A stretch of DNA of 64,000 nt from Opitutaceae bacterium (GCA_028284235.1 JANQSC010000008.1:1-64000); one strand, 5' to 3'; shown: positions 1 through 64,000, counted from the first letter of the stretch. A program made the numbers and translations. The notes: a model not told the origin generated them from the sequence alone.

Positions 1-927
1 TGGATCCTCCAGGAAGCCTGGCACTCCGAGGTCCTCCAGGGCCGGCCCGAGGCCTCGCACGATCACCGTCTTGGAGGTCCCGCCCAGGACCGTCAGCCCG
101 GGGATCAGGATGTCCCCGCCCGTCCCCACGAAGCCGCGGGTGGACAGGTTGAACAGCTCCGCGCTGGCGGCGTCGTCGATCGTCAGCGTCGCCGCGGCGG
201 ACTCGACCGAGCCGGCCGAGTTGGCCGCCACCACGGAGTAGCTGCCCTCGTCGCCCGGCCCCGCGTCCGTGACAATCAAGGTCGACTCGGTCGCCCCGGG
301 AATGTCCGTTCCGTCCTTCTTCCACTGGATCGAATCGACGCCCTCCGTCGCGTCGAAGAAAAACTGGGCTCGGGCGCCGGTGGCCACCCTTGTCGAAACC
401 GGGTCGCGTGTGATCTCCGGAATGGCGGTGACAACGATGGTGATAGTGGTGGCGGGGATCGTTTGTAACGTCTGGTTTATTCCATTGTATGGCTGGACGG
501 TAATGTCGAAGGTCCCCGCTTCGGTAGGCGTGCCTGAAATTACGACCGGGTCCTCGGTGTTGATATTGTCGCCCACTAAGCCTGCTATCGAGAGCCCGTC
601 GGGGAACGTACCAGTGACCTTCCAAGAGGACTCCGCGGCCGGCGTGTCGATTACTGAAAACACGAGATTAAACGGTTCTCCCACTGTCGCTGGGGCAGGC
701 GAGGCAGGTTCAATGACGTACTCCGTCGCGCCGGAAAGCGAGTGGATCCCGCCGAGCGACGCGGCGGTAACGGTAAACGCTCGGACGATTTTCGCGACCG
801 GGGCGGAGATTGCTTTCTCGAGCTGAATGGCCTGCTTGACAACAGGGGCTCGCTGCAACAGGGCAGCAAGGATGAAGATGCTCACCTGTGCACGGGCGAG
901 CCTCACTTGAATCCACATGAGTTTCAT
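1..927 (-). CDS. Secreted Ig-like domain protein, 3' end beyond the window
   Basis: An open minus-strand frame begins at the ATG at 927 (a second ATG lies at 918) and stays open to the left edge, so only the first 309 codons are present. The N-terminus is signal-peptide-like, followed by a putative Ig-type (cadherin-like) beta domain around residues 70-150. An Ig-like domain follows around residues 160-235, with the conserved Trp (IQWKKDG) and a DEGSYSVVAANSAG strand; the usual disulphide Cys is replaced by Val. The last visible part, beginning FNLSTRGFVGTGGD and continuing through VRGLGPALEDLG, resembles a module common in secreted Opitutales proteins. Function is unknown; a surface or extracellular role is inferred. 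Confidence 0.8.
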   Translation of the reverse strand, partial: MKLMWIQVRLARAQVSIFILAALLQRAPVVKQAIQLEKAISAPVAKIVRAFTVTAASLGGIHSLSGATEYVIEPASPAPATVGEPFNLVFSVIDTPAAESSWKVTGTFPDGLSIAGLVGDNINTEDPVVISGTPTEAGTFDITVQPYNGINQTLQTIPATTITIVVTAIPEITRDPVSTRVATGARAQFFFDATEGVDSIQWKKDGTDIPGATESTLIVTDAGPGDEGSYSVVAANSAGSVESAAATLTIDDAASAELFNLSTRGFVGTGGDILIPGLTVLGGTSKTVIVRGLGPALEDLGVPGFLEDP

Positions 928-973
928 AGCTTGATGGGGGTATGGTTTATAGTTGAGATAAAGAGAGAGCGAG

Positions 974-1207
974 TTAGTTGCAGCCGCAACCGCCGCCGCC
1001 GACACCTTCTCCGCCCGTGCTCGCTTCGCGCGAGAACTGTATGTGGGAGGTCATTACAGACGCGAGCTCGTCGCGGTCGGAACGCATGGTGTAGTCCGCC
1101 AAGTTGCCTTTCTGGTAGGGCTCGACGGTGGAGCAGGCGGACAGCGCAACGGCGCCCAACGCGGGAGCCAGCCATCGAAATAGTCGTTTTATCAATACGC
1201 GTTTCAT
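974..1207 (-). CDS. DUF4266 small lipoprotein with Gly-Cys tail
   Basis: This 77-residue protein has a basic start, a hydrophobic stretch and a lipobox (LSAC) that places the lipidated Cys at residue 25. Ser at +2 is compatible with outer-membrane sorting if Lol rules apply. The mature part is only about 50 residues and ends in a glycine-rich GGGGCGCN tail with Cys74 and Cys76. It matches the DUF4266 family, which commonly neighbours ApbE, TlpA-like and DUF3570 genes. Its ATG overlaps the stop of the thioredoxin gene by 4 bases (ATGA), so it is translationally coupled as the last gene of the unit. The biochemical role is unknown; the two terminal cysteines could be substrates of the neighbouring thioredoxin or bind a metal, but that is inference. 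Confidence 0.85.
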   Translation of the reverse strand: MKRVLIKRLFRWLAPALGAVALSACSTVEPYQKGNLADYTMRSDRDELASVMTSHIQFSREASTGGEGVGGGGCGCN

Positions 1208-1704
1208 TCCGCAAGTAAGGTTTGAATTTGATCCGTGAGGCTTTCGACGGATTTCTTCCCGTGCCAGCCTTCGTGAGTAAATCGAACGACCCCCGACTGG
1301 TCTACGAGGAAGGAGGACGGCATCACTTGGATCCCAGCTTCCTTAACCAGGCGCTGCCCCGCGTCGTGCGGCGTCGGGAAGGACGGCTTCTGCTTGGCGA
1401 GAAATCGCTCCATCAGGTTGGCCTTCTGATCCACGCTGACGGCGATGATTTGAAATCCCTCGTCGCCAAATTTCTGGTACAATTTTTCCATCTCCGGGAA
1501 CGCCGCTTTGCACGGGGCGCACCAGGAGGCCCAGAAGTCTATCAAAGTGACTTTGCCCTCCAACTCAGGCGCGTCTCCCGCGAGTTCGTATTCCGCCAGG
1601 GACGAAGGCAATTGCGTATCCGTTCCCCACCCTTCCGCGAAGGTTGCAGCGAGGACGCTCCATATCAACCCAATCGCCGCGCTAGTTTTCCACAAGTCTC
1701 TCAT
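1204..1704 (-). CDS. TlpA-type periplasmic thioredoxin
   Basis: The 166-residue product has an N-terminal signal sequence or anchor (about residues 8-23) and one thioredoxin fold of the TlpA/ResA type. The active site WCAPC is at residues 61-65, preceded by the strand VTLIDFWAS. The cis-Pro region is VMPSSF, followed by LVDQSGVVRF. Such proteins reduce or isomerise disulphides, or maintain cysteine ligands, outside the cytoplasmic membrane. It starts 23 bases inside the end of the ApbE gene and shares ATGA with the DUF4266 gene, so the three are one transcription unit. The probable client is the Cys-tailed DUF4266 lipoprotein (inference). Confidence 0.92.
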   Translation of the reverse strand: MRDLWKTSAAIGLIWSVLAATFAEGWGTDTQLPSSLAEYELAGDAPELEGKVTLIDFWASWCAPCKAAFPEMEKLYQKFGDEGFQIIAVSVDQKANLMERFLAKQKPSFPTPHDAGQRLVKEAGIQVMPSSFLVDQSGVVRFTHEGWHGKKSVESLTDQIQTLLAE

Positions 1705-2662
1705 AGAATTTCGATGTTTGTTGTATTCCGGAGTTCATGACGACGCATCCTTCCGCGCCGAAAACCCCTTCCACTAGTTTTAGTCCTTCCTCTTCCCCCA
1801 GCACGCACACTGCCGTCGAAAGCACGCCTGCTTCTAGACAGGAGTTGGCGGCAATGGTGGCAGACAAAATTCCAGTCACGACCGGCCGGCCGGAGCGCGG
1901 ATCGAGAATATGGCCGTACCGCTGTCCCTTGTATTCGAAAAAGCGCCGGTAGTCGCCCGAAGTGGCGATTCCGATATCCACCGCGGCCAGGCTCGACCAA
2001 GCGGCCCCGGGCGTCTCGGGATTTTCCAATCCAATGTGCCAAGCTGGGTTTCCGGGGGGGGCGCCGACAGCGTGGATATCCCGGCCGAAGTCCACCAGGC
2101 AGCTGGGAATTCGGTGACCCACGGCAATGGCGGCTACCTTGTCGACGGCGTACTCTTTTCCGAAACCGCCCAGGTCTAGACTCATCCCTTCTTCGGGAAG
2201 GAAGATCTCGCCAGGCCGCCGCTGGACTTTGCTCCAGCCGACTTTCTGTAGGGCCCGGGCGACGTCTTCGTCCGAGGGGATGGACGTTCGCTTCCGCCGG
2301 TAGTCCCAGAGAGCGATCAAGGGAAGCGTGGTCGGATCGAGCACGCCTTGGGTCATGAAATTCAAATCGTCGCAAATGGCGCAGATCGACTCGACTTCCG
2401 CGTCGATTTCAGTCCACCGGATCCCCGCGTTTCGATTGATTTCGGAAATCAGGCTGTCGTCGCGAAATCGTGAATACTTGGTCTCGAAGCTTGCCACCCA
2501 TTGAACCGCTTCCTTGGCAAACGCAGCGGCGTGATCGTTCGACGTCGCCGCGTACTGGATACGGCAGTCGGTCCCCAAGGCGCGAAAACGCAGGTCGTAG
2601 AGGCTGCGTTTGGAATCGAGCGTCACTCGGGCGTCGATCTGCATGGGTCGTGGCGGGCTCAT
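1682..2662 (-). CDS. apbE: ApbE-family FAD:protein FMN transferase
   Basis: The 326-residue product fits ApbE, the Mg-dependent enzyme that attaches FMN from FAD to Thr/Ser of extracytoplasmic proteins. Recognisable blocks are SLDLGGFGKEYAVDKVA and TSGDYRRFF followed by GHILDPRSGRPV. I chose the ATG at 2662 because it shares one base with the stop of the DUF3570 gene (TAATG); Met7 at 2644 is an alternative. Two oddities are visible. No signal peptide or lipobox precedes the catalytic domain, although the likely target is an exported protein. The usual ADA(L)ST block reads AGVLST, so the Asp expected as a Mg ligand is Gly. A divergent subfamily dedicated to its neighbour is likely. Confidence 0.9.
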   Translation of the reverse strand: MSPPRPMQIDARVTLDSKRSLYDLRFRALGTDCRIQYAATSNDHAAAFAKEAVQWVASFETKYSRFRDDSLISEINRNAGIRWTEIDAEVESICAICDDLNFMTQGVLDPTTLPLIALWDYRRKRTSIPSDEDVARALQKVGWSKVQRRPGEIFLPEEGMSLDLGGFGKEYAVDKVAAIAVGHRIPSCLVDFGRDIHAVGAPPGNPAWHIGLENPETPGAAWSSLAAVDIGIATSGDYRRFFEYKGQRYGHILDPRSGRPVVTGILSATIAANSCLEAGVLSTAVCVLGEEEGLKLVEGVFGAEGCVVMNSGIQQTSKFYERLVEN

Positions 2663-3819
2663 TAAAACCATACGGTGGCTCCCAAGGTTAGCACGTCCGC
2701 GTCCGGGAACGCGGACTGAGGCGTATTGTCTTTGCCCTCCATTTCGTAGCGCTCGAAGGCTGCGTCGATGCCGAAATTTTCGTTGAGCTTGTAGATTACC
2801 TTCAGTCCAAAGGTGTGCGTATCGAATTTCGCGAGACGGTAGTCGGCCGAATAATGGGGGGCGACTCCTTCGATCGAGTCGCGGGGATCGGTCGGCGTGC
2901 CGGAGAGATCCAGAATGTAGAAATTGGCCGCGTCCTGGGAGTAGTAGCGGTATTTGGGTCGAACGATCCAGCGTTCGCCGATTTTCTGGTACCACTCCAA
3001 GTCGAAGGTATTGCTTTCCACTCCCCAAGTATCGTTGAAGTGCCGGTAGTCGAAGTCGAGGCTGCCTCCGATACCGTCGAAGAAACGTTTAAGGTTGAAG
3101 AACCAGATCCTGCGGGTCCGGTCGCTGGGCCGGTTTTCCGAAAACGTGAGCGGAAGCGAAATGCCCGGCAGAATTTCGGTTTCCCTTCGAATGATTTTAT
3201 AAGGGTCGCTGAGATAGCCGCTGTAGTCGCTGTAGGTGAAGTTAAGGGCGACGATGGTATTGGGGTCGACCACCTGGCTGATGCCGACGAAGTAGTCGTA
3301 GCTTTCTTTTTCGCGCTGCTCTTCGAAAAACGCCGGTCGGACGGCGTCGTCGATGAAGGAAATGCCGTAGCTGATCCCGGTGTTGCGCTGGTTGATCTCC
3401 GAGGTCTGGGAAATGGCGTAGCCTCGCGAGAGAAAATCGCTCTCGGAGCTGTAGGAGTACTGAAAGGTGGTGGCGTGGATGCCGTGGGTCCAGTCGAGGT
3501 CGAAAACGCCCGCCTCGCGGACGTCAACCAGACTGGAAAGGGGAACGTTGACGCCGTCGTCGGCCGGCACCCCGGTGGGCGTAGCGCCTGAGATGGCGTC
3601 GTGCACGCCGTGGCCCTTCAGAGTCAATTGGCTGTTGATGGCCTTTTCAAATCCGAGGTAACGGGAGATGACACGTATCCGGTCGTTGTCTTCGGCATAG
3701 TCCTGCCATTTTACGGAGATATGGTCTTCCGCGACCGACAGGCGCAGGCCAAACAGGTACACGTAGCCTGCGACGAGGGCGATTCGCGCAGTTCTGGGCA
3801 AGGAGAAAAATCGGCTCAT
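2662..3819 (-). CDS. DUF3570 outer-membrane beta-barrel with ApbE flavinylation motif
   Basis: The product has 385 residues, an N-terminal signal peptide (to about residue 30, LSVA/ED) and a series of alternating beta strands ending in a terminal aromatic (GATVWF), as in outer-membrane barrels. It matches DUF3570. Residues 74-80 read DAISGAT (bases 3580-3600), a match to the D-x-x-S/T-G-A-T/S consensus on which ApbE places FMN in RnfG and NqrC; Thr80 would be the acceptor. The ApbE gene follows with a one-base overlap. I infer a flavinylated outer-membrane protein. It is the first gene of the four-gene unit. Confidence 0.88.
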   Translation of the reverse strand: MSRFFSLPRTARIALVAGYVYLFGLRLSVAEDHISVKWQDYAEDNDRIRVISRYLGFEKAINSQLTLKGHGVHDAISGATPTGVPADDGVNVPLSSLVDVREAGVFDLDWTHGIHATTFQYSYSSESDFLSRGYAISQTSEINQRNTGISYGISFIDDAVRPAFFEEQREKESYDYFVGISQVVDPNTIVALNFTYSDYSGYLSDPYKIIRRETEILPGISLPLTFSENRPSDRTRRIWFFNLKRFFDGIGGSLDFDYRHFNDTWGVESNTFDLEWYQKIGERWIVRPKYRYYSQDAANFYILDLSGTPTDPRDSIEGVAPHYSADYRLAKFDTHTFGLKVIYKLNENFGIDAAFERYEMEGKDNTPQSAFPDADVLTLGATVWF

Positions 3820-4068
3820 AGAGAGACTGGGAGAAAGCAGTTTGACGCTACGGCTGCTGGTACGGTGAAAAACGGTTCAACGGTTTCAGAAATTGCGCTG
3901 CGAGACGCTAATTTGTCTGCCGATGAATTCTTCGCAGTACGAGCTGGATTTGTCTCCTTTTGGCCTTATTGATGAGATTTAACGTATTTTACCGACAACG
4001 AGGGCCAAGGTCGCCGATTGACGCCTTCATCCCCTTAGGGGCGCCTCCTGCTCCTCGTAAGAACCGAG

Positions 4069-4563
4069 ATGCCAACTCAATTTCTTTTCGCCTACGGAAC
4101 GCTTCGAAGCCACGAGCCTGAACAGGCAAGGCACGGTCCTCGGGTATTGTCGCAAATGCCCGGCGCGGTAGCGGGATCGCTTTTTCTCCTCAAGGAGGGC
4201 TATCCGATCATCGTCGTCCCTCGCGAAACGCTCTTGGCTTCGGCGAGCGCGAATTGGGCCACTGACTGGGAACGGGCGAAAACGCGGCTGACCAAACGCA
4301 TTGCAAACGACTCGAACGACGCAATTCCCTACATTCAAGGCGAAGTAATGGAAGTCCCTCTCGAACCTGGGGCGCTCGACGCCGCGGACGCTTGGGAAGG
4401 GTTCTCTATCGGATCCAAGAGCACTTACCAGCGGATCGCGGTACCCGTCACTCGCGATAACGGCTCCGTGGTTGCCGCTTGGCTCTACGGGTGCTTCACC
4501 CCCCCAAATACGGCGATACCGATCGAGGGGAGCCGCTGGGATCGGGGCGAGTCGATTTCTTAA
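4069..4563 (+). CDS. Gamma-glutamylcyclotransferase-like (AIG2 fold) protein
   Basis: The 164-residue product carries the family signature FAYGTLR at residues 7-13, which forms the substrate-binding loop of GGCT/AIG2-like proteins, and an acidic segment DAADAWEGF around residue 105 where the catalytic Glu of the family is expected. Members cyclise gamma-glutamyl amines or peptides to 5-oxoproline, but many AIG2-like proteins have no proven substrate. It is monocistronic on the plus strand, opposite to both neighbours, and converges with the DUF3127 gene 14 bases downstream. The substrate cannot be named from sequence. Confidence 0.85.
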   Translation: MPTQFLFAYGTLRSHEPEQARHGPRVLSQMPGAVAGSLFLLKEGYPIIVVPRETLLASASANWATDWERAKTRLTKRIANDSNDAIPYIQGEVMEVPLEPGALDAADAWEGFSIGSKSTYQRIAVPVTRDNGSVVAAWLYGCFTPPNTAIPIEGSRWDRGESIS

Positions 4564-4577
4564 AGACCGCCCAAAAG

Positions 4578-4922
4578 TTAGAAAGGCGACTCTTCGAGAT
4601 CGTCTAGATTGCCACCGCCCGATTCGCCGGTGACGTCGGCGAGATTGCTGTCGACTTCGCCGCCGCCGTTTTCGATCCGCCAGGCTTGAAGGTTGACGTA
4701 GTAGCGGCCTTTGTACTCGTTGCCTCGGATGTTGAAGCTGACTTTAACTTTGTCCCCGGTGCGGACTTTTTCCAGCAGCTCGATTTTCTCCTTGGTGCAC
4801 TCGAACTTCACGTCTTGCGGGTACTTTTCTTCCGACGTGACGACGAACTCCCGCTTTTGAAATCCGCTCCCAAAGGTCTGAGTATCCTCAATCACCTTAA
4901 CCGTGCCTTGCAATTCGTACAT
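4578..4922 (-). CDS. DUF3127 OB-fold-like protein with SSB-like acidic tail
   Basis: I chose the ATG at 4922 because DUF3127 proteins begin with the first strand ([11 protein letters not shown]); an in-frame ATG at 4934 adds four residues without homology. The 114-residue product has the DUF3127 core ([20 protein letters not shown], then [14 protein letters not shown]) through about residue 85. A disordered Gly/Asp/Glu-rich linker follows, ending in DDLEESPF. That tail resembles the acidic C-terminal hook of single-stranded DNA-binding protein SSB (DDDIPF-type), which recruits replication and repair proteins. DUF3127 is thought to adopt an OB-like fold; DNA binding here is an inference. Confidence 0.85.
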
Positions 4923-5037
4923 ACCTGCAAGCATGCGGGCGCGGGCGGCGATGTTAAGAAAAAAGTCGTGCGAATTCGATTTTTACACGGCGGAGGTGAA
5001 TGCAGCCCGAACAGGGACTATGCCTTTTACTCAGGAG

Positions 5038-6321
5038 TCAGATTCCTTCTTCTCTCAAGGCTTTTCGCAAAGACGCGAACTGGGCGCTTTCGAATAATTC
5101 GTCACCAGAATTTAGATACACGCTCACTCTTTCTGGATCGACCAAAGTCCAGGTTTGCAAGGCTTCGACGAGGGCGGTCCCGCGGTCGATGGAGGCGAAC
5201 TGGTGGGCCATCTCGGCGTAGTTGACGGAACTGTCGAAGTCGTCGTGCCCGATTTCGTAAAGCGAGTCGTAGTAGGCGTCGAACTGGGTCGCGGCGGACT
5301 CGATAGCGGCGAGCCAGATGATGGAGTCGTCGGGGCTGCGCCGGGCGAGGAGCCGGGCGCTTTCGGAGGCGACGGCGTCGCGTTTGTAGGCGCTTTGGAG
5401 GGCGCCGTGAAACGTGGTCAGGTCTTGGTAGACGCCGTTGAGCAGCAGGTCCTTGGCGATCATGCGAGCGCCGTCGCTGGAGACTTGGCGTTCGTTTTGC
5501 AAGGTCCAGTCCATGGCGCCTTTCGAGTCGCGCTGGGCCCATTCGCTCATGACCGCGTCCATGATGGCGGAGTCGACGAGGTCGCCGCTTTCGAAGTCGA
5601 GCCGATTGAGGGCGTGGGCTGGGTTTTCGGAGACGACGTGGAAGGCGATTACGTCGGCGAGCTCAAGTTCGAGGTCTGGCTCGACCACGGTTTGGAGGAG
5701 GTCGACGGCGAGCTGGATGTCCTGGCGCTGCGACAGGACGACCTCGAGGGCTTCGCGGAACATTCGGTTCTGGAGGCCGCGGTCGATAAACTGGCCACCG
5801 TTATCGATCCAGGCGGAGTCGATCCAATCCCAGGCGGACAAGGCGTCGTTTTGGGTCCAGCCGCGGGCTAGGTCCGCGGCGAGCTTTTCCCGTTCGGCGG
5901 GCGTCACGGAGAAGAGGAGCTCGAGGGCTTGGGTCGGATTTCGGGCGGCGATCGCTTCGAGAGCGAGTCCCGCCGCTTCGAAGGCGCGGCGGTCGAGCAG
6001 GTCGAAGGAGAGGGATTCGATGAACAGCTCCTCGAGCTCGTCCGGGCTGAGGGCGGAGAGCTTTTTCTCGAGTACGGCTCCGCCGGTTTCCGACGTGTCG
6101 GCAAGGAATGTGGAAACGATGGACTCTGTGGGCCCTTTGGGGAGGCTTGTTTCGGTTTCCGGGGCTGAATTCGGTTCGGAGTCGACCTGCGGCGCTTGGG
6201 TAGACGCGGGAGCCGGACGGCGCAGCTCGGGCTTGGACAGCCCGTCGGCCCAGCGGGCGAGCTGGAAGCCGATGGCGGAAGTGAGGAGGAACGCCCCGGC
6301 GATTTTCAGTACGTTCAACAC
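5038..6321 (-). CDS. Membrane-anchored alpha-helical repeat protein of unknown function
   Basis: The 427-residue product begins with one hydrophobic anchor (about residues 5-22), then a Pro/Ser/Glu-rich linker (30-70), then an all-helical region. This contains recurring W-rich units such as QNDALSAWDWIDS and WAQRDSKGAMDWTLQ, spaced as in tetratricopeptide-like or HEAT-like solenoids. I recognise the style from verrucomicrobial proteins but not a named family. It is the last gene of a minus-strand run after hflK and hflC, 30 bases below hflC, so it may be co-transcribed with the membrane-protease regulators. No catalytic motif is visible; a periplasmic scaffold is the most that can be suggested. 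Confidence 0.7.
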   Translation of the reverse strand: MLNVLKIAGAFLLTSAIGFQLARWADGLSKPELRRPAPASTQAPQVDSEPNSAPETETSLPKGPTESIVSTFLADTSETGGAVLEKKLSALSPDELEELFIESLSFDLLDRRAFEAAGLALEAIAARNPTQALELLFSVTPAEREKLAADLARGWTQNDALSAWDWIDSAWIDNGGQFIDRGLQNRMFREALEVVLSQRQDIQLAVDLLQTVVEPDLELELADVIAFHVVSENPAHALNRLDFESGDLVDSAIMDAVMSEWAQRDSKGAMDWTLQNERQVSSDGARMIAKDLLLNGVYQDLTTFHGALQSAYKRDAVASESARLLARRSPDDSIIWLAAIESAATQFDAYYDSLYEIGHDDFDSSVNYAEMAHQFASIDRGTALVEALQTWTLVDPERVSVYLNSGDELFESAQFASLRKALREEGI

Positions 6322-6351
6322 GGCGTTCGGTTCACTCCAGCGGGCGCCGCG

Positions 6352-7314
6352 CTACTGGCTCGGCTCGACGTCTTTGAGAAATTTGAAGAGGTCGCTGTTG
6401 GTCGACAGGATGAGCGTGGTGTCGTCGCCCAGCATGGTTTCGTAGGTTTCGAGCGTTTTGAGAAACTCGTAGAACTCGGTCGACTTCTGGGACTGGTTGA
6501 AGGCGCTGGCGTAGATTTCGCTGGCCTTAGCGTCGGCTTGTCCCCGGATGGTGAGCACTTTCTTGTAGGCCTCGGACTCGATTTCCTGGAGGTCGCGCTC
6601 GCGGCGGCCTTGGATTTTCGCGGCTTCGCCGGCGCCTTCGGAACGGAAGCGCTCGGCGATTTGCTGGCGTTCGCTGATCATGCGGTCGAAGATCCGGGCC
6701 CGGACGCTTTCGTTGTAGTTTATGCGCTTGAAGCGCACGTCCAGGAGTTCGATGCCGATGTCGGTGAGCTTCGCGGCGGCGTTTTCGAAGATCTCCTGTT
6801 CGATGGCGGCGCGACCGAGGGTGATGGGGTTGAGGGTGCCGAGACTGCCGGGGGTTTCGCCGAGAGCGGTGTCGAGGGCGGGTTCGCGTTCCTTGGTGGT
6901 GCGGATGACTTCGATGAGCTCGTGCTTGGCGATGGCGTTGAGGGTTTCGCTACGGAGAATGTCGTTGAGGCGGGACTGGGCGCTGCGCTCGTCCCTGAGC
7001 CGGAGGAAGTACTGTTTTGCGTCGATAATCCGCCAGCGACCGAAGGTGTCGACAGAGATGTAGGTCTTGTCCTTGGTAGGCATCTCGGTGGCCATTCCGT
7101 CCCATTCGAGAATGCGTTTCTCGATCATGTTCACTTTCTGGACGAACGGGGTCCGGAAGTGGAGCCCGGCGTCGGTGATGGGCTCGCCAACGGGTTTGCC
7201 GAACTGGGTGATGATGGCTTGTTTCGTCTCCGGCACGACGAAGGCGGAGGCGAAGAGGACGACGATGCCGCCGATGAATGCCAAAATTGCGAAAAATACT
7301 GCTGCTGATTTCAT
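6352..7314 (-). CDS. hflC: HflC, SPFH/prohibitin-family regulator of FtsH
   Basis: The 320-residue product has one N-terminal transmembrane segment (residues 5-25) and an SPFH/band-7 domain (AFVVPETKQAIITQFGKP onward). A long charged coiled coil follows (about 185-255), including SERQQIAERFRSEGAGEAAK and GQADAKASEIYASAF, the signatures of HflC. HflC and HflK assemble into a membrane-bound cage around FtsH in the cytoplasmic membrane and modulate its proteolysis. The gene begins 4 bases after the hflK stop, so the pair is one operon in the usual K-C order. Confidence 0.95.
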   Translation of the reverse strand: MKSAAVFFAILAFIGGIVVLFASAFVVPETKQAIITQFGKPVGEPITDAGLHFRTPFVQKVNMIEKRILEWDGMATEMPTKDKTYISVDTFGRWRIIDAKQYFLRLRDERSAQSRLNDILRSETLNAIAKHELIEVIRTTKEREPALDTALGETPGSLGTLNPITLGRAAIEQEIFENAAAKLTDIGIELLDVRFKRINYNESVRARIFDRMISERQQIAERFRSEGAGEAAKIQGRRERDLQEIESEAYKKVLTIRGQADAKASEIYASAFNQSQKSTEFYEFLKTLETYETMLGDDTTLILSTNSDLFKFLKDVEPSQ

Positions 7315-7318
7315 GGGT

Positions 7319-8311
7319 CTAGCGAGTCGAGCCGTTTTCGTTGAGCTGGAGGAGCGGGAGGATTTGCTGGGCCTCCGCGTCGATGACGATCTTTTTGCCG
7401 AGCGAGGGCACGACTTTCTCCATGGTTTCGAGGTAGAGGCGGCGCTTGGTCACTTCCGGGGCTTTCACAAACTCGTTGAGAACGGCGTTGAACCGGGCCA
7501 CGTCCCCTTCCGCCTCGTTCACCCGCTTGAGGGCGTATCCTTCGGCGGACTGGATTTTCTGGTCGGCTTCGCCGCGGGCCCTGGGGATGATCTTGTTGTA
7601 TTCCCCGTTGGCGATGTTGATCATTTGCTCGCGTTGCTGCTGGGCCTGGTTGACCTCGTTGAAGGAAGCTTGGACGGGGCGCGGCGGGTTGACGTTGTTG
7701 AGCTGGACTTGGACTACGTTGAGCCCGAGTTCGTACTTGTCCACGAGAACTTGCATCTTGGCGAGAGCTTCAATGGCGATCTCCTGGCGGCCGATGGTGA
7801 TGACTTCGTCGACGGTGCGGTCGCCAATGACGGTACGCATGACCGATTCGGAGATATCCCGCAAGGTGTCCTGCGGCTCGCGGACTTTGAAGAGGTACTC
7901 CCGGGGGTTTTCGATTCGGAACTGGACGCTCCACTCCACGGTGACGGAATTGAGGTCGCCGGTGACCATGCTGCGTTCGTTTTCCCGCTCGGAGCTGGAG
8001 GGGTTGTACTGGTTGACGTTGGTGGCCCCGCGGGTAGCGAAGCCGAATTCCTGCTTCAGCTGGCGTTCGACCTGCACTTTCTCTACCTGGTCGATGCCGA
8101 ATGGCAGCTTCACCCGGAGTCCGGGATCGACGATGTCGTGGTACTGGCCGAATCGGAGCACGACTCCTTTCGATTCCGCCTCGATCTGGTAGAACATGGT
8201 GGTACCGGCCCAAATTACCAGGAGCACCACCAGAACCCAGGCAATCGAGCGGAAGCGGGCCTTAAATTCCCTAAAATTGCTCGGCAGGTTGAATTCGATA
8301 TTCTCGCCCAT
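7319..8311 (-). CDS. hflK: HflK, SPFH/prohibitin-family regulator of FtsH
   Basis: The 330-residue product has a short cytoplasmic N-terminus, a transmembrane helix (about residues 24-43) and the SPFH domain beginning QIEAESKGVVLRFGQY. The HflK block LNVVQVQLNNVNPPRPVQASF is followed by a coiled coil rich in EVNQAQQQREQMI and AEGYALKRVNEAEGD. It lacks the long Gly-rich N-terminal extension of enterobacterial HflK, so it is shorter than the E. coli protein. It is first in the operon with hflC and probably the unknown helical-repeat gene. Confidence 0.95.
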   Translation of the reverse strand: MGENIEFNLPSNFREFKARFRSIAWVLVVLLVIWAGTTMFYQIEAESKGVVLRFGQYHDIVDPGLRVKLPFGIDQVEKVQVERQLKQEFGFATRGATNVNQYNPSSSERENERSMVTGDLNSVTVEWSVQFRIENPREYLFKVREPQDTLRDISESVMRTVIGDRTVDEVITIGRQEIAIEALAKMQVLVDKYELGLNVVQVQLNNVNPPRPVQASFNEVNQAQQQREQMINIANGEYNKIIPRARGEADQKIQSAEGYALKRVNEAEGDVARFNAVLNEFVKAPEVTKRRLYLETMEKVVPSLGKKIVIDAEAQQILPLLQLNENGSTR

Positions 8312-8770
8312 GCCGCCGATAGTTCAGGAAAGAACTCGCAAAGCAACGGAAATTGGAGGCAATCGGGCCCGAGTGGCCGCCAAGGCGGAGAGATCGGACC
8401 CACGAGAAGTCCAGATACAAGAAGAGCCGACGATCTGAGATCGCCGGCCCAGGAATCCAACTCTTGTATGTGAGTAAAAGTTCCCAACGGATATAGCCTG
8501 CTGTTACCCTAGCTGTCTCCGAAGAGACGATCCGATGAGTTCTTAAACCCAGAAACAGAATACATGAAAGTGGAATTAAGTCTATTGGTGCCGCTGGCAG
8601 TTCATTATAAGAGTTAGTACGTACGAAAATTTTCAATACTCTTTTCCGACTGAAAACGGCGTTTTTGCAGAACAATTTTTGAACACCGGGCGTGGCTTGG
8701 CGGGAACTGGAAAAAGAAAAGAACTTGACCTAGATCCAATCCGTTCGATGTTAGACGACTCAATTCTATC
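8312..8770. other. Gene-free stretch upstream of hflK and tRNA-Gly
   Basis: These 459 bases lie between the divergent starts of hflK (minus) and tRNA-Gly (plus), so they must hold promoters for both. I see no convincing coding frame on either strand, no clear paired -35/-10 motif and no repeat. Composition drops to AT-rich in the half nearest the tRNA. Confidence 0.5.
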
Positions 8771-8844
8771 GCGGGTATAGTTTAGTGGTAGAACCCCAGC
8801 CTTCCAAGCTGGTTGCGTCAGTTCGATTCTGTCTACCCGCACCA
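8771..8844 (+). tRNA. tRNA-Gly (anticodon TCC)
   Basis: A cloverleaf can be drawn with acceptor arms GCGGGTA/TACCCGC, D-arm TTTAGTGGTAGAAC, anticodon stem CCAGC/GCTGG around the loop CTTCCAA, and T-loop TTCGATT. The T-stem (GTCAG/CTGTC) has one U-U mismatch. The discriminator is A at 8841 and CCA is encoded at 8842-8844. Anticodon TCC reads Gly GGA/GGG codons. It stands 65 bases upstream of the first polysaccharide gene on the same strand. Confidence 0.94.
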
Positions 8845-8908
8845 TTTTTTCGCCCGGGCGAATCGAGAATCTTAGATAGCACTCTAGCGCGACGCGGTCG
8901 CCCTCCCT

Positions 8909-9940
8909 GTGAGCAAAAAAGTACTGATAACCGGAATTGGAGGCCAGGACGGCTATTTTCTATCAAAACTCCTGCTTGACCGGGGATACGACATTCATGG
9001 AGTTTTGCGAGCCCGGTCGTCGAGCGGAATCGGGTCGATTGCCAACCTCAGCTCGGGAGAGCAAGCGTGTTTCACGCTCCATGAAGGGAACGTGGTGAGC
9101 CGTGACTTTATCGACGAGCTGATTCGGTTTGGCCAATTCGATGAGGTTTACCACCTCGCTGCACAGAGCTCGGTGGCTCGCAGCATCCAACATCCGAGGG
9201 AGACAATCGAAAACAACGTCCTGGGACTGACCAATATCGCCACGGCGATACGGGACAAGTCTCCGAAAACCAAGCTGCTGTTTACTGGTAGCTCCGAAAT
9301 GTTCGGGAATCTGACGGAGGGCGCTCAGTCGGAAATCACGGCGTCACAACCGCAGAGCCCCTACGGCCTCACCAAAGAGATGGGGTTCCACCTGGTAAGC
9401 AGCTATCGCCGGCACTACGGTCTCTGGGCGGCGACGGCGATTCTCTTCAACCACGAGAGCGAGTTTCGTGGCGACGCATTCGTCACCTCCAAGATCGTTC
9501 AGTCGGTAGTCCAATTCGAAGCGGACAGCGCCACGACGCTGTCGCTAGGCAACATCCATGTTCAACGGGACTGGGGCTACGCCGGCGACTACATGGAAGG
9601 GCTCGTAGCGATGATGGACCAGGACGTGCCAGATGACTTTGTTTTTGCAACGGGCCAACTTCATTCCGTGAAGGACTTCGTCGAAATCGCCTTTCATCAT
9701 ATCGGCGTCGATCTTGATTGGTCCGGAGATAGGCTCGAAGAAGTCGCTCGCAACCGCGAGGGCGGCGCGACGCTCGTTCGGATTGACGAACGATTCTATC
9801 GACCCGGCGATATCGCGGGGACGTGTGGGAACGCTAATAAGGCGCGAGAGAAACTGGGATGGGCCCCAAAAACTTCGCTCGACGAAACAATCGCCAAAAT
9901 GATCCATCACGAGCGGGCAAAACGATCCAGCGAAACATGA
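8909..9940 (+). CDS. gmd: GDP-mannose 4,6-dehydratase-like enzyme, GC-rich copy
   Basis: The 343-residue short-chain dehydrogenase/reductase starts at a GTG. It has the NAD(P)-binding loop TGIGGQDGYFLSKLL at residues 8-22, the GMD block YHLAAQSSVARS, the catalytic SSE motif (LLFTGSSEMFG) and the YxxxK pair in SPYGLTKE. FNHESEFRG is the usual GMD substrate-binding stretch. GMD converts GDP-D-mannose to GDP-4-keto-6-deoxymannose, precursor of GDP-fucose, GDP-rhamnose or perosamine. The stop overlaps the ATG of the next epimerase gene (ATGA), indicating coupling. Codon use is GC-rich like the host genes, unlike the close paralogue at 11573. Confidence 0.92.
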   Translation: MSKKVLITGIGGQDGYFLSKLLLDRGYDIHGVLRARSSSGIGSIANLSSGEQACFTLHEGNVVSRDFIDELIRFGQFDEVYHLAAQSSVARSIQHPRETIENNVLGLTNIATAIRDKSPKTKLLFTGSSEMFGNLTEGAQSEITASQPQSPYGLTKEMGFHLVSSYRRHYGLWAATAILFNHESEFRGDAFVTSKIVQSVVQFEADSATTLSLGNIHVQRDWGYAGDYMEGLVAMMDQDVPDDFVFATGQLHSVKDFVEIAFHHIGVDLDWSGDRLEEVARNREGGATLVRIDERFYRPGDIAGTCGNANKAREKLGWAPKTSLDETIAKMIHHERAKRSSET

Positions 9941-10941
9941 ACGAACGTGTTCTAGTAACCGGAGCCGCTGGCTTCATCGGATCGCATGTCGCCGAGCATT
10001 GCATCGCGCTCGGGATGGATGTGGTCGCCACCGACAACTTGAGCGGAGGGCGAATTGAAAACGTGCCGAAAGCGTGCGCGTTTATCGAAGGGGATTTGAA
10101 GGACGAGGTGTTCGTAGAATCGCTTTGGGCGAATGGTTCCTTCGACTATGTGTATCATCTTGGTGCCTACGCGGCGGAAGGGCTGTCCCACTTCATACGC
10201 TCGTACAATTACAAGACCAACTTGCTCGCATCGGTCAATCTTCTCAACCAGGCGGTCAATAACGACGTCAGATGCTTCGTATTCGCTTCTTCGATCGCGG
10301 TCTACGGCGCGAATCAGGTGCCAATGACAGAGTCGCTAACACCGCGGCCGGAGGACCCGTATGGAATTTCCAAATACGCGTTTGAGCTAGACCTCAAGGC
10401 GGCCCACGAGATGTTCGGAGCCAACTACATCGTCTTCCGCCCGCACAACGTATACGGCCCGCGCCAGAACATCGCCGACAAGTACCGGAATGTGATCGGC
10501 ATCTTTATGCACCAGCTACTCAACGGCGACCCAATGACCATCTTCGGCGACGGCCAGCAGACACGGGCCTTTTCGTACATCGACGACGTAGCCCCGCTCA
10601 TGGCCCAGTCGCCTCGCAACCGGAAGGCTTACCAAGAAACCTTCAATGTGGGAGCCGACCACCCCTACACAGTACTAGAGCTCGCTCGAGAAGTTTCCAA
10701 AGCGATGGGCAAGCCGCGCTCTATTCGGCATTTGGCGGCCCGGAACGAAGTTGTCGACGCGTATGCGGGCCACGAGAAGATCCGGCAGTTCTTCAATTGC
10801 CCAGAGCCGACATCCCTCGCCGATGGGATTCGAAAAATGGCTGACTGGGCGATAAGCGTGATACCTGGAGATCCAGAACGGTTTGGCAAAATCGAGATAG
10901 CGAAGAATCTTCCCGATTCTTGGCGGGACGATTTTCGTTAA
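9937..10941 (+). CDS. NAD-dependent nucleotide-sugar epimerase/dehydratase
   Basis: The start at 9937 is chosen because MNERVLVTGAAGFIGSH places the Rossmann loop (GAAGFIG) at the N-terminus and overlaps the gmd stop by 4 bases. The 334-residue extended SDR protein shows the catalytic Ser block FVFASSIAVYG and the Tyr-Lys pair in DPYGISKYAFE. RPHNVYGPRQ and FGDGQQTRAFSYIDDV are typical of UDP-glucose 4-epimerase-like enzymes. It may act on the product of the coupled gmd or on a UDP-sugar; sequence alone does not decide. GC-rich like its neighbour, it ends the high-GC part of the locus. Confidence 0.9.
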   Translation: MNERVLVTGAAGFIGSHVAEHCIALGMDVVATDNLSGGRIENVPKACAFIEGDLKDEVFVESLWANGSFDYVYHLGAYAAEGLSHFIRSYNYKTNLLASVNLLNQAVNNDVRCFVFASSIAVYGANQVPMTESLTPRPEDPYGISKYAFELDLKAAHEMFGANYIVFRPHNVYGPRQNIADKYRNVIGIFMHQLLNGDPMTIFGDGQQTRAFSYIDDVAPLMAQSPRNRKAYQETFNVGADHPYTVLELAREVSKAMGKPRSIRHLAARNEVVDAYAGHEKIRQFFNCPEPTSLADGIRKMADWAISVIPGDPERFGKIEIAKNLPDSWRDDFR

Positions 10942-11572
10942 CACTGCCAGTGGATGCGAACCCACCTTCGGGACATGTGCTCGTGCATCTTCGCTCAGGC
11001 CTATTCCTGAAACACGAACGAACGATGGCATATGCCGGTAACGAGATCGCTTCGCGGGCACTGATCACAAAGGGCAGCATTTTTTTTAGACTGAACGGTA
11101 ACAGAGGTTCCCAGTGCCGAACGGGGCAAATTAGGCACGACACGTAAGATTCTAGCAAGACTCTATCCCAATCCCGAGCGCTAAACACTAAATCCGATCA
11201 ACTCCCCTAATGCCGGGTCAAATCGAAACGGGGGCTTGGCAGAGCTGAAGCCAGTTACTCGTCAATCGGAGATGATCCGTCGCATTTCCAATACAGACTG
11301 ATGGTTTTGAGCTCGCCTCGCTTCGCGCTGCACATTCACAAATTTGACCGAAGGTAAGCATCACTGCTAAACCAATCAATTGAATACAAAAATTTCGTCT
11401 CGCTTCGACTGGCCCGGCTTGGCCCCCTTTCTTCTTATAAACTTCTGGACTTCAAGTGATTGAAGCAGCAGGATTAGGAGCAAACAAGGGTTTGATCATA
11501 CCCTCCGACGTACCCAAACTGATCTGATTGAGAGTGTGAACTGTAGTCGTCATTCAAATAATTTCTAGAAGA
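10942..11572. other. Gene-free junction between GC-rich and AT-rich DNA
   Basis: These 631 bases hold no frame I would call a gene. Composition falls progressively across the stretch, from GC-rich epimerase DNA to the AT-rich second gmd. I find no tRNA, integrase or IS end here. A promoter for the following plus-strand genes is expected near 11500-11560, but I cannot point to a clear motif. Confidence 0.5.
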
Positions 11573-12589
11573 GTGCGCAAGAAAGTGTTAATCACCGGTA
11601 TTGGCGGACAAGATGGGTACTTTCTGTCCAAGCTCTTGTTACTTAGAGGCGATACCATCCATGGCTTAATACGTCGGGATTCTCCAAACGGAATTGGCTC
11701 AATCAAACATCTCAACACAGGTGATCAGGCGAAGCTCACTTTCCACGAGGGTGACACGAAAAGTAAGGACTTTATTGACGAATTGATTCGATTCAGTCAA
11801 TTCGACGAGATCTACCATCTCGCCGCACAAAGCTCAGTGGCCCGCAGTATACAGCATCCAAGAGAAACCATTGAGAATAATGTACTGGGAATCACAAATA
11901 TTGCCACTGCGATTCGAGACAAATCACCAACAACTAAACTTTTGTTTGCTGGTAGTTCTGAAATGTTCGGTAGCATAGTAGAAGGTAAACAGAATGAACG
12001 GACCCCACCCCATCCTCAAAGCCCGTATGGACTTACCAAAGAACTCGGGTTTCACCTTATAAGTAGCTACCGTAACCACTACGGTCTGTGGGGGGCAACG
12101 GCGATCTTATTCAACCACGAAAGTGAATTTCGCGGAAACCAATTTGTAACATCTAAGATTATAAGATCCGTCGTCCGTATAGCTAACGGAGATGATGTAG
12201 TTCTCTCATTAGGCAACATATATGTTAAACGTGATTGGGGTTACGCTGAGGATTACATGAAAGGAGTCATTCAAATTATGGATCAGCCCATTCCTGATGA
12301 TTACGTTATTGCAACTGGAAAATTGCATTCAGTAAAAGACTTCGTCAACACAGCTTTCAGTCAAGTGGGTATTTCTCTACAATGGACTGGCAATGACTTA
12401 GATGAAATTGCGCAGAATAAGGAGAACGGCAAAATCGTAGTGAAAATTGATGAGAATCTCTATCGCCCGGGCGACATAAAAGGAACATGTGGTGATCCAT
12501 CAAAAGCAAAAGAAAATTTAAAATGGGAACCAAAGACATCTCTCAGTAAAATTATAGAGAAGATGATTGTTCACTACCTTAAAAAATAG
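11573..12589 (+). CDS. gmd: GDP-mannose 4,6-dehydratase-like enzyme, AT-rich paralogue
   Basis: The 338-residue product starts at GTG (11573) and is collinear with the product at 8909 over its whole length, with long identical runs such as YHLAAQSSVARSIQHPRETI. The NAD loop TGIGGQDGYFLSKLL, SSE triad (FAGSSEMFG) and YGLTK motif are intact, so it should be active. Its DNA is clearly more AT-rich than the first copy and matches the following genes. A duplication within this lineage followed by drift is less likely than separate acquisition, but both are possible. It is followed by the MBOAT gene after 44 bases. Confidence 0.9.
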   Translation: MRKKVLITGIGGQDGYFLSKLLLLRGDTIHGLIRRDSPNGIGSIKHLNTGDQAKLTFHEGDTKSKDFIDELIRFSQFDEIYHLAAQSSVARSIQHPRETIENNVLGITNIATAIRDKSPTTKLLFAGSSEMFGSIVEGKQNERTPPHPQSPYGLTKELGFHLISSYRNHYGLWGATAILFNHESEFRGNQFVTSKIIRSVVRIANGDDVVLSLGNIYVKRDWGYAEDYMKGVIQIMDQPIPDDYVIATGKLHSVKDFVNTAFSQVGISLQWTGNDLDEIAQNKENGKIVVKIDENLYRPGDIKGTCGDPSKAKENLKWEPKTSLSKIIEKMIVHYLKK

Positions 12590-12633
12590 TTATAGCTTTC
12601 CGCTCTACGCAATTTTCGCTGTAATTAATTCAG

Positions 12634-14061
12634 ATGCTATTTACCGATCCCCTTTTCCTGTTTTACTTTTTGCCTACCACCTTATTGGCAGTTAAAATTG
12701 CTTCTATCAGCGGTAAATTTAATTTTGCTATTGGTAGCGTTATAATTATAGCAACTCTAATCTTCTACTCATTCGAAAATATACTCTGGGTTGGTCTCTT
12801 CCTGTCAATCGCCTTTTTTTCTTATGGCACCGGTCTTCTAATCAGCAAAGCAAACACGAAAATTCTGCGTATCCTATTTCTATCTTTAGGAATAGGAAAC
12901 TGTCTGATTACTTTATCACTCTTTAAATATGTCGGATGGTTATCTAACTTAATACCTATATTAGCCGAAGTAAAGGACCCAATTCTTCCGTTCTTTGGGA
13001 ACGGCGCCGATATTATACTACCAGCTGGTATCTCATTTTATACTTTTGAAGCCATAAGCTTCATTGTAGATATCTATCGAAAGAAAATATCTTTTCCTAA
13101 AAATCCAATTCGGTTCTTGGCATTTATCGCTATGTTCCCTCGATTTATAGCGGGTCCAATTGTACGCTATAGTGATGTGGAATCACAGTTCGACAAGTGG
13201 AGGTCACCAAACCTTTCCAGAGGGCTAACCTTGTTTTCAATAGGATTTTCAATGAAAATCCTTATAGCGGATCAGTTCGCAATTTTCACTCCGTATGCCT
13301 TTGAGCCCGCCAACCCTGACTTTGTTCAATCGTGGATAGGTACATTGTCCTACTCATTTCAATTATACTACGACTTTTGGGCATACTCAATTATGGCAAC
13401 TGGATTAGGCTTATGCTTGGGATTCTCTTTTCCTGACAATTTTCGGTCCCCTTACAAAACTACCTCAATCACAGAGTTTTGGAGACATTGGCACATAACA
13501 TTGTCTCATTGGCTAAGAGACTATCTGTATATTTCATTAGGCGGGAGTCGATGCACTCAATCTAGGAGGTGCATCAATCTCCTGCTTACAATGATTGTTG
13601 CAGGAGTATGGCACGGTGCAGGTCTAACCTTTATGGCTTGGGGTGCTTATCATGGAATTCTTCTAGCTTTTGAAAGAATCATTGATAAACGACTAAACTT
13701 TTCCGTTAATATACATATAAAGAGATTATTGACTTTCTTTTTAGTCCTAATTGGCTGGGTAACTTTTAAAAGCACAAACTTTGAACAAGCTATCTATATA
13801 TACAAAGGACTTTTTGGCTTGAATAGTCTTAATAATCAATTCAACTATGTCCATTTAGATAAAAACGGTTTTGCACTATTTTTTACTATTTTAGGTTTAG
13901 TATTTTTTGCTTTCGGAGAAAAGTTTCTCGTTAGAGATACGCCTATATCTATGATTAAATACAATCATGCAATTCAGATACTTTTATTTTTCCTATTTCT
14001 TTTCTCAATATTAGTAAGCACTAGTAGCACAACGATTCCTTTTCTCTACTTTCAATTTTAG
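12634..14061 (+). CDS. MBOAT-family O-acyltransferase (AlgI-like)
   Basis: The 475-residue integral membrane protein has about ten hydrophobic segments and the AlgI/DltB family blocks: PAGISFYTFEAISFIVDIYR, FIAGPIVRYSD, FWRHWHITLSHWLRDYLYI and the conserved His in AGVWHGAG. Such proteins move acetyl groups from cytoplasmic acetyl-CoA across the membrane to a periplasmic partner that acetylates glycan. The next gene, one base downstream, encodes an AlgX/AlgJ-like partner, the arrangement of alginate and cellulose acetylation systems. The gene is strongly AT-rich. Confidence 0.93.
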   Translation: MLFTDPLFLFYFLPTTLLAVKIASISGKFNFAIGSVIIIATLIFYSFENILWVGLFLSIAFFSYGTGLLISKANTKILRILFLSLGIGNCLITLSLFKYVGWLSNLIPILAEVKDPILPFFGNGADIILPAGISFYTFEAISFIVDIYRKKISFPKNPIRFLAFIAMFPRFIAGPIVRYSDVESQFDKWRSPNLSRGLTLFSIGFSMKILIADQFAIFTPYAFEPANPDFVQSWIGTLSYSFQLYYDFWAYSIMATGLGLCLGFSFPDNFRSPYKTTSITEFWRHWHITLSHWLRDYLYISLGGSRCTQSRRCINLLLTMIVAGVWHGAGLTFMAWGAYHGILLAFERIIDKRLNFSVNIHIKRLLTFFLVLIGWVTFKSTNFEQAIYIYKGLFGLNSLNNQFNYVHLDKNGFALFFTILGLVFFAFGEKFLVRDTPISMIKYNHAIQILLFFLFLFSILVSTSSTTIPFLYFQF

Positions 14062-14062
14062 T

Positions 14063-15253
14063 ATGATTACACATAATTTTCCAACCGTAGTATTTTACGC
14101 GTGTACCGCTTTAGCTTTTATATTTTTTAACATTTGTTTAAAAGAAAATAGCACTGCCGACTCATATCCTAAGCTTGTATTCAAAAAAATGCACGATCCT
14201 CCAAACTGGAAAATCGAGATCGATAAAACTAAACTACGCTCTTCTATAAACCGATTAAGTTCAGTCAAACTTACTAGAATGCTAGGGAATAGTATTCGCC
14301 TTAGTTTAGGTCAGCGCATACCGTGGATCAGTTGGTACGGGTCTAAAAACAATCCTATGCTATACACCAATAGAGAGCTTTGGGTGTCAGAGAAACCCAA
14401 TGATAATACACTCGAAAAGATAGCATTGTCTGCCTCACGAATTTCAGATCTCGCACTCAAAGCCAACGCAGCTGGCTGGAAAGTCCTAATCGCTCCCGTA
14501 CCAACCAAACTTGGAATCCATCGAGAACTCGCTAAATGGCCAAACTTTGCCTCAGATCCGTTAACAAAAATACCTATTACTAACGACCATTCAGATTACG
14601 TGTACTCATATTTTTTGGACAGGTTAAAATCTAATGGTATAGAGACTGTTGATTTACAAACAGCGTTTCGCAGATTCGTTATAGAAAACCCAGATGAGCT
14701 CCTTTACCCTCCTGGAGAGAGTCACTGGTCTGGTCGAGGAATGAGAGTGGCCGCGGACGCTACATCGGACGAAATCTGCCGTATTCTAAATCTTAAAAGA
14801 AACTATCCGAACTCTAGACTAACTCAACATGCTCATATTGGTGATCTTGTCAAAGCTTACGACATAAACCCGCTTTTAAAATTCTCTTTGAAGCCAATTT
14901 ACACATTTACCGAACACCTTGAAGATGGTGAAGTAGGCAAGGGATACCGCTATCCGAACCAACCTTCTTCGTTAGTTGTTGTATCAGGAACAAGCTATAC
15001 AGGTCAATATACTTGGCTAATTGGAAAACCTGTTGGGTTTAGTTGGCTTATAGGAAGCAGATTAGATAATGCTCAAGTGCAAAATCGTCCATTTGCAGGG
15101 AAAGGATCGTTCTACACTTTTTCAAATTTTCTTGAGAATCAAGAAAAGTACATTAGTGAATTTGCAACAAAATACAATTTATCGGCTCAACATATTCCTA
15201 AACTTGTTGTGTGGGAGTTTCCTATACGCGATTTATTCGACGTTATTAAATAA
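14063..15253 (+). CDS. AlgX/AlgJ-like SGNH O-acetyltransferase partner
   Basis: The 396-residue product has one N-terminal membrane anchor or uncleaved signal (residues 6-25) and then an exported SGNH-type domain. The catalytic-like motifs of AlgJ/AlgX are visible: the His block GESHWSGRGMRVAAD around residue 220, and a Ser block VVSGTSYTGQYTW around residue 310. In alginate systems this protein takes acetyl from the MBOAT protein and transfers it to polymer hydroxyls in the periplasm. The gene starts one base after the MBOAT stop, so the two form a dedicated O-acetylation pair for the glycan of this locus. Confidence 0.85.
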   Translation: MITHNFPTVVFYACTALAFIFFNICLKENSTADSYPKLVFKKMHDPPNWKIEIDKTKLRSSINRLSSVKLTRMLGNSIRLSLGQRIPWISWYGSKNNPMLYTNRELWVSEKPNDNTLEKIALSASRISDLALKANAAGWKVLIAPVPTKLGIHRELAKWPNFASDPLTKIPITNDHSDYVYSYFLDRLKSNGIETVDLQTAFRRFVIENPDELLYPPGESHWSGRGMRVAADATSDEICRILNLKRNYPNSRLTQHAHIGDLVKAYDINPLLKFSLKPIYTFTEHLEDGEVGKGYRYPNQPSSLVVVSGTSYTGQYTWLIGKPVGFSWLIGSRLDNAQVQNRPFAGKGSFYTFSNFLENQEKYISEFATKYNLSAQHIPKLVVWEFPIRDLFDVIK

Positions 15254-15460
15254 TACTATTTTTAGTGAAAACCAATAAGCACTATTCACCTCAACTAAAT
15301 AATACTTTATCTAATTCAACTACTATTATTCCCAAAAACTAGTTTGTCATATAAAAAATATTTTAATAACAAACGAGCTCTTACTACCATAAAAATCGCT
15401 AAAATATAATACAAACTAAAAACTTTAATAAGAGTATTTGATTACTAATCGTCAAATCGT

Positions 15461-16222
15461 TCAATCTACTGGTTTTTCTATTGGCTTCGTTGCTTCAACA
15501 ATGAGAGTTAAACCAAACGGTGGTCTAATCATATTTTCTATAAAACGAAACCAATACCAAAGAAATTTATTTATAATTTTTTTCATCAACGATCTATTTG
15601 AAAAGCGCATCGACTCGTCTACCTCCGTTTTTAATATTTTAAGAGCGACAACGGTGATGGGAACTCCAATTAAGTTCCAATACCTTATATTATCAAGTTT
15701 AAATTTATTTGACGATATCAGTTCTATCAAATTACGTCTGTCATACCTTCTATAATGACCTACACGTTCGTCTTTCGGGCCATATAGAAATGAAAGAGCT
15801 GGAACGGAAAGAATCAGACGTCCTCCTGGTTTAATTAAGCTAAAGATTGATTCGACCGCCGCGTTATCATCATCTATATGTTCAATTACATCCAAACAAA
15901 CAACTTGATCAAATTTAGCACCAAATTTTGAAGCACATTCGTCTATATTGAGATGGAACAGTTTTGAAATTGGTAATCCTTCTTCCCTCAAAAATTCGCG
16001 CGCCATTTCAAGCATTTCCAATGAGTTGTCAGACGAAGTAACATCGAAACCATTTTTAAGTAATAAGTGGGTCAATACGCACGAACCACAACCAATATCA
16101 AGTACACTTTGATTCTGATCTAGTGACTTTTTTACATAACGTGAAATGTTCGCTGCACGAAAGTCACTGGACATCGATCGAAATATTCGTCTAAAATGAG
16201 AATTAAGGCCCGATTGATCCAT
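15461..16222 (-). CDS. Class I SAM-dependent methyltransferase
   Basis: The 253-residue product contains the SAM-binding motif I SVLDIGCGSC near residue 40, the acidic ribose-binding SSDNSLEML, and the post-motif VVCLDVIEHIDDD typical of UbiG/type-11 methyltransferases. PGGRLILSVP follows. A C-terminal hydrophobic and basic segment (about 205-240) could sit on the membrane. It is coupled to the glycosyltransferase upstream (2-base gap). Methylation of a lipid-linked sugar or glycan is inferred from context. Confidence 0.85.
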   Translation of the reverse strand: MDQSGLNSHFRRIFRSMSSDFRAANISRYVKKSLDQNQSVLDIGCGSCVLTHLLLKNGFDVTSSDNSLEMLEMAREFLREEGLPISKLFHLNIDECASKFGAKFDQVVCLDVIEHIDDDNAAVESIFSLIKPGGRLILSVPALSFLYGPKDERVGHYRRYDRRNLIELISSNKFKLDNIRYWNLIGVPITVVALKILKTEVDESMRFSNRSLMKKIINKFLWYWFRFIENMIRPPFGLTLIVEATKPIEKPVD

Positions 16223-16224
16223 CT

Positions 16225-17241
16225 TTATAGCGTATCCGAATCCGAACGAATAGAATTTTTTGCAACTTTATTTATAGAGATATTATAGAGATTTTCTGTT
16301 TTTTCATTTCTAACTGGTCTTACAAATAGTTCTGCTAAAATTCCAAAGAAAATTAGTTGAGTCGCCATTAGTACACAGAGAATTCCAAAAAGAAGTAGCG
16401 GTCGATTCCCAATAGGGCCCAATCCGGCAAACCATATTATTGAGAGGTAAGTCAAGGTTACAAACCCAATTGACCCGATTAGAACTCCTAGTCCACCAAA
16501 AAGGTGCGCAGGGCGGGACAAATATCTTGTCGTTGCAACAACCGTAAGGAGATCAAGTGAACCTCGTAGAAATCGGCGCCATCCATATTTCGACTCTCCA
16601 AACCTTCTTGGATGGTGGGTTACAGAAATTTCCGTAACTCGAAAACCCATTGAAAAAGCAATGGCGGGTATGAACCTATGTAGTTCTCCATAAATTCGTG
16701 TAGTACTTAAAACCTCCTTACGATACGCTTTTAATCCACAATTAAAGTCATGGAGTTTTAATCCTGTTACCTTCGAAGTAACAAAATTGAATAGCTTTGA
16801 AGGCAATGTTTTCGAAATCGGATCATGTCGCGTTTCCTTCCATCCCGTTACCAAATCCCAACCTTCCTCTAGCTTGTTAACTAATCGGACTATCTCCGCT
16901 GGATCATCTTGAAGATCAGCATCCATGGTTATTACATAATCGCCTGTAGCTATTCGAAATCCGTGATCTAATGCCGCTGCCTTCCCAAAATTCCGTCGGA
17001 AGCGAAACGCCACGAGAGGTATGTCAGGTCGTGATATAGACAAATTCTTAATTTCATTCCAAGTACCGTCAGTGCTTCCGTCATCGATAATAATTAGCTC
17101 TTTTAAAACTAAAGTAGGTTCTTTAAGACTGTTCTCAATCGATCGAAACAATTCAGGCAACGAGTCTTCTTCGTTCATCGCAGGAATTATAATTGAAATA
17201 TTTCTTGGAGGTACCAATGGGAGAAGATCGTCTTTATTCAT
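16225..17241 (-). CDS. GT2 polyprenyl-phosphate glycosyltransferase (DPM1/GtrB-like)
   Basis: The 338-residue product has a GT-A domain of family GT2 with ISIIPAMNEEDSLPELF, the DDG motif (IIDDGSTDGTW) and the metal-binding DAD (VITMDADLQDDPAEI). It carries the further block RRFGESKYGWRRFLRGSLDLL. Two transmembrane helices lie near residues 245-310. This layout is that of GtrB/ArnC/DPM1-like enzymes that load a sugar from a nucleotide donor onto undecaprenyl phosphate for use at the periplasmic side. It precedes a methyltransferase by 2 bases. Confidence 0.92.
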   Translation of the reverse strand: MNKDDLLPLVPPRNISIIIPAMNEEDSLPELFRSIENSLKEPTLVLKELIIIDDGSTDGTWNEIKNLSISRPDIPLVAFRFRRNFGKAAALDHGFRIATGDYVITMDADLQDDPAEIVRLVNKLEEGWDLVTGWKETRHDPISKTLPSKLFNFVTSKVTGLKLHDFNCGLKAYRKEVLSTTRIYGELHRFIPAIAFSMGFRVTEISVTHHPRRFGESKYGWRRFLRGSLDLLTVVATTRYLSRPAHLFGGLGVLIGSIGFVTLTYLSIIWFAGLGPIGNRPLLLFGILCVLMATQLIFFGILAELFVRPVRNEKTENLYNISINKVAKNSIRSDSDTL

Positions 17242-17443
17242 TAAATATTTTTCTAAGTGATATATACTATTCGAAACTCGAGAGACAAAAATTTGTAGTA
17301 TTTACAATATTCCTCTATCCATAACTATAATTCAATTTTGATTCAGCTCCTTTATAATTTATTTCAGTAAGACTCGTACCAGTACTTGAGCTCTCTAAAA
17401 ATCATAAGTTGAAAAATATAATATTGCATCAATATCATTTTTA

Positions 17444-19549
17444 CTACTTGTTCTGGTGCAACTCAAATTCATATCCAAGTATACCAAGCATCAAAGCTCG
17501 ATTATCTCCGTTTGAAAACGCTGTAGTACTTGGTTCGTCAACAACTCTCAATCCAACTGCGTTAGTACCTTTTTCTATAGTAAAGTTTATAGAAATCGTA
17601 TCGTTACTAAAATCTTCTAATCTTGAACCGTTCACATCTTGAACGTTGATAGTAATTTTTGGCCTTTCAGATGCACTTGGCCCGATGAACATTCTTGTTC
17701 CAAACAACCTTATAGAACCACTTATATTGCTTTCAATATAAAATAGAGTAGGTTTATTAGATACCCAGATAAAATCAAGTCCATCTATTGTTTCTAGACC
17801 ATTTGGGTTGTCCACGCCTTTCAAACTTATATCTTTCGGTTTAGTCAAAGCAAATTGACCATTTGACCACAACATATTTTCTTTGGGAGCTAGTGACAGC
17901 ACAGGAAATCCGGTACCATTAGGGCGAATAGCTTTCTCCATATGTTCTTTAAGATGCGGTTGATTTATATATGAGCGCCATTGATCACATATAATTTTTT
18001 TATCTCGCAAAAAATAGACGGCCCACAGGTGCTCAAAATCACTCCGAACATCAAGGTAAACCCCATTTTCGACATTAGGGATTTTGATATCACTTAGATC
18101 TTCAAATCCATCTCTCTTGAACGTTACAGGTTGCGAATAACTAAATTTTGCAACTATCGCTATCCCTATACACAAAAGAAATAAACCTAGGTTTAAGTAT
18201 CTATCTTCAAATCGCAACCAGTTATAGCTAATTTTTTTGACGCCTTCTCTAAGGCCTAGATAAAGTAGTAAAATCCATATTGGATGTGATATATTAGATA
18301 TTTTATACAAACCATAGCTGTACTTAGACACAAAACCTTGCCAAACCAATAAGACTACTATGCAAGCGAAAGACGCAATTATTGACTTCTGATATCTCCA
18401 TAAAACAACGCATCCAAAAACCACGGCAGGTATCAATATTGTATAACCTATAGTCAAATACCCCCAGTAAGAGGCCTCCTTACCCGCTGGACTGATCGCA
18501 AAAAAACTGTGCGCAAAGCCGGGTCCCAATAGCTGAGTAAACAATGTCTCTCCCGCTCGCATCACATTTGCTGGTTGTTCTACAGATACCGAGGACAATT
18601 GCATAATTATATGACTTATTGAGCGAAACACTGAACTAGATCCAAAAATCAATAGCGCCAATAAAAGCGGTAGATAGAAACCTGCAAACGTTTGTGTACC
18701 CCCACGAGGCACGAATAGTGCAACGCCAAGGGGAAAGAGTATTACTACTAGAATCGCAAATCCCTCAGGATAGCCAGCGGCTGAGTTAACGATCATCACT
18801 CCAAGAATAGTCGCTTCCCGCCAGCCTAAGCGCATTCGCTTTGCTCTAATCAAAATTGAAATAATTGTTGGCGTGTAGACTACAAAAAGAAAGTTCTCAT
18901 AATTTCCAACATCTAGCATTGCAACCGTCCAACCAAGCGCTATTGCGAATGCAGCAAAATACGGAGAATGTACACCTATCATGGGTATTTCTCTTCCAAG
19001 ACAACAAAAACCAAAATAAGTCGCTAGTACAGCAAGTATAAAAAACAACCCGAGAGATGCTGAAGGATCTCCTGGAATTGTTAGTAGCGACAATACTGCC
19101 AGTAGTGAAGACGAGCCCCACCTTGTTTCACTCAAGTGGGAAGCATATTGGAAAATTGGCGCTAGATCGCCCGTTTCCCCTCGCGAATAGTGCCAAAGAT
19201 ACAATCCTCGTGTGATATGGTTCCAACTGTCTGGATGAGCAGGACCAAGTGTATTAAAAATTCCGTCGCCAAAAAATGAACCGATACTCCAAAAAACAAT
19301 TAGTGCACTAAGAAATACCGCAACCAACGAATTCTGGTCAATTCTCATTCTTTCTGGCGGCACAACCAATATCAATGGCATTCCAATTGCGACTACATAT
19401 AGAACAGGGGCGATCTCACCAATTGGTATTCGCAGTTCACCTGCAATAATACCGCCTAACGACAATACAGAGAATGCGGTTAGAAAAAACCACCCTAGAT
19501 AGTTTCCTATTGTTTGGCGCTCCCAATCTTCAGAATCATGTTCCGTCAT
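17444..19549 (-). CDS. Polytopic membrane protein with C-terminal beta domain
   Basis: I place the start at 19549 (MTEHDSEDWERQ); a longer frame to 19624 would overlap the upstream methyltransferase gene and adds no recognisable sequence. The 701-residue protein has a dozen or more hydrophobic helices through about residue 500, as in GT-C glycosyltransferases or glycan flippases/polymerases. A soluble C-terminal part ends in a beta-rich module closing with DNRALMLGILGYEF. The neighbouring GT2 protein at 20420 ends with the same kind of module (DNRKLTMQLKNIRY). No GT-C catalytic motif is certain. A role in glycan assembly outside the membrane is inferred from position. Confidence 0.75.
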   Translation of the reverse strand: MTEHDSEDWERQTIGNYLGWFFLTAFSVLSLGGIIAGELRIPIGEIAPVLYVVAIGMPLILVVPPERMRIDQNSLVAVFLSALIVFWSIGSFFGDGIFNTLGPAHPDSWNHITRGLYLWHYSRGETGDLAPIFQYASHLSETRWGSSSLLAVLSLLTIPGDPSASLGLFFILAVLATYFGFCCLGREIPMIGVHSPYFAAFAIALGWTVAMLDVGNYENFLFVVYTPTIISILIRAKRMRLGWREATILGVMIVNSAAGYPEGFAILVVILFPLGVALFVPRGGTQTFAGFYLPLLLALLIFGSSSVFRSISHIIMQLSSVSVEQPANVMRAGETLFTQLLGPGFAHSFFAISPAGKEASYWGYLTIGYTILIPAVVFGCVVLWRYQKSIIASFACIVVLLVWQGFVSKYSYGLYKISNISHPIWILLLYLGLREGVKKISYNWLRFEDRYLNLGLFLLCIGIAIVAKFSYSQPVTFKRDGFEDLSDIKIPNVENGVYLDVRSDFEHLWAVYFLRDKKIICDQWRSYINQPHLKEHMEKAIRPNGTGFPVLSLAPKENMLWSNGQFALTKPKDISLKGVDNPNGLETIDGLDFIWVSNKPTLFYIESNISGSIRLFGTRMFIGPSASERPKITINVQDVNGSRLEDFSNDTISINFTIEKGTNAVGLRVVDEPSTTAFSNGDNRALMLGILGYEFELHQNK

Positions 19550-19587
19550 TTGATGTTTGTTATACGCCAGAAATATTCTCGATGTGT

Positions 19588-20403
19588 TTAGTCGTGTTCC
19601 AAAACAAGAACCCAACGAAGCCACAGTCTAGTATCTATGCTTTCCCAATTTTTACAACGATAGAGTTTCACTAAAAGTCCCATCTCTTGAGCAGGGTTGA
19701 AAACTCTGTTCAAAAAAGCTTCTGCAGAGTAGTGCCTTCCAAATCGATTCTTCCATTCCGGGATCACGCAGTAGTAACTTGAATCGGGATCAAAATTAAT
19801 TTCGGATCTTTTATTAGCATCCGTCTCACCGGTAATATTGCAGTAGTTTTGGTTCAAATATAACGGCAAGATCACTGTTTTGCCACCTTTTTTTAGTAAT
19901 CTACCACATTCTCGGATATATCCCGAATCTGTTAGCCCCTCGAAGTGTTCGAATGTACAGTGTAAAAACATTGCGCTAACTGAATTATCCGCAAGTGGTA
20001 TCGAATCGGCACTGCTACCTATCGTTTTAGCTGAGACTCCATCAGGATAGACCAAGTCTTGAGCGTAGCAAGTCGCGCCTGATATTCTCTCCACAAATTT
20101 GGGGAAAACGGATTTGCAACTACCTACATCAATGCACACATCGTCCTTATTCAAATCTACAAACTTTAAGCTTACAAAATGTTCTAACGCTTTTTCTAGG
20201 AAACAATGTCTCTCGGCTCCACCATAGAGTTGATAGTCGCCTGTATACTCAGTTTCGCCAATGAATCTATTGAACGAATCTAGGTCCTTTGACAGGTCGT
20301 AATCTGATATATCAACACCAAATGATCGTAGTGTATTCTCCACAAGATCCAAATTTGACGAATCATATTCAACGCGACTCCAATCTTCTTCTCTAAAATT
20401 CAT
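19588..20403 (-). CDS. SAM-dependent methyltransferase-like protein
   Basis: The 271-residue product has a class I methyltransferase core. DVCIDVGSCKSVFPKFV is in the position of motif I (the usual GxGxG is degenerate: VGSCKS), followed by DLVYPDGV, ADSIPLADNSVSAMFLHCTFEHFEG (type-11 post-motif) and LLKKGGKTVILPLYL. The unusual motif I makes the activity less certain than for the gene at 15461. It lies between the GT2 gene (16-base gap) and the membrane protein gene in the minus-strand glycan run. Confidence 0.75.
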   Translation of the reverse strand: MNFREEDWSRVEYDSSNLDLVENTLRSFGVDISDYDLSKDLDSFNRFIGETEYTGDYQLYGGAERHCFLEKALEHFVSLKFVDLNKDDVCIDVGSCKSVFPKFVERISGATCYAQDLVYPDGVSAKTIGSSADSIPLADNSVSAMFLHCTFEHFEGLTDSGYIRECGRLLKKGGKTVILPLYLNQNYCNITGETDANKRSEINFDPDSSYYCVIPEWKNRFGRHYSAEAFLNRVFNPAQEMGLLVKLYRCKNWESIDTRLWLRWVLVLEHD

Positions 20404-20419
20404 ATGAGTTTTCGTATTT

Positions 20420-21724
20420 TTAGCTATATCTTATATTTTTAAGCTGCATCGTCAATTTACGATTGTCAGTGCTATCCTCTATCATTGACGGAATAAAAAA
20501 GGTATTGGATTTAAGTTCAATGTCACATTGTTTACCTGCGTGTTTCATGATATCTGCTTCCATGAAGTACGCTCCGCTATCGGAAATTTGTTTTGTAGCA
20601 GTGCTTTTTCCATTGATTAGCAATTCGATTTCCAAATGATCGTTCGAATCTCTCGTGTTGTATTCAAACTCGATACCAATTTTCTTTTTTTCTTCAGGAA
20701 CCATCATTCTTTCGCGATATAACGGCCCGATCCATCCATCAGCATAGATTCCCGTAAAACCTTCATCTGTTTTAAACAGGAACTTTAGTCCTCTAAAAAC
20801 TAAATTATCCATTACAGGACTAATCAATCTACCTGTAGCCATAGAAGGAGAGTATATAAACGTACGAATAAAGTGATATGTCAATTTAATATAGTTTCTA
20901 GATCTTCGTGACTCCTCGTATTTCCGTGCATGGTGTCTCGCATTTTCGTGAAATCTTCTTCTATATCGCCAATGGGACAACGCGCATCTCCAATGAAGTG
21001 GTAAAAATATCGGACCCCAGTGCTTTCGGCTGACTCGAATACTTAGCTCAAGTACTTCAGCTTCTGTTTTTGCAGAGGTCTTGGACTCCTCGTGCATTCT
21101 ATAGGTACTAAAAATTTGATCAATCTTATGAAATTTGTAATGGCGACTAAACCTATTGAAAAGATCGTAATCCAATGCATGAGATTCCTCTACATCCATA
21201 CCTCCACAACGCTCCCATACTTGCCTATGCCAGAAAACAGATGGTTGAGGAATATTGTTGTAACCTCTCTTCCAAATCGCGAGTTGCTCAAAATGAGTAG
21301 AATACTCCGCTGGGTGTTCAACCCCTACGTAACTGGAGTTTTCTCCAGTAAACACGCATCTTCCAAAGACTATCCATCGTTTGTTTTTAGGATCAATGCT
21401 ATCGGCTACCTTCGTCAAACAACCCGGATACAATGTATCGTCTGAATTGAGAAATCCTAGGATTTCACCCGTAGTCTTAGAAAAACCCTTATTTATTCCA
21501 TCGGCCTGACCTTCATCGGATTCAATATAAAGCTGGAAAATGGATGGATAAATCTGGGTAAACTCTTTCGCGATATCAATGGAGCCATCAGTTGAACCCG
21601 CGTCTTGAATCACTACCTCAAGATTGGCGTAGTTTTGATCTACAAGACTCTGCAACGTTTCACGAATATACCTTTTCTGGTTCAGTGAAGGCGTTACGAT
21701 TGAGATTTTCGGTAAATCTTTCAT
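20420..21724 (-). CDS. GT2 glycosyltransferase with C-terminal beta-sandwich module
   Basis: The 434-residue product begins with a GT-A domain: ISIVTPSLNQKRYIRETLQS, VIQDAGSTDGS and FLNSDDTLYPG supply the nucleotide and metal sites. After a helical linker (about 225-300), residues 320-434 form a predicted beta-sandwich (IGIEFEYNTRDSNDHLEIEL to DNRKLTMQLKNIRYS), possibly glycan-binding or structural. Its first 4 bases overlap the stop of the double glycosyltransferase gene upstream (ATGA), indicating coupling. The donor and acceptor sugars cannot be inferred. Confidence 0.88.
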   Translation of the reverse strand: MKDLPKISIVTPSLNQKRYIRETLQSLVDQNYANLEVVIQDAGSTDGSIDIAKEFTQIYPSIFQLYIESDEGQADGINKGFSKTTGEILGFLNSDDTLYPGCLTKVADSIDPKNKRWIVFGRCVFTGENSSYVGVEHPAEYSTHFEQLAIWKRGYNNIPQPSVFWHRQVWERCGGMDVEESHALDYDLFNRFSRHYKFHKIDQIFSTYRMHEESKTSAKTEAEVLELSIRVSRKHWGPIFLPLHWRCALSHWRYRRRFHENARHHARKYEESRRSRNYIKLTYHFIRTFIYSPSMATGRLISPVMDNLVFRGLKFLFKTDEGFTGIYADGWIGPLYRERMMVPEEKKKIGIEFEYNTRDSNDHLEIELLINGKSTATKQISDSGAYFMEADIMKHAGKQCDIELKSNTFFIPSMIEDSTDNRKLTMQLKNIRYS

Positions 21725-24201
21725 ACTAGTTCCTCGAATACACGACGATAGAGCGAAAGCGTTTGAATAGCGATTTTTCGGGCGTTGAACTTTTTTCTTT
21801 CAATCTTTGATTCTTCGATCAAATCAATTCTCAATCCGGTATCCTTAGTAATCCTCAACATACTCGATGCAATCTCCTCAGTCGACTGCGGGTTAAACAT
21901 GACAGCAGCTTTACCCGCGATCTCCGGCAGAGACGTGACATTTGAGCAAATCACTGGAGTTTTCGAAATTATTGCCTCAGCTACAGGCATACCGTACCCC
22001 TCAAAAAGAGACGGAAACACTAATGCTTCAGCTTTTTGGAAAAGACAACGCAATTCCAGCGGTGACCGATAGCCAAGGTGCACAATTGTATCGGACAAAC
22101 CACGTTCTTCAATCAATATTCTAGCGGGGTGATCCTCTTTAAACGGCGCACCAGTTAGAACGAGTTTAAAACCAGGAACTAACTCACTTCGAATAGCAGC
22201 AAACGCTTCAACTAAACGTTTGTGGTTTTTATGAGGCCAACAATGTGCAGGGTAGAGAAAATAGGGTCCAAAAATACCGAGTTTCCTAATTCTCTTAGAG
22301 CATTCTTTTTTATCAATACGTACCCACGCTGACTGACTCGGTATAATTCTAACAGTCGACATTTTTTCCATCGGAATGTCATATTTTCTATGGAGATCTT
22401 GTCTAACGAAATCCGATATGCACGTTATATGTTCCGCATTTTCAGTAGATTTTCGATACAAAACTTCACGTGCCTCCCATTCCTCAGGACTGAAAAACTT
22501 GGGATAGTGTATATGCTGCAAGTCCAATACTGTTAGCAAATTTGGGAAAGCCTCAAGATCTGGTTGGATATATCCGTTTAGTGAATGAACAAAATCAAAA
22601 TCCATTTCACGATATTTCCGCAAAGACCTCATAGAGGTATTCATGATCGGTTGTAAATCAAGTCTTTCACAGAGGTTGTCGATGCATGACGACCGGTAGA
22701 CCTCTGAATTTCTATAAATTTCGTCAACAAATATTCCTTTAGTATGAAATTTTCTTGGAAAATCCCATTCGTAATAAGTACTCCTTGGACAGTGAAATCG
22801 GAAATAATTCGATTTATCCAACTTAGACATAGCCGATACTAATTCGAATGCCATTTGTTCCGCTCCGCCCGCCTTTCCAATTTCCATCCACCTTAGGTCG
22901 AGCAAAACTTTGTATGGTTTTTTTAATTTGATCGTTATCGACCTATTGACTAACGACTCAAATTGCTTAGCAGCCACTTTAATTGTATTTGTGGCATTCA
23001 CACTTTCCAAAGCGGACTTTAATACTCTATTGCTATTAATTGTAGGCAACAAGAGTTCAACCACACGAGACGCATACTGAACAGGGTCGTCTTCTAGCCA
23101 ACAATTTTTCCGATCTTCAGCTCGCGTGCCCTCGACTGCCATTGTAGTACAAACGACGGCTACTTTCATTGCCCACGCTTCAAATATTTTTTGTCGTACT
23201 CCGCCTCCGTATCGCATCGGCACGACATATACGTTTGCGTTCCAAAAATACGGCCTTATGTCTGGAACGTCACTGTATAACTCAATAGATTCATCTGAAG
23301 CGGCTAAAGAAACTATCACAGGGCTTGGCATCCTCCCAACAACTTGAAACACTACGCCAGGCACTTTCTCCTTTATATGCATCCATATTTTAGATATGAA
23401 ATACTCCACCGCGTCGACGTTTGGAGGATGCGACAAGTGTCCAGTGAACAAGACGATTGGGCGAACATCATTTTCCCATTCTCTTGGCGCCGGCACGTAG
23501 TACTTCGTATCTACGGGAATTTCAGCAACTCCGCTCTCTCCATTAAAACCAAGAGAGACTTTCCCCCTTTCTTGGTCCAACTGTGAGACGAAACCGACCA
23601 TTTCCGCCGATTCAGCAAACTTTTTCTCTTGTTTCTGAATAGCATCAATCGCTTTATTCTCGATTCGATCAGTTGGAGACAGAAACTCCGCCTTACTCAG
23701 GTAGTCAGACCGAATATCGTGAAAGTAAGCCAGTCGAGCTGGTCGCGACGGCAAATAGTCGAGCCATACAGCTGAACTCGATTGAATCAGCACGAGACAA
23801 TCCCAGTGCTTATCAGTAATGGCTTTAAGCACATACGGTGCACAATTAGAAAAAACAGATAGTTCTCTATAAATATAAGGAACGCGCCAATCGATTCCCA
23901 GTAATCGGCCCAATAAATACTTTACACATTTTCTAGGAATCTTCTCTATGAATCTTTTAAGTCGGAAACTGCGCCCATACTCGACACATTGAATGGGTGT
24001 GTCTACTTTTCTTGGCCAAAAATAGACTTCATCGCAAATAGACTCCAAATTTGCGACACCAGACTTTGAGAACTGGCTATAACAAGGGCCTACAACCCCA
24101 ATAGAATGAGTGCTACTCAAGTATCTAATATTGAAAAAATCATGGCCGTTCCTTCCTGGAAAAAATGGCAAATCTGATGTTACAACGAGGATGTTTGACA
24201 C
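21721..24201 (-). CDS. Fused double GT-B (GT4-type) glycosyltransferase
   Basis: The 826-residue protein contains two GT-B units in tandem. The first (about residues 1-425) ends with the donor-site block VPMRYGGGVRQKIFEAWAMK. The second starts near residue 440 (VLLDLRWMEIGKAGGAEQM) and has the classical GT4 block FPSLFEGYGMPVAEAI followed by VICSNVTSLPEIAG. Each carries an E-x7-E-like segment, so both halves may be active and could add two successive sugars of a repeat. It starts 8 bases below the sulfotransferase gene stop. No membrane helix is visible, so a cytoplasmic or membrane-associated site is likely. Confidence 0.9.
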   Translation of the reverse strand: MSNILVVTSDLPFFPGRNGHDFFNIRYLSSTHSIGVVGPCYSQFSKSGVANLESICDEVYFWPRKVDTPIQCVEYGRSFRLKRFIEKIPRKCVKYLLGRLLGIDWRVPYIYRELSVFSNCAPYVLKAITDKHWDCLVLIQSSSAVWLDYLPSRPARLAYFHDIRSDYLSKAEFLSPTDRIENKAIDAIQKQEKKFAESAEMVGFVSQLDQERGKVSLGFNGESGVAEIPVDTKYYVPAPREWENDVRPIVLFTGHLSHPPNVDAVEYFISKIWMHIKEKVPGVVFQVVGRMPSPVIVSLAASDESIELYSDVPDIRPYFWNANVYVVPMRYGGGVRQKIFEAWAMKVAVVCTTMAVEGTRAEDRKNCWLEDDPVQYASRVVELLLPTINSNRVLKSALESVNATNTIKVAAKQFESLVNRSITIKLKKPYKVLLDLRWMEIGKAGGAEQMAFELVSAMSKLDKSNYFRFHCPRSTYYEWDFPRKFHTKGIFVDEIYRNSEVYRSSCIDNLCERLDLQPIMNTSMRSLRKYREMDFDFVHSLNGYIQPDLEAFPNLLTVLDLQHIHYPKFFSPEEWEAREVLYRKSTENAEHITCISDFVRQDLHRKYDIPMEKMSTVRIIPSQSAWVRIDKKECSKRIRKLGIFGPYFLYPAHCWPHKNHKRLVEAFAAIRSELVPGFKLVLTGAPFKEDHPARILIEERGLSDTIVHLGYRSPLELRCLFQKAEALVFPSLFEGYGMPVAEAIISKTPVICSNVTSLPEIAGKAAVMFNPQSTEEIASSMLRITKDTGLRIDLIEESKIERKKFNARKIAIQTLSLYRRVFEELV

Positions 24202-24209
24202 AATTTACC

Positions 24210-26249
24210 CTATATATCTTTGGTACCGGGCAACTTTAAAAACTGCGCTAATCGATACCACCACTTTTCTTTAAGATTGTGGACTCTTTGTTCTAGGTCA
24301 CCAAAAGAGCTTCTAATCTCGCATAATTTTTGACTATACGAATCTTTTCTCAGAATCGCATCTTCCAACGCCTCTCTGAGTGTGCTAATTGAACTCTCTC
24401 GTTTCGAAATCTTGGATAGCGCGTCACTTAGTTCGCCATTTAGACGTTCGATTTCCAAACTAAGACTATCACTAAATTCCCGTGCCTCTTTCAACCAACT
24501 ATCAACTTTCGCATTTAACTGAGCGCTTTCTGCCCCTTGTTTCTTTATAACTTCACCTCTCAATATCCGATCATTCTCAACCTCTTTGAACTGTCTTGTT
24601 AGCTCCGCGTCTTGTATTTTTAACAGCTGGTTGGCATTTCGGCATTTTTCTAGATTATCTCCCAATTTTATCGCTTCATTGAGCCACCGATCTACTTCGC
24701 TGTGCAAACGGGCACTCTCAACTCCTTGCTCCTCAATCACTTTGCCTCTTTCGACTCTGTCTTTTTCTACTTCAGAAAACTGTCTCTCAATTTCGGATTT
24801 CTCTAATTCGAGAAGCGCTTGAGCATTCATACATGTCTCCAACCTCTTGCCCAATGTACTCGCCTCTTTGAGCCAGCGGTCTAGTTCGCTTTGTAACTGC
24901 GAATTGTCAGCACCTATCTCCTCAATCACTTTGCCTCTCGCAATCCTGTCTTTTTCTACTTCAGAAAACTGCCTTTCTACTTCCTTTTTCTCCAGTTCAA
25001 GTAGAACTTGCGCGTTATGACTTTTCTCCAACTTTTCCCCCAAATCTCCCGCTTCTTTAATCCATCGATCCAACTCGGATTCTAAATGAATATTTTTCCC
25101 TCCCTGGGCTTCGATCACTTCCCCTCGGGCGACTCTATCATTTTCTACCTTTAAGAACTGTCTTTCACGCTCTGTATTTATCGCCTCGAGGAGAGCGCAC
25201 CGATTTTTTAACGTCTCAAGCTCCTCACCCAATAATTCTATTGCGTCACCTCTTTCTTCAAAGACTTTCTCCAAGTACTCAATCTGAGTTCGAGCTTTAC
25301 CAAATCGAAGCTCTTCGTCCAATGTCTTATGGTGGCCCAAAGAAAAAACTCTTTTATTCCAGTCACCAGTTTCTGGGATGGAAGAAGCGGACCGACTGCA
25401 GAAACTAGCGGCCTCATCTAACTCCTCTTGGTATCCCAAACGCTGAAATAAAGCACTGCCCAAGCTATCAATTATATACTCTACCTCTTCTCGATCTAGT
25501 CTAGATTTCCACTTGCCAACCGAATTAGTATTCGGAGAAGTGCTATTTGCTACATTTCTATCGCCGAACGCGGCCTTGCTATAAGATATTCTAAAATCCT
25601 TTGATGAGCCATAATCGATAATGTTATTCTCAAAATCCAGTTGCAAAAATCTACACAACTTTTTGATTTCATTGGTCGGATCAGATACTAAATCCTCATA
25701 CTTCAATATAAATTTTCTTTTACTCGCCGTTGAAAAAACTTTTAAATGATTCGTATGTGAAACTGTACTGTCATAGCTATGCGAACTAATTGGATCGCCC
25801 AATTGCTCTTTCACGGAGATACCCCAGGAAATTTTGCATGAAGCAATAGTATCAAACGGATTTCTTTTTAGCCATATGAACTTTGCTTGAGTCCACGTTT
25901 TTATCAAATCTTCGGCTATATGATAATATCTAGGAGTTTTATCTATAAAAAACACCTTATCTACACTTTTCAATATACTATTGTATATCAATTTTGAATA
26001 TACTTGTTCCGCTTGATGGGTAGTTTTTCTTGGGACTAACTCCTTCAATGCATCTACTGCCAGCTCATGGTTAAAAACTGCGCTAGAGAAGCCTTTCGAT
26101 CTTTTAAAGCTACTCAAAAGCAACTGAAACCAGGGCTCAGGTGGGCAATGCAGCTGCGAATGAGCATTTAGAATGGCTCCCAACATCGTCGAGCCAGATC
26201 TCGGTGGAGCCAATAAGAACCCCAAGTTCTTGCCTTTACTCTCAACCAT
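24210..26249 (-). CDS. Sulfotransferase fused to a long regular coiled coil
   Basis: Residues 1-275 form a PAPS-dependent sulfotransferase domain. The 5'-phosphosulfate loop is APPRSGSTMLG (residues 14-24), and the 3'-phosphate-binding region is WLKRNPFDTIASCK (126-139), with KYEDLVSDP near 183. Residues from about 320 to 660 are charged heptad sequence, including four copies of a 63-residue (nine-heptad) unit. The C-terminus is aromatic and basic (EKWWYRLAQFLKL), possibly membrane- or partner-binding. The gene starts on the last base of the wzt stop (TAATG). In ABC-dependent O-antigen systems the chain terminator WbdD also joins a modifying domain to a coiled-coil ruler, so this is a candidate sulfating terminator (inference). 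Confidence 0.88.
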   Translation of the reverse strand: MVESKGKNLGFLLAPPRSGSTMLGAILNAHSQLHCPPEPWFQLLLSSFKRSKGFSSAVFNHELAVDALKELVPRKTTHQAEQVYSKLIYNSILKSVDKVFFIDKTPRYYHIAEDLIKTWTQAKFIWLKRNPFDTIASCKISWGISVKEQLGDPISSHSYDSTVSHTNHLKVFSTASKRKFILKYEDLVSDPTNEIKKLCRFLQLDFENNIIDYGSSKDFRISYSKAAFGDRNVANSTSPNTNSVGKWKSRLDREEVEYIIDSLGSALFQRLGYQEELDEAASFCSRSASSIPETGDWNKRVFSLGHHKTLDEELRFGKARTQIEYLEKVFEERGDAIELLGEELETLKNRCALLEAINTERERQFLKVENDRVARGEVIEAQGGKNIHLESELDRWIKEAGDLGEKLEKSHNAQVLLELEKKEVERQFSEVEKDRIARGKVIEEIGADNSQLQSELDRWLKEASTLGKRLETCMNAQALLELEKSEIERQFSEVEKDRVERGKVIEEQGVESARLHSEVDRWLNEAIKLGDNLEKCRNANQLLKIQDAELTRQFKEVENDRILRGEVIKKQGAESAQLNAKVDSWLKEAREFSDSLSLEIERLNGELSDALSKISKRESSISTLREALEDAILRKDSYSQKLCEIRSSFGDLEQRVHNLKEKWWYRLAQFLKLPGTKDI
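24440..25196 (-). repeat. Four tandem 189-bp units encoding 63-residue coiled-coil repeats
   Basis: Within the sulfotransferase fusion, the triplet RQF recurs at residues 363, 426, 489 and 552, exactly 63 residues apart. Each unit contains the pattern RQF-x(2)-VE-x-DR, RG-x-VI and W-x-(K/N)-EA. Sixty-three residues is nine heptads, so the register of the coiled coil is kept across units. The units have diverged at DNA level, so they are not a recent expansion. Confidence 0.85.
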
Positions 26250-27499
26250 TATATTTTTGAAATCGTAACTTGCTCCTGACTAACTGAAGCTAAGAGACCG
26301 ACATTGTCAAAACTCCCTTGAATAGCAACTTTCAGAGAATCTAGTCTACGCGCTAAAAACCGATCTTCATCTGGGTAGGAGATACCAGCGGAAAAGAAAA
26401 CGTATCCCGGAGTTAGGGGTAGCGAGAATCTCCAACGTGAAACCACCGTTTGAGCTGTTTTGATTCGCCCGATTTTCTTGTTAAGCAAGGAAGTATTGCT
26501 CGATACAAGTAATACTCCATGCACATTAGTCACTCTCAGGCCAAATATAGGATTATCGATATCGACATTAAATCTAGCTTCATAACAAAATATAAAAGCC
26601 TTCGACGAATTTATAGTTTCCAATTGGTTACCCTGTTCGTCTTCAAGCCACATTGAGCATATTTCCGCATTGCCATCACCATAATTTTTCGCGGCGCTGG
26701 TTTGACGTTCACCGAAAATCAACTGTTGGTATCGATTTCCCGCCTCGAGGGGATCTCCTTCGAACCGAATCTTGCCTCTTTCGAGCAGAATGGCTCGATT
26801 TGTTAAATTAGTAATAGCATTTAGATCATGAGACACGAAAATAAATGTACAGCCCCTTTCTCTAATCTCCTCAATTCGACGAAAACATTTTCTTTGAAAC
26901 GCAGCATCACCAACTGAAAGTGCTTCATCAATTATGAGAATTTCCGGTTTCGTGGCGATAGATACAGAAAATGCCAATCGCACCATCATCCCACTTGAGT
27001 AAGTCTTAACTGGCTGATCAATAAATTCTCCTATGTCGGCAAATTCTGCAATTTCATCGATTCTACTGCTAATTTCAGATTTTGTAAGCCCAAGAATCGA
27101 CCCATTCATGAATACGTTTTCAATACCAGTGAATTCGGGATCGAAGCCACTACCCAACTCTAGTAAAGCTGCTACTTTTCCTGAGACATTCACGCTACCC
27201 GAAGATGGATTCAATGTACCCGCGATTATTTGCAGAAGTGTGCTTTTCCCAGAGCCATTTCGACCCAGCAAGCCAATACTCTCTCCTTTGAGGATATTGA
27301 AATCTATATTATTGAGCGCGGTAAACTCACGGCAATTTTTCTTCAGTCGTTCTGCGAGGGTAGTATAGAATCTCGAATTTGGATTTATTCGACTCTGAAT
27401 CGCTCTCATAATCGGAACCCATATACGTGAAGACGGACTTTCCCAGATATTATAAGTTTTACGAATCCCCTTGAGCTCGACTACGGTATCCGATTTCAT
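26249..27499 (-). CDS. wzt: Polysaccharide ABC exporter ATPase with C-terminal glycan-binding domain (Wzt)
   Basis: The 416-residue product has an ABC ATPase domain with Walker A GRNGSGKSTLLQ, signature TYSSGMMVRLAFS, Walker B EILIIDEAL and the switch His in FVSHD. The preceding VAALLELGSGFDPEFTGIENV block is diagnostic of Wzt/TagH-type exporters. Residues from about 265 form an extra beta domain (NPIFGLRVTNVHGVLLVSSN, then PGYVFFSAGI), as in Wzt proteins that recognise the terminal modification of the glycan before export. It lies 3 bases below wzm and shares one base with the sulfotransferase start, which makes a functional link with that terminator-like protein plausible. Confidence 0.95.
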   Translation of the reverse strand: MKSDTVVELKGIRKTYNIWESPSSRIWVPIMRAIQSRINPNSRFYTTLAERLKKNCREFTALNNIDFNILKGESIGLLGRNGSGKSTLLQIIAGTLNPSSGSVNVSGKVAALLELGSGFDPEFTGIENVFMNGSILGLTKSEISSRIDEIAEFADIGEFIDQPVKTYSSGMMVRLAFSVSIATKPEILIIDEALSVGDAAFQRKCFRRIEEIRERGCTFIFVSHDLNAITNLTNRAILLERGKIRFEGDPLEAGNRYQQLIFGERQTSAAKNYGDGNAEICSMWLEDEQGNQLETINSSKAFIFCYEARFNVDIDNPIFGLRVTNVHGVLLVSSNTSLLNKKIGRIKTAQTVVSRWRFSLPLTPGYVFFSAGISYPDEDRFLARRLDSLKVAIQGSFDNVGLLASVSQEQVTISKI

Positions 27500-27502
27500 T
27501 TA

Positions 27503-28324
27503 TTAAAGCACGTCAGCAAACGCTTTCTTGGTATATTTGAAAAACCCAAACCCAACATAGAATGCTGAAATACCTACAGCATATAGGTAGATAATTTTAG
27601 CGATGTCAAAAGGCTCTTGCCAGATTAACACAGAGCGAGACATCTCAATCGCATGAATTAGTGGATTGAACTTTAGAAACAGCCAAAATGTCTCTGGTAT
27701 GTCGGATGATGGGTAGAAGACCGCGCTTGAAAACATTAAGCCCAAACTAATAGTACCTATCATAGGCATAATATCCCTAAAGAACACCCCGATGGATGCA
27801 ACTGCCCATGATATTCCTACTCCCAGCATTAAAACCGGCGGAATGATGACTAAAAGCCACAAGGCTTGGAATGACAATCCGGAACCAACTAGAGCAACCC
27901 CAATCACTAGCAGAACGAAGCTGATTAGGAAGTGTATAAATGACGAACCGGCTGTAGCAATTGGAATAATCTCAATGGGGAAAACTACTTTTTTAACTAG
28001 ATTCGTATTCTGAATCACAATGTTCGGAGAAGTAGCCAACACCTCCGATATAAAATGAAATATGGTCAAACCAGTAAAGATCCCTAGCGAATAGTCCAAT
28101 TTCGTCTCATCTTCACTAGAACTAAAGCTACCTTTAAAGATATATCCGAATACGAATACGTAAAGAGCAAGCATTAGAAGCGGTTGAAAGACAGACCATA
28201 ATAGACCTAGGTGACTTCCTTTGTGTCGTAATTCAACACTTCGCTGCACAAATTGCCAAAGCACATCGCGATGCCTCGCAATCACACTAAATGGCAAAAC
28301 CGACATTCGCATTAACTTTCGCAT
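27503..28324 (-). CDS. wzm: Polysaccharide ABC exporter permease (Wzm)
   Basis: The 273-residue product is an ABC-2 type permease with about six transmembrane helices and the family N-terminus DVLWQFVQRSVELRHKGSHLGLLWSVFQPLL. FNPLIHAIEMSRSVLI lies near the C-terminus. With Wzt it exports a lipid-linked glycan across the cytoplasmic membrane. It is the first gene of the AT-rich minus-strand run and begins 78 bases below the stop of atpC, so the atp operon may read into it unless a terminator, not obvious here, intervenes. Confidence 0.95.
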   Translation of the reverse strand: MRKLMRMSVLPFSVIARHRDVLWQFVQRSVELRHKGSHLGLLWSVFQPLLMLALYVFVFGYIFKGSFSSSEDETKLDYSLGIFTGLTIFHFISEVLATSPNIVIQNTNLVKKVVFPIEIIPIATAGSSFIHFLISFVLLVIGVALVGSGLSFQALWLLVIIPPVLMLGVGISWAVASIGVFFRDIMPMIGTISLGLMFSSAVFYPSSDIPETFWLFLKFNPLIHAIEMSRSVLIWQEPFDIAKIIYLYAVGISAFYVGFGFFKYTKKAFADVL

Positions 28325-28402
28325 ACTGCAAAACTCTCGTCACCGTAAACCTACTTTACTCGCAAAAAGAGTAGTCCGTGTCGAGATTTGTCCTCGAGCG
28401 AG

Positions 28403-28804
28403 CTATTTTCTCTTACGGTGTATAAGTAGCTGAGCTCTTGAGTAGGCGACTTGGGTTTCCAACATGGCGATTTCCTCGTCGGACATCTTTTCCATGGTGG
28501 CGAGGGCTTCTTCTGCTCGCTTCTGGGCCTCTTCGACGGCCGATTCGTCGATTTCGTCGATGTGGATGGCGTTTTCCGCAAGGATCGAGATCTTGTCGCC
28601 CACGCATTGGGCGAATCCTTTGCTGATCGCCAGGGACTGCTTCTGCCCCGCCTGCTCGACCACGATCTCTCCGGCCTGAATCTCTGTTACGATTGGAATG
28701 TGGCCGGGGAGAATATCGATCTCGCCCGAAGTCGTCGGCATAACGACCGCGTCGACGGTGTCTTCGTACACGCGAGCTTCCGGAGTGACGATTTCGAGGT
28801 TCAT
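28403..28804 (-). CDS. atpC: ATP synthase F1 epsilon subunit
   Basis: The 133-residue product matches AtpC: an N-terminal beta sandwich (MNLEIVTPEARVYEDTVDAVVMP, SGEIDILPGHIPIV) and a C-terminal helical hairpin (DESAVEEAQKRAEEAL onward). It forms the central stalk with gamma and can inhibit ATP hydrolysis. It is the last gene of the operon, 25 bases below atpD. Confidence 0.97.
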   Translation of the reverse strand: MNLEIVTPEARVYEDTVDAVVMPTTSGEIDILPGHIPIVTEIQAGEIVVEQAGQKQSLAISKGFAQCVGDKISILAENAIHIDEIDESAVEEAQKRAEEALATMEKMSDEEIAMLETQVAYSRAQLLIHRKRK

Positions 28805-28829
28805 TGTGGTTTTCTAGATATGAGAGGCC

Positions 28830-30284
<1,455 letters not shown>

Positions 30285-30309
30285 TTAAGAAGTGGAGGGT
30301 CTGACTGGG

Positions 30310-31188
30310 TTAACCGTTGCTCGAAGTCGCCGCCGCGATTTCCAGGATTTCCTGAGTGATGGCCGCCTGTCGGGCCTTGTTGAACTGGAGGGTGAGAGAA
30401 TCGAGAAGCTTCGTCGCGTTGTCCTTCGCCGTCTTCATCGCCACCATTCGGGCGCTGTGCTCCGACGCGCGAGCGCTGAGAATGGCCTGATAGGCTTGGC
30501 GATCCACAAAGAGCGGGAGCAAGCTATTCAAAATGCTCACCGGATCCGGCTCGAAAACAAAATTGCGATCGTCCGACGACGACTCGAACGGTTCCGCGTC
30601 CTTGCCGCGCAGCTCGGTAATCATGTCGTCTAATCCTCGGATCGGAAGCAGTTTCCCTACGGTCGGCGCTTGCGTGAGAACGTTCACGAATCGTGGATAC
30701 ATAACTTCGACCGTGTCCACCTCGCCCGAGAGATACTTCTCGATCATGAACTCAGTGACTTGCTTCACCTTCGTGTAGGGAACGCTGTCGTCGATTTCGA
30801 AATCCGCCAGCAAGTCGCGACTCGACCGGCTCAAGAACTGCTTCCCTTTCCGCCCGACGGTGGCGAATTTCATCGCGTCGTCGGATTTCATGATCTCCCG
30901 GAACAGGTTGCTATTGAGCGGTCCGCACAATCCGCGATTTGTAGTTACTAAAATGATACCGCGCGTCTTCACTTCCCGCTCTTCGAAAAAGGGGTGCTCC
31001 ACTTCTTCAATACGAGTCGCAATATGGGAAAGCGTTTCCGCGAGCAGCGCGGCGTACGGCTGGCCGGACAAGGCCGATTGCTGGGCCTTCTTCATCTTCG
31101 AGGCCGCGACAAGCTCCATCGCCTTGGTAATCTGGCGCGTGTTCTTGACCGACTTGATGCGGCGACGAATCTCTCTTAAATTGGGCAT
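30310..31188 (-). CDS. atpG: ATP synthase F1 gamma subunit
   Basis: The 292-residue rotor subunit has the conserved N-terminal helix MPNLREIRRRIKSVKNTRQI and the C-terminal helix AMVAMKTAKDNATKLLDSL followed by FNKARQAAITQEILEI, which together form the coiled coil inside the alpha3beta3 ring. Upstream, a 448-bp inverted-repeat cassette separates it from atpA. Without that cassette the start would be about 11 bases from the atpA stop. Confidence 0.97.
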   Translation of the reverse strand: MPNLREIRRRIKSVKNTRQITKAMELVAASKMKKAQQSALSGQPYAALLAETLSHIATRIEEVEHPFFEEREVKTRGIILVTTNRGLCGPLNSNLFREIMKSDDAMKFATVGRKGKQFLSRSSRDLLADFEIDDSVPYTKVKQVTEFMIEKYLSGEVDTVEVMYPRFVNVLTQAPTVGKLLPIRGLDDMITELRGKDAEPFESSSDDRNFVFEPDPVSILNSLLPLFVDRQAYQAILSARASEHSARMVAMKTAKDNATKLLDSLTLQFNKARQAAITQEILEIAAATSSNG

Positions 31189-31199
31189 TGGGCTAGTTT

Positions 31200-31234
31200 T
31201 TTTTAACCACGAAACACACGAATGTGACGAAAAT
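31200..31234 (+). repeat. Left terminal inverted repeat of the GxxExxY cassette
   Basis: The 35-bp sequence begins TTTTTAACCACGAAA and ends ACGAAAAT. It matches the reverse complement of 31613-31647 at 29 of 35 positions; the six differences are at repeat positions 16, 17 and 24-27. Confidence 0.85.
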
Positions 31235-31614
31235 TAATTTACGACCCTTTCGTACTCGAGTTTTGGATGACTACCAAAATTAATAAGAAGGCCTAGTCTT
31301 TTCTTTGTCGCCTTCAAATAATTGAATACTTGAGCGCGATGTTCATCCGCAAGGGCTTTAACTGCCTTCAGTTCAATGATTATTTTCCCAAAACAGAGAA
31401 AATCTGGCTCGTAACTTTTTCTTAGGACTCGATCTCGGTATTCCAATTGTAGTTTTGGTTTCTCTTCAAAAGGTATCGACTGTTCTTGAAACTCTATGCT
31501 AAGGCACTCCTGATAAACATCTTCGAGAAAACCATTTCCTTTGTCTTTATAAACTTCGAAACACGCTCCCATTATCCTGTAGCTTTCTTCCTTAAATAGG
31601 ATCTCCGGAGCCAT
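31234..31614 (-). CDS. GxxExxY protein (PD-(D/E)XK-like fold)
   Basis: The 126-residue product matches the GxxExxY family: GNGFLEDVYQECL carries the name motif. YEPDFLCFGKIIIELKAVKAL supplies the D...E-x-K core of the PD-(D/E)XK nuclease superfamily, and HRAQVFNYLKATKKRLGLLINFG follows. Biological function in the family is not established; nuclease-like chemistry is predicted from the fold. It lies in the same direction as the atp operon and is bounded exactly by inverted repeats. It is unrelated to ATP synthase and should be read as an inserted passenger. Confidence 0.93.
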   Translation of the reverse strand: MAPEILFKEESYRIMGACFEVYKDKGNGFLEDVYQECLSIEFQEQSIPFEEKPKLQLEYRDRVLRKSYEPDFLCFGKIIIELKAVKALADEHRAQVFNYLKATKKRLGLLINFGSHPKLEYERVVN

Positions 31615-31647
31615 TTTCGTTCGTTTCGTGGATTTCGTGGTTAAAAA
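31613..31647 (-). repeat. Right terminal inverted repeat of the GxxExxY cassette
   Basis: Read on the minus strand it starts TTTTTAACCACGAAA and ends ACGAAAAT, the mirror of 31200-31234 with 29/35 matches. Its outer end directly adjoins the atpA stop codon at 31648-31650. Confidence 0.85.
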
Positions 31648-33180
31648 TTAAGCGAAGCTCGCTTTCCATTCGTCGACGGCGCTCTTGAGCTGGTCCGCGA
31701 TCTCGTCGTCGATCTTCGCTTTCTCGCGGACCGACGTGAGCAACGCCTCCTTGCGAGACACCAGGAAGTCGCGGAGCGAATCGCTAGCCGACACCATTTT
31801 GGAAACGTCGATATCGTCGAAGTAGTTGTTCTGCATCGCCCAGAGGACGCCCACTTGCTGCTCGATTGGAATCGGATTGAACGCGGGTTGCTTGAAGAGC
31901 TCGACGATACGGGAACCGCGATCGAGCTGGGCCTTCGTTTTCGCGTCCAAGTCGGACCCAAACTGGGCGAAGGCCGCGAGTTCGCGGAATTGGGCCAGCT
32001 CGAGCTTGATCTTGCCGGCCACTTGCTTCGTCGCTTTCAACTGAGCGGCCGAACCCACGCGGGAAACGGAAAGACCGACCGATACCGCTGGGCGAATCCC
32101 TTGATTGAACAAGTCGGTTTCCAGGAAGATCTGGCCGTCCGTGATCGAAATGACGTTCGTCGGGATGTAGGCCGAAAGGTCGCCCGCGAGCGTCTCGATA
32201 ATCGGAAGCGCCGTGAGCGAGCCATTGCCATTCTCTTCGTTGACGCGAGCCGAGCGCTCGAGCAAACGGGAGTGCAGGTAGAAAACGTCTCCCGGATACG
32301 CCTCGCGTCCGGAGGGGCGTTTCAGTACCAGCGACATTTGGCGGTAGGCCGCCGCGTGCTTGGAAAGGTCATCGTAGACGATCAACGCGTCCATTCCATT
32401 GGACATAAACCACTCGCCCATCGCCGCTCCCGTGTAAGGAGCCAAGTACTGGTTGGCCGCCGAGTCCGCGGCGGGAGCGGAAACGACGATCGTGTATTCG
32501 AGGGCGCCCTTCTCTTCGAGAACGCCGAGCGTGCGAGCGACGTTGGAATTCTTCTGTCCGACCGCAACGTAGATCGAGTAGACCGGGCGGAAATCGGGGT
32601 CACCCGACGCGAGGCCGACTTTGTTGATGTTCGCCTGGTTGATGATGGTGTCGATGGCGATGGTCGTCTTGCCGGTACCGCGGTCGCCAATGATGAGCTC
32701 GCGCTGCCCACGGCCAATCGGAATCATCGAGTCGATGGCCTGAATACCGGTCATCAACGGCTGGTCGACCGACTTGCGCTCGATAATGCCCGGAGCGATC
32801 TTTTCGACGGGATAGGTTTCGCCCGTCTCGATAGCGCCTTTGCCGTCAACCGGGCGGCCGAGCGCGTCGACTACGCGACCGAGCAACGCCTTGCCGACAG
32901 GGACCGAAAGCAGTTTGCCGGTGCACTTGACCTCGTCGCCTTCACGCAAGTGGTTCGCCTCGCCGAGAATAACCGCGCCTACTTCGTCTTCTTCCAAGTT
33001 AAGAGCGATTCCGATCGTGTTCCCCGGGAACTCGATCATCTCGTTGTACATCACCTCGGTCAGTCCGTCGATTTTCGCGACGCCGTCGCCTACCGTAATG
33101 ATCTTTCCGGTATTGCTGGCGACCGTTTTGGTCTGGAGGTTAGCGATTTGCTGTTCGATCTGTTCGATGACGGAACTCAT
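31648..33180 (-). CDS. atpA: ATP synthase F1 alpha subunit
   Basis: The 510-residue subunit shows the P-loop [15 protein letters not shown], the block [35 protein letters not shown] (here spanning about residues 285-320), and the Arg-finger region [14 protein letters not shown]. The GREAYPGD segment is diagnostic. Its stop codon abuts the right end of the inserted cassette; the coding region is intact. Confidence 0.98.
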
Positions 33181-33213
33181 GGTCTTCTTCTAATTATTAA
33201 AGGGATTTTGATT

Positions 33214-33609
33214 CTAGGAAAGGGAGGCTTGCAGAGTGTTGAGCGAGCTGGCGATGGACGCGTCGTACACATCGCAGTCCACGACGACGCGCAAACCCGC
33301 GATCAAGCTCGGGTCTTCCCGCGTCACCGACGCGAGGTTGCGACCGTATTTAGCGGAAAGCTGCTTCACGACGCCGGTGACCGCGTCGGAGCTTAAGTCT
33401 CCGGCATGGCTGATGACCGCAGTGCTCTTGGAAACTTCTCGCTGGACCAGTTTTAGGTAGGCCTTGAGCGTGGCAACGTGGTGCCGCGGCGGATTCTTCT
33501 CCAGCGACTTCAAAACGCCATCCACTCGCTCCGCGGACAATTCGCCGTTTTCCAGGCTGAACTTCAACAGCTGCTTGGCGAACTCCTTGATCTGCTGGTC
33601 TTTTGTCAT
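33214..33609 (-). CDS. atpH: ATP synthase F1 delta subunit, short form
   Basis: Position between atpF and atpA and the C-terminal pattern (TREDPSLIAGLRVVVDCDVY, then DASIASSLNTLQASL) identify the delta subunit, which joins F1 to the peripheral stalk. At 131 residues it is well short of the roughly 175-180 typical of the family. The missing part is in the N-terminal helical domain that binds the alpha N-termini. No in-frame upstream extension is possible without running into atpF. It starts 13 bases below the atpF stop. Confidence 0.9.
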   Translation of the reverse strand: MTKDQQIKEFAKQLLKFSLENGELSAERVDGVLKSLEKNPPRHHVATLKAYLKLVQREVSKSTAVISHAGDLSSDAVTGVVKQLSAKYGRNLASVTREDPSLIAGLRVVVDCDVYDASIASSLNTLQASLS

Positions 33610-33622
33610 TGAAATTTAACTA

Positions 33623-34186
33623 CTAGTTGCTCGATTCGACTAACTGAGAACTAGCGGACTCGGCAAACCGAGTCTTGTCGTCCGGCGACAGCTCTTTCGC
33701 CAATACCTTGCTGGTAGTCGCCACGACCAGACGAGCGATTTCGCTTCTGGCCTCGGAGAGCATCTTCTTGCGGTCCAGCTCGATCTGCTGCTCGGCCTTG
33801 TTGATGATCTCCTCCGCCCGGGCCACTGCGTCCTGAGAAGATTTCGAAATTTTGTCTTCCGCCACCGCGCGAGCTTCATTAACGATCTGCTGCGCTTCTT
33901 GCGAGGCCTTGGCGATGATGGCCTTGTGTTCCGCTTCCGCTTCGGCAAGCTTCGCCTTCATGTCGTCGGCATGCTTGAGCCCGTCGGCGATCTTTGCGTT
34001 GCGCTCGTCCATCGTTTCGAACACGGGCTTGAACGCGAAGCGGTAAAGGACGTAAGCGAGGATCGAAAAACTGAGCACCTGCATCCCAATATGGACAGGA
34101 TGGATGCCGAACTTTTTGAATATGCCTGCAGATTCAGCTGCTGCGCTTGGATCCGTCGCTGCTACTATTGTAATGAGATCAATCAT
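33623..34186 (-). CDS. atpF: ATP synthase Fo b subunit
   Basis: I use the ATG at 34186 (MIDLITIVAATDPS); a longer frame from 34225 runs through the hairpin after atpE and is unlikely. The 187-residue product has one N-terminal membrane helix (about residues 30-52, GMQVLSFSILAYVLYRF) and a long charged helix (KPVFETMDERNAKIADGLKH onward) that dimerises as the peripheral stalk. Confidence 0.95.
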   Translation of the reverse strand: MIDLITIVAATDPSAAAESAGIFKKFGIHPVHIGMQVLSFSILAYVLYRFAFKPVFETMDERNAKIADGLKHADDMKAKLAEAEAEHKAIIAKASQEAQQIVNEARAVAEDKISKSSQDAVARAEEIINKAEQQIELDRKKMLSEARSEIARLVVATTSKVLAKELSPDDKTRFAESASSQLVESSN

Positions 34187-34206
34187 GAGAGACTGGGTGA
34201 GGGCTG

Positions 34207-34238
34207 AAAAAGCGAGCCGCCGCAATCGAGCGGCTCGC
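34207..34238 (-). terminator. Hairpin plus T-tract between atpE and atpF (attenuator-like)
   Basis: A perfect 9-bp GC-rich stem (GCGAGCCGC/GCGGCTCGC, 34212-34220 with 34230-34238) has a 9-base loop. On the transcribed strand it is followed directly by five T residues (34207-34211). It sits inside the operon right after atpE, so it would cause partial termination, or stabilise the upstream 3' end, favouring c-subunit mRNA. Confidence 0.75.
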
Positions 34239-34250
34239 CAGAATTAGAAT

Positions 34251-34472
<222 letters not shown>

Positions 34473-34534
34473 TTATTGGTTATTTTTGAAGCGATCGTCC
34501 ACGCGTTGGGCATGGTCCCGATACACAAAAGTGG

Positions 34535-35395
34535 TTAGTGCGCCTGTCCTTCGTGCCCGTCGTCGTGGTTGCAAATCAATCCGATGTAAACGCTGAACAG
34601 GAGCACGAAAACGAGCGCCTGTACCAGCCCGACAAGAAGTTCCAAGAAATAGAATGCAGGAAAGAAGTGCATTCCATGTAGAAGGTTCTCTCCCCCAAAA
34701 ATGTTGCCGAATAGCCTCACCGACAAAGTCAGCGGCCGGATGGCAATAGAAACCACTTCGATTATGCCAACGAAAAGAAAAATCGGAAAGAGCATGAGCC
34801 ACATCCCGTTTCCAACTTCCTCCTTGTCCGCCTTATTGCCGAAGAGATCGACGATCAGCACCTTGAAACCCGCGTACTTGAGAACGATGTACAGCCAGGC
34901 TGCCATGGCTACGAGCGCCAGGGCGATCGTTCCATTCCAGTCTGCATTGCCCGGACGAATCCATGGCTGAGTGATATGAAAATGGCCTTCCGCATCTTCG
35001 TAGCCACCGCCGATCGACCCCACCCCCGGCAGCAGTCCGCTCCAATTCTGGATCAAGATGTAGACGAAAAAACCAAGCACGAACGGCAAGGTCGCCGCCG
35101 CCGCTTTCTTCCCAACGATCGGCTCGATCATTTCTTTCAAACCGACGAGCAAGTTCTCGAGAATCGCTTGGCCGCGACCCGGGATTTCCTTCGGCTTTCC
35201 GCCAATCATCATGCGGACTCCTACTATTAATAGAATGGCAACCACCCAGCTCGTTACCATACTATTGGTGATCGGCATCCCAAACACCGAGAACAAACCC
35301 TCGGGAGCAGGCGAGACCGCCGCGTTCGCCACGGGAAGCGCCGCGCAAGCGGCCGCCAGAACCAAGAGGGATGGGAGTTTGTTTTTCAATCGCAT
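34535..35395 (-). CDS. atpB: ATP synthase Fo a subunit
   Basis: The start at 35395 (MRLKNKLPSLLVLAAAC) is chosen because it gives a signal-like N-terminus; the longer frame to 35455 adds a polar stretch without similarity. The 286-residue protein has about six membrane helices and the essential Arg in LSVRLFGNIFGGENLL, which faces the c-ring. It is first in the operon; I see no atpI or atpZ upstream. Confidence 0.95.
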   Translation of the reverse strand: MRLKNKLPSLLVLAAACAALPVANAAVSPAPEGLFSVFGMPITNSMVTSWVVAILLIVGVRMMIGGKPKEIPGRGQAILENLLVGLKEMIEPIVGKKAAAATLPFVLGFFVYILIQNWSGLLPGVGSIGGGYEDAEGHFHITQPWIRPGNADWNGTIALALVAMAAWLYIVLKYAGFKVLIVDLFGNKADKEEVGNGMWLMLFPIFLFVGIIEVVSIAIRPLTLSVRLFGNIFGGENLLHGMHFFPAFYFLELLVGLVQALVFVLLFSVYIGLICNHDDGHEGQAH

Positions 35396-35649
35396 CTTAA
35401 CCGCAGAACAGCCTAAAGAAGCAGTGTTGTTGATAGATCGATTTGCACGCGTCAACTCTCTAAATACAATTCAAGCGGATATGATTTGAAATGAAGCAAA
35501 AAATGTCGGATTTAGAACAAATCCTAATGGAATCTATCACACCGCTGTTAAAAAATCCTAAACGAAGCCGACTTCCTATCACGGCCCGAATCGCCGCCAC
35601 TAGCGCCGCCCATTCTTCGTTCCTCATTCCAACTTCTTAACTTCGCCAA

Positions 35650-35856
35650 ATGCCCAGCCGAGATCTCTCCAACGCCATTTTCGAGGTCAAAGACAAGAAG
35701 CGCTCGTCCCGGAGCAAGCGACGCTCCTACACGCCCAAGCCGCAAAACCCGACCCTCTTCAAACGCCGCGCCTTCGATACCTTCTACTTGTTCGGCGTCG
35801 TCCTCCTCATCCTCGCGATCGCCGTCCAAATCGTCGCTTTGGGCGTCTACAGCTAG
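35650..35856 (+). CDS. Small basic single-pass membrane protein
   Basis: The 68-residue frame encodes a strongly basic N-terminal half (KDKKRSSRSKRRSYTPKP) followed by one clear transmembrane helix (FYLFGVVLLILAIAVQIVAL). It stands alone on the plus strand between the divergent atpB start and the converging trmB gene (7 bases apart). There is no obvious Shine-Dalgarno sequence. Coding is supported by the coherent positive-inside membrane topology rather than by homology; function is unknown. Confidence 0.55.
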   Translation: MPSRDLSNAIFEVKDKKRSSRSKRRSYTPKPQNPTLFKRRAFDTFYLFGVVLLILAIAVQIVALGVYS

Positions 35857-35863
35857 CCCGCTT

Positions 35864-36484
35864 TCAAACCCGCTCCAGGATCAGCGACTGGAACGAATCC
35901 GCCTTCGACTGAAAAACGGTTTCCCGCTCGAACGGCCAATCCCCGTCCTTCGCCACCTTCCAGTCCGCCAGCGTTTCCGCCGCCTCCTCCGCCCACGCGA
36001 AGTAGCCGTCGTGGTCCGTCCGAAAATACAGCCGCGACCCCGACGCGCACCGCTTCGCCAGCGCTCCGAGAAACGACGCGTTAAACAAGCGATTCTTCCA
36101 ATGCCGCTTCTTGGGCCACGGATCGGGAAAAAGGACGAACACCGACTCGAAGGTCACCCCCTCCGGCAACATCTCCAGCAACTCAGACGCCTCCGCCTTG
36201 AGAAAACGCGCGTTCGCCAGCCCCGCCCGCTGCGCCTTCCGTGTCGCCCGGTCGATTCGATCCCCGATCACGTCGATCCCCAAGCAAAACGCGTCCGCTC
36301 GCTCCGCCGCGTAATCCGTCAACCAATGCCCGTGGCCGCAGCCCAACTCGAGAACGACCCGCTCGACGCCGTGCAAGCAGCTCTCCAGCGCGTCCCGCAA
36401 AGCCGCTTTCCGAATCTCCACCCGTCGCAAATGCTCGTTCAATGGCATGCCCGACCGAGATACAGACAATCCGTTTTCTGACAA
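35864..36484 (-). CDS. trmB: tRNA (guanine-N7)-methyltransferase TrmB
   Basis: The 206-residue product has the SAM motif VVLELGCGHGHWL, GIDVIGDRI, and the TrmB hallmark FVLFPDPWPKKRHWKNRL, with FRTDHDGYFAWA near the end. It makes m7G46 in tRNA variable loops. It is probably monocistronic, 27 bases below the phoR stop. Confidence 0.96.
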   Translation of the reverse strand: MSENGLSVSRSGMPLNEHLRRVEIRKAALRDALESCLHGVERVVLELGCGHGHWLTDYAAERADAFCLGIDVIGDRIDRATRKAQRAGLANARFLKAEASELLEMLPEGVTFESVFVLFPDPWPKKRHWKNRLFNASFLGALAKRCASGSRLYFRTDHDGYFAWAEEAAETLADWKVAKDGDWPFERETVFQSKADSFQSLILERV

Positions 36485-36511
36485 CCCAAGAGAATGCCTA
36501 GGCCACGTGGC

Positions 36512-37807
36512 CTAAACAACGCTCACCTTCGCGGGTTTTTCCGCCAACGGAAGCCGGAACGACACCCGCAGCCCCCTGCCCTCGACATTCTCCGCCCAGA
36601 TCCGACCCTGGTGCCAGTCGACGATGTGCTTGACGATGCTCAATCCCAAGCCCGTGCCGCCCGTGTCGCGGGAGCGACCTTTGTCCACGCGGTAAAACCG
36701 CTCGAAAATCTTGGCCACATCGCCCTGCGGCACACCCGGCCCTTCGTCCTCGACCCAAATCTCGACCGAGTCCTCGACCTGCGAACACCCGATCCGAATC
36801 TCGCCCTCCGCCGGCGTGTACTTGATGGCGTTCTCCAGCAGATTGTCCATCACTTGACGAATCTTGAGAACGTCGAGCGTCAGTCGGACCGAACCGCCCT
36901 CCGGCAAATCAACCACCAGCTCCCTACCCTCCGCCTTCAAGCTCTGGCGAAACTCGAAGGTCATCTCGCGCAGCCACTCGACCACGTCCACCTCCGTCCA
37001 ATGCAAGCTCGGCGACTCGCTTTCCAAACGCGAAAGACTCAGCAAGTCGTTGATCAACAACGCCAATCGCTCCGAATGACGGTGGATCACGTCCAAAAAC
37101 TTGAACCGCTCCGACTCGGGCATCGTCCCGTGGTCGCCCAGCAACGTCTCCGCGTAGCCCTTGATCACCGAAACCGGCGTCTTGAGCTCGTGCGACGCGT
37201 TCGCCACGAACTGCTTCCGCATGCTCTCCAGCAGCTTGAGCTGCGTGATGTTGTGGAGGACGAACAAATACCACGGCCCGTTCCCCTGGTCCGCGGCGTC
37301 CAAACGGGACGCCGAAACTTCCATCCACACATCCCCGCCTCGCTCCGAAAAGACGAGCTCCTTGCCCACGCTACCGCCCCGCTGCTTCACTTCCCGGAGA
37401 AACTCGAGAAACTCGGAACTGTGCATCGCTCCCTCCACACGCTTCCCCACCGCGTCGCCCAACGCAGGAATGTCCTCGTTCAACGCGTTGTTCACCAACA
37501 AGATATAGTTGTCCCGGTCCAGAATGAGCACTCCCTCCTGCAGATTGCCCAAGGTCGTGTCGATCTGCTTCAAGCGATCCGAGCTCTGCTTGTCCAGCCG
37601 GTCGATCTCGCTCAGCAACAGATTCAGCTCGTCCACCAACTTGCTCCAGCTTCGGTTGATCGACCGAAACTCCTGCGAATGCGTCAAAATCGACGTCCGG
37701 GCCGACAACGAATCCGCCAAAAGCCGAATCGCGTCCCGCTGCCGATAATAACGGACCGCGTACACTACGGCGACGACGAGAACAACGGCTAACAGAACGT
37801 AGGACAT
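36512..37807 (-). CDS. phoR: PhoR-type sensor histidine kinase
   Basis: The 431-residue kinase has an N-terminal membrane helix (about residues 3-20), a coiled segment and a PAS-like domain (IDTTLGNLQEGVLILDRDNY, about 85-190). The HisKA H-box is NASHELKTPVSVIKGY, the N-box LLENAIKYTPAEG and G boxes VEDEGPGVP and GTGLGLSIVKHI. Only one membrane pass and no large periplasmic sensor are present, as in PhoR, which senses phosphate through the Pst/PhoU complex. It follows the regulator gene by 15 bases. Confidence 0.9.
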   Translation of the reverse strand: MSYVLLAVVLVVAVVYAVRYYRQRDAIRLLADSLSARTSILTHSQEFRSINRSWSKLVDELNLLLSEIDRLDKQSSDRLKQIDTTLGNLQEGVLILDRDNYILLVNNALNEDIPALGDAVGKRVEGAMHSSEFLEFLREVKQRGGSVGKELVFSERGGDVWMEVSASRLDAADQGNGPWYLFVLHNITQLKLLESMRKQFVANASHELKTPVSVIKGYAETLLGDHGTMPESERFKFLDVIHRHSERLALLINDLLSLSRLESESPSLHWTEVDVVEWLREMTFEFRQSLKAEGRELVVDLPEGGSVRLTLDVLKIRQVMDNLLENAIKYTPAEGEIRIGCSQVEDSVEIWVEDEGPGVPQGDVAKIFERFYRVDKGRSRDTGGTGLGLSIVKHIVDWHQGRIWAENVEGRGLRVSFRLPLAEKPAKVSVV

Positions 37808-37822
37808 GGACGACTCGAGCCG

Positions 37823-38569
37823 CTAATCCCGACTCTCCACCATCCGATACCCTACCCCGCGCACTGTCTCAAGCCCAGATCCCTCGTCTCCGAGCTTTTC
37901 GCGCAAACGACGCATGTGCGTGTCGACCGTCCGCGTCTCCATGTCGTTCTCGTAATTCCAGACTTTCTTCAGCAAAACCTCCCGCGTCTGCACCTTCCCC
38001 CGCTGCTCCATCAGCAGCCGCAAAAGGCGAAACTCCGTCGCGGTCAACTCGATCGTCTCCCCGCGCACCGTGACTCTGTGGTGCTCCACGTCCATGGAAA
38101 TGCCGTTCACATTCATGACCGAGGGAGCGTCCTCACCCTCGCCCGAACGCTTCAGGATCACTAAGACCCTCAACATCAATTCTTTAGGGCTGAACGGCTT
38201 GCAGACATAATCGTCCGCCCCGCTCTCGAATCCCTCGATTCGGTCGCCCTCCTCCGTCTTGGCGCTGAGAAAAATGATCGGAATTTTCTTAAGCGGCGCC
38301 TCCTGGCGAATCATCCGACATACCTGAAGCCCGCTCAAACCCGGCATCATGATGTCCAAGACAATCAAGTCCGGCTTGAAACTCCGAACCGTTTCCAACG
38401 CTCGATTCGGGTCGTTGACCGACTCCGCGACGAATCCACGCTGCCGCAAATTATAACTAAGCAATTCGGTTACGTCGATCTCGTCGTCGACGACCAAAAC
38501 CTTCCTAGGCTGTTCAAGGGAAACCATAGCTGTGCCAGTTTCAAAATCCGAATTCTTGCGCATGAACAC
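37823..38569 (-). CDS. phoB: PhoB-type winged-helix response regulator
   Basis: The 248-residue product has a receiver domain (KVLVVDDEIDVTELL, phospho-acceptor Asp in LIVLDIMMPGLSG, Lys in KPFSPKELML) and an OmpR/PhoB winged helix (VELTATEFRLLRLLMEQ, DTHMRRLREKLGD). The start is ambiguous: ATG at 38569 has an AAGGCGG sequence 8 bases upstream, whereas ATG at 38527 (MVSLEQPRK) fits the usual PhoB N-terminus but lacks a ribosome-binding site. With the adjacent kinase it probably controls phosphate-starvation genes. Confidence 0.92.
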   Translation of the reverse strand: MFMRKNSDFETGTAMVSLEQPRKVLVVDDEIDVTELLSYNLRQRGFVAESVNDPNRALETVRSFKPDLIVLDIMMPGLSGLQVCRMIRQEAPLKKIPIIFLSAKTEEGDRIEGFESGADDYVCKPFSPKELMLRVLVILKRSGEGEDAPSVMNVNGISMDVEHHRVTVRGETIELTATEFRLLRLLMEQRGKVQTREVLLKKVWNYENDMETRTVDTHMRRLREKLGDEGSGLETVRGVGYRMVESRD

Positions 38570-38686
38570 ATTTGCGCAACCGCCTTAGCGTTACAATTCC
38601 GTTACACCCAAATCCGTTCGTTCAATCGTCAGACAGGCATGTACGCTTGAAAGCCTATAGGTTATAATATATTGATTATCAATAAG

Positions 38687-40540
38687 TTAAGAATTATTCA
38701 ACGCTACCATCAGTATGCTGATGTCCGCCGGGTTGACCCCGCTGACGCGACTGGCCTGGCCCAAGTTTGCCGGCCCCATCTCGTTGAGCTTCAACGCGCA
38801 CTCCTTCTTCAAACCCGTCACCGTCAAGAAATCGAATCCCTTCGGTACCTGGATCCCCTCTACATTGTTGAGCTTCTCCACCTGACGCAGCTCCCGCTTC
38901 AAGTACCCGTCGTAACGAACCCGATAAAGCGCCTCCGCCTTGACCGCGTCCGGAAGCGACTCGATCCCTTCCGGCAGCGACCCGTCCCAGTCGTTCCGGC
39001 GAACCAAGGTCGCCCATGTTTGCTCCCCTACTCGATTCGATTCCACCCAAGCCACCGACGACTCGATTTGTTCCTTCTTGCGCTCGATCCGCCGCAACCT
39101 CGATTCGGAAAGCAGCCCGTATTTACGGGCATAGTCCAGCAGCCTCAACTCGGAGCTCCCATGGTTGAACAAAAGCCGGTACTCAGCGCGACTGGTGAAC
39201 ATCCGGTACGGCTCCTGCGTGCCCTTCGTTACCAGGTCGTCGATCAACACCCCCGTATAGCCGTCATAGCGCTTCAGCACGAACGGCGCGTCTCCACGGA
39301 CCTTTAACGCTGCATTGACGCCGGCAACCAAACCCTGGCACGCCGCTTCCTCGTAACCCGAAGTCCCGTTGATTTGCCCCGCGAAAAACAGATTTTCCAC
39401 TTTCTTCGACTCCAGATGCGGAAAAATTTGCGTGGGCGGCGCGAAATCGTATTCGACCGCGTACGCCGGACGCAGCAAATGGGCGTTCTCCAAGCCAGGA
39501 ATCGAAGCGATCATCTCTTTCTGAGCCGAAAACGGCAAACTCGTCGACAAGCCATTGATGTAGTACTCGTTGGTGTTCCGACCCTCGGGCTCGATAAAGA
39601 GCATGTGCCGCGGGCGACCTTCGAAACGGACGAACTTGTCCTCGATGCTCGGACAATACCTCGGGCCCGCGCCTTCGATTTCGCCGCCGTACATGGCCGA
39701 CAAATGGAGATTCTTCAGGACGATCTCAGAGGTTTTCTCTGTTGTGTACGTGATCCAGCACGAAACCGGATCCGATCCCGGACGCCAGCCGGCGAACGTT
39801 TCGCCGTGATGTTCCACGTGGAACATGTCTGATTCGTCGCGCGTGTCGTAGAACGCGAACAGAGTAGGGTCCGCGTCTCCTTTTTGCTCCTCCAGTTGAC
39901 TGAAGTCTATAGATCTCCCGAGCAACCTTGGCGGGGTCCCGGTCTTGAGTCGCTCCAGTTCGATCCCGGCTTCGAGAAAGCTGTTAGAGAGCGTTTTCGC
40001 CGAATAGTCGCCCATGCGACCGCCTTCGTTCTTGTTTTTCCCAATGTGCATCAGACCCCGCAGAAACGTTCCCGTGGTGATGATCACCGTCTTCCCGTGG
40101 AAATCCACATCCAGGTTGGTATGGCAGCCTACGACCGAGTCGCCTTTGAAAATCAACCCGGTCACGGTCGCCTGAAACACATCCAGATTTTCTTGATGCT
40201 CGAGCACGTGCTTCATCCGCAACGCGTAGACTTTCTTGTCGCACTGAGCGCGAGGGGACTGGACCGCCGGGCCTTTGGACGCGTTGAGCAAACGGAACTG
40301 GATTCCGGACACGTCGGTAGTCAACGCCATTTCGCCGCCAAGCGCATCGATCTCGCGAACGATCTGACCCTTGGCCACACCGCCGATGGCCGGATTGCAG
40401 CTCATCGCCGCGATCGTGTCGATGTTGCCGCTCAACACCAACGTGCGCGCGCCCATCCGAGCCGCGGCCAATGCCGCCTCGCAACCCGCGTGCCCCGCAC
40501 CGCACACAATCACATCATACGCGTCTCCACGAACTTCCAT
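38687..40540 (-). CDS. mnmG: MnmG (GidA), tRNA U34 carboxymethylaminomethyl synthase, FAD subunit
   Basis: The 617-residue flavoprotein has the FAD-binding VIVCGAGHAGCEAALAAARMG at its start, CNPAIGGVAKGQIVREIDALGG and the RAQCDKKVYALRMKH block. The C-terminal GidA-associated region ends in VSGVNPADISILMVAL. With MnmE it modifies wobble uridines of several tRNAs. The mnmE gene lies 145 bases upstream in the same direction, so the two partners are neighbours. Confidence 0.98.
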   Translation of the reverse strand: MEVRGDAYDVIVCGAGHAGCEAALAAARMGARTLVLSGNIDTIAAMSCNPAIGGVAKGQIVREIDALGGEMALTTDVSGIQFRLLNASKGPAVQSPRAQCDKKVYALRMKHVLEHQENLDVFQATVTGLIFKGDSVVGCHTNLDVDFHGKTVIITTGTFLRGLMHIGKNKNEGGRMGDYSAKTLSNSFLEAGIELERLKTGTPPRLLGRSIDFSQLEEQKGDADPTLFAFYDTRDESDMFHVEHHGETFAGWRPGSDPVSCWITYTTEKTSEIVLKNLHLSAMYGGEIEGAGPRYCPSIEDKFVRFEGRPRHMLFIEPEGRNTNEYYINGLSTSLPFSAQKEMIASIPGLENAHLLRPAYAVEYDFAPPTQIFPHLESKKVENLFFAGQINGTSGYEEAACQGLVAGVNAALKVRGDAPFVLKRYDGYTGVLIDDLVTKGTQEPYRMFTSRAEYRLLFNHGSSELRLLDYARKYGLLSESRLRRIERKKEQIESSVAWVESNRVGEQTWATLVRRNDWDGSLPEGIESLPDAVKAEALYRVRYDGYLKRELRQVEKLNNVEGIQVPKGFDFLTVTGLKKECALKLNEMGPANLGQASRVSGVNPADISILMVALNNS

Positions 40541-40685
40541 GGAGGCAGATAAAGAACCGCAGAGTAGGGGACCTCAAGCGAGAAAGTCGGACTCCAATCT
40601 CGGCTTCGATTGCTAAATAAACGTAAAGGAGAAGTCGCTGCGGTCCACCCCGTCCGGGAACCACCCGATGAATGTTAAAAATCTG

Positions 40686-42044
40686 CTACTTGCCGATGCA
40701 GAACGACGAGAACAGAACGTCGAGCATGTCCTCGTTGTCGATCCTCCCCAGGATCGATCCGATGGCGTCCATAGCGCCCCGCAAGTCGCTGGCGACGAGC
40801 TCCATGGCTTCGTCGTCCTCCAGCTTTTTCAATGCGCTTTGCAGACAGTCCCGCAACTCGTTCAAGGCGACCCCGTGACGGGCGTTCACCAATATCAAAT
40901 CGTCGTCGTCTGTGGAAAAACGCGCGTCGATCATCTCGAGCAAGGCCGCTCTCAGAGCCTCCAGACCGTGTCCCGTCAAGGCGGAGAATTCGATCGATTT
41001 AGCCCCCGCCACTGGATTGGGCCCGGGATCGGAAACACCGAGATCGACCTTGTTGCGAAGGACGATGCAATTCGCAGCCGAAAGCTTGCTGGCGATCGCC
41101 TCGGGCAATTCAGGGGAGGGGAGGGCGGTGTCCCTGACGAGCAGAAATATGTCCGCTTCCTCCGCGAGCTCGATAGTCTTGCGAATCCCTTCCTGCTCGA
41201 TGTCGCTCTCCGCCTCGCGCAATCCCGCAGTATCCAACAGTTGTATACTGTGCGGACCGAGGATGATACGCTCGCGCAGAAAATCGCGCGTCGTGCCCGG
41301 CTGCTCGCTGACAATCGCTCGCTCAAACCCGAGCAGCAAATTTAGCAGGGAACTCTTGCCCGCGTTGGGCTCGCCCAATATCAGCGTCTTGACTCCGTCC
41401 CGCAAAAAAGCGGCGTACTGGCTGCTGTCGATCAAACGCGAGCAAAACGTCATCAATTCCTGAATACCCGTCACGTAGGCCTCTTTTTGCTCCTCCGGGA
41501 GGTCTTCCTCCGGAAAGTCGATATAAGCTTCGATCGTGGCGACATTGGCCAGCATCCGCTCCTTGAGAATCCCGAGCTGCCGGCCGAAGGCGCCGCGCAA
41601 CTGGTTGTGGGCCGCCTGGATCGCCTTGTCGCTCCGCGCCTGGATGAGCTCCATGACGGCCTCGGCCTGCGTCAGATCCATCCGCCCGTTGAGAAACGCC
41701 CGCCGCGAAAACTCGCCCGGCTCCGACTGCCGGCATCCGCGAGCGATCAAGTCGGTCAAAATCCCGGACGCGATCAGCGGGTTTCCATGGCAAGTAATTT
41801 CCAGCGTGTCCTCTCCCGTGAACGACTTCGGCCCTTGATACAGGCAATAGACGACATCGTCCATCACCGTCCCCGCAGCAGAACGGTAGGAGCCGTGGTA
41901 GGCGTGCCGCGGCTGCAGCGATCCCGATCGACTGAAAATCTCGCGGGCCAGCGACTCGCACGCGGGTCCGCTCGCACGCACCAGGGCCAAGGCGCTCTCC
42001 CCGTTGGGCGTGCCTACCGCGACGATTGTATCTACCGTTTCCAT
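40686..42044 (-). CDS. mnmE: MnmE (TrmE), tRNA modification GTPase
   Basis: The start at 42044 (METVDTIVAVGTPNGESALAL) fits the family; a longer frame adds 25 unrelated residues. The 452-residue product has the N-terminal tetrahydrofolate-binding domain, a helical domain, and an inserted G domain with P-loop GEPNAGKSSLLN, TTRD and DTAGLRE. It ends with the catalytic C-terminal CIGK motif. It is the GTPase partner of MnmG. Confidence 0.97.
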   Translation of the reverse strand: METVDTIVAVGTPNGESALALVRASGPACESLAREIFSRSGSLQPRHAYHGSYRSAAGTVMDDVVYCLYQGPKSFTGEDTLEITCHGNPLIASGILTDLIARGCRQSEPGEFSRRAFLNGRMDLTQAEAVMELIQARSDKAIQAAHNQLRGAFGRQLGILKERMLANVATIEAYIDFPEEDLPEEQKEAYVTGIQELMTFCSRLIDSSQYAAFLRDGVKTLILGEPNAGKSSLLNLLLGFERAIVSEQPGTTRDFLRERIILGPHSIQLLDTAGLREAESDIEQEGIRKTIELAEEADIFLLVRDTALPSPELPEAIASKLSAANCIVLRNKVDLGVSDPGPNPVAGAKSIEFSALTGHGLEALRAALLEMIDARFSTDDDDLILVNARHGVALNELRDCLQSALKKLEDDEAMELVASDLRGAMDAIGSILGRIDNEDMLDVLFSSFCIGK

Positions 42045-42096
42045 ACAAATTTTAGATGTCTTCAAATCACCAAGAATGCACCCAACTATTCGAACC

Positions 42097-42177
42097 TGTA
42101 GGGCTGGCGCTCGCGCCACGCCGCGAATGTAGATTCCCTATAAACCTACGCGGCACTTCGCAAGCGAAGGCCCTACG
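42097..42177. repeat. Intergenic palindromic repeat, copy A
   Basis: The unit begins TGTAGGGCTGGCGCTCGCGC and ends AAGCGAAGGCCCTACG, so its ends are imperfect inverted repeats. The internal CCTACGCGGCACTTCGC block is shared exactly with the copy at 59091-59211, which is longer by about 40 bp. Confidence 0.8.
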
Positions 42178-42202
42178 TGTGAATTGATGCACTCCCGTGC
42201 AT

Positions 42203-42365
42203 ATTCGACATTTTCTAAGAGAGTATCTAATAAGTCGAAAAAGGTAGGGCTCGATCGCCGAGCGAGCCGCGTCGGTTGAGAATCCCTCCAGCGAAATGCG
42301 GACCGCCTGGCAGTCGGTCCCTACCATCGAATGACAGATTCTGAACTTATTCGACATTTTCTAAG
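42203..42365. repeat. 17-bp direct repeats flanking a small inverted-repeat unit
   Basis: The sequence ATTCGACATTTTCTAAG occurs at 42203-42219 and 42349-42365. Between the copies lies the inverted-repeat unit 42243-42325. The arrangement resembles a short element with flanking duplications, but 17 bp is long for a target duplication. Confidence 0.6.
42243..42325. repeat. Inverted-repeat unit with GGTAGGG ends
   Basis: The 83-bp unit starts GGTAGGGCTCGATCGCC and ends GGTCCCTACC, so the tips are inverted repeats. An inner GGCTCGC-type palindrome gives it the same layout as the 42097 and 59091 repeats, suggesting a related family. Confidence 0.55.
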
Positions 42366-42400
42366 GCACTACGTGCTCAATTACTCAGTCGCCTACAAAC

Positions 42401-42426
42401 AAAAAAGGACCGCCGAAGCGGTCCTT
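42401..42426 (-). terminator. Rho-independent terminator of recA
   Basis: On the minus strand a perfect 9-bp stem AAGGACCGC/GCGGTCCTT closes on a TTCG tetraloop and is followed by a T-tract (the A-run at 42401-42406). It lies 23 bases after the recA stop. Confidence 0.92.
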
Positions 42427-42448
42427 GCAATTCAACGTTTCGGGAACC

Positions 42449-43513
<1,065 letters not shown>

Positions 43514-43950
43514 TAGCGTTATCGTTTTAGTTTCAGTTTTAGCGTTCGTGAGCGTCCAATTTGGAACCGACTTTTTCCGGGCGCAAGACTAAGCGCCGTC
43601 GAGATCCATTTATATTTCAAGGCATCGGACATAAACTGTCATAGGCTGATTTTTTTCCGGTAAATCAATTCGGACAAAACGCTCTAAAGCTCATCCCCAG
43701 GTTAGGATCAGGACGCAAACCCGCTTATCCTCGCACGGAAAACAACCCGCAGCATAACTCCCTGTAGTCGAGCATGTTAGGAACGCGTTTCCTCGATCGA
43801 CCTCTCCGCGCCCCGTCTCGAAGCAACTCTCCAACACCTGCCCAAGCGCCGCGGGAAGCGAAAAACGCTTGCCAGAGCCATTCGTCCTGAGTTGAAAAAG
43901 CGGATCTAGGCCTTGCTCAAGAGGTCTAGAAACCGCAACCTAACAATAGC
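43514..43950. other. Gene-free stretch between divergent recA and glutaredoxin genes
   Basis: These 437 bases separate divergent starts and should hold both promoters. No frame is credible as a gene. Short repeats of the type GTTTTAG and AACGCTA lie within 45 bases of the recA start, but I cannot assign a regulator. Confidence 0.5.
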
Positions 43951-44289
43951 ATGAAAATTAAAGCATACTTGAAACCACAATGTGGATGGAGCATGGGCGT
44001 CCGCGCCATTATGTCTAAGTACGATCTCGAGTATGAGGATATCGACATCATCAACAGCGCGGAAAACTACGCCGAGATGGTTTCGAAGTCCGGCCAGCCG
44101 CTCTCGCCTTGCGTTGAAGTCGACGGCATCATGCTCGCCGACGTGAGTGGCGAAGAGGTCGAAGCCTATCTGCTCGAAAACCGTCTCGTAGGCGCCTCCG
44201 AAAAGGAAGCCGACTCGCCAACCGATCGCGGCTGCAGCGACGAGGAGCACGAGAAAATGCGCCAAGCACAGTCCGTCCGCTTTTTCTAG
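43951..44289 (+). CDS. Glutaredoxin-like protein with CGWS active site
   Basis: The 112-residue product has a thioredoxin fold of the glutaredoxin type. The active-site region is KPQCGWSMGVRAIM (Cys11, with Ser in place of the second Cys, so monothiol-like), and GQPLSPCVEVDGIMLADVSGEE replaces the usual TVP/GG glutathione site. A charged C-terminal tail of about 25 residues follows. It precedes gltB by about 100 bases on the same strand and could be co-transcribed. Glutathione binding or Fe-S handling is possible; GltB itself needs an Fe-S cluster. Confidence 0.85.
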   Translation: MKIKAYLKPQCGWSMGVRAIMSKYDLEYEDIDIINSAENYAEMVSKSGQPLSPCVEVDGIMLADVSGEEVEAYLLENRLVGASEKEADSPTDRGCSDEEHEKMRQAQSVRFF

Positions 44290-44395
44290 CGGACCGGCCT
44301 CCAACCCTTTCACTTCTTCGGGCCGGGCAGCGTTCCCGGCCCCTTCTATCCACCGACGCCAGTCGGTCACATCGACTTAAAGCCACACTTTATCT

Positions 44396-47300
44396 ATGAA
44401 TTCCATTCAACCATCCCCTCTGTACAAGAAGGAGCAAGAGCACGACGCCTGCGGCGTCGGCTTCCTGGCGAACATCAACGGCGAAAAGTCGCACGGCCTG
44501 CTCAAGAAGACCATCCAGGCCCTCAAGAACCTCGCCCACCGCGGGGCCATCGACGCCGACGCGATCACCGGGGACGGCGCCGGCATTCTCACCCAGATTC
44601 CCTACGCCCTTTTTCGCGAGCACCTCGAACAGGAAGGGAAGCACCTCTACAACGACGAGGACCTCGGAGTCGGCGTCATCTTCCTGCCCAAGGACGACGA
44701 GTACGCCCAGTCACACGCGAAGAAACTGGTCGAAAACGCCGTCAAGAACGAGGGCCTGAGTGTGCTCGGCTGGCGGGACGTCCCGGTCGACGACAGCTGC
44801 CTCGGCCAAAAGGCCAAGGAAACCCAGCCTCGCATCGTCCAAATCCTCACCGCCAAGACCGACGAACTCGACGTCGCCGACTACGAGAGAAAGCTCTTCC
44901 TCGCCCAGAAGACCGCCGAGCGGCAGGCCATGGAAGAAGACATCGAAGATTTCTACATCTGCTCCTTCTCCAACCGGACCCTCATCTACAAGGGGATGCT
45001 CAACTCCCCTCAGATGCGCCCGTATTTCAAGGATCTCAAGAATCCGAACTACGAGACCGCCTTCGCCATCTTCCATCAGCGGTACTCGACCAACACCTTC
45101 CCGTTCTGGCACCTCGCCCAGCCGTTTCGCATGATGGCCCACAACGGCGAGATCAATACCATTCGCGGAAACCGCAACCTCATGCGGGCCCGCGAACGCT
45201 CCAACATCCACGGCGTCTGGGGCGATCGCTATTCCGATCTTCGGCCCATCATCCAGCCCGACCTCTCCGACTCGGCCAGCTTCGACAACGCCCTACAGCT
45301 CATCACGCTCGGCGGACGCAGCGCCCTCCAGTCGGCTATGATGATGATGCCGCCCGCCTGGGAGAACAACGACCAGATTAGCGACGAGCTGCGCGGCTTC
45401 TACGAGTACTACGCCTGCATGCTCGAGCCCTGGGACGGCCCCGCGGCCATCGCCTTCACCGACGGACGCTACGTCGCCGCGTCGCTCGACCGCAACGGCC
45501 TCCGCCCCGCCCGCTACAAGATTTACGACGACGGCACCGTCCTTCTGGCGTCGGAACTCGGCCTCATCGACGAGACCGACCTGAAGACCGTCCGCTCCGG
45601 CCGACTCGGCCCCGGCAAGATGATCGCCATCGACCTGGAGGAAAAGCGCTTCCTCGACAACGACGAGATCAAGCAAGCCATCGGCAGCGATCCCAAATTC
45701 AAGCAATGGTGCCAGGAGCACCTGACCGATGTCCACGCCTTCGCCAAGGACTCGAGCGTCGAGCCCGCCAACTCCGAAGACGACGCCATCCGGCCGCAGC
45801 TCGCGTTTGGCTACGACAAGGACGAGTTCGACGTCATCCTCAAGCCCATGGCCCAAACCGGTATGGAAGCCACCGGCTCCATGGGCGACGACACGCCGCT
45901 CGCGTTCATCAGCCGCAAGCCGCGCCTGCTCTACACCTATTTCAAGCAGCTCTTCGCCCAAGTAACAAACCCGCCGATCGACTCCATTCGGGAGCGTTCG
46001 GTCATGTCCATCAACATGTTTCTGGGTGGACGCCTCGGACTATTCGAAGACATGCCGCAAAGCGCCGGGTTCGCCAAGACGAGCTCGCCCGTCCTTTTCA
46101 ACAATGAAGTCGACGCCCTCTTTAACATAGAAGGCCTCAAAGACCGAGTCGTTCGACTCGACGTCACCTACGACGCCTCTAGCGGAGCGGCCGGACTGGA
46201 AACCGCCGTTCGCGAACTCACCGCTCGCGCCGAGAAAACGGTCGAGGAGAAGTCCGCCAAAGTCCTCATCCTCACCGACCGCGGCGTCAACGCCGACCGG
46301 GTCGCCATCCCCATGCTCCTCGCCGCCGGCGCCGTCCACCAGACCTTGGTCAAAGCGGGCCTCCGGCTCAAGTGCGACATCGTAGCCGAAACCGGCGAAG
46401 CGCGCGACGTCCATCAAATCGCCTGCTTGCTCGGATTCGGCGCCAACGCGGTCAATCCCTACATCGCCCTCGCGGTAATGAAGAATTTCGCCGAGAACGG
46501 CGATCTCGAGGACGTCGACGCCGCCACCGCCTGCAACAACTATCGAGGCGCCATCGAAAAAGGCCTCCTCAAGATCATGGGCAAGATGGGTATCAGCACG
46601 CTGTTCAGCTACTGCCGCGCCCAGATTTTTGAAGCCATCGGGCTCTCCCAATCGCTGATCGACGAGTGCTTCTTCGGAACGCCCACGCCAATTGGCGGCA
46701 TCGGTTACGCCGAGATCGGAGAGGAAGTCATCGCCCGCCATCAAATGGCGTACGGCGACGAAGAACCCGGGTTCACCAGCGCCGGCTACTTCAAAGTCGT
46801 CCGCAAAGGCGGCGAGTTTCACGCCTGGAACCCGAAAGTCGTGGGAGGCATGCACCGATTCCTCAAGAAGGGCCAGCCCGAGGACTACGAAAAGTACAAG
46901 AACGAGTCCGACACGCATCAGCCCTACGCGATCAAAGACCTGCTTCAAATCAACTTCCCGGAATCGTCCCCGATCTCCCCCGAACAAGTCGAGCCCATCG
47001 AAGACATCCGCCGCCGCTTCACCACGGCCGCCATGTCGCTCGGCGCGCTTTCACCCGAATGCCACGAAACCCTCGCCATCGCCATGAACCGGATCGGAGG
47101 GAAGTCCAATTCCGGCGAAGGCGGTGAAGATCCACGCCGCTACACGCTGCTCGAAAGCGGCGACAACGCCTCCTCGGCGATCAAGCAAGTCGCTTCCGGA
47201 CGCTTTGGCGTCACCGCGGAGTACCTCTCCACCGCCAAAGAAATCGAAATCAAAATGGCTCAAGGCGCCAAGCCAGGCGAAGGCGGGCAACTGCCCGGGC

Positions 47301-48925
47301 ACAAAGTATCGCCCATGATCGCCCGGCTCCGCTTCAGCGTGCCCGGCGTTACGCTCATCTCGCCGCCACCGCACCACGACATCTATTCGATCGAAGACCT
47401 CGCCCAGTTGATCTTCGACCTGAAAGAAGTGAATCCGCGAGCCAAGGTCTGTGTGAAACTCGTCTCCAGCTCCGGAGTCGGAACGGTCGCCGCCGGCGTC
47501 GCCAAGGCGTACGCGGATGTAATTCTCATCTCAGGACACGATGGCGGAACCGGCGCGTCGCCGCTCTCATCCATCAAGCACGCCGGGTCTTCCTGGGAAA
47601 TCGGCCTCGCCGAAACGCATCAGGTTCTCATGATGAACGGCCTGCGCAATCGCGTCGTCCTACGCACGGACGGAGGCATGAAAACCGGACGCGACATCGT
47701 CATGGCCGCCATGCTCGGAGCGGAAGAGTACAACTTCGGCACCGCCGCGATGATCGCCGCCAGCTGCGCGATGTTTCGTGTTTGTCATTTGAATACATGC
47801 CCAGTCGGAGTCGCCACACAGCGTGAAGATCTTCGGGCCAAGTACAAGGGAACTCCCGAGAACGTCATCAACTACTTCAACGCAGTGGCCGAAGACGTGC
47901 GGTCGTACATGGCCAAACTCGGCGTGCGCAAGATGGACGACCTCGTCGGGCGAGTCGACTTGCTCGAGCAAATCGACGATCCGGAGAATCCGAAAACGCG
48001 GATGGTCAATCTCAGCGGCCTCCTCCACGATCCGGATCCGAGCGGCGAGTCGCCACGCATCCACACCCGCCCGCGCAACGAGCGCCTCGGCTTCGAGGGA
48101 GGCTTGGACCAGACGATCATCCAAGAGTCCAAAGACGTTATTTCCGGACGCGTCGCGTCGTTCCGCGGCAAATACAAGATCGGCAACACCGACCGATGCA
48201 TCGGAACCCACCTGTCGGGAGAAGTCGCTTATATTCGCGGCAGCAATCACCTCCCGCCCGCGTCAATCGACCTCAAGTTCACCGGAACGGCGGGGCAAAG
48301 CTTCGGCACTTTCCTTTCCCCCGGAATCCGCATGCGACTTTTCGGAGAAGCCAACGACTACGTCGGCAAGGGCATGAGCGGCGGCGAAATCGTCATTCGC
48401 CCCAAGGACGAGGAAACCTTCGTTTGGAAGGACAACACCATCGCCGGAAACACCTGCCTCTACGGGGCGACCGGCGGACATCTCTTCGCCGCGGGCTGCG
48501 CCGGCGAGCGTTTCGGCGTTCGCAACAGCGGGGCGATCGCAGTCGTCGAAGGCTTGGGCGACCACGCCTGCGAATACATGACCGGCGGCCTCATCGTGTC
48601 GCTCGGCGAAACCGGCTCCAACTTCGGAGCAGGCATGAGCGGCGGCCTCGGCTTCGTCTACGACGAAAACGATGTATTCAACAATCGATACAACCCCGCC
48701 ATGGTGGATATCGAGCGTTTGAGTGAAAGCGGCGAGGCCGACGCCCTCAAGAAAGTGGTGGAAGCCCACCTCGCTGCGACATCCAGCCCGCTTGCCCAAT
48801 CGCTACTAGAAAATTGGGGAGCAACTGTATCCAAATTCTGGAAAGTCGTACCGCATCCTTCGACGCCGGAAACACCGAAAAACGTGCTCAAGGTCGAGTC
48901 GCTCAACATTCCGGCTCAAGCGTAG
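44396..48925 (+). CDS. gltB: Glutamate synthase large subunit
   Basis: The 1509-residue product has an 18-residue propeptide-like start, then the amidotransferase nucleophile Cys19 (EHDACGVGFLANI). The central domain follows, then the FMN-binding synthase domain (KPGEGGQLPGHKVSPMIARL; DGGTGASPLSSIKHAG) and the 3Fe-4S Cys cluster CAMFRVCHLNTC. The GXGXG beta-helix (GEANDYVGKGMSGGEIV, GATGGHLFAAGCAGERF) forms the C-terminal part. It converts glutamine and 2-oxoglutarate to two glutamates. The small subunit gltD is not in this window; a strong terminator follows directly. Confidence 0.97.
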   Translation: MNSIQPSPLYKKEQEHDACGVGFLANINGEKSHGLLKKTIQALKNLAHRGAIDADAITGDGAGILTQIPYALFREHLEQEGKHLYNDEDLGVGVIFLPKDDEYAQSHAKKLVENAVKNEGLSVLGWRDVPVDDSCLGQKAKETQPRIVQILTAKTDELDVADYERKLFLAQKTAERQAMEEDIEDFYICSFSNRTLIYKGMLNSPQMRPYFKDLKNPNYETAFAIFHQRYSTNTFPFWHLAQPFRMMAHNGEINTIRGNRNLMRARERSNIHGVWGDRYSDLRPIIQPDLSDSASFDNALQLITLGGRSALQSAMMMMPPAWENNDQISDELRGFYEYYACMLEPWDGPAAIAFTDGRYVAASLDRNGLRPARYKIYDDGTVLLASELGLIDETDLKTVRSGRLGPGKMIAIDLEEKRFLDNDEIKQAIGSDPKFKQWCQEHLTDVHAFAKDSSVEPANSEDDAIRPQLAFGYDKDEFDVILKPMAQTGMEATGSMGDDTPLAFISRKPRLLYTYFKQLFAQVTNPPIDSIRERSVMSINMFLGGRLGLFEDMPQSAGFAKTSSPVLFNNEVDALFNIEGLKDRVVRLDVTYDASSGAAGLETAVRELTARAEKTVEEKSAKVLILTDRGVNADRVAIPMLLAAGAVHQTLVKAGLRLKCDIVAETGEARDVHQIACLLGFGANAVNPYIALAVMKNFAENGDLEDVDAATACNNYRGAIEKGLLKIMGKMGISTLFSYCRAQIFEAIGLSQSLIDECFFGTPTPIGGIGYAEIGEEVIARHQMAYGDEEPGFTSAGYFKVVRKGGEFHAWNPKVVGGMHRFLKKGQPEDYEKYKNESDTHQPYAIKDLLQINFPESSPISPEQVEPIEDIRRRFTTAAMSLGALSPECHETLAIAMNRIGGKSNSGEGGEDPRRYTLLESGDNASSAIKQVASGRFGVTAEYLSTAKEIEIKMAQGAKPGEGGQLPGHKVSPMIARLRFSVPGVTLISPPPHHDIYSIEDLAQLIFDLKEVNPRAKVCVKLVSSSGVGTVAAGVAKAYADVILISGHDGGTGASPLSSIKHAGSSWEIGLAETHQVLMMNGLRNRVVLRTDGGMKTGRDIVMAAMLGAEEYNFGTAAMIAASCAMFRVCHLNTCPVGVATQREDLRAKYKGTPENVINYFNAVAEDVRSYMAKLGVRKMDDLVGRVDLLEQIDDPENPKTRMVNLSGLLHDPDPSGESPRIHTRPRNERLGFEGGLDQTIIQESKDVISGRVASFRGKYKIGNTDRCIGTHLSGEVAYIRGSNHLPPASIDLKFTGTAGQSFGTFLSPGIRMRLFGEANDYVGKGMSGGEIVIRPKDEETFVWKDNTIAGNTCLYGATGGHLFAAGCAGERFGVRNSGAIAVVEGLGDHACEYMTGGLIVSLGETGSNFGAGMSGGLGFVYDENDVFNNRYNPAMVDIERLSESGEADALKKVVEAHLAATSSPLAQSLLENWGATVSKFWKVVPHPSTPETPKNVLKVESLNIPAQA

Positions 48926-48944
48926 CTTAACCACAAATTTGCTG

Positions 48945-48975
48945 ATGCCTCTCCACTCTGGAGAGGCATTTTTTT
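48945..48975 (+). terminator. Rho-independent terminator of gltB
   Basis: A perfect 11-bp stem (ATGCCTCTCCA/TGGAGAGGCAT) with a CTC loop is followed by a run of T residues. It lies about 20 bases after the gltB stop. Confidence 0.95.
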
Positions 48976-48997
48976 GTATCAAATTGATTGATACCGA

Positions 48998-50476
48998 TTA
49001 TTTCCGCTGATTGGCGTCGAGAAACTCGATCAGTCTCCGAGCGGTCGTCGGACCGATTCCTTCGACCGATTGCAGCGCTTCTTCCGAAGCGGCCCGTAGT
49101 TGCTCAACGCTTTTGAACGTCGTGAGCAAGAGGGCTCGTTTCTTGGGTCCGAGCCCCGGGAAGTCGTCCAGCAAACTCTCTTTGACCTTCCGGCTTCGCA
49201 AGTCGGCGTTGTAGGTGTTGGCGAATCGGTGGGCTTCGTCGCGCATTCGTTGCAGCAACCGCAGGCCTTCGTCCTTCAAAGGGAGTCTCAGCGGCGGACG
49301 CTCGTCCGGAAAAATTATGGTCTCGTGTTTTTTCGCCAGGCCGATAATCGCGGGCGGCTCCAGGTCTTGTACGAGGAACGCCTTGATCGCCGCGCCGACT
49401 TGACCGAGACCACCGTCAATGACGATGACGTCCGGGAACGGCTTGCCTTCGTTCGACAAGCGCCGGTAGCGCCTGCCCACCACTTCCTCCATCGAGCGGA
49501 AATCGTCGTTGCCCTCGAAGCTGCTGATCTTGAAGCGCCGGTATTGCTGCTTGTTGGGTTGCCCGTCTTCGAAACGGACCACGGACGCCACGACGAAGGT
49601 GCCGGAAATGTGGGAAATGTCGAAACACTCCATCGCGGTCGGAAGCGTTTCGAGCCCGAGTTCGGTTTTCAATCGCTCCAATGCGGGGGTTTGGTCGACC
49701 GGAGCCGACCGCTCCCGTTCGAACTTCCGCGTCTTTTTCAACGACGCCTCGAGAGCGAAGGCCAAATCCCGCAGCTCCGCCGCCTTTTCGTACTGCTTCT
49801 TTTCCGATGCCACCGCCATCTTCTCTTTGACCTCCGCAAGCCACTCGACCGATTTTCCCTCGAGAAAGGAGCACGCCTCCTCGACGCGCTCCAAATACGC
49901 GTCGCGATCCACCACGTTGGGGAACCCGTAGAGCTCGGAGCGCACGTCCTCGTACAGTCGGAATCGCCCGTCATCGAGGGTCTTCGGGTTGGAGTCGCTC
50001 AGCAGCACTCCGAACTGGCGCCGCATTTCCGCCAGCGTTTTGCGGATGTGCTGGGCGTGAGCGAAGGGGCCGAAGTAGCGGGCCCCGTCCTCTTTCTTGA
50101 AACGAGCCAGAGTGAATCGCGGCAGGGTCCGCGTCTGGTCGACGCGCACGAGCAGGAAGCGCTTGTCGTCGGTGAAGTCGGTATTGTACTTGGGTCGCCA
50201 CTTTTTGATCAGCTGGCCTTCCAGCAAGAGAGCTTCGGGCTCCGATTTCACTTCGATGATCTCGAAATCGCGGATCATCTCCACGAGGGCCCGAATTTTC
50301 GGCTGGCGCGTGAACGATCGGGACGGCTGGAAATAGGTGGACACTCGCTTCTTCAAACTCTTGGCTTTACCCACGTAGATGACGGAACCCAGGCGGTCCT
50401 TCATCAAGTACACCCCGGGCGTGGACGGGAGTTGCCGCGCCTTTTCCTTCAATTTACTCAAACCAGCCGTTGGCAT
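48998..50476 (-). CDS. uvrC: UvrC excinuclease subunit, short form lacking cysteine cluster
   Basis: The 492-residue product has the GIY-YIG nuclease (GVYLMKDRLGSVIYVGKAKS), a UVR motif (about 215-245), the RNase H-like nuclease with Asp286 (ECFDISH), Asp354 (VIDGGLGQ) and His416 (MRDEAHRF), and tandem HhH motifs at the C-terminus. It is about 110 residues shorter than usual UvrC. The stretch between UVR and the RNase H domain is nearly absent, and only two cysteines exist in the whole protein (202 and 284), so the four-Cys Fe-S site is missing. Both nuclease centres remain. Confidence 0.95.
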   Translation of the reverse strand: MPTAGLSKLKEKARQLPSTPGVYLMKDRLGSVIYVGKAKSLKKRVSTYFQPSRSFTRQPKIRALVEMIRDFEIIEVKSEPEALLLEGQLIKKWRPKYNTDFTDDKRFLLVRVDQTRTLPRFTLARFKKEDGARYFGPFAHAQHIRKTLAEMRRQFGVLLSDSNPKTLDDGRFRLYEDVRSELYGFPNVVDRDAYLERVEEACSFLEGKSVEWLAEVKEKMAVASEKKQYEKAAELRDLAFALEASLKKTRKFERERSAPVDQTPALERLKTELGLETLPTAMECFDISHISGTFVVASVVRFEDGQPNKQQYRRFKISSFEGNDDFRSMEEVVGRRYRRLSNEGKPFPDVIVIDGGLGQVGAAIKAFLVQDLEPPAIIGLAKKHETIIFPDERPPLRLPLKDEGLRLLQRMRDEAHRFANTYNADLRSRKVKESLLDDFPGLGPKKRALLLTTFKSVEQLRAASEEALQSVEGIGPTTARRLIEFLDANQRK

Positions 50477-50541
50477 CGTTCGTTTAACTCTCTACTCATC
50501 CGAAAAAACAAGCGAAGCTTTTTAGTCCAGGAACCATCACG

Positions 50542-51825
50542 ATGTCGCAGACAAAGAAATTCATGCTGATCACTCTCGGCGAAGAGCTGCTCCTCGGCCT
50601 TACCCGGAACGGTCACCTGACCTTTGTGGGCGACCAGCTTCGCCAGCGCGGCGTCACGCTCCACGGCAACTACACGATCTCCGACGAGAGCGACGAAATC
50701 GACGACCACTTCAAGTTCTGCTGGGAACGGGGCGACGTGGTCATCACCACCGGCGGCCTGGGCCCTACGGTCGACGACCGCACCAAGGAAGCGCTCGCCG
50801 ATGCGCTCGGTGAAACGCTCGTTTTCGACGAGTCTATTTTAAACGCGATCCAGGACCGTTTTCGGCGCATCGGCAAGCGAATGAGCCCGAACAACCGCAA
50901 GCAGGCCTACCGCCCCGAAAGCGCGGAAGTCCTGGAGAACCCGCTGGGAACCGCCCCGGGACTGTGGCTACAGAAATCCGGCAAGATTCTCGTCATGCTC
51001 CCCGGTCCACCCAACGAGCTCCAGCCCATGTTCACGGAACAAGTCATCCCGCGACTTGAGAAACTGGACTTCATCGAAACCGCGGAAAACTATCTCCAAG
51101 TCCGGACCATCGGCGTGGGCGAGTCGGCTCTGGAGATGCAGTTCCAATCCTTGTTCGACGCGCATCCAGGACTTGCCGTCGCCTATTGCGCCCATCAAGG
51201 GCAGGTCGATTTCCGGCTCAGTTTTCCGAACGAGAACGACCGGCAGCAAGAGCTCCAGTCGATCGCGGAGGAATGCAAGCGCGCCCTGGGCGAGAATTTC
51301 CTCAGCTTCGGCCACGATACGACCGCTGAGATCGTATCCAAACTTTTGAGAGAACGCGGTGCGACGCTTTCGACCGCCGAGAGCTGCACGGGCGGGCTCA
51401 TCGCCAACGCCTTCACCGACTTGCAGGGAGCCTCGGACGTCTTTTCCGGCGGGATCGTTAGCTACTGCAACGAAGCGAAGATGGAACTGCTCGGCGTCCC
51501 TGAAAAATTGATACAAGACCACACCGAAGTCAGCGCTCCCGTTGCGGAAGCAATGGCTCGAGGCGCCGCGGAGCGACTCCATTCCGACTACGCGATTAGC
51601 TCCACTGGCTACGCGGGGCCCGACGGAGGAACGGAGGAGAATCCGGTCGGGACAATATTTGTGGGGCTTCATTCCCCTCGAGGAAGCGCTTCCAAACGCT
51701 ATAGCTGGAACGGGGGGCGACTTGGAATCAAGAAGCGAGCGTTGCAAGCGGCGCTCGATCTCCTGCGTAGGGAGCTGATCGCCCCGGCCAACGCTCCCGC
51801 AGATCAACTCCAGTCAACGCCATGA
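50542..51825 (+). CDS. cinA: CinA-family protein (MoaB-like domain plus NMN deamidase domain)
   Basis: The 427-residue product joins an N-terminal molybdopterin-binding-like/pyrophosphatase domain (LITLGEELLLGLTRNGHLTF, VVITTGGLGPTVDDRTKEAL, MLPGPPNELQPMF) and a C-terminal amidase domain (TAESCTGGLIANAFTDLQGAS, SSTGYAGPDGGTEENPVGT). CinA proteins recycle pyridine nucleotides by deamidating NMN and cleaving ADP-ribose. It overlaps moaA by 4 bases (ATGA), which couples it to molybdenum cofactor synthesis. Confidence 0.95.
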   Translation: MSQTKKFMLITLGEELLLGLTRNGHLTFVGDQLRQRGVTLHGNYTISDESDEIDDHFKFCWERGDVVITTGGLGPTVDDRTKEALADALGETLVFDESILNAIQDRFRRIGKRMSPNNRKQAYRPESAEVLENPLGTAPGLWLQKSGKILVMLPGPPNELQPMFTEQVIPRLEKLDFIETAENYLQVRTIGVGESALEMQFQSLFDAHPGLAVAYCAHQGQVDFRLSFPNENDRQQELQSIAEECKRALGENFLSFGHDTTAEIVSKLLRERGATLSTAESCTGGLIANAFTDLQGASDVFSGGIVSYCNEAKMELLGVPEKLIQDHTEVSAPVAEAMARGAAERLHSDYAISSTGYAGPDGGTEENPVGTIFVGLHSPRGSASKRYSWNGGRLGIKKRALQAALDLLRRELIAPANAPADQLQSTP

Positions 51826-52847
51826 AAACAGGCGCGGAAAACAGCCAAATGAAGGACACGCTCAATCGACCCCTGCGCGATCTTCGCATCTCGGTCACCG
51901 ATCAGTGCAACTTTCGCTGCGCCTACTGCATGCCTCGGGAAGTGTTTGGACCGGACTATCCGTTTCTCCCAAAAGGCGACATTCTGGGCGACGACGAAAT
52001 CGTCCTGCTCGCCCGCAGTTTCGCTCGACTCGGAATCGAGAAAATCCGCCTCACCGGCGGCGAACCGCTATTGAGGAAAGACCTGCCCGACCTCGTGGGA
52101 AAACTGGCAGGCGTCGAAGGAGTCGAAGATCTTTCCCTCACCACCAATGGCGTTCTCCTTCCGCGCCACGCGCGGGCATTGAAAGAAGCGGGCCTCGACC
52201 GGATCAACATCAGCCTCGACAGCCTGAACGCCGACATCTTCCGCCAGATGAGCGGGGGGAAGGGCGATCCCGAAGCCGTGCTCAAGGGAATCGAGGCCGC
52301 TCGCGCCGCTCACTTGAACGTCAAGGTGAACATGGTCGTCAAGAAGGGCGTCAACGACCAGGAAGTGCTTCCCATGGTGAGGCATTTTCGAGAACAGCGG
52401 ACTACGCTTCGCTTCATCGAGTACATGGACGTAGGCAACACCAACCAATGGCGATCCGCCGAAGTTCAATCCGCGAAGGAACTATTGGATACAATCGGGA
52501 GGGAGTTCGAATTCGAACCGGTCGACCCGAACTACCGCGGGGAAGTCGCGGCCCGATATCGATACATGGACATTCCGGTCGAGTTTGGTATCATAAATTC
52601 GATTACAAAACCATTCTGCTCCGACTGCAATCGGGCTCGCCTTTCCGCCGACGGAAAACTGTTTACCTGCCTGTTCGCTACAGCCGGACACGATCTTAGA
52701 GCAATCGTCAGGGAAGGCGCGAGTGAGGACCGACTAGTCGATCATATATCAAAAATTTGGTTACAACGGAAAGATCGCTATTCCGAAGAGCGATCGGAAC
52801 AGTCGACGGGCAAGCCAAAGATCGAGATGTCGTATATTGGGGGCTAG
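51822..52847 (+). CDS. moaA: GTP 3',8-cyclase MoaA
   Basis: The 341-residue radical SAM enzyme carries the N-terminal cluster CNFRCAYC, the GGEPLL motif (RLTGGEPLLRKDLP), and the C-terminal cluster cysteines in FCSDCNRARLSADGKLFTC. It ends in the conserved IGG. It makes the first intermediate of molybdopterin synthesis from GTP. Other moa genes are not in the window. Confidence 0.97.
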   Translation: MKTGAENSQMKDTLNRPLRDLRISVTDQCNFRCAYCMPREVFGPDYPFLPKGDILGDDEIVLLARSFARLGIEKIRLTGGEPLLRKDLPDLVGKLAGVEGVEDLSLTTNGVLLPRHARALKEAGLDRINISLDSLNADIFRQMSGGKGDPEAVLKGIEAARAAHLNVKVNMVVKKGVNDQEVLPMVRHFREQRTTLRFIEYMDVGNTNQWRSAEVQSAKELLDTIGREFEFEPVDPNYRGEVAARYRYMDIPVEFGIINSITKPFCSDCNRARLSADGKLFTCLFATAGHDLRAIVREGASEDRLVDHISKIWLQRKDRYSEERSEQSTGKPKIEMSYIGG

Positions 52848-52858
52848 TTTGCCTAAGA

Positions 52859-52920
52859 GACTGTCTAATAAATCGGAATATGCGTCGCAGCTGGCATATT
52901 CCGATTTATTAGACAGTCTC
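52859..52920. repeat. Perfect 26-bp-arm palindrome between converging genes
   Basis: Arms at 52859-52884 and 52895-52920 are perfectly complementary around a 10-base loop (GTCGCAGCTG). It lies 11 bases after moaA; the opposing gene's stop overlaps its outer edge. It could act as a bidirectional terminator, although the stem is AT-rich and lacks a T-tract. Part of each arm resembles a motif at 42203-42240. Confidence 0.85.
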
Positions 52921-53810
52921 TAACCCCCGGCGAACCCGAAGTAATTGAGCAGCCAGACTTCTTTCCAAAGCCGATAGCGACCTTCCCAAGTGAGGCGACC
53001 CATTTCCTCGTGGAGATGGGGGGGGAAAAGGAATCCCGCTTCGATATTGACCCGTTCGAGAATCCCTTGCTGCCGATTGATATCGTCCACCGGATCGATT
53101 TCGTACGACTCGAGCTCCAGTCCTTGGATACGCTTCGCGTGCGTCTTGTGCAGCGACTGAACCTTCCGCGACCACGGCTTTCGGACAACATTCCAGTTCT
53201 CCGGGTAGAAGCCGCCGTACGGCGTATTCATATTGTCGGTAACAATGTGCTCCCCCGCCTTCGTCTCGGAACTGAGCGAGAGGCTGTGGCTGATGAGCCC
53301 GTTCGGCTGAGGGATGAACAGTACTTGAATCCGCGTGGAATCGGATTCGTCTTGGTAAATCGACGAGCGGACCGCGATTCCATTGCCGACGTCCGCGACG
53401 AGCGCCTGACGTTTCTTGAACCCGTTCTGTTTCAGCCAGTCCCGCAAGTCGATGAGCTTGCGCTGGGCCGGCCACTCTTCCCCGGATTGATTGTTTCTAA
53501 AACGGGGGAAAAGCGCAATGTCGCTCTGGCTCATGGCGCTGACCGCAACCCAGGTGTAGAGGGTTTCAAGCAGCAGCCAGATCAGAAAGAAGATGACCGC
53601 CAGCGCCCAAAAGGGTCGATTCGCCCACTCCAGCGTGTCGACCAGAAAGGCAAGCACGATGGAAACGGAGAGCCAGCGGGACCAGCGATTGAGAATGGAA
53701 ATCGTGACCGAGTTGGTCCGGCTGTTGAGGAAGCCAAGCAGGATCGAGACAACGATTAGGGCGGAAACGGCGAGCTGGCCGTCGATTGCGAACGTGTCTG
53801 TGAGTTGCAT
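52920..53810 (-). CDS. Membrane protein of unknown function
   Basis: The 296-residue product has three hydrophobic helices in its first 100 residues (ALIVVSILLGFL; WLSVSIVLAFLVD; FWALAVIFFLIWLLLETLY). A soluble C-terminal half follows with an alpha/beta character (RNNQSGEEWPAQRKLIDLRD, RIQVLFIPQPNG, and a Trp-rich end near GRYRLWKEVWLLNYFGFAG). I do not recognise the family and see no catalytic motif. It lies downstream of dnaN on the same strand with a 90-base gap and converges on moaA. Confidence 0.75.
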   Translation of the reverse strand: MQLTDTFAIDGQLAVSALIVVSILLGFLNSRTNSVTISILNRWSRWLSVSIVLAFLVDTLEWANRPFWALAVIFFLIWLLLETLYTWVAVSAMSQSDIALFPRFRNNQSGEEWPAQRKLIDLRDWLKQNGFKKRQALVADVGNGIAVRSSIYQDESDSTRIQVLFIPQPNGLISHSLSLSSETKAGEHIVTDNMNTPYGGFYPENWNVVRKPWSRKVQSLHKTHAKRIQGLELESYEIDPVDDINRQQGILERVNIEAGFLFPPHLHEEMGRLTWEGRYRLWKEVWLLNYFGFAGG

Positions 53811-53899
53811 GTGTGTCAGTAGCGGGCGTCGCGAGGGACTCCTGCCGCTCCGGAAATCTTCGGCCGCGGAACGCAGGCCGGACTAGTCGTCTCGTCTTA

Positions 53900-55045
53900 T
53901 CAGGTGTATCGAACGGGCATGATGACGCAGAGGAAGCTCTCCAGCGTTTTGAATACGCCCGGGCTCACTTCGTCTTTCAGCTCGAAGAATATCTCGTCTT
54001 TCGAAAGCGCCTTGAGCGGATCCATCAAAAAGGCCGGATTGAAGGCGACTTGCAGGTCCGGCCCGCTGTAGTCGATTGCGAGGGACTCGTGAGACTCGCC
54101 GAAGTCGGGGCTGGACGCGCTCAGCTCCATCAAATTGTTGCTGATCTGGATTTTGACTGAGTTCGACTTGTCTGTGGCGACTAAGGCAGCGCGGTGGATC
54201 GACTGAAGGAACAGCTCGCGTTCCACTTTGATTCGCTGGTGAGTCTCTTTGGGAATAACCTGTTGATAATTCGGGTAATTGCCTTCCACCACCTTCGAGA
54301 CGAGGAGAATATCGCCGACAAATCCGTCGGCTTCGTCCTTGGTGTGAATCTGGAAGGCGACGCGGCGATCATTGAACGCAATCTTGAGGTTCTCGCCCTT
54401 GTCGAGCAGACGGGTAAGCTCGGAAACGGTCTTCGCGGGGAGGATGAGGCTGCCGGAGAGGCCTTCGCCGACTTCCATGTCGTGGTCGATCTTGGCCAGG
54501 CGGCGGCCGTCGGTGGCGACGAGGCTAAGCTTGCCGGACCCGTCGGAGTCTTCGGGCTCGGTGAATGTAAAGTAAACCCCGTTGAGCATGTAGCGGGTCT
54601 CGTCCGAGGACTGGGCGTAGGAAACGCTCTTGAGCATTCCCGCAAGGTTCGACTGCTCGATGGTGAAGGAGCGATCGTCCGCGAACTCCGGCAGGGCGGG
54701 GAACTCGTCCCGGCTGATTCCCATGATTTTGAAAAGAGAGCCACCCGACGCGATTTTCACCTGATTGTTCGGCGAGGCGTCCACCTTTACGTCGCTGTTG
54801 GGCAGTTCCTTAACGATCGTCGCCAGTCGTTTTACCGGCAAGGTGATCGCCCCCGCCTCTTCGACGTTCGCCTTAATCCGAGCGCAAATTCCGAGATCGA
54901 GATTCGTCGTGGTCAACGAGAGCGTTTCCCCGTCGGCTTCGATCAACACGTTGCTGAGGATGGGCATCGACGCCTTGGACCCGACGACATTGAGAACTTG
55001 CTGGAGACCATTGCTGAAATGATCGCGGTGGATTTTGAATTTCAT
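53900..55045 (-). CDS. dnaN: DNA polymerase III beta sliding clamp
   Basis: The 381-residue product starts [20 protein letters not shown] and contains three clamp repeats, with [12 protein letters not shown] in the second domain and the closing IMPVRYT motif that lines the partner-binding pocket. The ring tethers polymerases to DNA. No dnaA is next to it, so this is not the classical dnaA-dnaN origin arrangement. Confidence 0.97.
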
Positions 55046-55302
55046 TGGGTGTAATTAGGAGAAGTTTCTAGTTACTGACAATTCGAATGAATAAGGTTTT
55101 AATATCTTAAGGAAATCAGTCCTAATAATATGCTCTGTGAATTAGTTGGATAACAAGCTTAACTCACTGCCCGCAAGCAACTTGTTGGAGAGCTCGAATG
55201 TCGATTGCCCCTTCGTTTCTTGGGCAGTCAACACCAACAAGTGAAGAAATTTCCAAAAAGCAGGGCTTGTTACGAGGTTTTTCACGAGTTGTTCTTGAAT
55301 TT

Positions 55303-56160
55303 CTACGGGCCCTTTTCGGCCGTCGCTTTCCGCCGTATCCGCTGAATCATGAGCAGGTGCCGGAACACGCCGTAGAAGAGGTAGCCGAGGAAGGCGAGCA
55401 CCAGCGCGTATTGGCGGTACATGTAGACCGCGACGCCGAGCGCGAGCATCAGGATGAAGGTGCGCAGTCGCACTTTCGTGTTCCAGTCGACACTCTTGAA
55501 GCTCGGGTAGCGTATCGGGCTGACCATCAGGTAGGATATGAAGAGCATCAGGAAGGGAAGGGCGATCGCCCATCTCTGAAGGTCGTGCTTGCTGATCACG
55601 AGCACGAGCGTGGCGATCATGCCGGCGGCGGCGGGAACGGGTAGCCCGATGAAATCGCTGCTGGTCCGGTCGATATTTGCCGGGTAGATGAGCGGATGGG
55701 TGATGACGTTGAATCGGGCCAGCCGAACGCCCGCGCAGAGCAGGTAGATGAAGCTGAGAAAGAGCCCGGCGTTTTTGAAAAACAGGCTTTCCTCCGGATT
55801 GAGAATGAGAAACAGAACCATCAGCGCCGGAGCCAGGCCGAAGGAGACCATGTCCACGATCGAGTCGAACTCTTTGCCGAACAGCGATTCCCGCCCGCCG
55901 AGCCGGGCCACTCGCCCATCGAGCGAGTCGCAGAGCATTCCGCCGAGGATGAACAGGACCGCCTCGGTGTAAAGCTGAGCGGGGTTTCCGATGGGCTCGT
56001 CGAGCATCACGTTGTACCGCGCTTGGATGCACCGGATGATCGCCATGAAGCCGCAGAAGAGATTGCCGGCGGTCAGAAGGTTGGGGAGCAGGTAGATCCG
56101 GCTCGCTTGCGAGCTGTCGATGGGTTCCTTGGGAGATTCTGAGGAGGGCGGGGAATTCAC
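55303..56160 (-). CDS. pssA: CDP-diacylglycerol-serine O-phosphatidyltransferase
   Basis: The 285-residue membrane enzyme has the CDP-alcohol phosphotransferase motif DGRVARLGG...FDSIVD (around residues 78-102; D-G-x2-A-R-x8-G-x3-D-x3-D), and seven or eight hydrophobic helices. It makes phosphatidylserine, precursor of phosphatidylethanolamine. The start is GTG at 56160, one base after the stop of a RelE-like gene (TGATGTG), so its translation may depend on that gene. Confidence 0.94.
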   Translation of the reverse strand: MNSPPSSESPKEPIDSSQASRIYLLPNLLTAGNLFCGFMAIIRCIQARYNVMLDEPIGNPAQLYTEAVLFILGGMLCDSLDGRVARLGGRESLFGKEFDSIVDMVSFGLAPALMVLFLILNPEESLFFKNAGLFLSFIYLLCAGVRLARFNVITHPLIYPANIDRTSSDFIGLPVPAAAGMIATLVLVISKHDLQRWAIALPFLMLFISYLMVSPIRYPSFKSVDWNTKVRLRTFILMLALGVAVYMYRQYALVLAFLGYLFYGVFRHLLMIQRIRRKATAEKGP

Positions 56161-56161
56161 A

Positions 56162-56518
56162 TCAATTGGAGCGCGTCAACGTCTCCAGATACTTCCAGAA
56201 CGAGGAATGCTGCTCGATCAGCTGCTCTTCGGAAATGGGAAGTTTGGTCCGGAAGATGAAGTCGGTCAGCGTATTCTTGTGCAGAATGCAGACCGTGTGC
56301 AACGTTATGCCGTTTCGCTCGAAATAAATCCGATAGTCGCCCGTGCGCAGTCGATACACGGTCTTCTTGCCGCGAGTGAAGCGGCCCAGCGGCTCCTTCG
56401 GATTCGCCAGTTGCGATTCCGAAAGCTGGCTAAGCGGGCTGATCACCTCGAGTTGCTCGAGCGTGTCGATCTTGCCGAGCTCGGCAAGGCACTGGTCGCT
56501 GAAGGTGACTTGGAACAT
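56162..56518 (-). CDS. RelE/YafQ-like toxin-type protein without antitoxin
   Basis: The start at 56518 (MFQVTFSDQCLAELGKID) matches the RelE fold; a longer frame to 56620 is unlikely. The 118-residue product has the core GKKTVYRLRTGDYRIYFERNG typical of RelE-superfamily mRNA interferases, and FIFRTKLPISEEQLIEQHSSFW at the C-terminus. No antitoxin gene lies beside it; instead it is one base upstream of pssA in the same direction. It may be an orphan toxin, or a domesticated member with a regulatory role. Confidence 0.8.
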   Translation of the reverse strand: MFQVTFSDQCLAELGKIDTLEQLEVISPLSQLSESQLANPKEPLGRFTRGKKTVYRLRTGDYRIYFERNGITLHTVCILHKNTLTDFIFRTKLPISEEQLIEQHSSFWKYLETLTRSN

Positions 56519-56613
56519 GATTTGAAACGCTGATCGAATCCTAGTTTTGAGCCGATTTAACAGCGGAATGCAATAGCGGACTCGGAGACTTTCGACCGAT
56601 GTCGACATCGCCC

Positions 56614-56653
56614 GGTTCAAAGATTGACAATGTTTGTATACTGTAGCGATATC
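56614..56653 (+). promoter_or_regulatory. Probable promoter/operator region of parDE
   Basis: A consensus TTGACA at 56624-56629 and a good -10-like TATACT at 56637-56642 lie just upstream of parD, but they are too close to work as a pair. Either TATACT works with a weak -35 or TTGACA works with GATATC at 56648. ParD operators usually overlap this zone. Confidence 0.4.
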
Positions 56654-56668
56654 TTTTCAAAAAGCGAC

Positions 56669-56929
56669 ATGCATATTTCACTGACAGACAACCTCGAAGC
56701 AGTGGTAAAGTCCAAGGTCGAGAGCGGCCTTTACAACAACGCGAGCGAAGTTATCCGCGATGCTCTGCGAATAATGCTCAAAACCGAAGAGGCGGAGAAA
56801 TCCGCTTACGCTGAGTTTAAGCGGCAGGTCTTGCTAGGCCATGCTCAAGCCACGCGCGGAGAATTCTCGAAGCTTACCCCTGAAGAAATCGCGGCGGGGG
56901 TACGCGAACGCAGTGGCGTACAGGATTGA
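56669..56929 (+). CDS. parD: ParD-family antitoxin
   Basis: The start at 56669 (MHISLTDNLEAVVKSKVESG) matches ParD/CopG antitoxins; 86 residues. The N-terminal ribbon-helix-helix (ISLTDNLEAVVKSKVESGLY, NNASEVIRDALRIM) binds DNA, and the acidic/helical tail (about 55-86) should wrap the toxin. It precedes parE with a 17-base overlap and is divergent from the RelE-like gene. Confidence 0.9.
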   Translation: MHISLTDNLEAVVKSKVESGLYNNASEVIRDALRIMLKTEEAEKSAYAEFKRQVLLGHAQATRGEFSKLTPEEIAAGVRERSGVQD

Positions 56930-57218
56930 GCTTACCAAGCTAGCCGCAGAGGATCTCGAACGCATTCTTCAATGGACGTTCGATCAATGGGGACCTGGTC
57001 AGTATTCAAAATACGAATCCCAACTACTTGCGGGATTCTCTTCTCTTGCCGATGATCCGGGTGGCTTGCTCAGCAAGTCGCGTAACGATCTTTACAAAGG
57101 CGCTTGGCTCTTTTCCGTTGGTGAACACTATCTTGTTTATTCTATATCTGAAGAAACAGTCATTATTGAGCGGATACTCTATCAGGGTATGGATCTTCCG
57201 CGTCGTCTAGAAGAGTGA
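56913..57218 (+). CDS. parE: ParE-family toxin
   Basis: The 101-residue product starts at GTG (56913, VAYRIELTKLAAEDLERI), inside the end of parD; a longer frame from 56841 reads antisense-like sequence and is not favoured. The ParE/RelE fold is seen in AEDLERILQWTFDQWG, LYKGAWLFSVGEHYLVYSI and the closing IIERILYQGMDLPRRL. ParE toxins act on DNA gyrase. With parD it forms a complete type II module. Confidence 0.9.
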   Translation: MAYRIELTKLAAEDLERILQWTFDQWGPGQYSKYESQLLAGFSSLADDPGGLLSKSRNDLYKGAWLFSVGEHYLVYSISEETVIIERILYQGMDLPRRLEE

Positions 57219-57225
57219 ATCTAAG

Positions 57226-57948
57226 TTAGAGCGGCTTGCTCAGCCGGCCTTGGTAGCTGCGGGCGAGCTCGATGTTCGCCTCCATCGCCCCTTCCGTGTT
57301 TTGGCTGCGCAGGAGCGGGGTGGGGTCGTCGTTGGCGATCAGGATGTCGAGGACTTCCATTTGCAGCAGATTAATGAGCAAAGCGCCTGCCATTGTCGAA
57401 GTGGGGCCGGCCGCCTGCTCGCGACCGGGAAGATCGACGACCGCGTCGCCCATGACTCCGCAGTTGTCCAGCGTGTAGTCTGCTACTTCATACAGCTTCT
57501 CGCCTGTCGCGTGAGTCGTTGCGACCTCTCGGGTCATGGCCATCGACGTCAGAGCGATCACGGTGAGGCCTTTCTCCTTGGCGTATTCCGCCACCTCGAT
57601 TGGAGAGCAGTTTTTGCCGGAATTCGAAATCACGATGATGAACTCGCCTTCCTTCAACCCGTGGTTGCGGTCGTAGCGAGCTGCCAGGGCCCTTCCGTAT
57701 CCGGGCAGGTTCTCGATGAAGCCGCCAGTGGTATCCAAAATCGCGCTCACGCAGACCAGCCCGCCGGCCCGCCCAACCATCTCGCGGCCGATAATCTCGG
57801 AATGCCCGCTGCCAAAGGTGTGGATCACGCCACCGGCCGCCACCGAGCGGGCGATGAGCGGGGCGAGCGTCTCTATAGTGGATTGATTCTGCGCGTACAC
57901 TCGCTCGAGGAGTGATAGGCTCGTTTTCAGGTAGCGTTCTTTGAGCAT
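57226..57948 (-). CDS. SIS-domain sugar-phosphate protein (UPF0309-like)
   Basis: The 240-residue product has one SIS domain with the phosphosugar-binding Ser blocks GVIHTFGSGHSEIIGREMVG and FIIVISNSGKNCSPIEVA, and the later GREQAAGPTSTMAGALL. UPF0309 proteins are thought to isomerise or bind amino-sugar phosphates; the substrate is unknown. The gene converges on parE with a 7-base gap. Confidence 0.88.
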   Translation of the reverse strand: MLKERYLKTSLSLLERVYAQNQSTIETLAPLIARSVAAGGVIHTFGSGHSEIIGREMVGRAGGLVCVSAILDTTGGFIENLPGYGRALAARYDRNHGLKEGEFIIVISNSGKNCSPIEVAEYAKEKGLTVIALTSMAMTREVATTHATGEKLYEVADYTLDNCGVMGDAVVDLPGREQAAGPTSTMAGALLINLLQMEVLDILIANDDPTPLLRSQNTEGAMEANIELARSYQGRLSKPL

Positions 57949-58097
57949 GGGCGTGGATTTGCGTTACAAAATTGAAAGGACTCGTGAAAGAGCGTCTTTT
58001 TCAGCTTTCTAAATTGCGATAGCCTATCGTATTTGCAATAAGCCAATTCCAGTACCCCGCTCCCTTCGCACGCTTTGTTCAACAACCGACAAGACAA

Positions 58098-59072
58098 ATG
58101 ACAGACACCACAGTCACCAGCCAACTGGACCAGCTAAAGCAATTCACCACGGTCGTCGCCGACACCGGGGATTTCCAGACCATCAAGGAGTTCGCCCCGC
58201 AAGACGCGACTACCAATCCTACTTTGATCCTGAAAGCGGTCGAAAAAGACGAATACGCGAGCTTGGCGGACAAGGCCGTAGCCGCTTGTCGAGACAGCGG
58301 TTTGTCGGGACAAGCCTTGGTTGACGCCGTCGCCAACGAACTGCTCGTCTTGTTCGGTATCGAAATTTTGAATATAATCCCGGGTCGTGTTTCGACCGAA
58401 GTAGACGCCCGGCTTTCCTACGACACGGAAGGCACCATCGCTAAGGCTCGCGAGATCATCGAGCTCTATCGGTCAAAGGGAATCGACTCGGATCGCGTGC
58501 TGATCAAAATCGCTTCCACCTGGGAAGGGATCAACGCCGCCAAAGAACTGGAAAAGGAAGGTATCCATTGCAATCTTACACTTCTTTTTTCGCTCGCCCA
58601 AGCCGTGCACTGCGCCGAATCTGGAATTACATTGATTTCCCCGTTTGTGGGGCGAATCATGGACTGGTTCAAGGCGAAAACGGGGCAGGAATACGTGCCG
58701 CAAGAGGATCCGGGCGTACTCTCCGTCCAGGGGATCTACAATTATTATAAGAAATTTGGATACAAAACCGAGGTTATGGGCGCGAGCTTCCGAAACAAAG
58801 GGGAGATTGTCGAACTGGCGGGATGCGACTTGCTGACAATCTCGCCGGGCCTGCTGTCCGAATTGCAGTCAAGTTCGGATCCGGTGGAGCAGAAATTGAG
58901 CGTCGAATCGGCCCAGGCGATGAATATCGAGCGAATCGAGATCACCGAAAAATCGTTTCGGTGGATGATGAGCGAAGACGCCATGGCCACCGAAAAGACA
59001 GCGGAAGGCATCCGCAATTTCGCGGTCGATATCCGAAAACTGGAGACGATGATTCAAGGGCTGACCGCCTAG
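58098..59072 (+). CDS. tal: Transaldolase
   Basis: The 324-residue product follows the TalB type: [29 protein letters not shown], the Schiff-base Lys in [13 protein letters not shown], and [23 protein letters not shown]. It exchanges dihydroxyacetone units between sugar phosphates in the pentose phosphate pathway. It is a single gene on the plus strand, divergent from the SIS gene. Confidence 0.97.
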
Positions 59073-59090
59073 CTTTGCGAAAGTTGGAAA

Positions 59091-59211
59091 TGTAGGGCCG
59101 GCGCTTGCGCCGCGCCGCGGGTTCAACCAGAAGTTCAACCTACGCGGCACTTCGCCATTCGACAAAGCTCATGGCCCTGAGGCTCTCGAACGGGCAAGCG
59201 AAGGCCCTACG
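59091..59211. repeat. Intergenic palindromic repeat, copy B
   Basis: The unit begins TGTAGGGCCGGCGCTTGCGC and ends AAGCGAAGGCCCTACG. It shares the central CCTACGCGGCACTTCGC with copy A at 42097-42177 but carries about 40 extra bases before its right end. It lies between converging tal and the tRNA nucleotidyltransferase gene. Confidence 0.8.
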
Positions 59212-59269
59212 AAAAAGCCGATACAGTATTGAAGTATCGAAAAGCCTCTTAGCTTTTGGAGAATCAGTT

Positions 59270-60694
59270 CTAGATAAGCCCCTGGGAGCGGGCCCATTCC
59301 AAGCCGCCTTCGGCGTCGGTAAAGGCTCCGTCCAGTTGCGCTTCGAACGCCTGGTCGAGGATCGTCTTGAATCCAGGTCCGGGCGTGCGCCCGATGTCGA
59401 TCAGGTGTCTCCCGAGGAGGATCGGTTGCGGGGCGGCGTCTTTGAGAGCGAGCGTTTCGATCCTCGTTCGAAAGTCGCTCAGCCGGTTGTGCTGAGCTTC
59501 GGATACGCGGGGAGGACGGCCGAGATGGTCTGACATCATAACGTGGTACAGCTCGTTGGCGGTCGCCGGATGGAGACGATTGGAAAGGCGGCGGAGGCTG
59601 GTGTCCGAGGGGTAGCCGTCCCCGAAGGAGTTGAGGTAGTGGTGGTTTTCCGCGAGCGCTTTGACTTTGATCGCGATCCACTCGGGCGTGCCGATTCGGT
59701 CGAGCAATTGGGCGGAAAGCCAACCGCTGTCTTGATCGTGACCGGGGCTGATCCAGCGCAGCTCTCCGTTCTTCTCCGCCAGGCGCGTTCGGCGGGCTTT
59801 CCCGAGGTCGTGACAGAGGACGCCGAACATCAGGACGACTCTTTGAGCGCCGTCATACCGGGGCCACTCGTCGGATTGAACCAGCGCGTCGATACAGTGT
59901 AGCGTATGTGTGAATACATCTCCCTCGGGGTGCCATTCGGGATCTTGCGGGAGGCGAAGCAAGGCGTTCAGTTCGGGAAAGAAAACGATCCAGCCGCTGT
60001 CTCGCAACGCCGCCATGCCTTTAGCCGGGTGGGTAGATTTCGTGGCCCATTTCTCCCATTCGCCCCAGACGCGCTCGATCGCCAGCGTGGCGAACTCGCG
60101 TTTCATCGAACGGCAGGCGGCCGCGGTCTCGGGGGCCAGGACCATCCCGAATCGTCCGGCGAACTGGACGGCTCGCAATGCCCGCAGCGGATCTTCGGAG
60201 AACGCTTCGCTTACGTGGCGTAGAACGCCGTTTTTGAGATCGTCTACGCCACCGAAGTGGTCGACGATTTCCTCGGTTTCGGGATCGTACTGGAGGGCGT
60301 TGATAGTGAAGTCCCGGCGTTTTAGAGCGGTTTTCGGGTCGAGATGGATATCGGTATGAACCTGGAAGCCGCGGTGGCCGGTTCCCGATTTAGATTCGGT
60401 TCTCGGGACAGAAAAATCGTATTCGGATCCGCCGCTCCAGAGCTTCACAACCGCGAACGATCGCCCGACCAGATCGGTTTTTCCGATCGCTTTGAGAGCC
60501 TCCGCGATTGCGTCGAGCTCCAAGCCGTAGACCTCCACGTCGAAATCGTGTGGTTCGATTTCGAGGAGCGCGTCCCGCACGCAACCGCCCACGAGGCGGC
60601 ATTCCCCGCCTTTTTCGTGGATCAGGGCGATCGCGTTTCGGAGTCGATCCGGTATTGCGATCGGAAATCGCGTGCGTTGCGCGGGATTCGGCAT
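59270..60694 (-). CDS. cca: CCA-type tRNA nucleotidyltransferase with HD domain
   Basis: I use the ATG at 60694 (MPNPAQRTRFPIAI), which clears the upstream gene; the frame is open to 60766. The 474-residue product has the class II nucleotidyltransferase head (RLVGGCVRDALLEIEPHDFDVEVYG), RRDFTINAL, and EDPLRALRAVQFAGRF. A C-terminal HD phosphohydrolase region follows (HTLHCIDAL, LCHDLGKARRT). It adds or repairs the 3' CCA of tRNA. Whether it adds the full CCA or only A or CC cannot be told here. The tRNA-Gly in the window already encodes CCA. Confidence 0.92.
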   Translation of the reverse strand: MPNPAQRTRFPIAIPDRLRNAIALIHEKGGECRLVGGCVRDALLEIEPHDFDVEVYGLELDAIAEALKAIGKTDLVGRSFAVVKLWSGGSEYDFSVPRTESKSGTGHRGFQVHTDIHLDPKTALKRRDFTINALQYDPETEEIVDHFGGVDDLKNGVLRHVSEAFSEDPLRALRAVQFAGRFGMVLAPETAAACRSMKREFATLAIERVWGEWEKWATKSTHPAKGMAALRDSGWIVFFPELNALLRLPQDPEWHPEGDVFTHTLHCIDALVQSDEWPRYDGAQRVVLMFGVLCHDLGKARRTRLAEKNGELRWISPGHDQDSGWLSAQLLDRIGTPEWIAIKVKALAENHHYLNSFGDGYPSDTSLRRLSNRLHPATANELYHVMMSDHLGRPPRVSEAQHNRLSDFRTRIETLALKDAAPQPILLGRHLIDIGRTPGPGFKTILDQAFEAQLDGAFTDAEGGLEWARSQGLI

Positions 60695-60701
60695 AAACGG
60701 G

Positions 60702-61070
60702 TCAGTCCGCCTTCTTTGCGGGAAAAAGGAGGAGGACCCAACCGGCGATGAATGCGAGGCCTCCAAGCGGGGTGATGGGGCCGAGAACGCCCCATCCGGT
60801 CAAAGCCAGTCCGTAGAGCGAGCCGGAGAACAGGAGAATCCCAGCGAGCCAAAGGCGCATCGCCCAACGCGCGTGGGCGATCGGGCGAATCCCGTCGATC
60901 GCGGCCGCGAAATAGATGGCGACCGCGTGGACCAGGTGATAGAGGACCGCGGTTTTCCATGTCTCCGTCGATCCGTTGTTTTCGAGAATCCCCTCGAGAC
61001 CGTGGGCGCCGAAGGCCCCCAGTCCGATGCCGATCGCGGCCATCGCCGCCGCTGTCTTCTGCATATTCAT
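60702..61070 (-). CDS. DUF423 small membrane protein
   Basis: The 122-residue product has four hydrophobic helices and the family features GIGLGAFGAHGLEGIL, TAVLYHLVHAVAIYF and PITPLGGLAFIAGWVLL. Function is unknown. It precedes the tRNA nucleotidyltransferase gene by 7 bases on the same strand and probably shares a transcript. Confidence 0.93.
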   Translation of the reverse strand: MNMQKTAAAMAAIGIGLGAFGAHGLEGILENNGSTETWKTAVLYHLVHAVAIYFAAAIDGIRPIAHARWAMRLWLAGILLFSGSLYGLALTGWGVLGPITPLGGLAFIAGWVLLLFPAKKAD

Positions 61071-61275
61071 GGCTCCAGATTCTCCGCTCCGGGCGGTTTA
61101 ATCTAGTAAATTGTCGCCAGAACGATCGAGTTTTCGTAGGTTGTGCATCTTGAAACGCATTTGGCGCGAACAAATCTTGCATATTGAGAGTCACTGTGAA
61201 GTCGGCCCGTTGCTCTCCGAACGAGGGCTTTTCCTTGATTTCGGGCCCAGACTCAATCAAACGAAACTGACTGTT

Positions 61276-61956
61276 ATGAAACTACGAATCGCTCTTATCG
61301 GAGCTCTCGCTTTGAGCTCGTTCACTCTCGCCCAGTCTCAGGACTACACTCTCGAGCTCGATCTCGAGTTTAACACCAAATACGTGTTCCGCGGCGCCCA
61401 GCTCGCCGACAATGTGTTCCATCCGTCCATCGAGTTCGGCAAAGACGATTTCTACGCCGGGCTTTGGGCCGCGCAGCCGATCGAAAACCGCGGCTTTCCA
61501 GAGCTGTGGGGCGACGAAATCGACTTTTACGCCGGCCAGGGCTGGGTAGTCGGGGACAACACGAGCGTGGACGTCGGCGCCGCTTATTATTACTTCCCGG
61601 ACGGCGACAGTCGATTCGAACCCTACCTCGGCGTCACTCGCGAGATTAAGGGTGTCGCCGCTTCGCTTTATTTGTACCGGGACTTCGATATCGACGTGAC
61701 TACTACCGAAGGGTCGGCGATTTATACGATTCCGGTCGGCCCGCTCCCCAATCTGGAGATCGGGGCCCACTTCGGGCTGGTCAACGTCGACAACGTGGGC
61801 AAGTACCTCTATTACGGAGCGGACGCGATTCTTCCCTTCGAATTGAGTAACAACGCGGTCTTCTCGATCGGGGCCCACTATTCCGACAGCGAGCAAGGCT
61901 CACCGACACCTCAAGCGCACTTTCACGGGTCGGCTTCGATTCGGATGGGATTTTAG
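61276..61956 (+). CDS. TorF-family putative porin
   Basis: The start at 61276 (MKLRIALIGALALSSFTLAQS) gives a clear signal peptide cleaved near residue 21; the frame is open upstream but without signal features. The 226-residue product is a series of beta strands: DLEFNTKYVFRGAQLADNVFHPSIEFG is the family block, DEIDFYAGQGWVVG and FEPYLGVTREI follow, and it ends in an aromatic (RMGF) for outer-membrane insertion. A small outer-membrane barrel of unknown specificity. Confidence 0.88.
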   Translation: MKLRIALIGALALSSFTLAQSQDYTLELDLEFNTKYVFRGAQLADNVFHPSIEFGKDDFYAGLWAAQPIENRGFPELWGDEIDFYAGQGWVVGDNTSVDVGAAYYYFPDGDSRFEPYLGVTREIKGVAASLYLYRDFDIDVTTTEGSAIYTIPVGPLPNLEIGAHFGLVNVDNVGKYLYYGADAILPFELSNNAVFSIGAHYSDSEQGSPTPQAHFHGSASIRMGF

Positions 61957-62012
61957 TGATTCCTAGTCGGGGAAGCGCGTTTCTCCGCAGCCCAAAAAAA
62001 CTCGCAAAATCA

Positions 62013-62040
62013 TTGACATGCCTTCGCGAGGGGGTAGGAG
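62013..62040 (+). promoter_or_regulatory. Possible promoter of rplM-rpsI
   Basis: A perfect TTGACA at 62013-62018 is followed after 16 bases by TAGGAG (62035-62040), a weak -10. The site lies 25 bases upstream of the rplM start. The -10 match is poor, so this is tentative. Confidence 0.35.
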
Positions 62041-62064
62041 TTTTCCTCTTTTTCTCGAAATCCG

Positions 62065-62493
62065 ATGAAAACATTTCTCGCCAAAAAGGAAACCGTGAAA
62101 CGCGATTGGGTCATCGTCGACGCCAAGGACCAAGTCCTGGGCCGCCTGGCTGTCAAAATCGCAAACCTGCTTCGCGGCCGGGACAAGCCCACCTACACGC
62201 CACACGTTGACACCGGAAACTTCGTCGTAGTCATCAACGCCGACAAAATCGTTCTCACCGGAAAGAAAGAAGAGCAGAAGAAGTACATGTTCTACAGCGG
62301 CTATGTAGGAGGCGAAAAGTACCTCAGCGTCGCCCAGATGCAGGAACGGCGCCCCGACTTCGTCGTCAAGCACGCGGTCAAGGGAATGCTCCCCAAAAAC
62401 CGGCTCGCCCGGAAAATGCTCACCAAGCTCAAGGTTTTCGCCGGCGAGGAGCATCCGCACGAAGCCCAGCAGCCCAAGCCAGTTTCACTTTAA
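62065..62493 (+). CDS. rplM: 50S ribosomal protein L13
   Basis: The 142-residue product matches L13: [41 protein letters not shown] and [22 protein letters not shown]. It is followed by rpsI after 15 bases, the conserved L13-S9 operon. Confidence 0.98.
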
Positions 62494-62508
62494 TAACGCT
62501 CACCCAAA

Positions 62509-62907
62509 ATGGCAGACTCTAACAGCGTATATCTCGGAACCGGACGCCGCAAAACGGCCGTCGCCCGGATTCGCCTCACCGAAGGCACCGGCAAGGTCCT
62601 CATCAACGGAAAATCCAAAGAAGACTTCTTTTCGCACGAGAACTTCTCTCGGGCGGCCCTCCTCCCCTTCGCCACGATCGAAGCCAAAGACAAGTTCGAC
62701 GTGAACGCGAGCGTCCACGGCGGTGGCGACAGCGGTCAAGCTGGAGCCTTGGCTCACGGCATCGCTCGCGCTTTGCTCAAGTTCGACTTGGAACTGCGAA
62801 CGCAGTTGAAACAAGCCGGCCACCTGACTCGCGACCCTCGAATGAAGGAACGCAAGAAGGCGGGACAACCAGGGGCGCGCAAGAAATTCCAGTTCTCGAA
62901 GCGCTAA
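62509..62907 (+). CDS. rpsI: 30S ribosomal protein S9
   Basis: The 132-residue product matches S9: GTGRRKTAVARIRLTEGTGK, VHGGGDSGQAGALAHGIARAL and the basic tail ending KKFQFSKR that reaches the ribosomal P site. Second gene of the rplM-rpsI pair. Confidence 0.98.
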   Translation: MADSNSVYLGTGRRKTAVARIRLTEGTGKVLINGKSKEDFFSHENFSRAALLPFATIEAKDKFDVNASVHGGGDSGQAGALAHGIARALLKFDLELRTQLKQAGHLTRDPRMKERKKAGQPGARKKFQFSKR

Positions 62908-62933
62908 GCCAACTCAAAAGACTTTTTCGACAA

Positions 62934-62970
62934 GGCCCTCTCTGGTTTCACCACCACAGGGGGTCTTTTT
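62934..62970 (+). terminator. Terminator after rplM-rpsI
   Basis: A 12-bp stem with one mismatch and two G-U pairs (62934-62945 with 62954-62965) is followed by five T residues. It ends the ribosomal operon before argC. Confidence 0.8.
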
Positions 62971-63078
62971 GTTTTCATATAACAGTGATTCCTCAATAAC
63001 CTCTCTAAACCGCGATCCACGCAGGGAAACCCAGCTGCCGATCGCTCAAAATAAAGCCCTTTCAACCATCAACACGCA

Positions 63079-64000
63079 ATGAACACGGCAATAGTAGGCG
63101 CATCCGGATACGGCGGGGAAGTCCTCGTCAAACTCCTAGCCGCTCACCCGAAAGCGAATCTCGTGGCAGTCACCTCGAGAAGCGAAGTCGGGAAGAGCGT
63201 TAGCGAAGTCATGCCCGAACTGCGCGGCTCGCTCGACGATCTCGTGTTCTCCTCGTCCGACCCCGAAACGCTTGCCGTCCGGGAAGACATCGAATGCGCG
63301 TTTCTCGCCGTGCCCCACGGAGCCGCCGCCACCTTCGCCGCGCCCTTGGTCGCCTCCGGAAAGAAAGTGATCGACTGCAGCGCGGATTTTAGAATCGCGA
63401 ATCCCGCCACCTACGAAGAATTCTACGGCCAAGCCCATCCGGATCCGGATCTGCTGCAACACGCCACCTACGTTCTCCCGGAAATCGCCGAGCCCGGTTG
63501 GGAGTCGAAGAAGCTATTCGCCTGCCCCGGCTGCTACCCGACCAGCATTCTCGTCCCGCTCTTCCCATTGATTCAGAATAAAGTGATCGGCGTCGACCAT
63601 ATCGTGGCCAACTCCTTCAGCGGTACCAGCGGCGCCGGCAAGCAGTCGAAACTCGCCTTCTCCTACTGCGAAGTCAACGAAAGCGCCAAAGCCTACGGGA
63701 TCCCGAAGCACCGGCACTTGTCCGAAATCGAAGAGCAGCTCGGCCGAGCCGGGCAGGGAGAAGTGATCATTCAGTTCAACCCGCATCTCGCCCCTATGAA
63801 CCGGGGAATCATAACTACGATCACCGCGCCAGCGGGCGATTCGACCACCGAGGATCTCTACGCCGCCTGGAATGAAGTCTACGCGGATCGGCCCTTCGTC
63901 CATATCCTCGATTCGGATACACGGCCCGAATCGAAGTACACAGTGGGAACCAATCGGGTCGATATTTCCGCGATCAAAGACTCCAGAACCGGCAACTTCG
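63079..64000 (+). CDS. argC: N-acetyl-gamma-glutamyl-phosphate reductase, 3' end beyond the window
   Basis: The frame opens at ATG 63079 (MNTAIVGASGYGGEVLVKLL) and stays open to the right edge, giving 307 codons. The NADP-binding GASGYGG loop, the catalytic Cys in FACPGCYPTSIL and the block SFSGTSGAGKQSKL identify ArgC of arginine biosynthesis, which reduces N-acetylglutamyl phosphate to the semialdehyde. The C-terminus is missing only because the window ends. Confidence 0.96.
   Translation, partial: MNTAIVGASGYGGEVLVKLLAAHPKANLVAVTSRSEVGKSVSEVMPELRGSLDDLVFSSSDPETLAVREDIECAFLAVPHGAAATFAAPLVASGKKVIDCSADFRIANPATYEEFYGQAHPDPDLLQHATYVLPEIAEPGWESKKLFACPGCYPTSILVPLFPLIQNKVIGVDHIVANSFSGTSGAGKQSKLAFSYCEVNESAKAYGIPKHRHLSEIEEQLGRAGQGEVIIQFNPHLAPMNRGIITTITAPAGDSTTEDLYAAWNEVYADRPFVHILDSDTRPESKYTVGTNRVDISAIKDSRTGNF

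Follow-up and report, generated by a model that had tools for sequence, protein, structure and literature searches.

A Verrucomicrobiota variant of the DUF3570/ApbE/thioredoxin/DUF4266 system with a signal-less ApbE and an Ig-domain neighbour

ApbE flavinylates a DUF3570 protein of Chlorobium luteolum, and this modification is lost when both acceptor serines are mutated (Meheust et al. 2021, PMC8238504). As far as that account describes them, the published clusters combine DUF3570 with ApbE, a thioredoxin-like protein and DUF4266, some of them with DsbD; 227, 183 and 221 clusters carry DUF3570, the thioredoxin and DUF4266, respectively, at DsbD, with another 316 clusters without it. The CXC tail of DUF4266 is named there as a possible redox site, and 25 clusters carry VIT1. 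Beyond this paper, a literature search found none naming DUF3570 or DUF4266. Canonical ApbE/Ftp FMN transferases serve clients such as NqrC, RnfG and NosR; cytosolic ApbEs also exist, but an apbE knock-out was not rescued by a cytosolic ApbE deprived of its export signal (review PMC12052999). In this report, we describe a locus from an Opitutaceae bacterium, lying in a window that comprises the whole 64,000-nucleotide stretch analysed. The window operon belongs to the published DUF3570/ApbE/thioredoxin/DUF4266 system and represents a Verrucomicrobiota form of it; what looks new here is the compartment and active site of its ApbE together with a fifth gene, the barrel motif and the system itself being already known. 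Its features are as follows.

2662..3819, minus strand: DUF3570 outer-membrane beta-barrel (PF12094, 213.7 bits), 385 aa, with a Sec-type signal peptide and a C-terminal F
3580..3600, minus strand: ApbE acceptor heptad DAISGAT, DUF3570 residues 74-80, with FMN predicted on Thr80; outer end of strand 3 (65-81)
1682..2662, minus strand: ApbE-family flavin transferase (PF02424, 238.9 bits), 326 aa, without a signal peptide, of a divergent AG/GKE clade
1826..1831, minus strand: ApbE A278-G279, where alignments give A-D (the catalytic/metal Asp) in canonical ApbE
2153..2161, minus strand: ApbE G168-K169-E170, where alignments usually give AKG in canonical ApbE
1204..1704, minus strand: TlpA/ResA-like thioredoxin with a signal peptide (thioredoxin/redoxin, 75.9 bits)
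1510-1521, minus strand: thioredoxin WCAPCK (Cys62, Cys65), from the alignment
974..1207, minus strand: DUF4266 lipoprotein (PF14086, 74.9 bits), 77 aa, lipobox Cys25
977-988, minus strand: DUF4266 C-terminal CGCN; a C-terminal CGC occurs in all sequences aligned
1..927, minus strand: fifth gene, Ig-domain (I-set) surface protein with a conserved N-terminal module, cut by the contig end; a neighbour recurring in 13 lineage groups
724..744, minus strand: HSLSGAT heptad, Ig protein residues 62-68, closing the N-terminal module; either a signal-peptidase site or a candidate second ApbE acceptor

The four genes of the operon lie on the minus strand in the order DUF3570, ApbE, thioredoxin and DUF4266, each with a Pfam match well above cut-off, as the initial annotation had placed them. 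The one-base overlap that it described between DUF3570 and ApbE is present at base 2662, where the DUF3570 stop codon runs into the ATG of ApbE (TAATG); ApbE and the thioredoxin overlap by 23 bases, and the thioredoxin and DUF4266 by 4. The four genes of the proposed unit thus stand, but their count does not, as the Ig-domain gene, which begins 46 bases behind DUF4266 and runs from 927 to 1, had been overlooked. A scan for promoters and terminators returned nothing above chance.

Like the system of Meheust et al. (2021), as described in that paper's account, the window locus has a DUF3570 acceptor of the form [S/T]GA[S/T], an ApbE in the cluster, a thioredoxin-like protein, a DUF4266 protein with a C-terminal CXC, and exported partners. 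The thioredoxin and the lipoprotein, which had been proposed as partners of the barrel, are indeed both part of that system (PMC8238504), and the proposed role of DUF3570 as an ApbE client is established for the C. luteolum protein; the accompanying suggestion of a new kind of target does not hold, since it was published in 2021. The window differs from the system as reported there in having one acceptor site in its DUF3570 protein instead of two, in its signal-less AG/GKE ApbE and fifth Ig gene, and in a DsbD that is available in the genome but unlinked; a linked DsbD is likewise absent from the 316 published clusters. With canonical ApbE/Ftp FMN transferases, the operon ApbE shares the family, the Ser and His and a heptad-bearing client; unlike them, it lacks a signal peptide or lipobox, carries Gly for Asp and GKE for AKG, and falls in a separate clade. 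The missing signal peptide is shared with the cytosolic ApbEs of Klebsiella (flavocytochrome/fumarate reductase, PMC12052999) and Pantoea (plasmid L152), but the Klebsiella client is a soluble cytoplasmic enzyme, unlike an exported barrel, and the Pantoea ApbE retains AKG and Asp. The Hymenobacter locus L076 and the deep-branch loci L069-L071 share DUF3570, a DUF4266-like lipoprotein, ApbE and, in most, a thioredoxin; they differ from the window in a secreted-looking ApbE and the site DYxSSAS, and L069-L071 also in the canonical AKG and Asp of their ApbEs.

The heptad DAISGAT occupies residues 74-80 of the window DUF3570 protein (bases 3600-3580), as first reported, and is more than chance: the strict pattern D..[ST]GA[ST] appeared in 59 of 20,000 shuffles of the protein. 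The site is kept in all 35 core homologues aligned, which show [DN]xx[SATV]G[AS][TS]P at the same column (35/35), with T or S as the last residue of the heptad and an invariant Pro next to it. The conservation that the initial annotation put up for testing is found, with two corrections. Its description of the motif as perfect fits the window protein but not the relatives, in which SIAGAT, AIVGAT and AISGSS occur, and the supposed restriction of the motif to proteins encoded beside ApbE fails in G284, a genome that keeps the site while its operon-type apbE lies on another contig.

An outer-membrane location for DUF3570, also proposed earlier, agrees with a confident AlphaFold2 model (pLDDT 90.6, 18 strands) and with its matches to outer-membrane barrels (best VIA Z 22.2, rmsd 3.3, 274 aligned), at identities near 10%; the protein has the signal peptide, even strand number and C-terminal aromatic residue of such barrels, and no sequence-similar solved structure was found for it. 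Both termini of outer-membrane barrels are generally periplasmic, and because those of DUF3570 are taken to be so, strand 3 would run outward. Residues alternate along this strand, with L65 and L67 pointing out and K68, H70 and D74 pointing in, and Thr80 would then face the barrel lumen near the outer rim, a topology drawn from strand parity. Of the 60 most conserved DUF3570 residues, 45 lie on the outer half and its loops and 13 on the periplasmic side, and the difference in mean conservation between outer and periplasmic positions was reached in 77 of 20,000 position shuffles. Outer loops are the most variable part in most porins, whereas here the conserved residues gather outside, which suggests a functional site that faces outward.

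We then considered the distribution of the system in a sample consisting of one phylum (Verrucomicrobiota, 289 genomes) and a few plasmids. DUF3570 matched in 30/289 genomes and DUF4266 in 29/289, the two sets being identical except for G181, where a short, weak DUF3570 match stands alone. The order DUF3570-ApbE-thioredoxin-DUF4266 is kept in nearly all homologous loci, from many families; two core loci (L046 and L067) are without a TlpA-like thioredoxin, and L067 has a Thioredoxin_7 protein directly behind DUF4266. A profile of the operon-type ApbE recovered 28 copies at 385-520 bits in 26 of the 289 genomes and at most 237 bits elsewhere; most operon copies were in the profile, so that their match is by construction, but the score gap and the absence elsewhere are not. 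These 26 genomes are exactly the DUF3570 genomes minus G181 and the three deep-branch ones, that is, the core-operon genomes, and the two genomes with two operons carry two operon-type copies. The copy in G284, on a contig different from that of its DUF3570, scored 502.7 bits from outside the profile. In seven genomes of 95% completeness or more, including one assembled as a single contig, the operon-type protein is the sole ApbE; it must therefore flavinylate DUF3570 there, if DUF3570 is flavinylated. The three deep-branch loci carry canonical ApbEs and the acceptor pattern DYVSSAS. No DUF3570 relative was found in a scan of viral contigs, plasmid searches yielded the Vibrio and Hymenobacter systems only, with other phyla barely sampled, and a single scan of genome contigs gave eight loci, all from Verrucomicrobiota.

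The sequence of the operon ApbE points to a function in the cytoplasm. From its hydropathy and on inspection, the window ApbE has neither the signal peptide nor the lipobox of canonical ApbE, and a signal peptide is absent from the operon ApbE but present in its three partners. The ApbE domain starts about 20-38 residues after the start codon in the operon copies, mostly without a hydrophobic segment, and the best 11-residue hydropathy is 0.10 for the window ApbE, against medians of 2.6-2.7 for the thioredoxin and DUF4266; a few operon copies reach 1.5-2.05, often within the domain itself. A wrongly called start inside the gene overlap was considered as the cause of the absent signal peptide and rejected: in some copies only about four codons of the frame lie ahead of the DUF3570 stop, and the unlinked copies L111 and L137 also have no signal peptide. 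The unlinked operon-type ApbE of G284, which has its own start, is also without a signal-like N-terminus. Neither the absent signal peptide nor the altered active site had been remarked on in the initial annotation.

The active site of this clade is changed at two places. The triad residues Ser235 and His251 are invariant in the alignment of operon ApbEs, and AKG is replaced by GKE. The catalytic/metal Asp (Vc Asp285) is Gly279 in the window ApbE and Gly in every core operon copy. In studied ApbEs this Asp is both a triad member and a metal ligand (Vc Asp285, FmnB Asp301; in E. coli ApbE the equivalent is Asp280, as judged from how the ligands given in PMC4767422 are spaced), and for this reason the activity of the AG/GKE clade is not assured. 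Among the 16 next-best ApbEs of the phylum that were fetched, 15 have the canonical KG, 14 of them with Asp and one with Glu, and mostly N-termini that appear membrane-bound or lipidated; the sixteenth (L137, the second ApbE of G284) has GKE and AG and no signal peptide. The Vibrio ApbE (L075) resembles the operon ApbEs in KE, AG and the absent signal. In a tree, the operon-type ApbEs, Vibrio and L137 stand apart from 24 canonical ApbEs with support 98/93, and the Verrucomicrobiota operon ApbEs group at 100/99, the Vibrio and L137 rows being long. The idea that AG/GKE marks every cytosolic ApbE was dropped, as AKG and Asp are retained in the signal-less Pantoea ApbE, whose gene neighbours that of a flavocytochrome containing DAITGAT; location alone thus does not explain the change of active site.

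The window thioredoxin matches the Pfam families Redoxin, AhpC-TSA and Thioredoxin_8, with ResA-like below cut-off, and is of the TlpA/redoxin type, not PF13899. The DUF4266 protein has the lipobox LSAC25 and ends in GGGGCGCN. One full-length DsbD is encoded in the same genome, on a contig other than that of the operon, and DsbD was present in all 11 operon genomes searched; its gene lies directly behind the Ig gene in the single-contig genome G140 and beside apbE in Vibrio.

One family among the operon neighbours, that of proteins with Ig-like domains, recurs in 13 lineage groups, mostly less than 200 bases behind DUF4266; in L046, the gene behind DUF4266 instead starts with a signal peptide and a CxxCH site. 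The first ~70 residues form a module of a hydrophobic stretch, LLQR[TAS]P and a second hydrophobic stretch, which ends in [DNHQ]x[LVTMQ][SAV]GA[TS] in nearly all Ig proteins; the model of the window protein is weak (pLDDT 65.8). A profile of the module matched 15 genomes, each of which has the operon (one further match, G137 at 17.9 bits, is noise), and within the window's own family the module occurs in 11/11 operon genomes and 0/14 others (exact p 2.2e-7). Five of the 15 genomes carry unlinked copies, with the heptad kept. Because the Ig protein is a recurrent neighbour and its module is confined to operon genomes, it is part of the DUF3570/ApbE system. Covariation at position 4 between the barrel site and the Ig heptad was tried and rejected: two genomes pair V with V and several pair A with A, but others (L049, L055 and L060) show S against A.

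Our data suggest a model, which we consider probable, whereby a member of the published system has its precursor flavinylated in the cytoplasm by a dedicated ApbE and then exported into a DsbD-fed electron chain leading outside. Using cytoplasmic FAD, the signal-less ApbE would load FMN onto Thr80 of the DUF3570 precursor before this folds, and the FMN-bearing precursor would then pass Sec and BAM. DsbD would carry cytoplasmic electrons to the TlpA-like thioredoxin, which would reduce the DUF4266 lipoprotein at the CGC dithiol of its Gly-rich tail; this tail may pass electrons to the barrel FMN, which in turn would reduce something outside, with the Ig-domain protein as a surface partner, possibly flavinylated as well. 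Flavinylation before export is indicated because the signal-less clade matches the core-operon genomes and is the sole ApbE in seven. We infer flavinylation of the window protein and its cytoplasmic compartment from these ApbE data, the path and direction of the electrons from gene content and the published proposal, and an acceptor outside from the barrel model.

Other arrangements have to be weighed against cytoplasmic flavinylation by the dedicated ApbE. A canonical periplasmic lipoprotein ApbE might serve DUF3570, leaving the operon ApbE inactive or with another role, such as FAD binding or chaperoning; the loss of Asp from the Asp-Ser-His triad would fit, and the window's own genome does encode another clear ApbE, a plain canonical lipoprotein on contig C37, with no FMN_bind client found in that genome, but this arrangement is made quite improbable by the seven near-complete operon genomes without any other ApbE, by the invariant Ser and His and by the one-to-one retention of the clade with DUF3570. 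More doubtful still is a periplasmic site of action, which the operon ApbE would have to reach without a classical signal: all other operon products are exported, and the deep-branch and Hymenobacter ApbEs look secreted, but nearly all operon copies and the unlinked G284 copy lack a signal-like N-terminus, and cytosolic ApbEs are on record (PMC12052999). We regard it as unlikely, although less so than either of these, that the unit handles copper or iron, with the CGC tail binding the metal and the flavin changing its redox state. In L061 and the related L064, the gene immediately preceding DUF3570 encodes a heavy-metal P-type ATPase that has YHS and HMBD domains, and VIT1 occurs in the 25 clusters mentioned in PMC8238504; the window cluster, however, contains no metal gene, and the neighbours that recur are Ig proteins, joined in some loci by DsbD.

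A bolder version of cytoplasmic flavinylation, which we offer tentatively, has two exported clients, the barrel and the N-termini of the Ig proteins, tagged in the cytoplasm by an ApbE with a rebuilt site (Asp lost, Glu gained), so that flavin passes Sec to a surface fed by DsbD, the thioredoxin and the CGC lipoprotein with no cytochrome. Against D-x-x-[S/T]-G-A-[S/T], the window Ig heptad HSLSGAT has H at position 1, position 4 is often A in relatives, and the heptad overlaps a possible signal-peptidase site; it may be only the end of an unusually long signal peptide of a protein that is not flavinylated. [SAV]-G-A before T suits cleavage by signal peptidase I, the residues at -3 and -1 being small; two weakly predicted helices also lie ahead of the heptad, with the folded part beginning directly behind it. 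On the other hand, the ApbE pattern extends to D/N/H at position 1 and T/S at position 7, neither of which is needed for cleavage, the heptad is absent from the first 110 residues of other ORFs (0/1105), and the module, unlinked copies included, is found in operon genomes only. On balance, the signal-peptidase reading appears somewhat more likely than a second ApbE acceptor.

Where exported systems are concerned, the known ApbE clients acquire their flavin outside the cytoplasm, leaving the question of how FAD gets there. If our model is true, the exported client would itself carry the cofactor out, having received it from a dedicated, signal-less ApbE. The system would then also provide a cytochrome-free route bringing electrons outside the outer membrane, and surface Ig proteins could join the list of flavin carriers.

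In L043-L045, L056, L061, L063, L064, L067 and L068, a long Pro-rich insert follows the acceptor site of the DUF3570 protein, and several of these proteins have a further site, for example KAGATPAP or TAATPAP. At L058 (G121), DUF3570 is spread over three frames and interrupted by a TAG stop, through either decay or sequencing error, and the ApbE, thioredoxin and DUF4266 genes are intact. The genes surrounding the operon, together with additional ApbE genes, are as follows.

L061:3275-5503, heavy-metal P-type ATPase with YHS and HMBD domains, immediately upstream of DUF3570
L064:7911-10112, heavy-metal P-type ATPase, immediately upstream of DUF3570
Window 4069-4563, + strand, GGACT (gamma-glutamyl cyclotransferase-like) gene, divergent from the operon
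L046:8864-13522 (G235), long gene (~1540 aa) behind DUF4266, replacing the usual Ig module
L137 (G284:C51:58582-59397), second, divergent ApbE of G284, GKE/AG, without signal peptide
L073 (G000:C37), additional ApbE-like gene of the window's own genome
L074:6252-7373 (G000:C80), additional ApbE-like gene of the same genome

No known client adjoins the L137 ApbE, and no FMN_bind protein was found in the window's own genome despite its two additional ApbE-like genes.

The long L046 protein carries a signal peptide, one CxxCH site and TIG, cadherin-like and Ig domains, and possibly uses heme instead of flavin. In L047, L058 and L059, an OmpR-type response regulator gene lies 3' of DUF4266, accompanied in L047 by a histidine kinase gene, which suggests that the DUF3570/ApbE system is under regulation.
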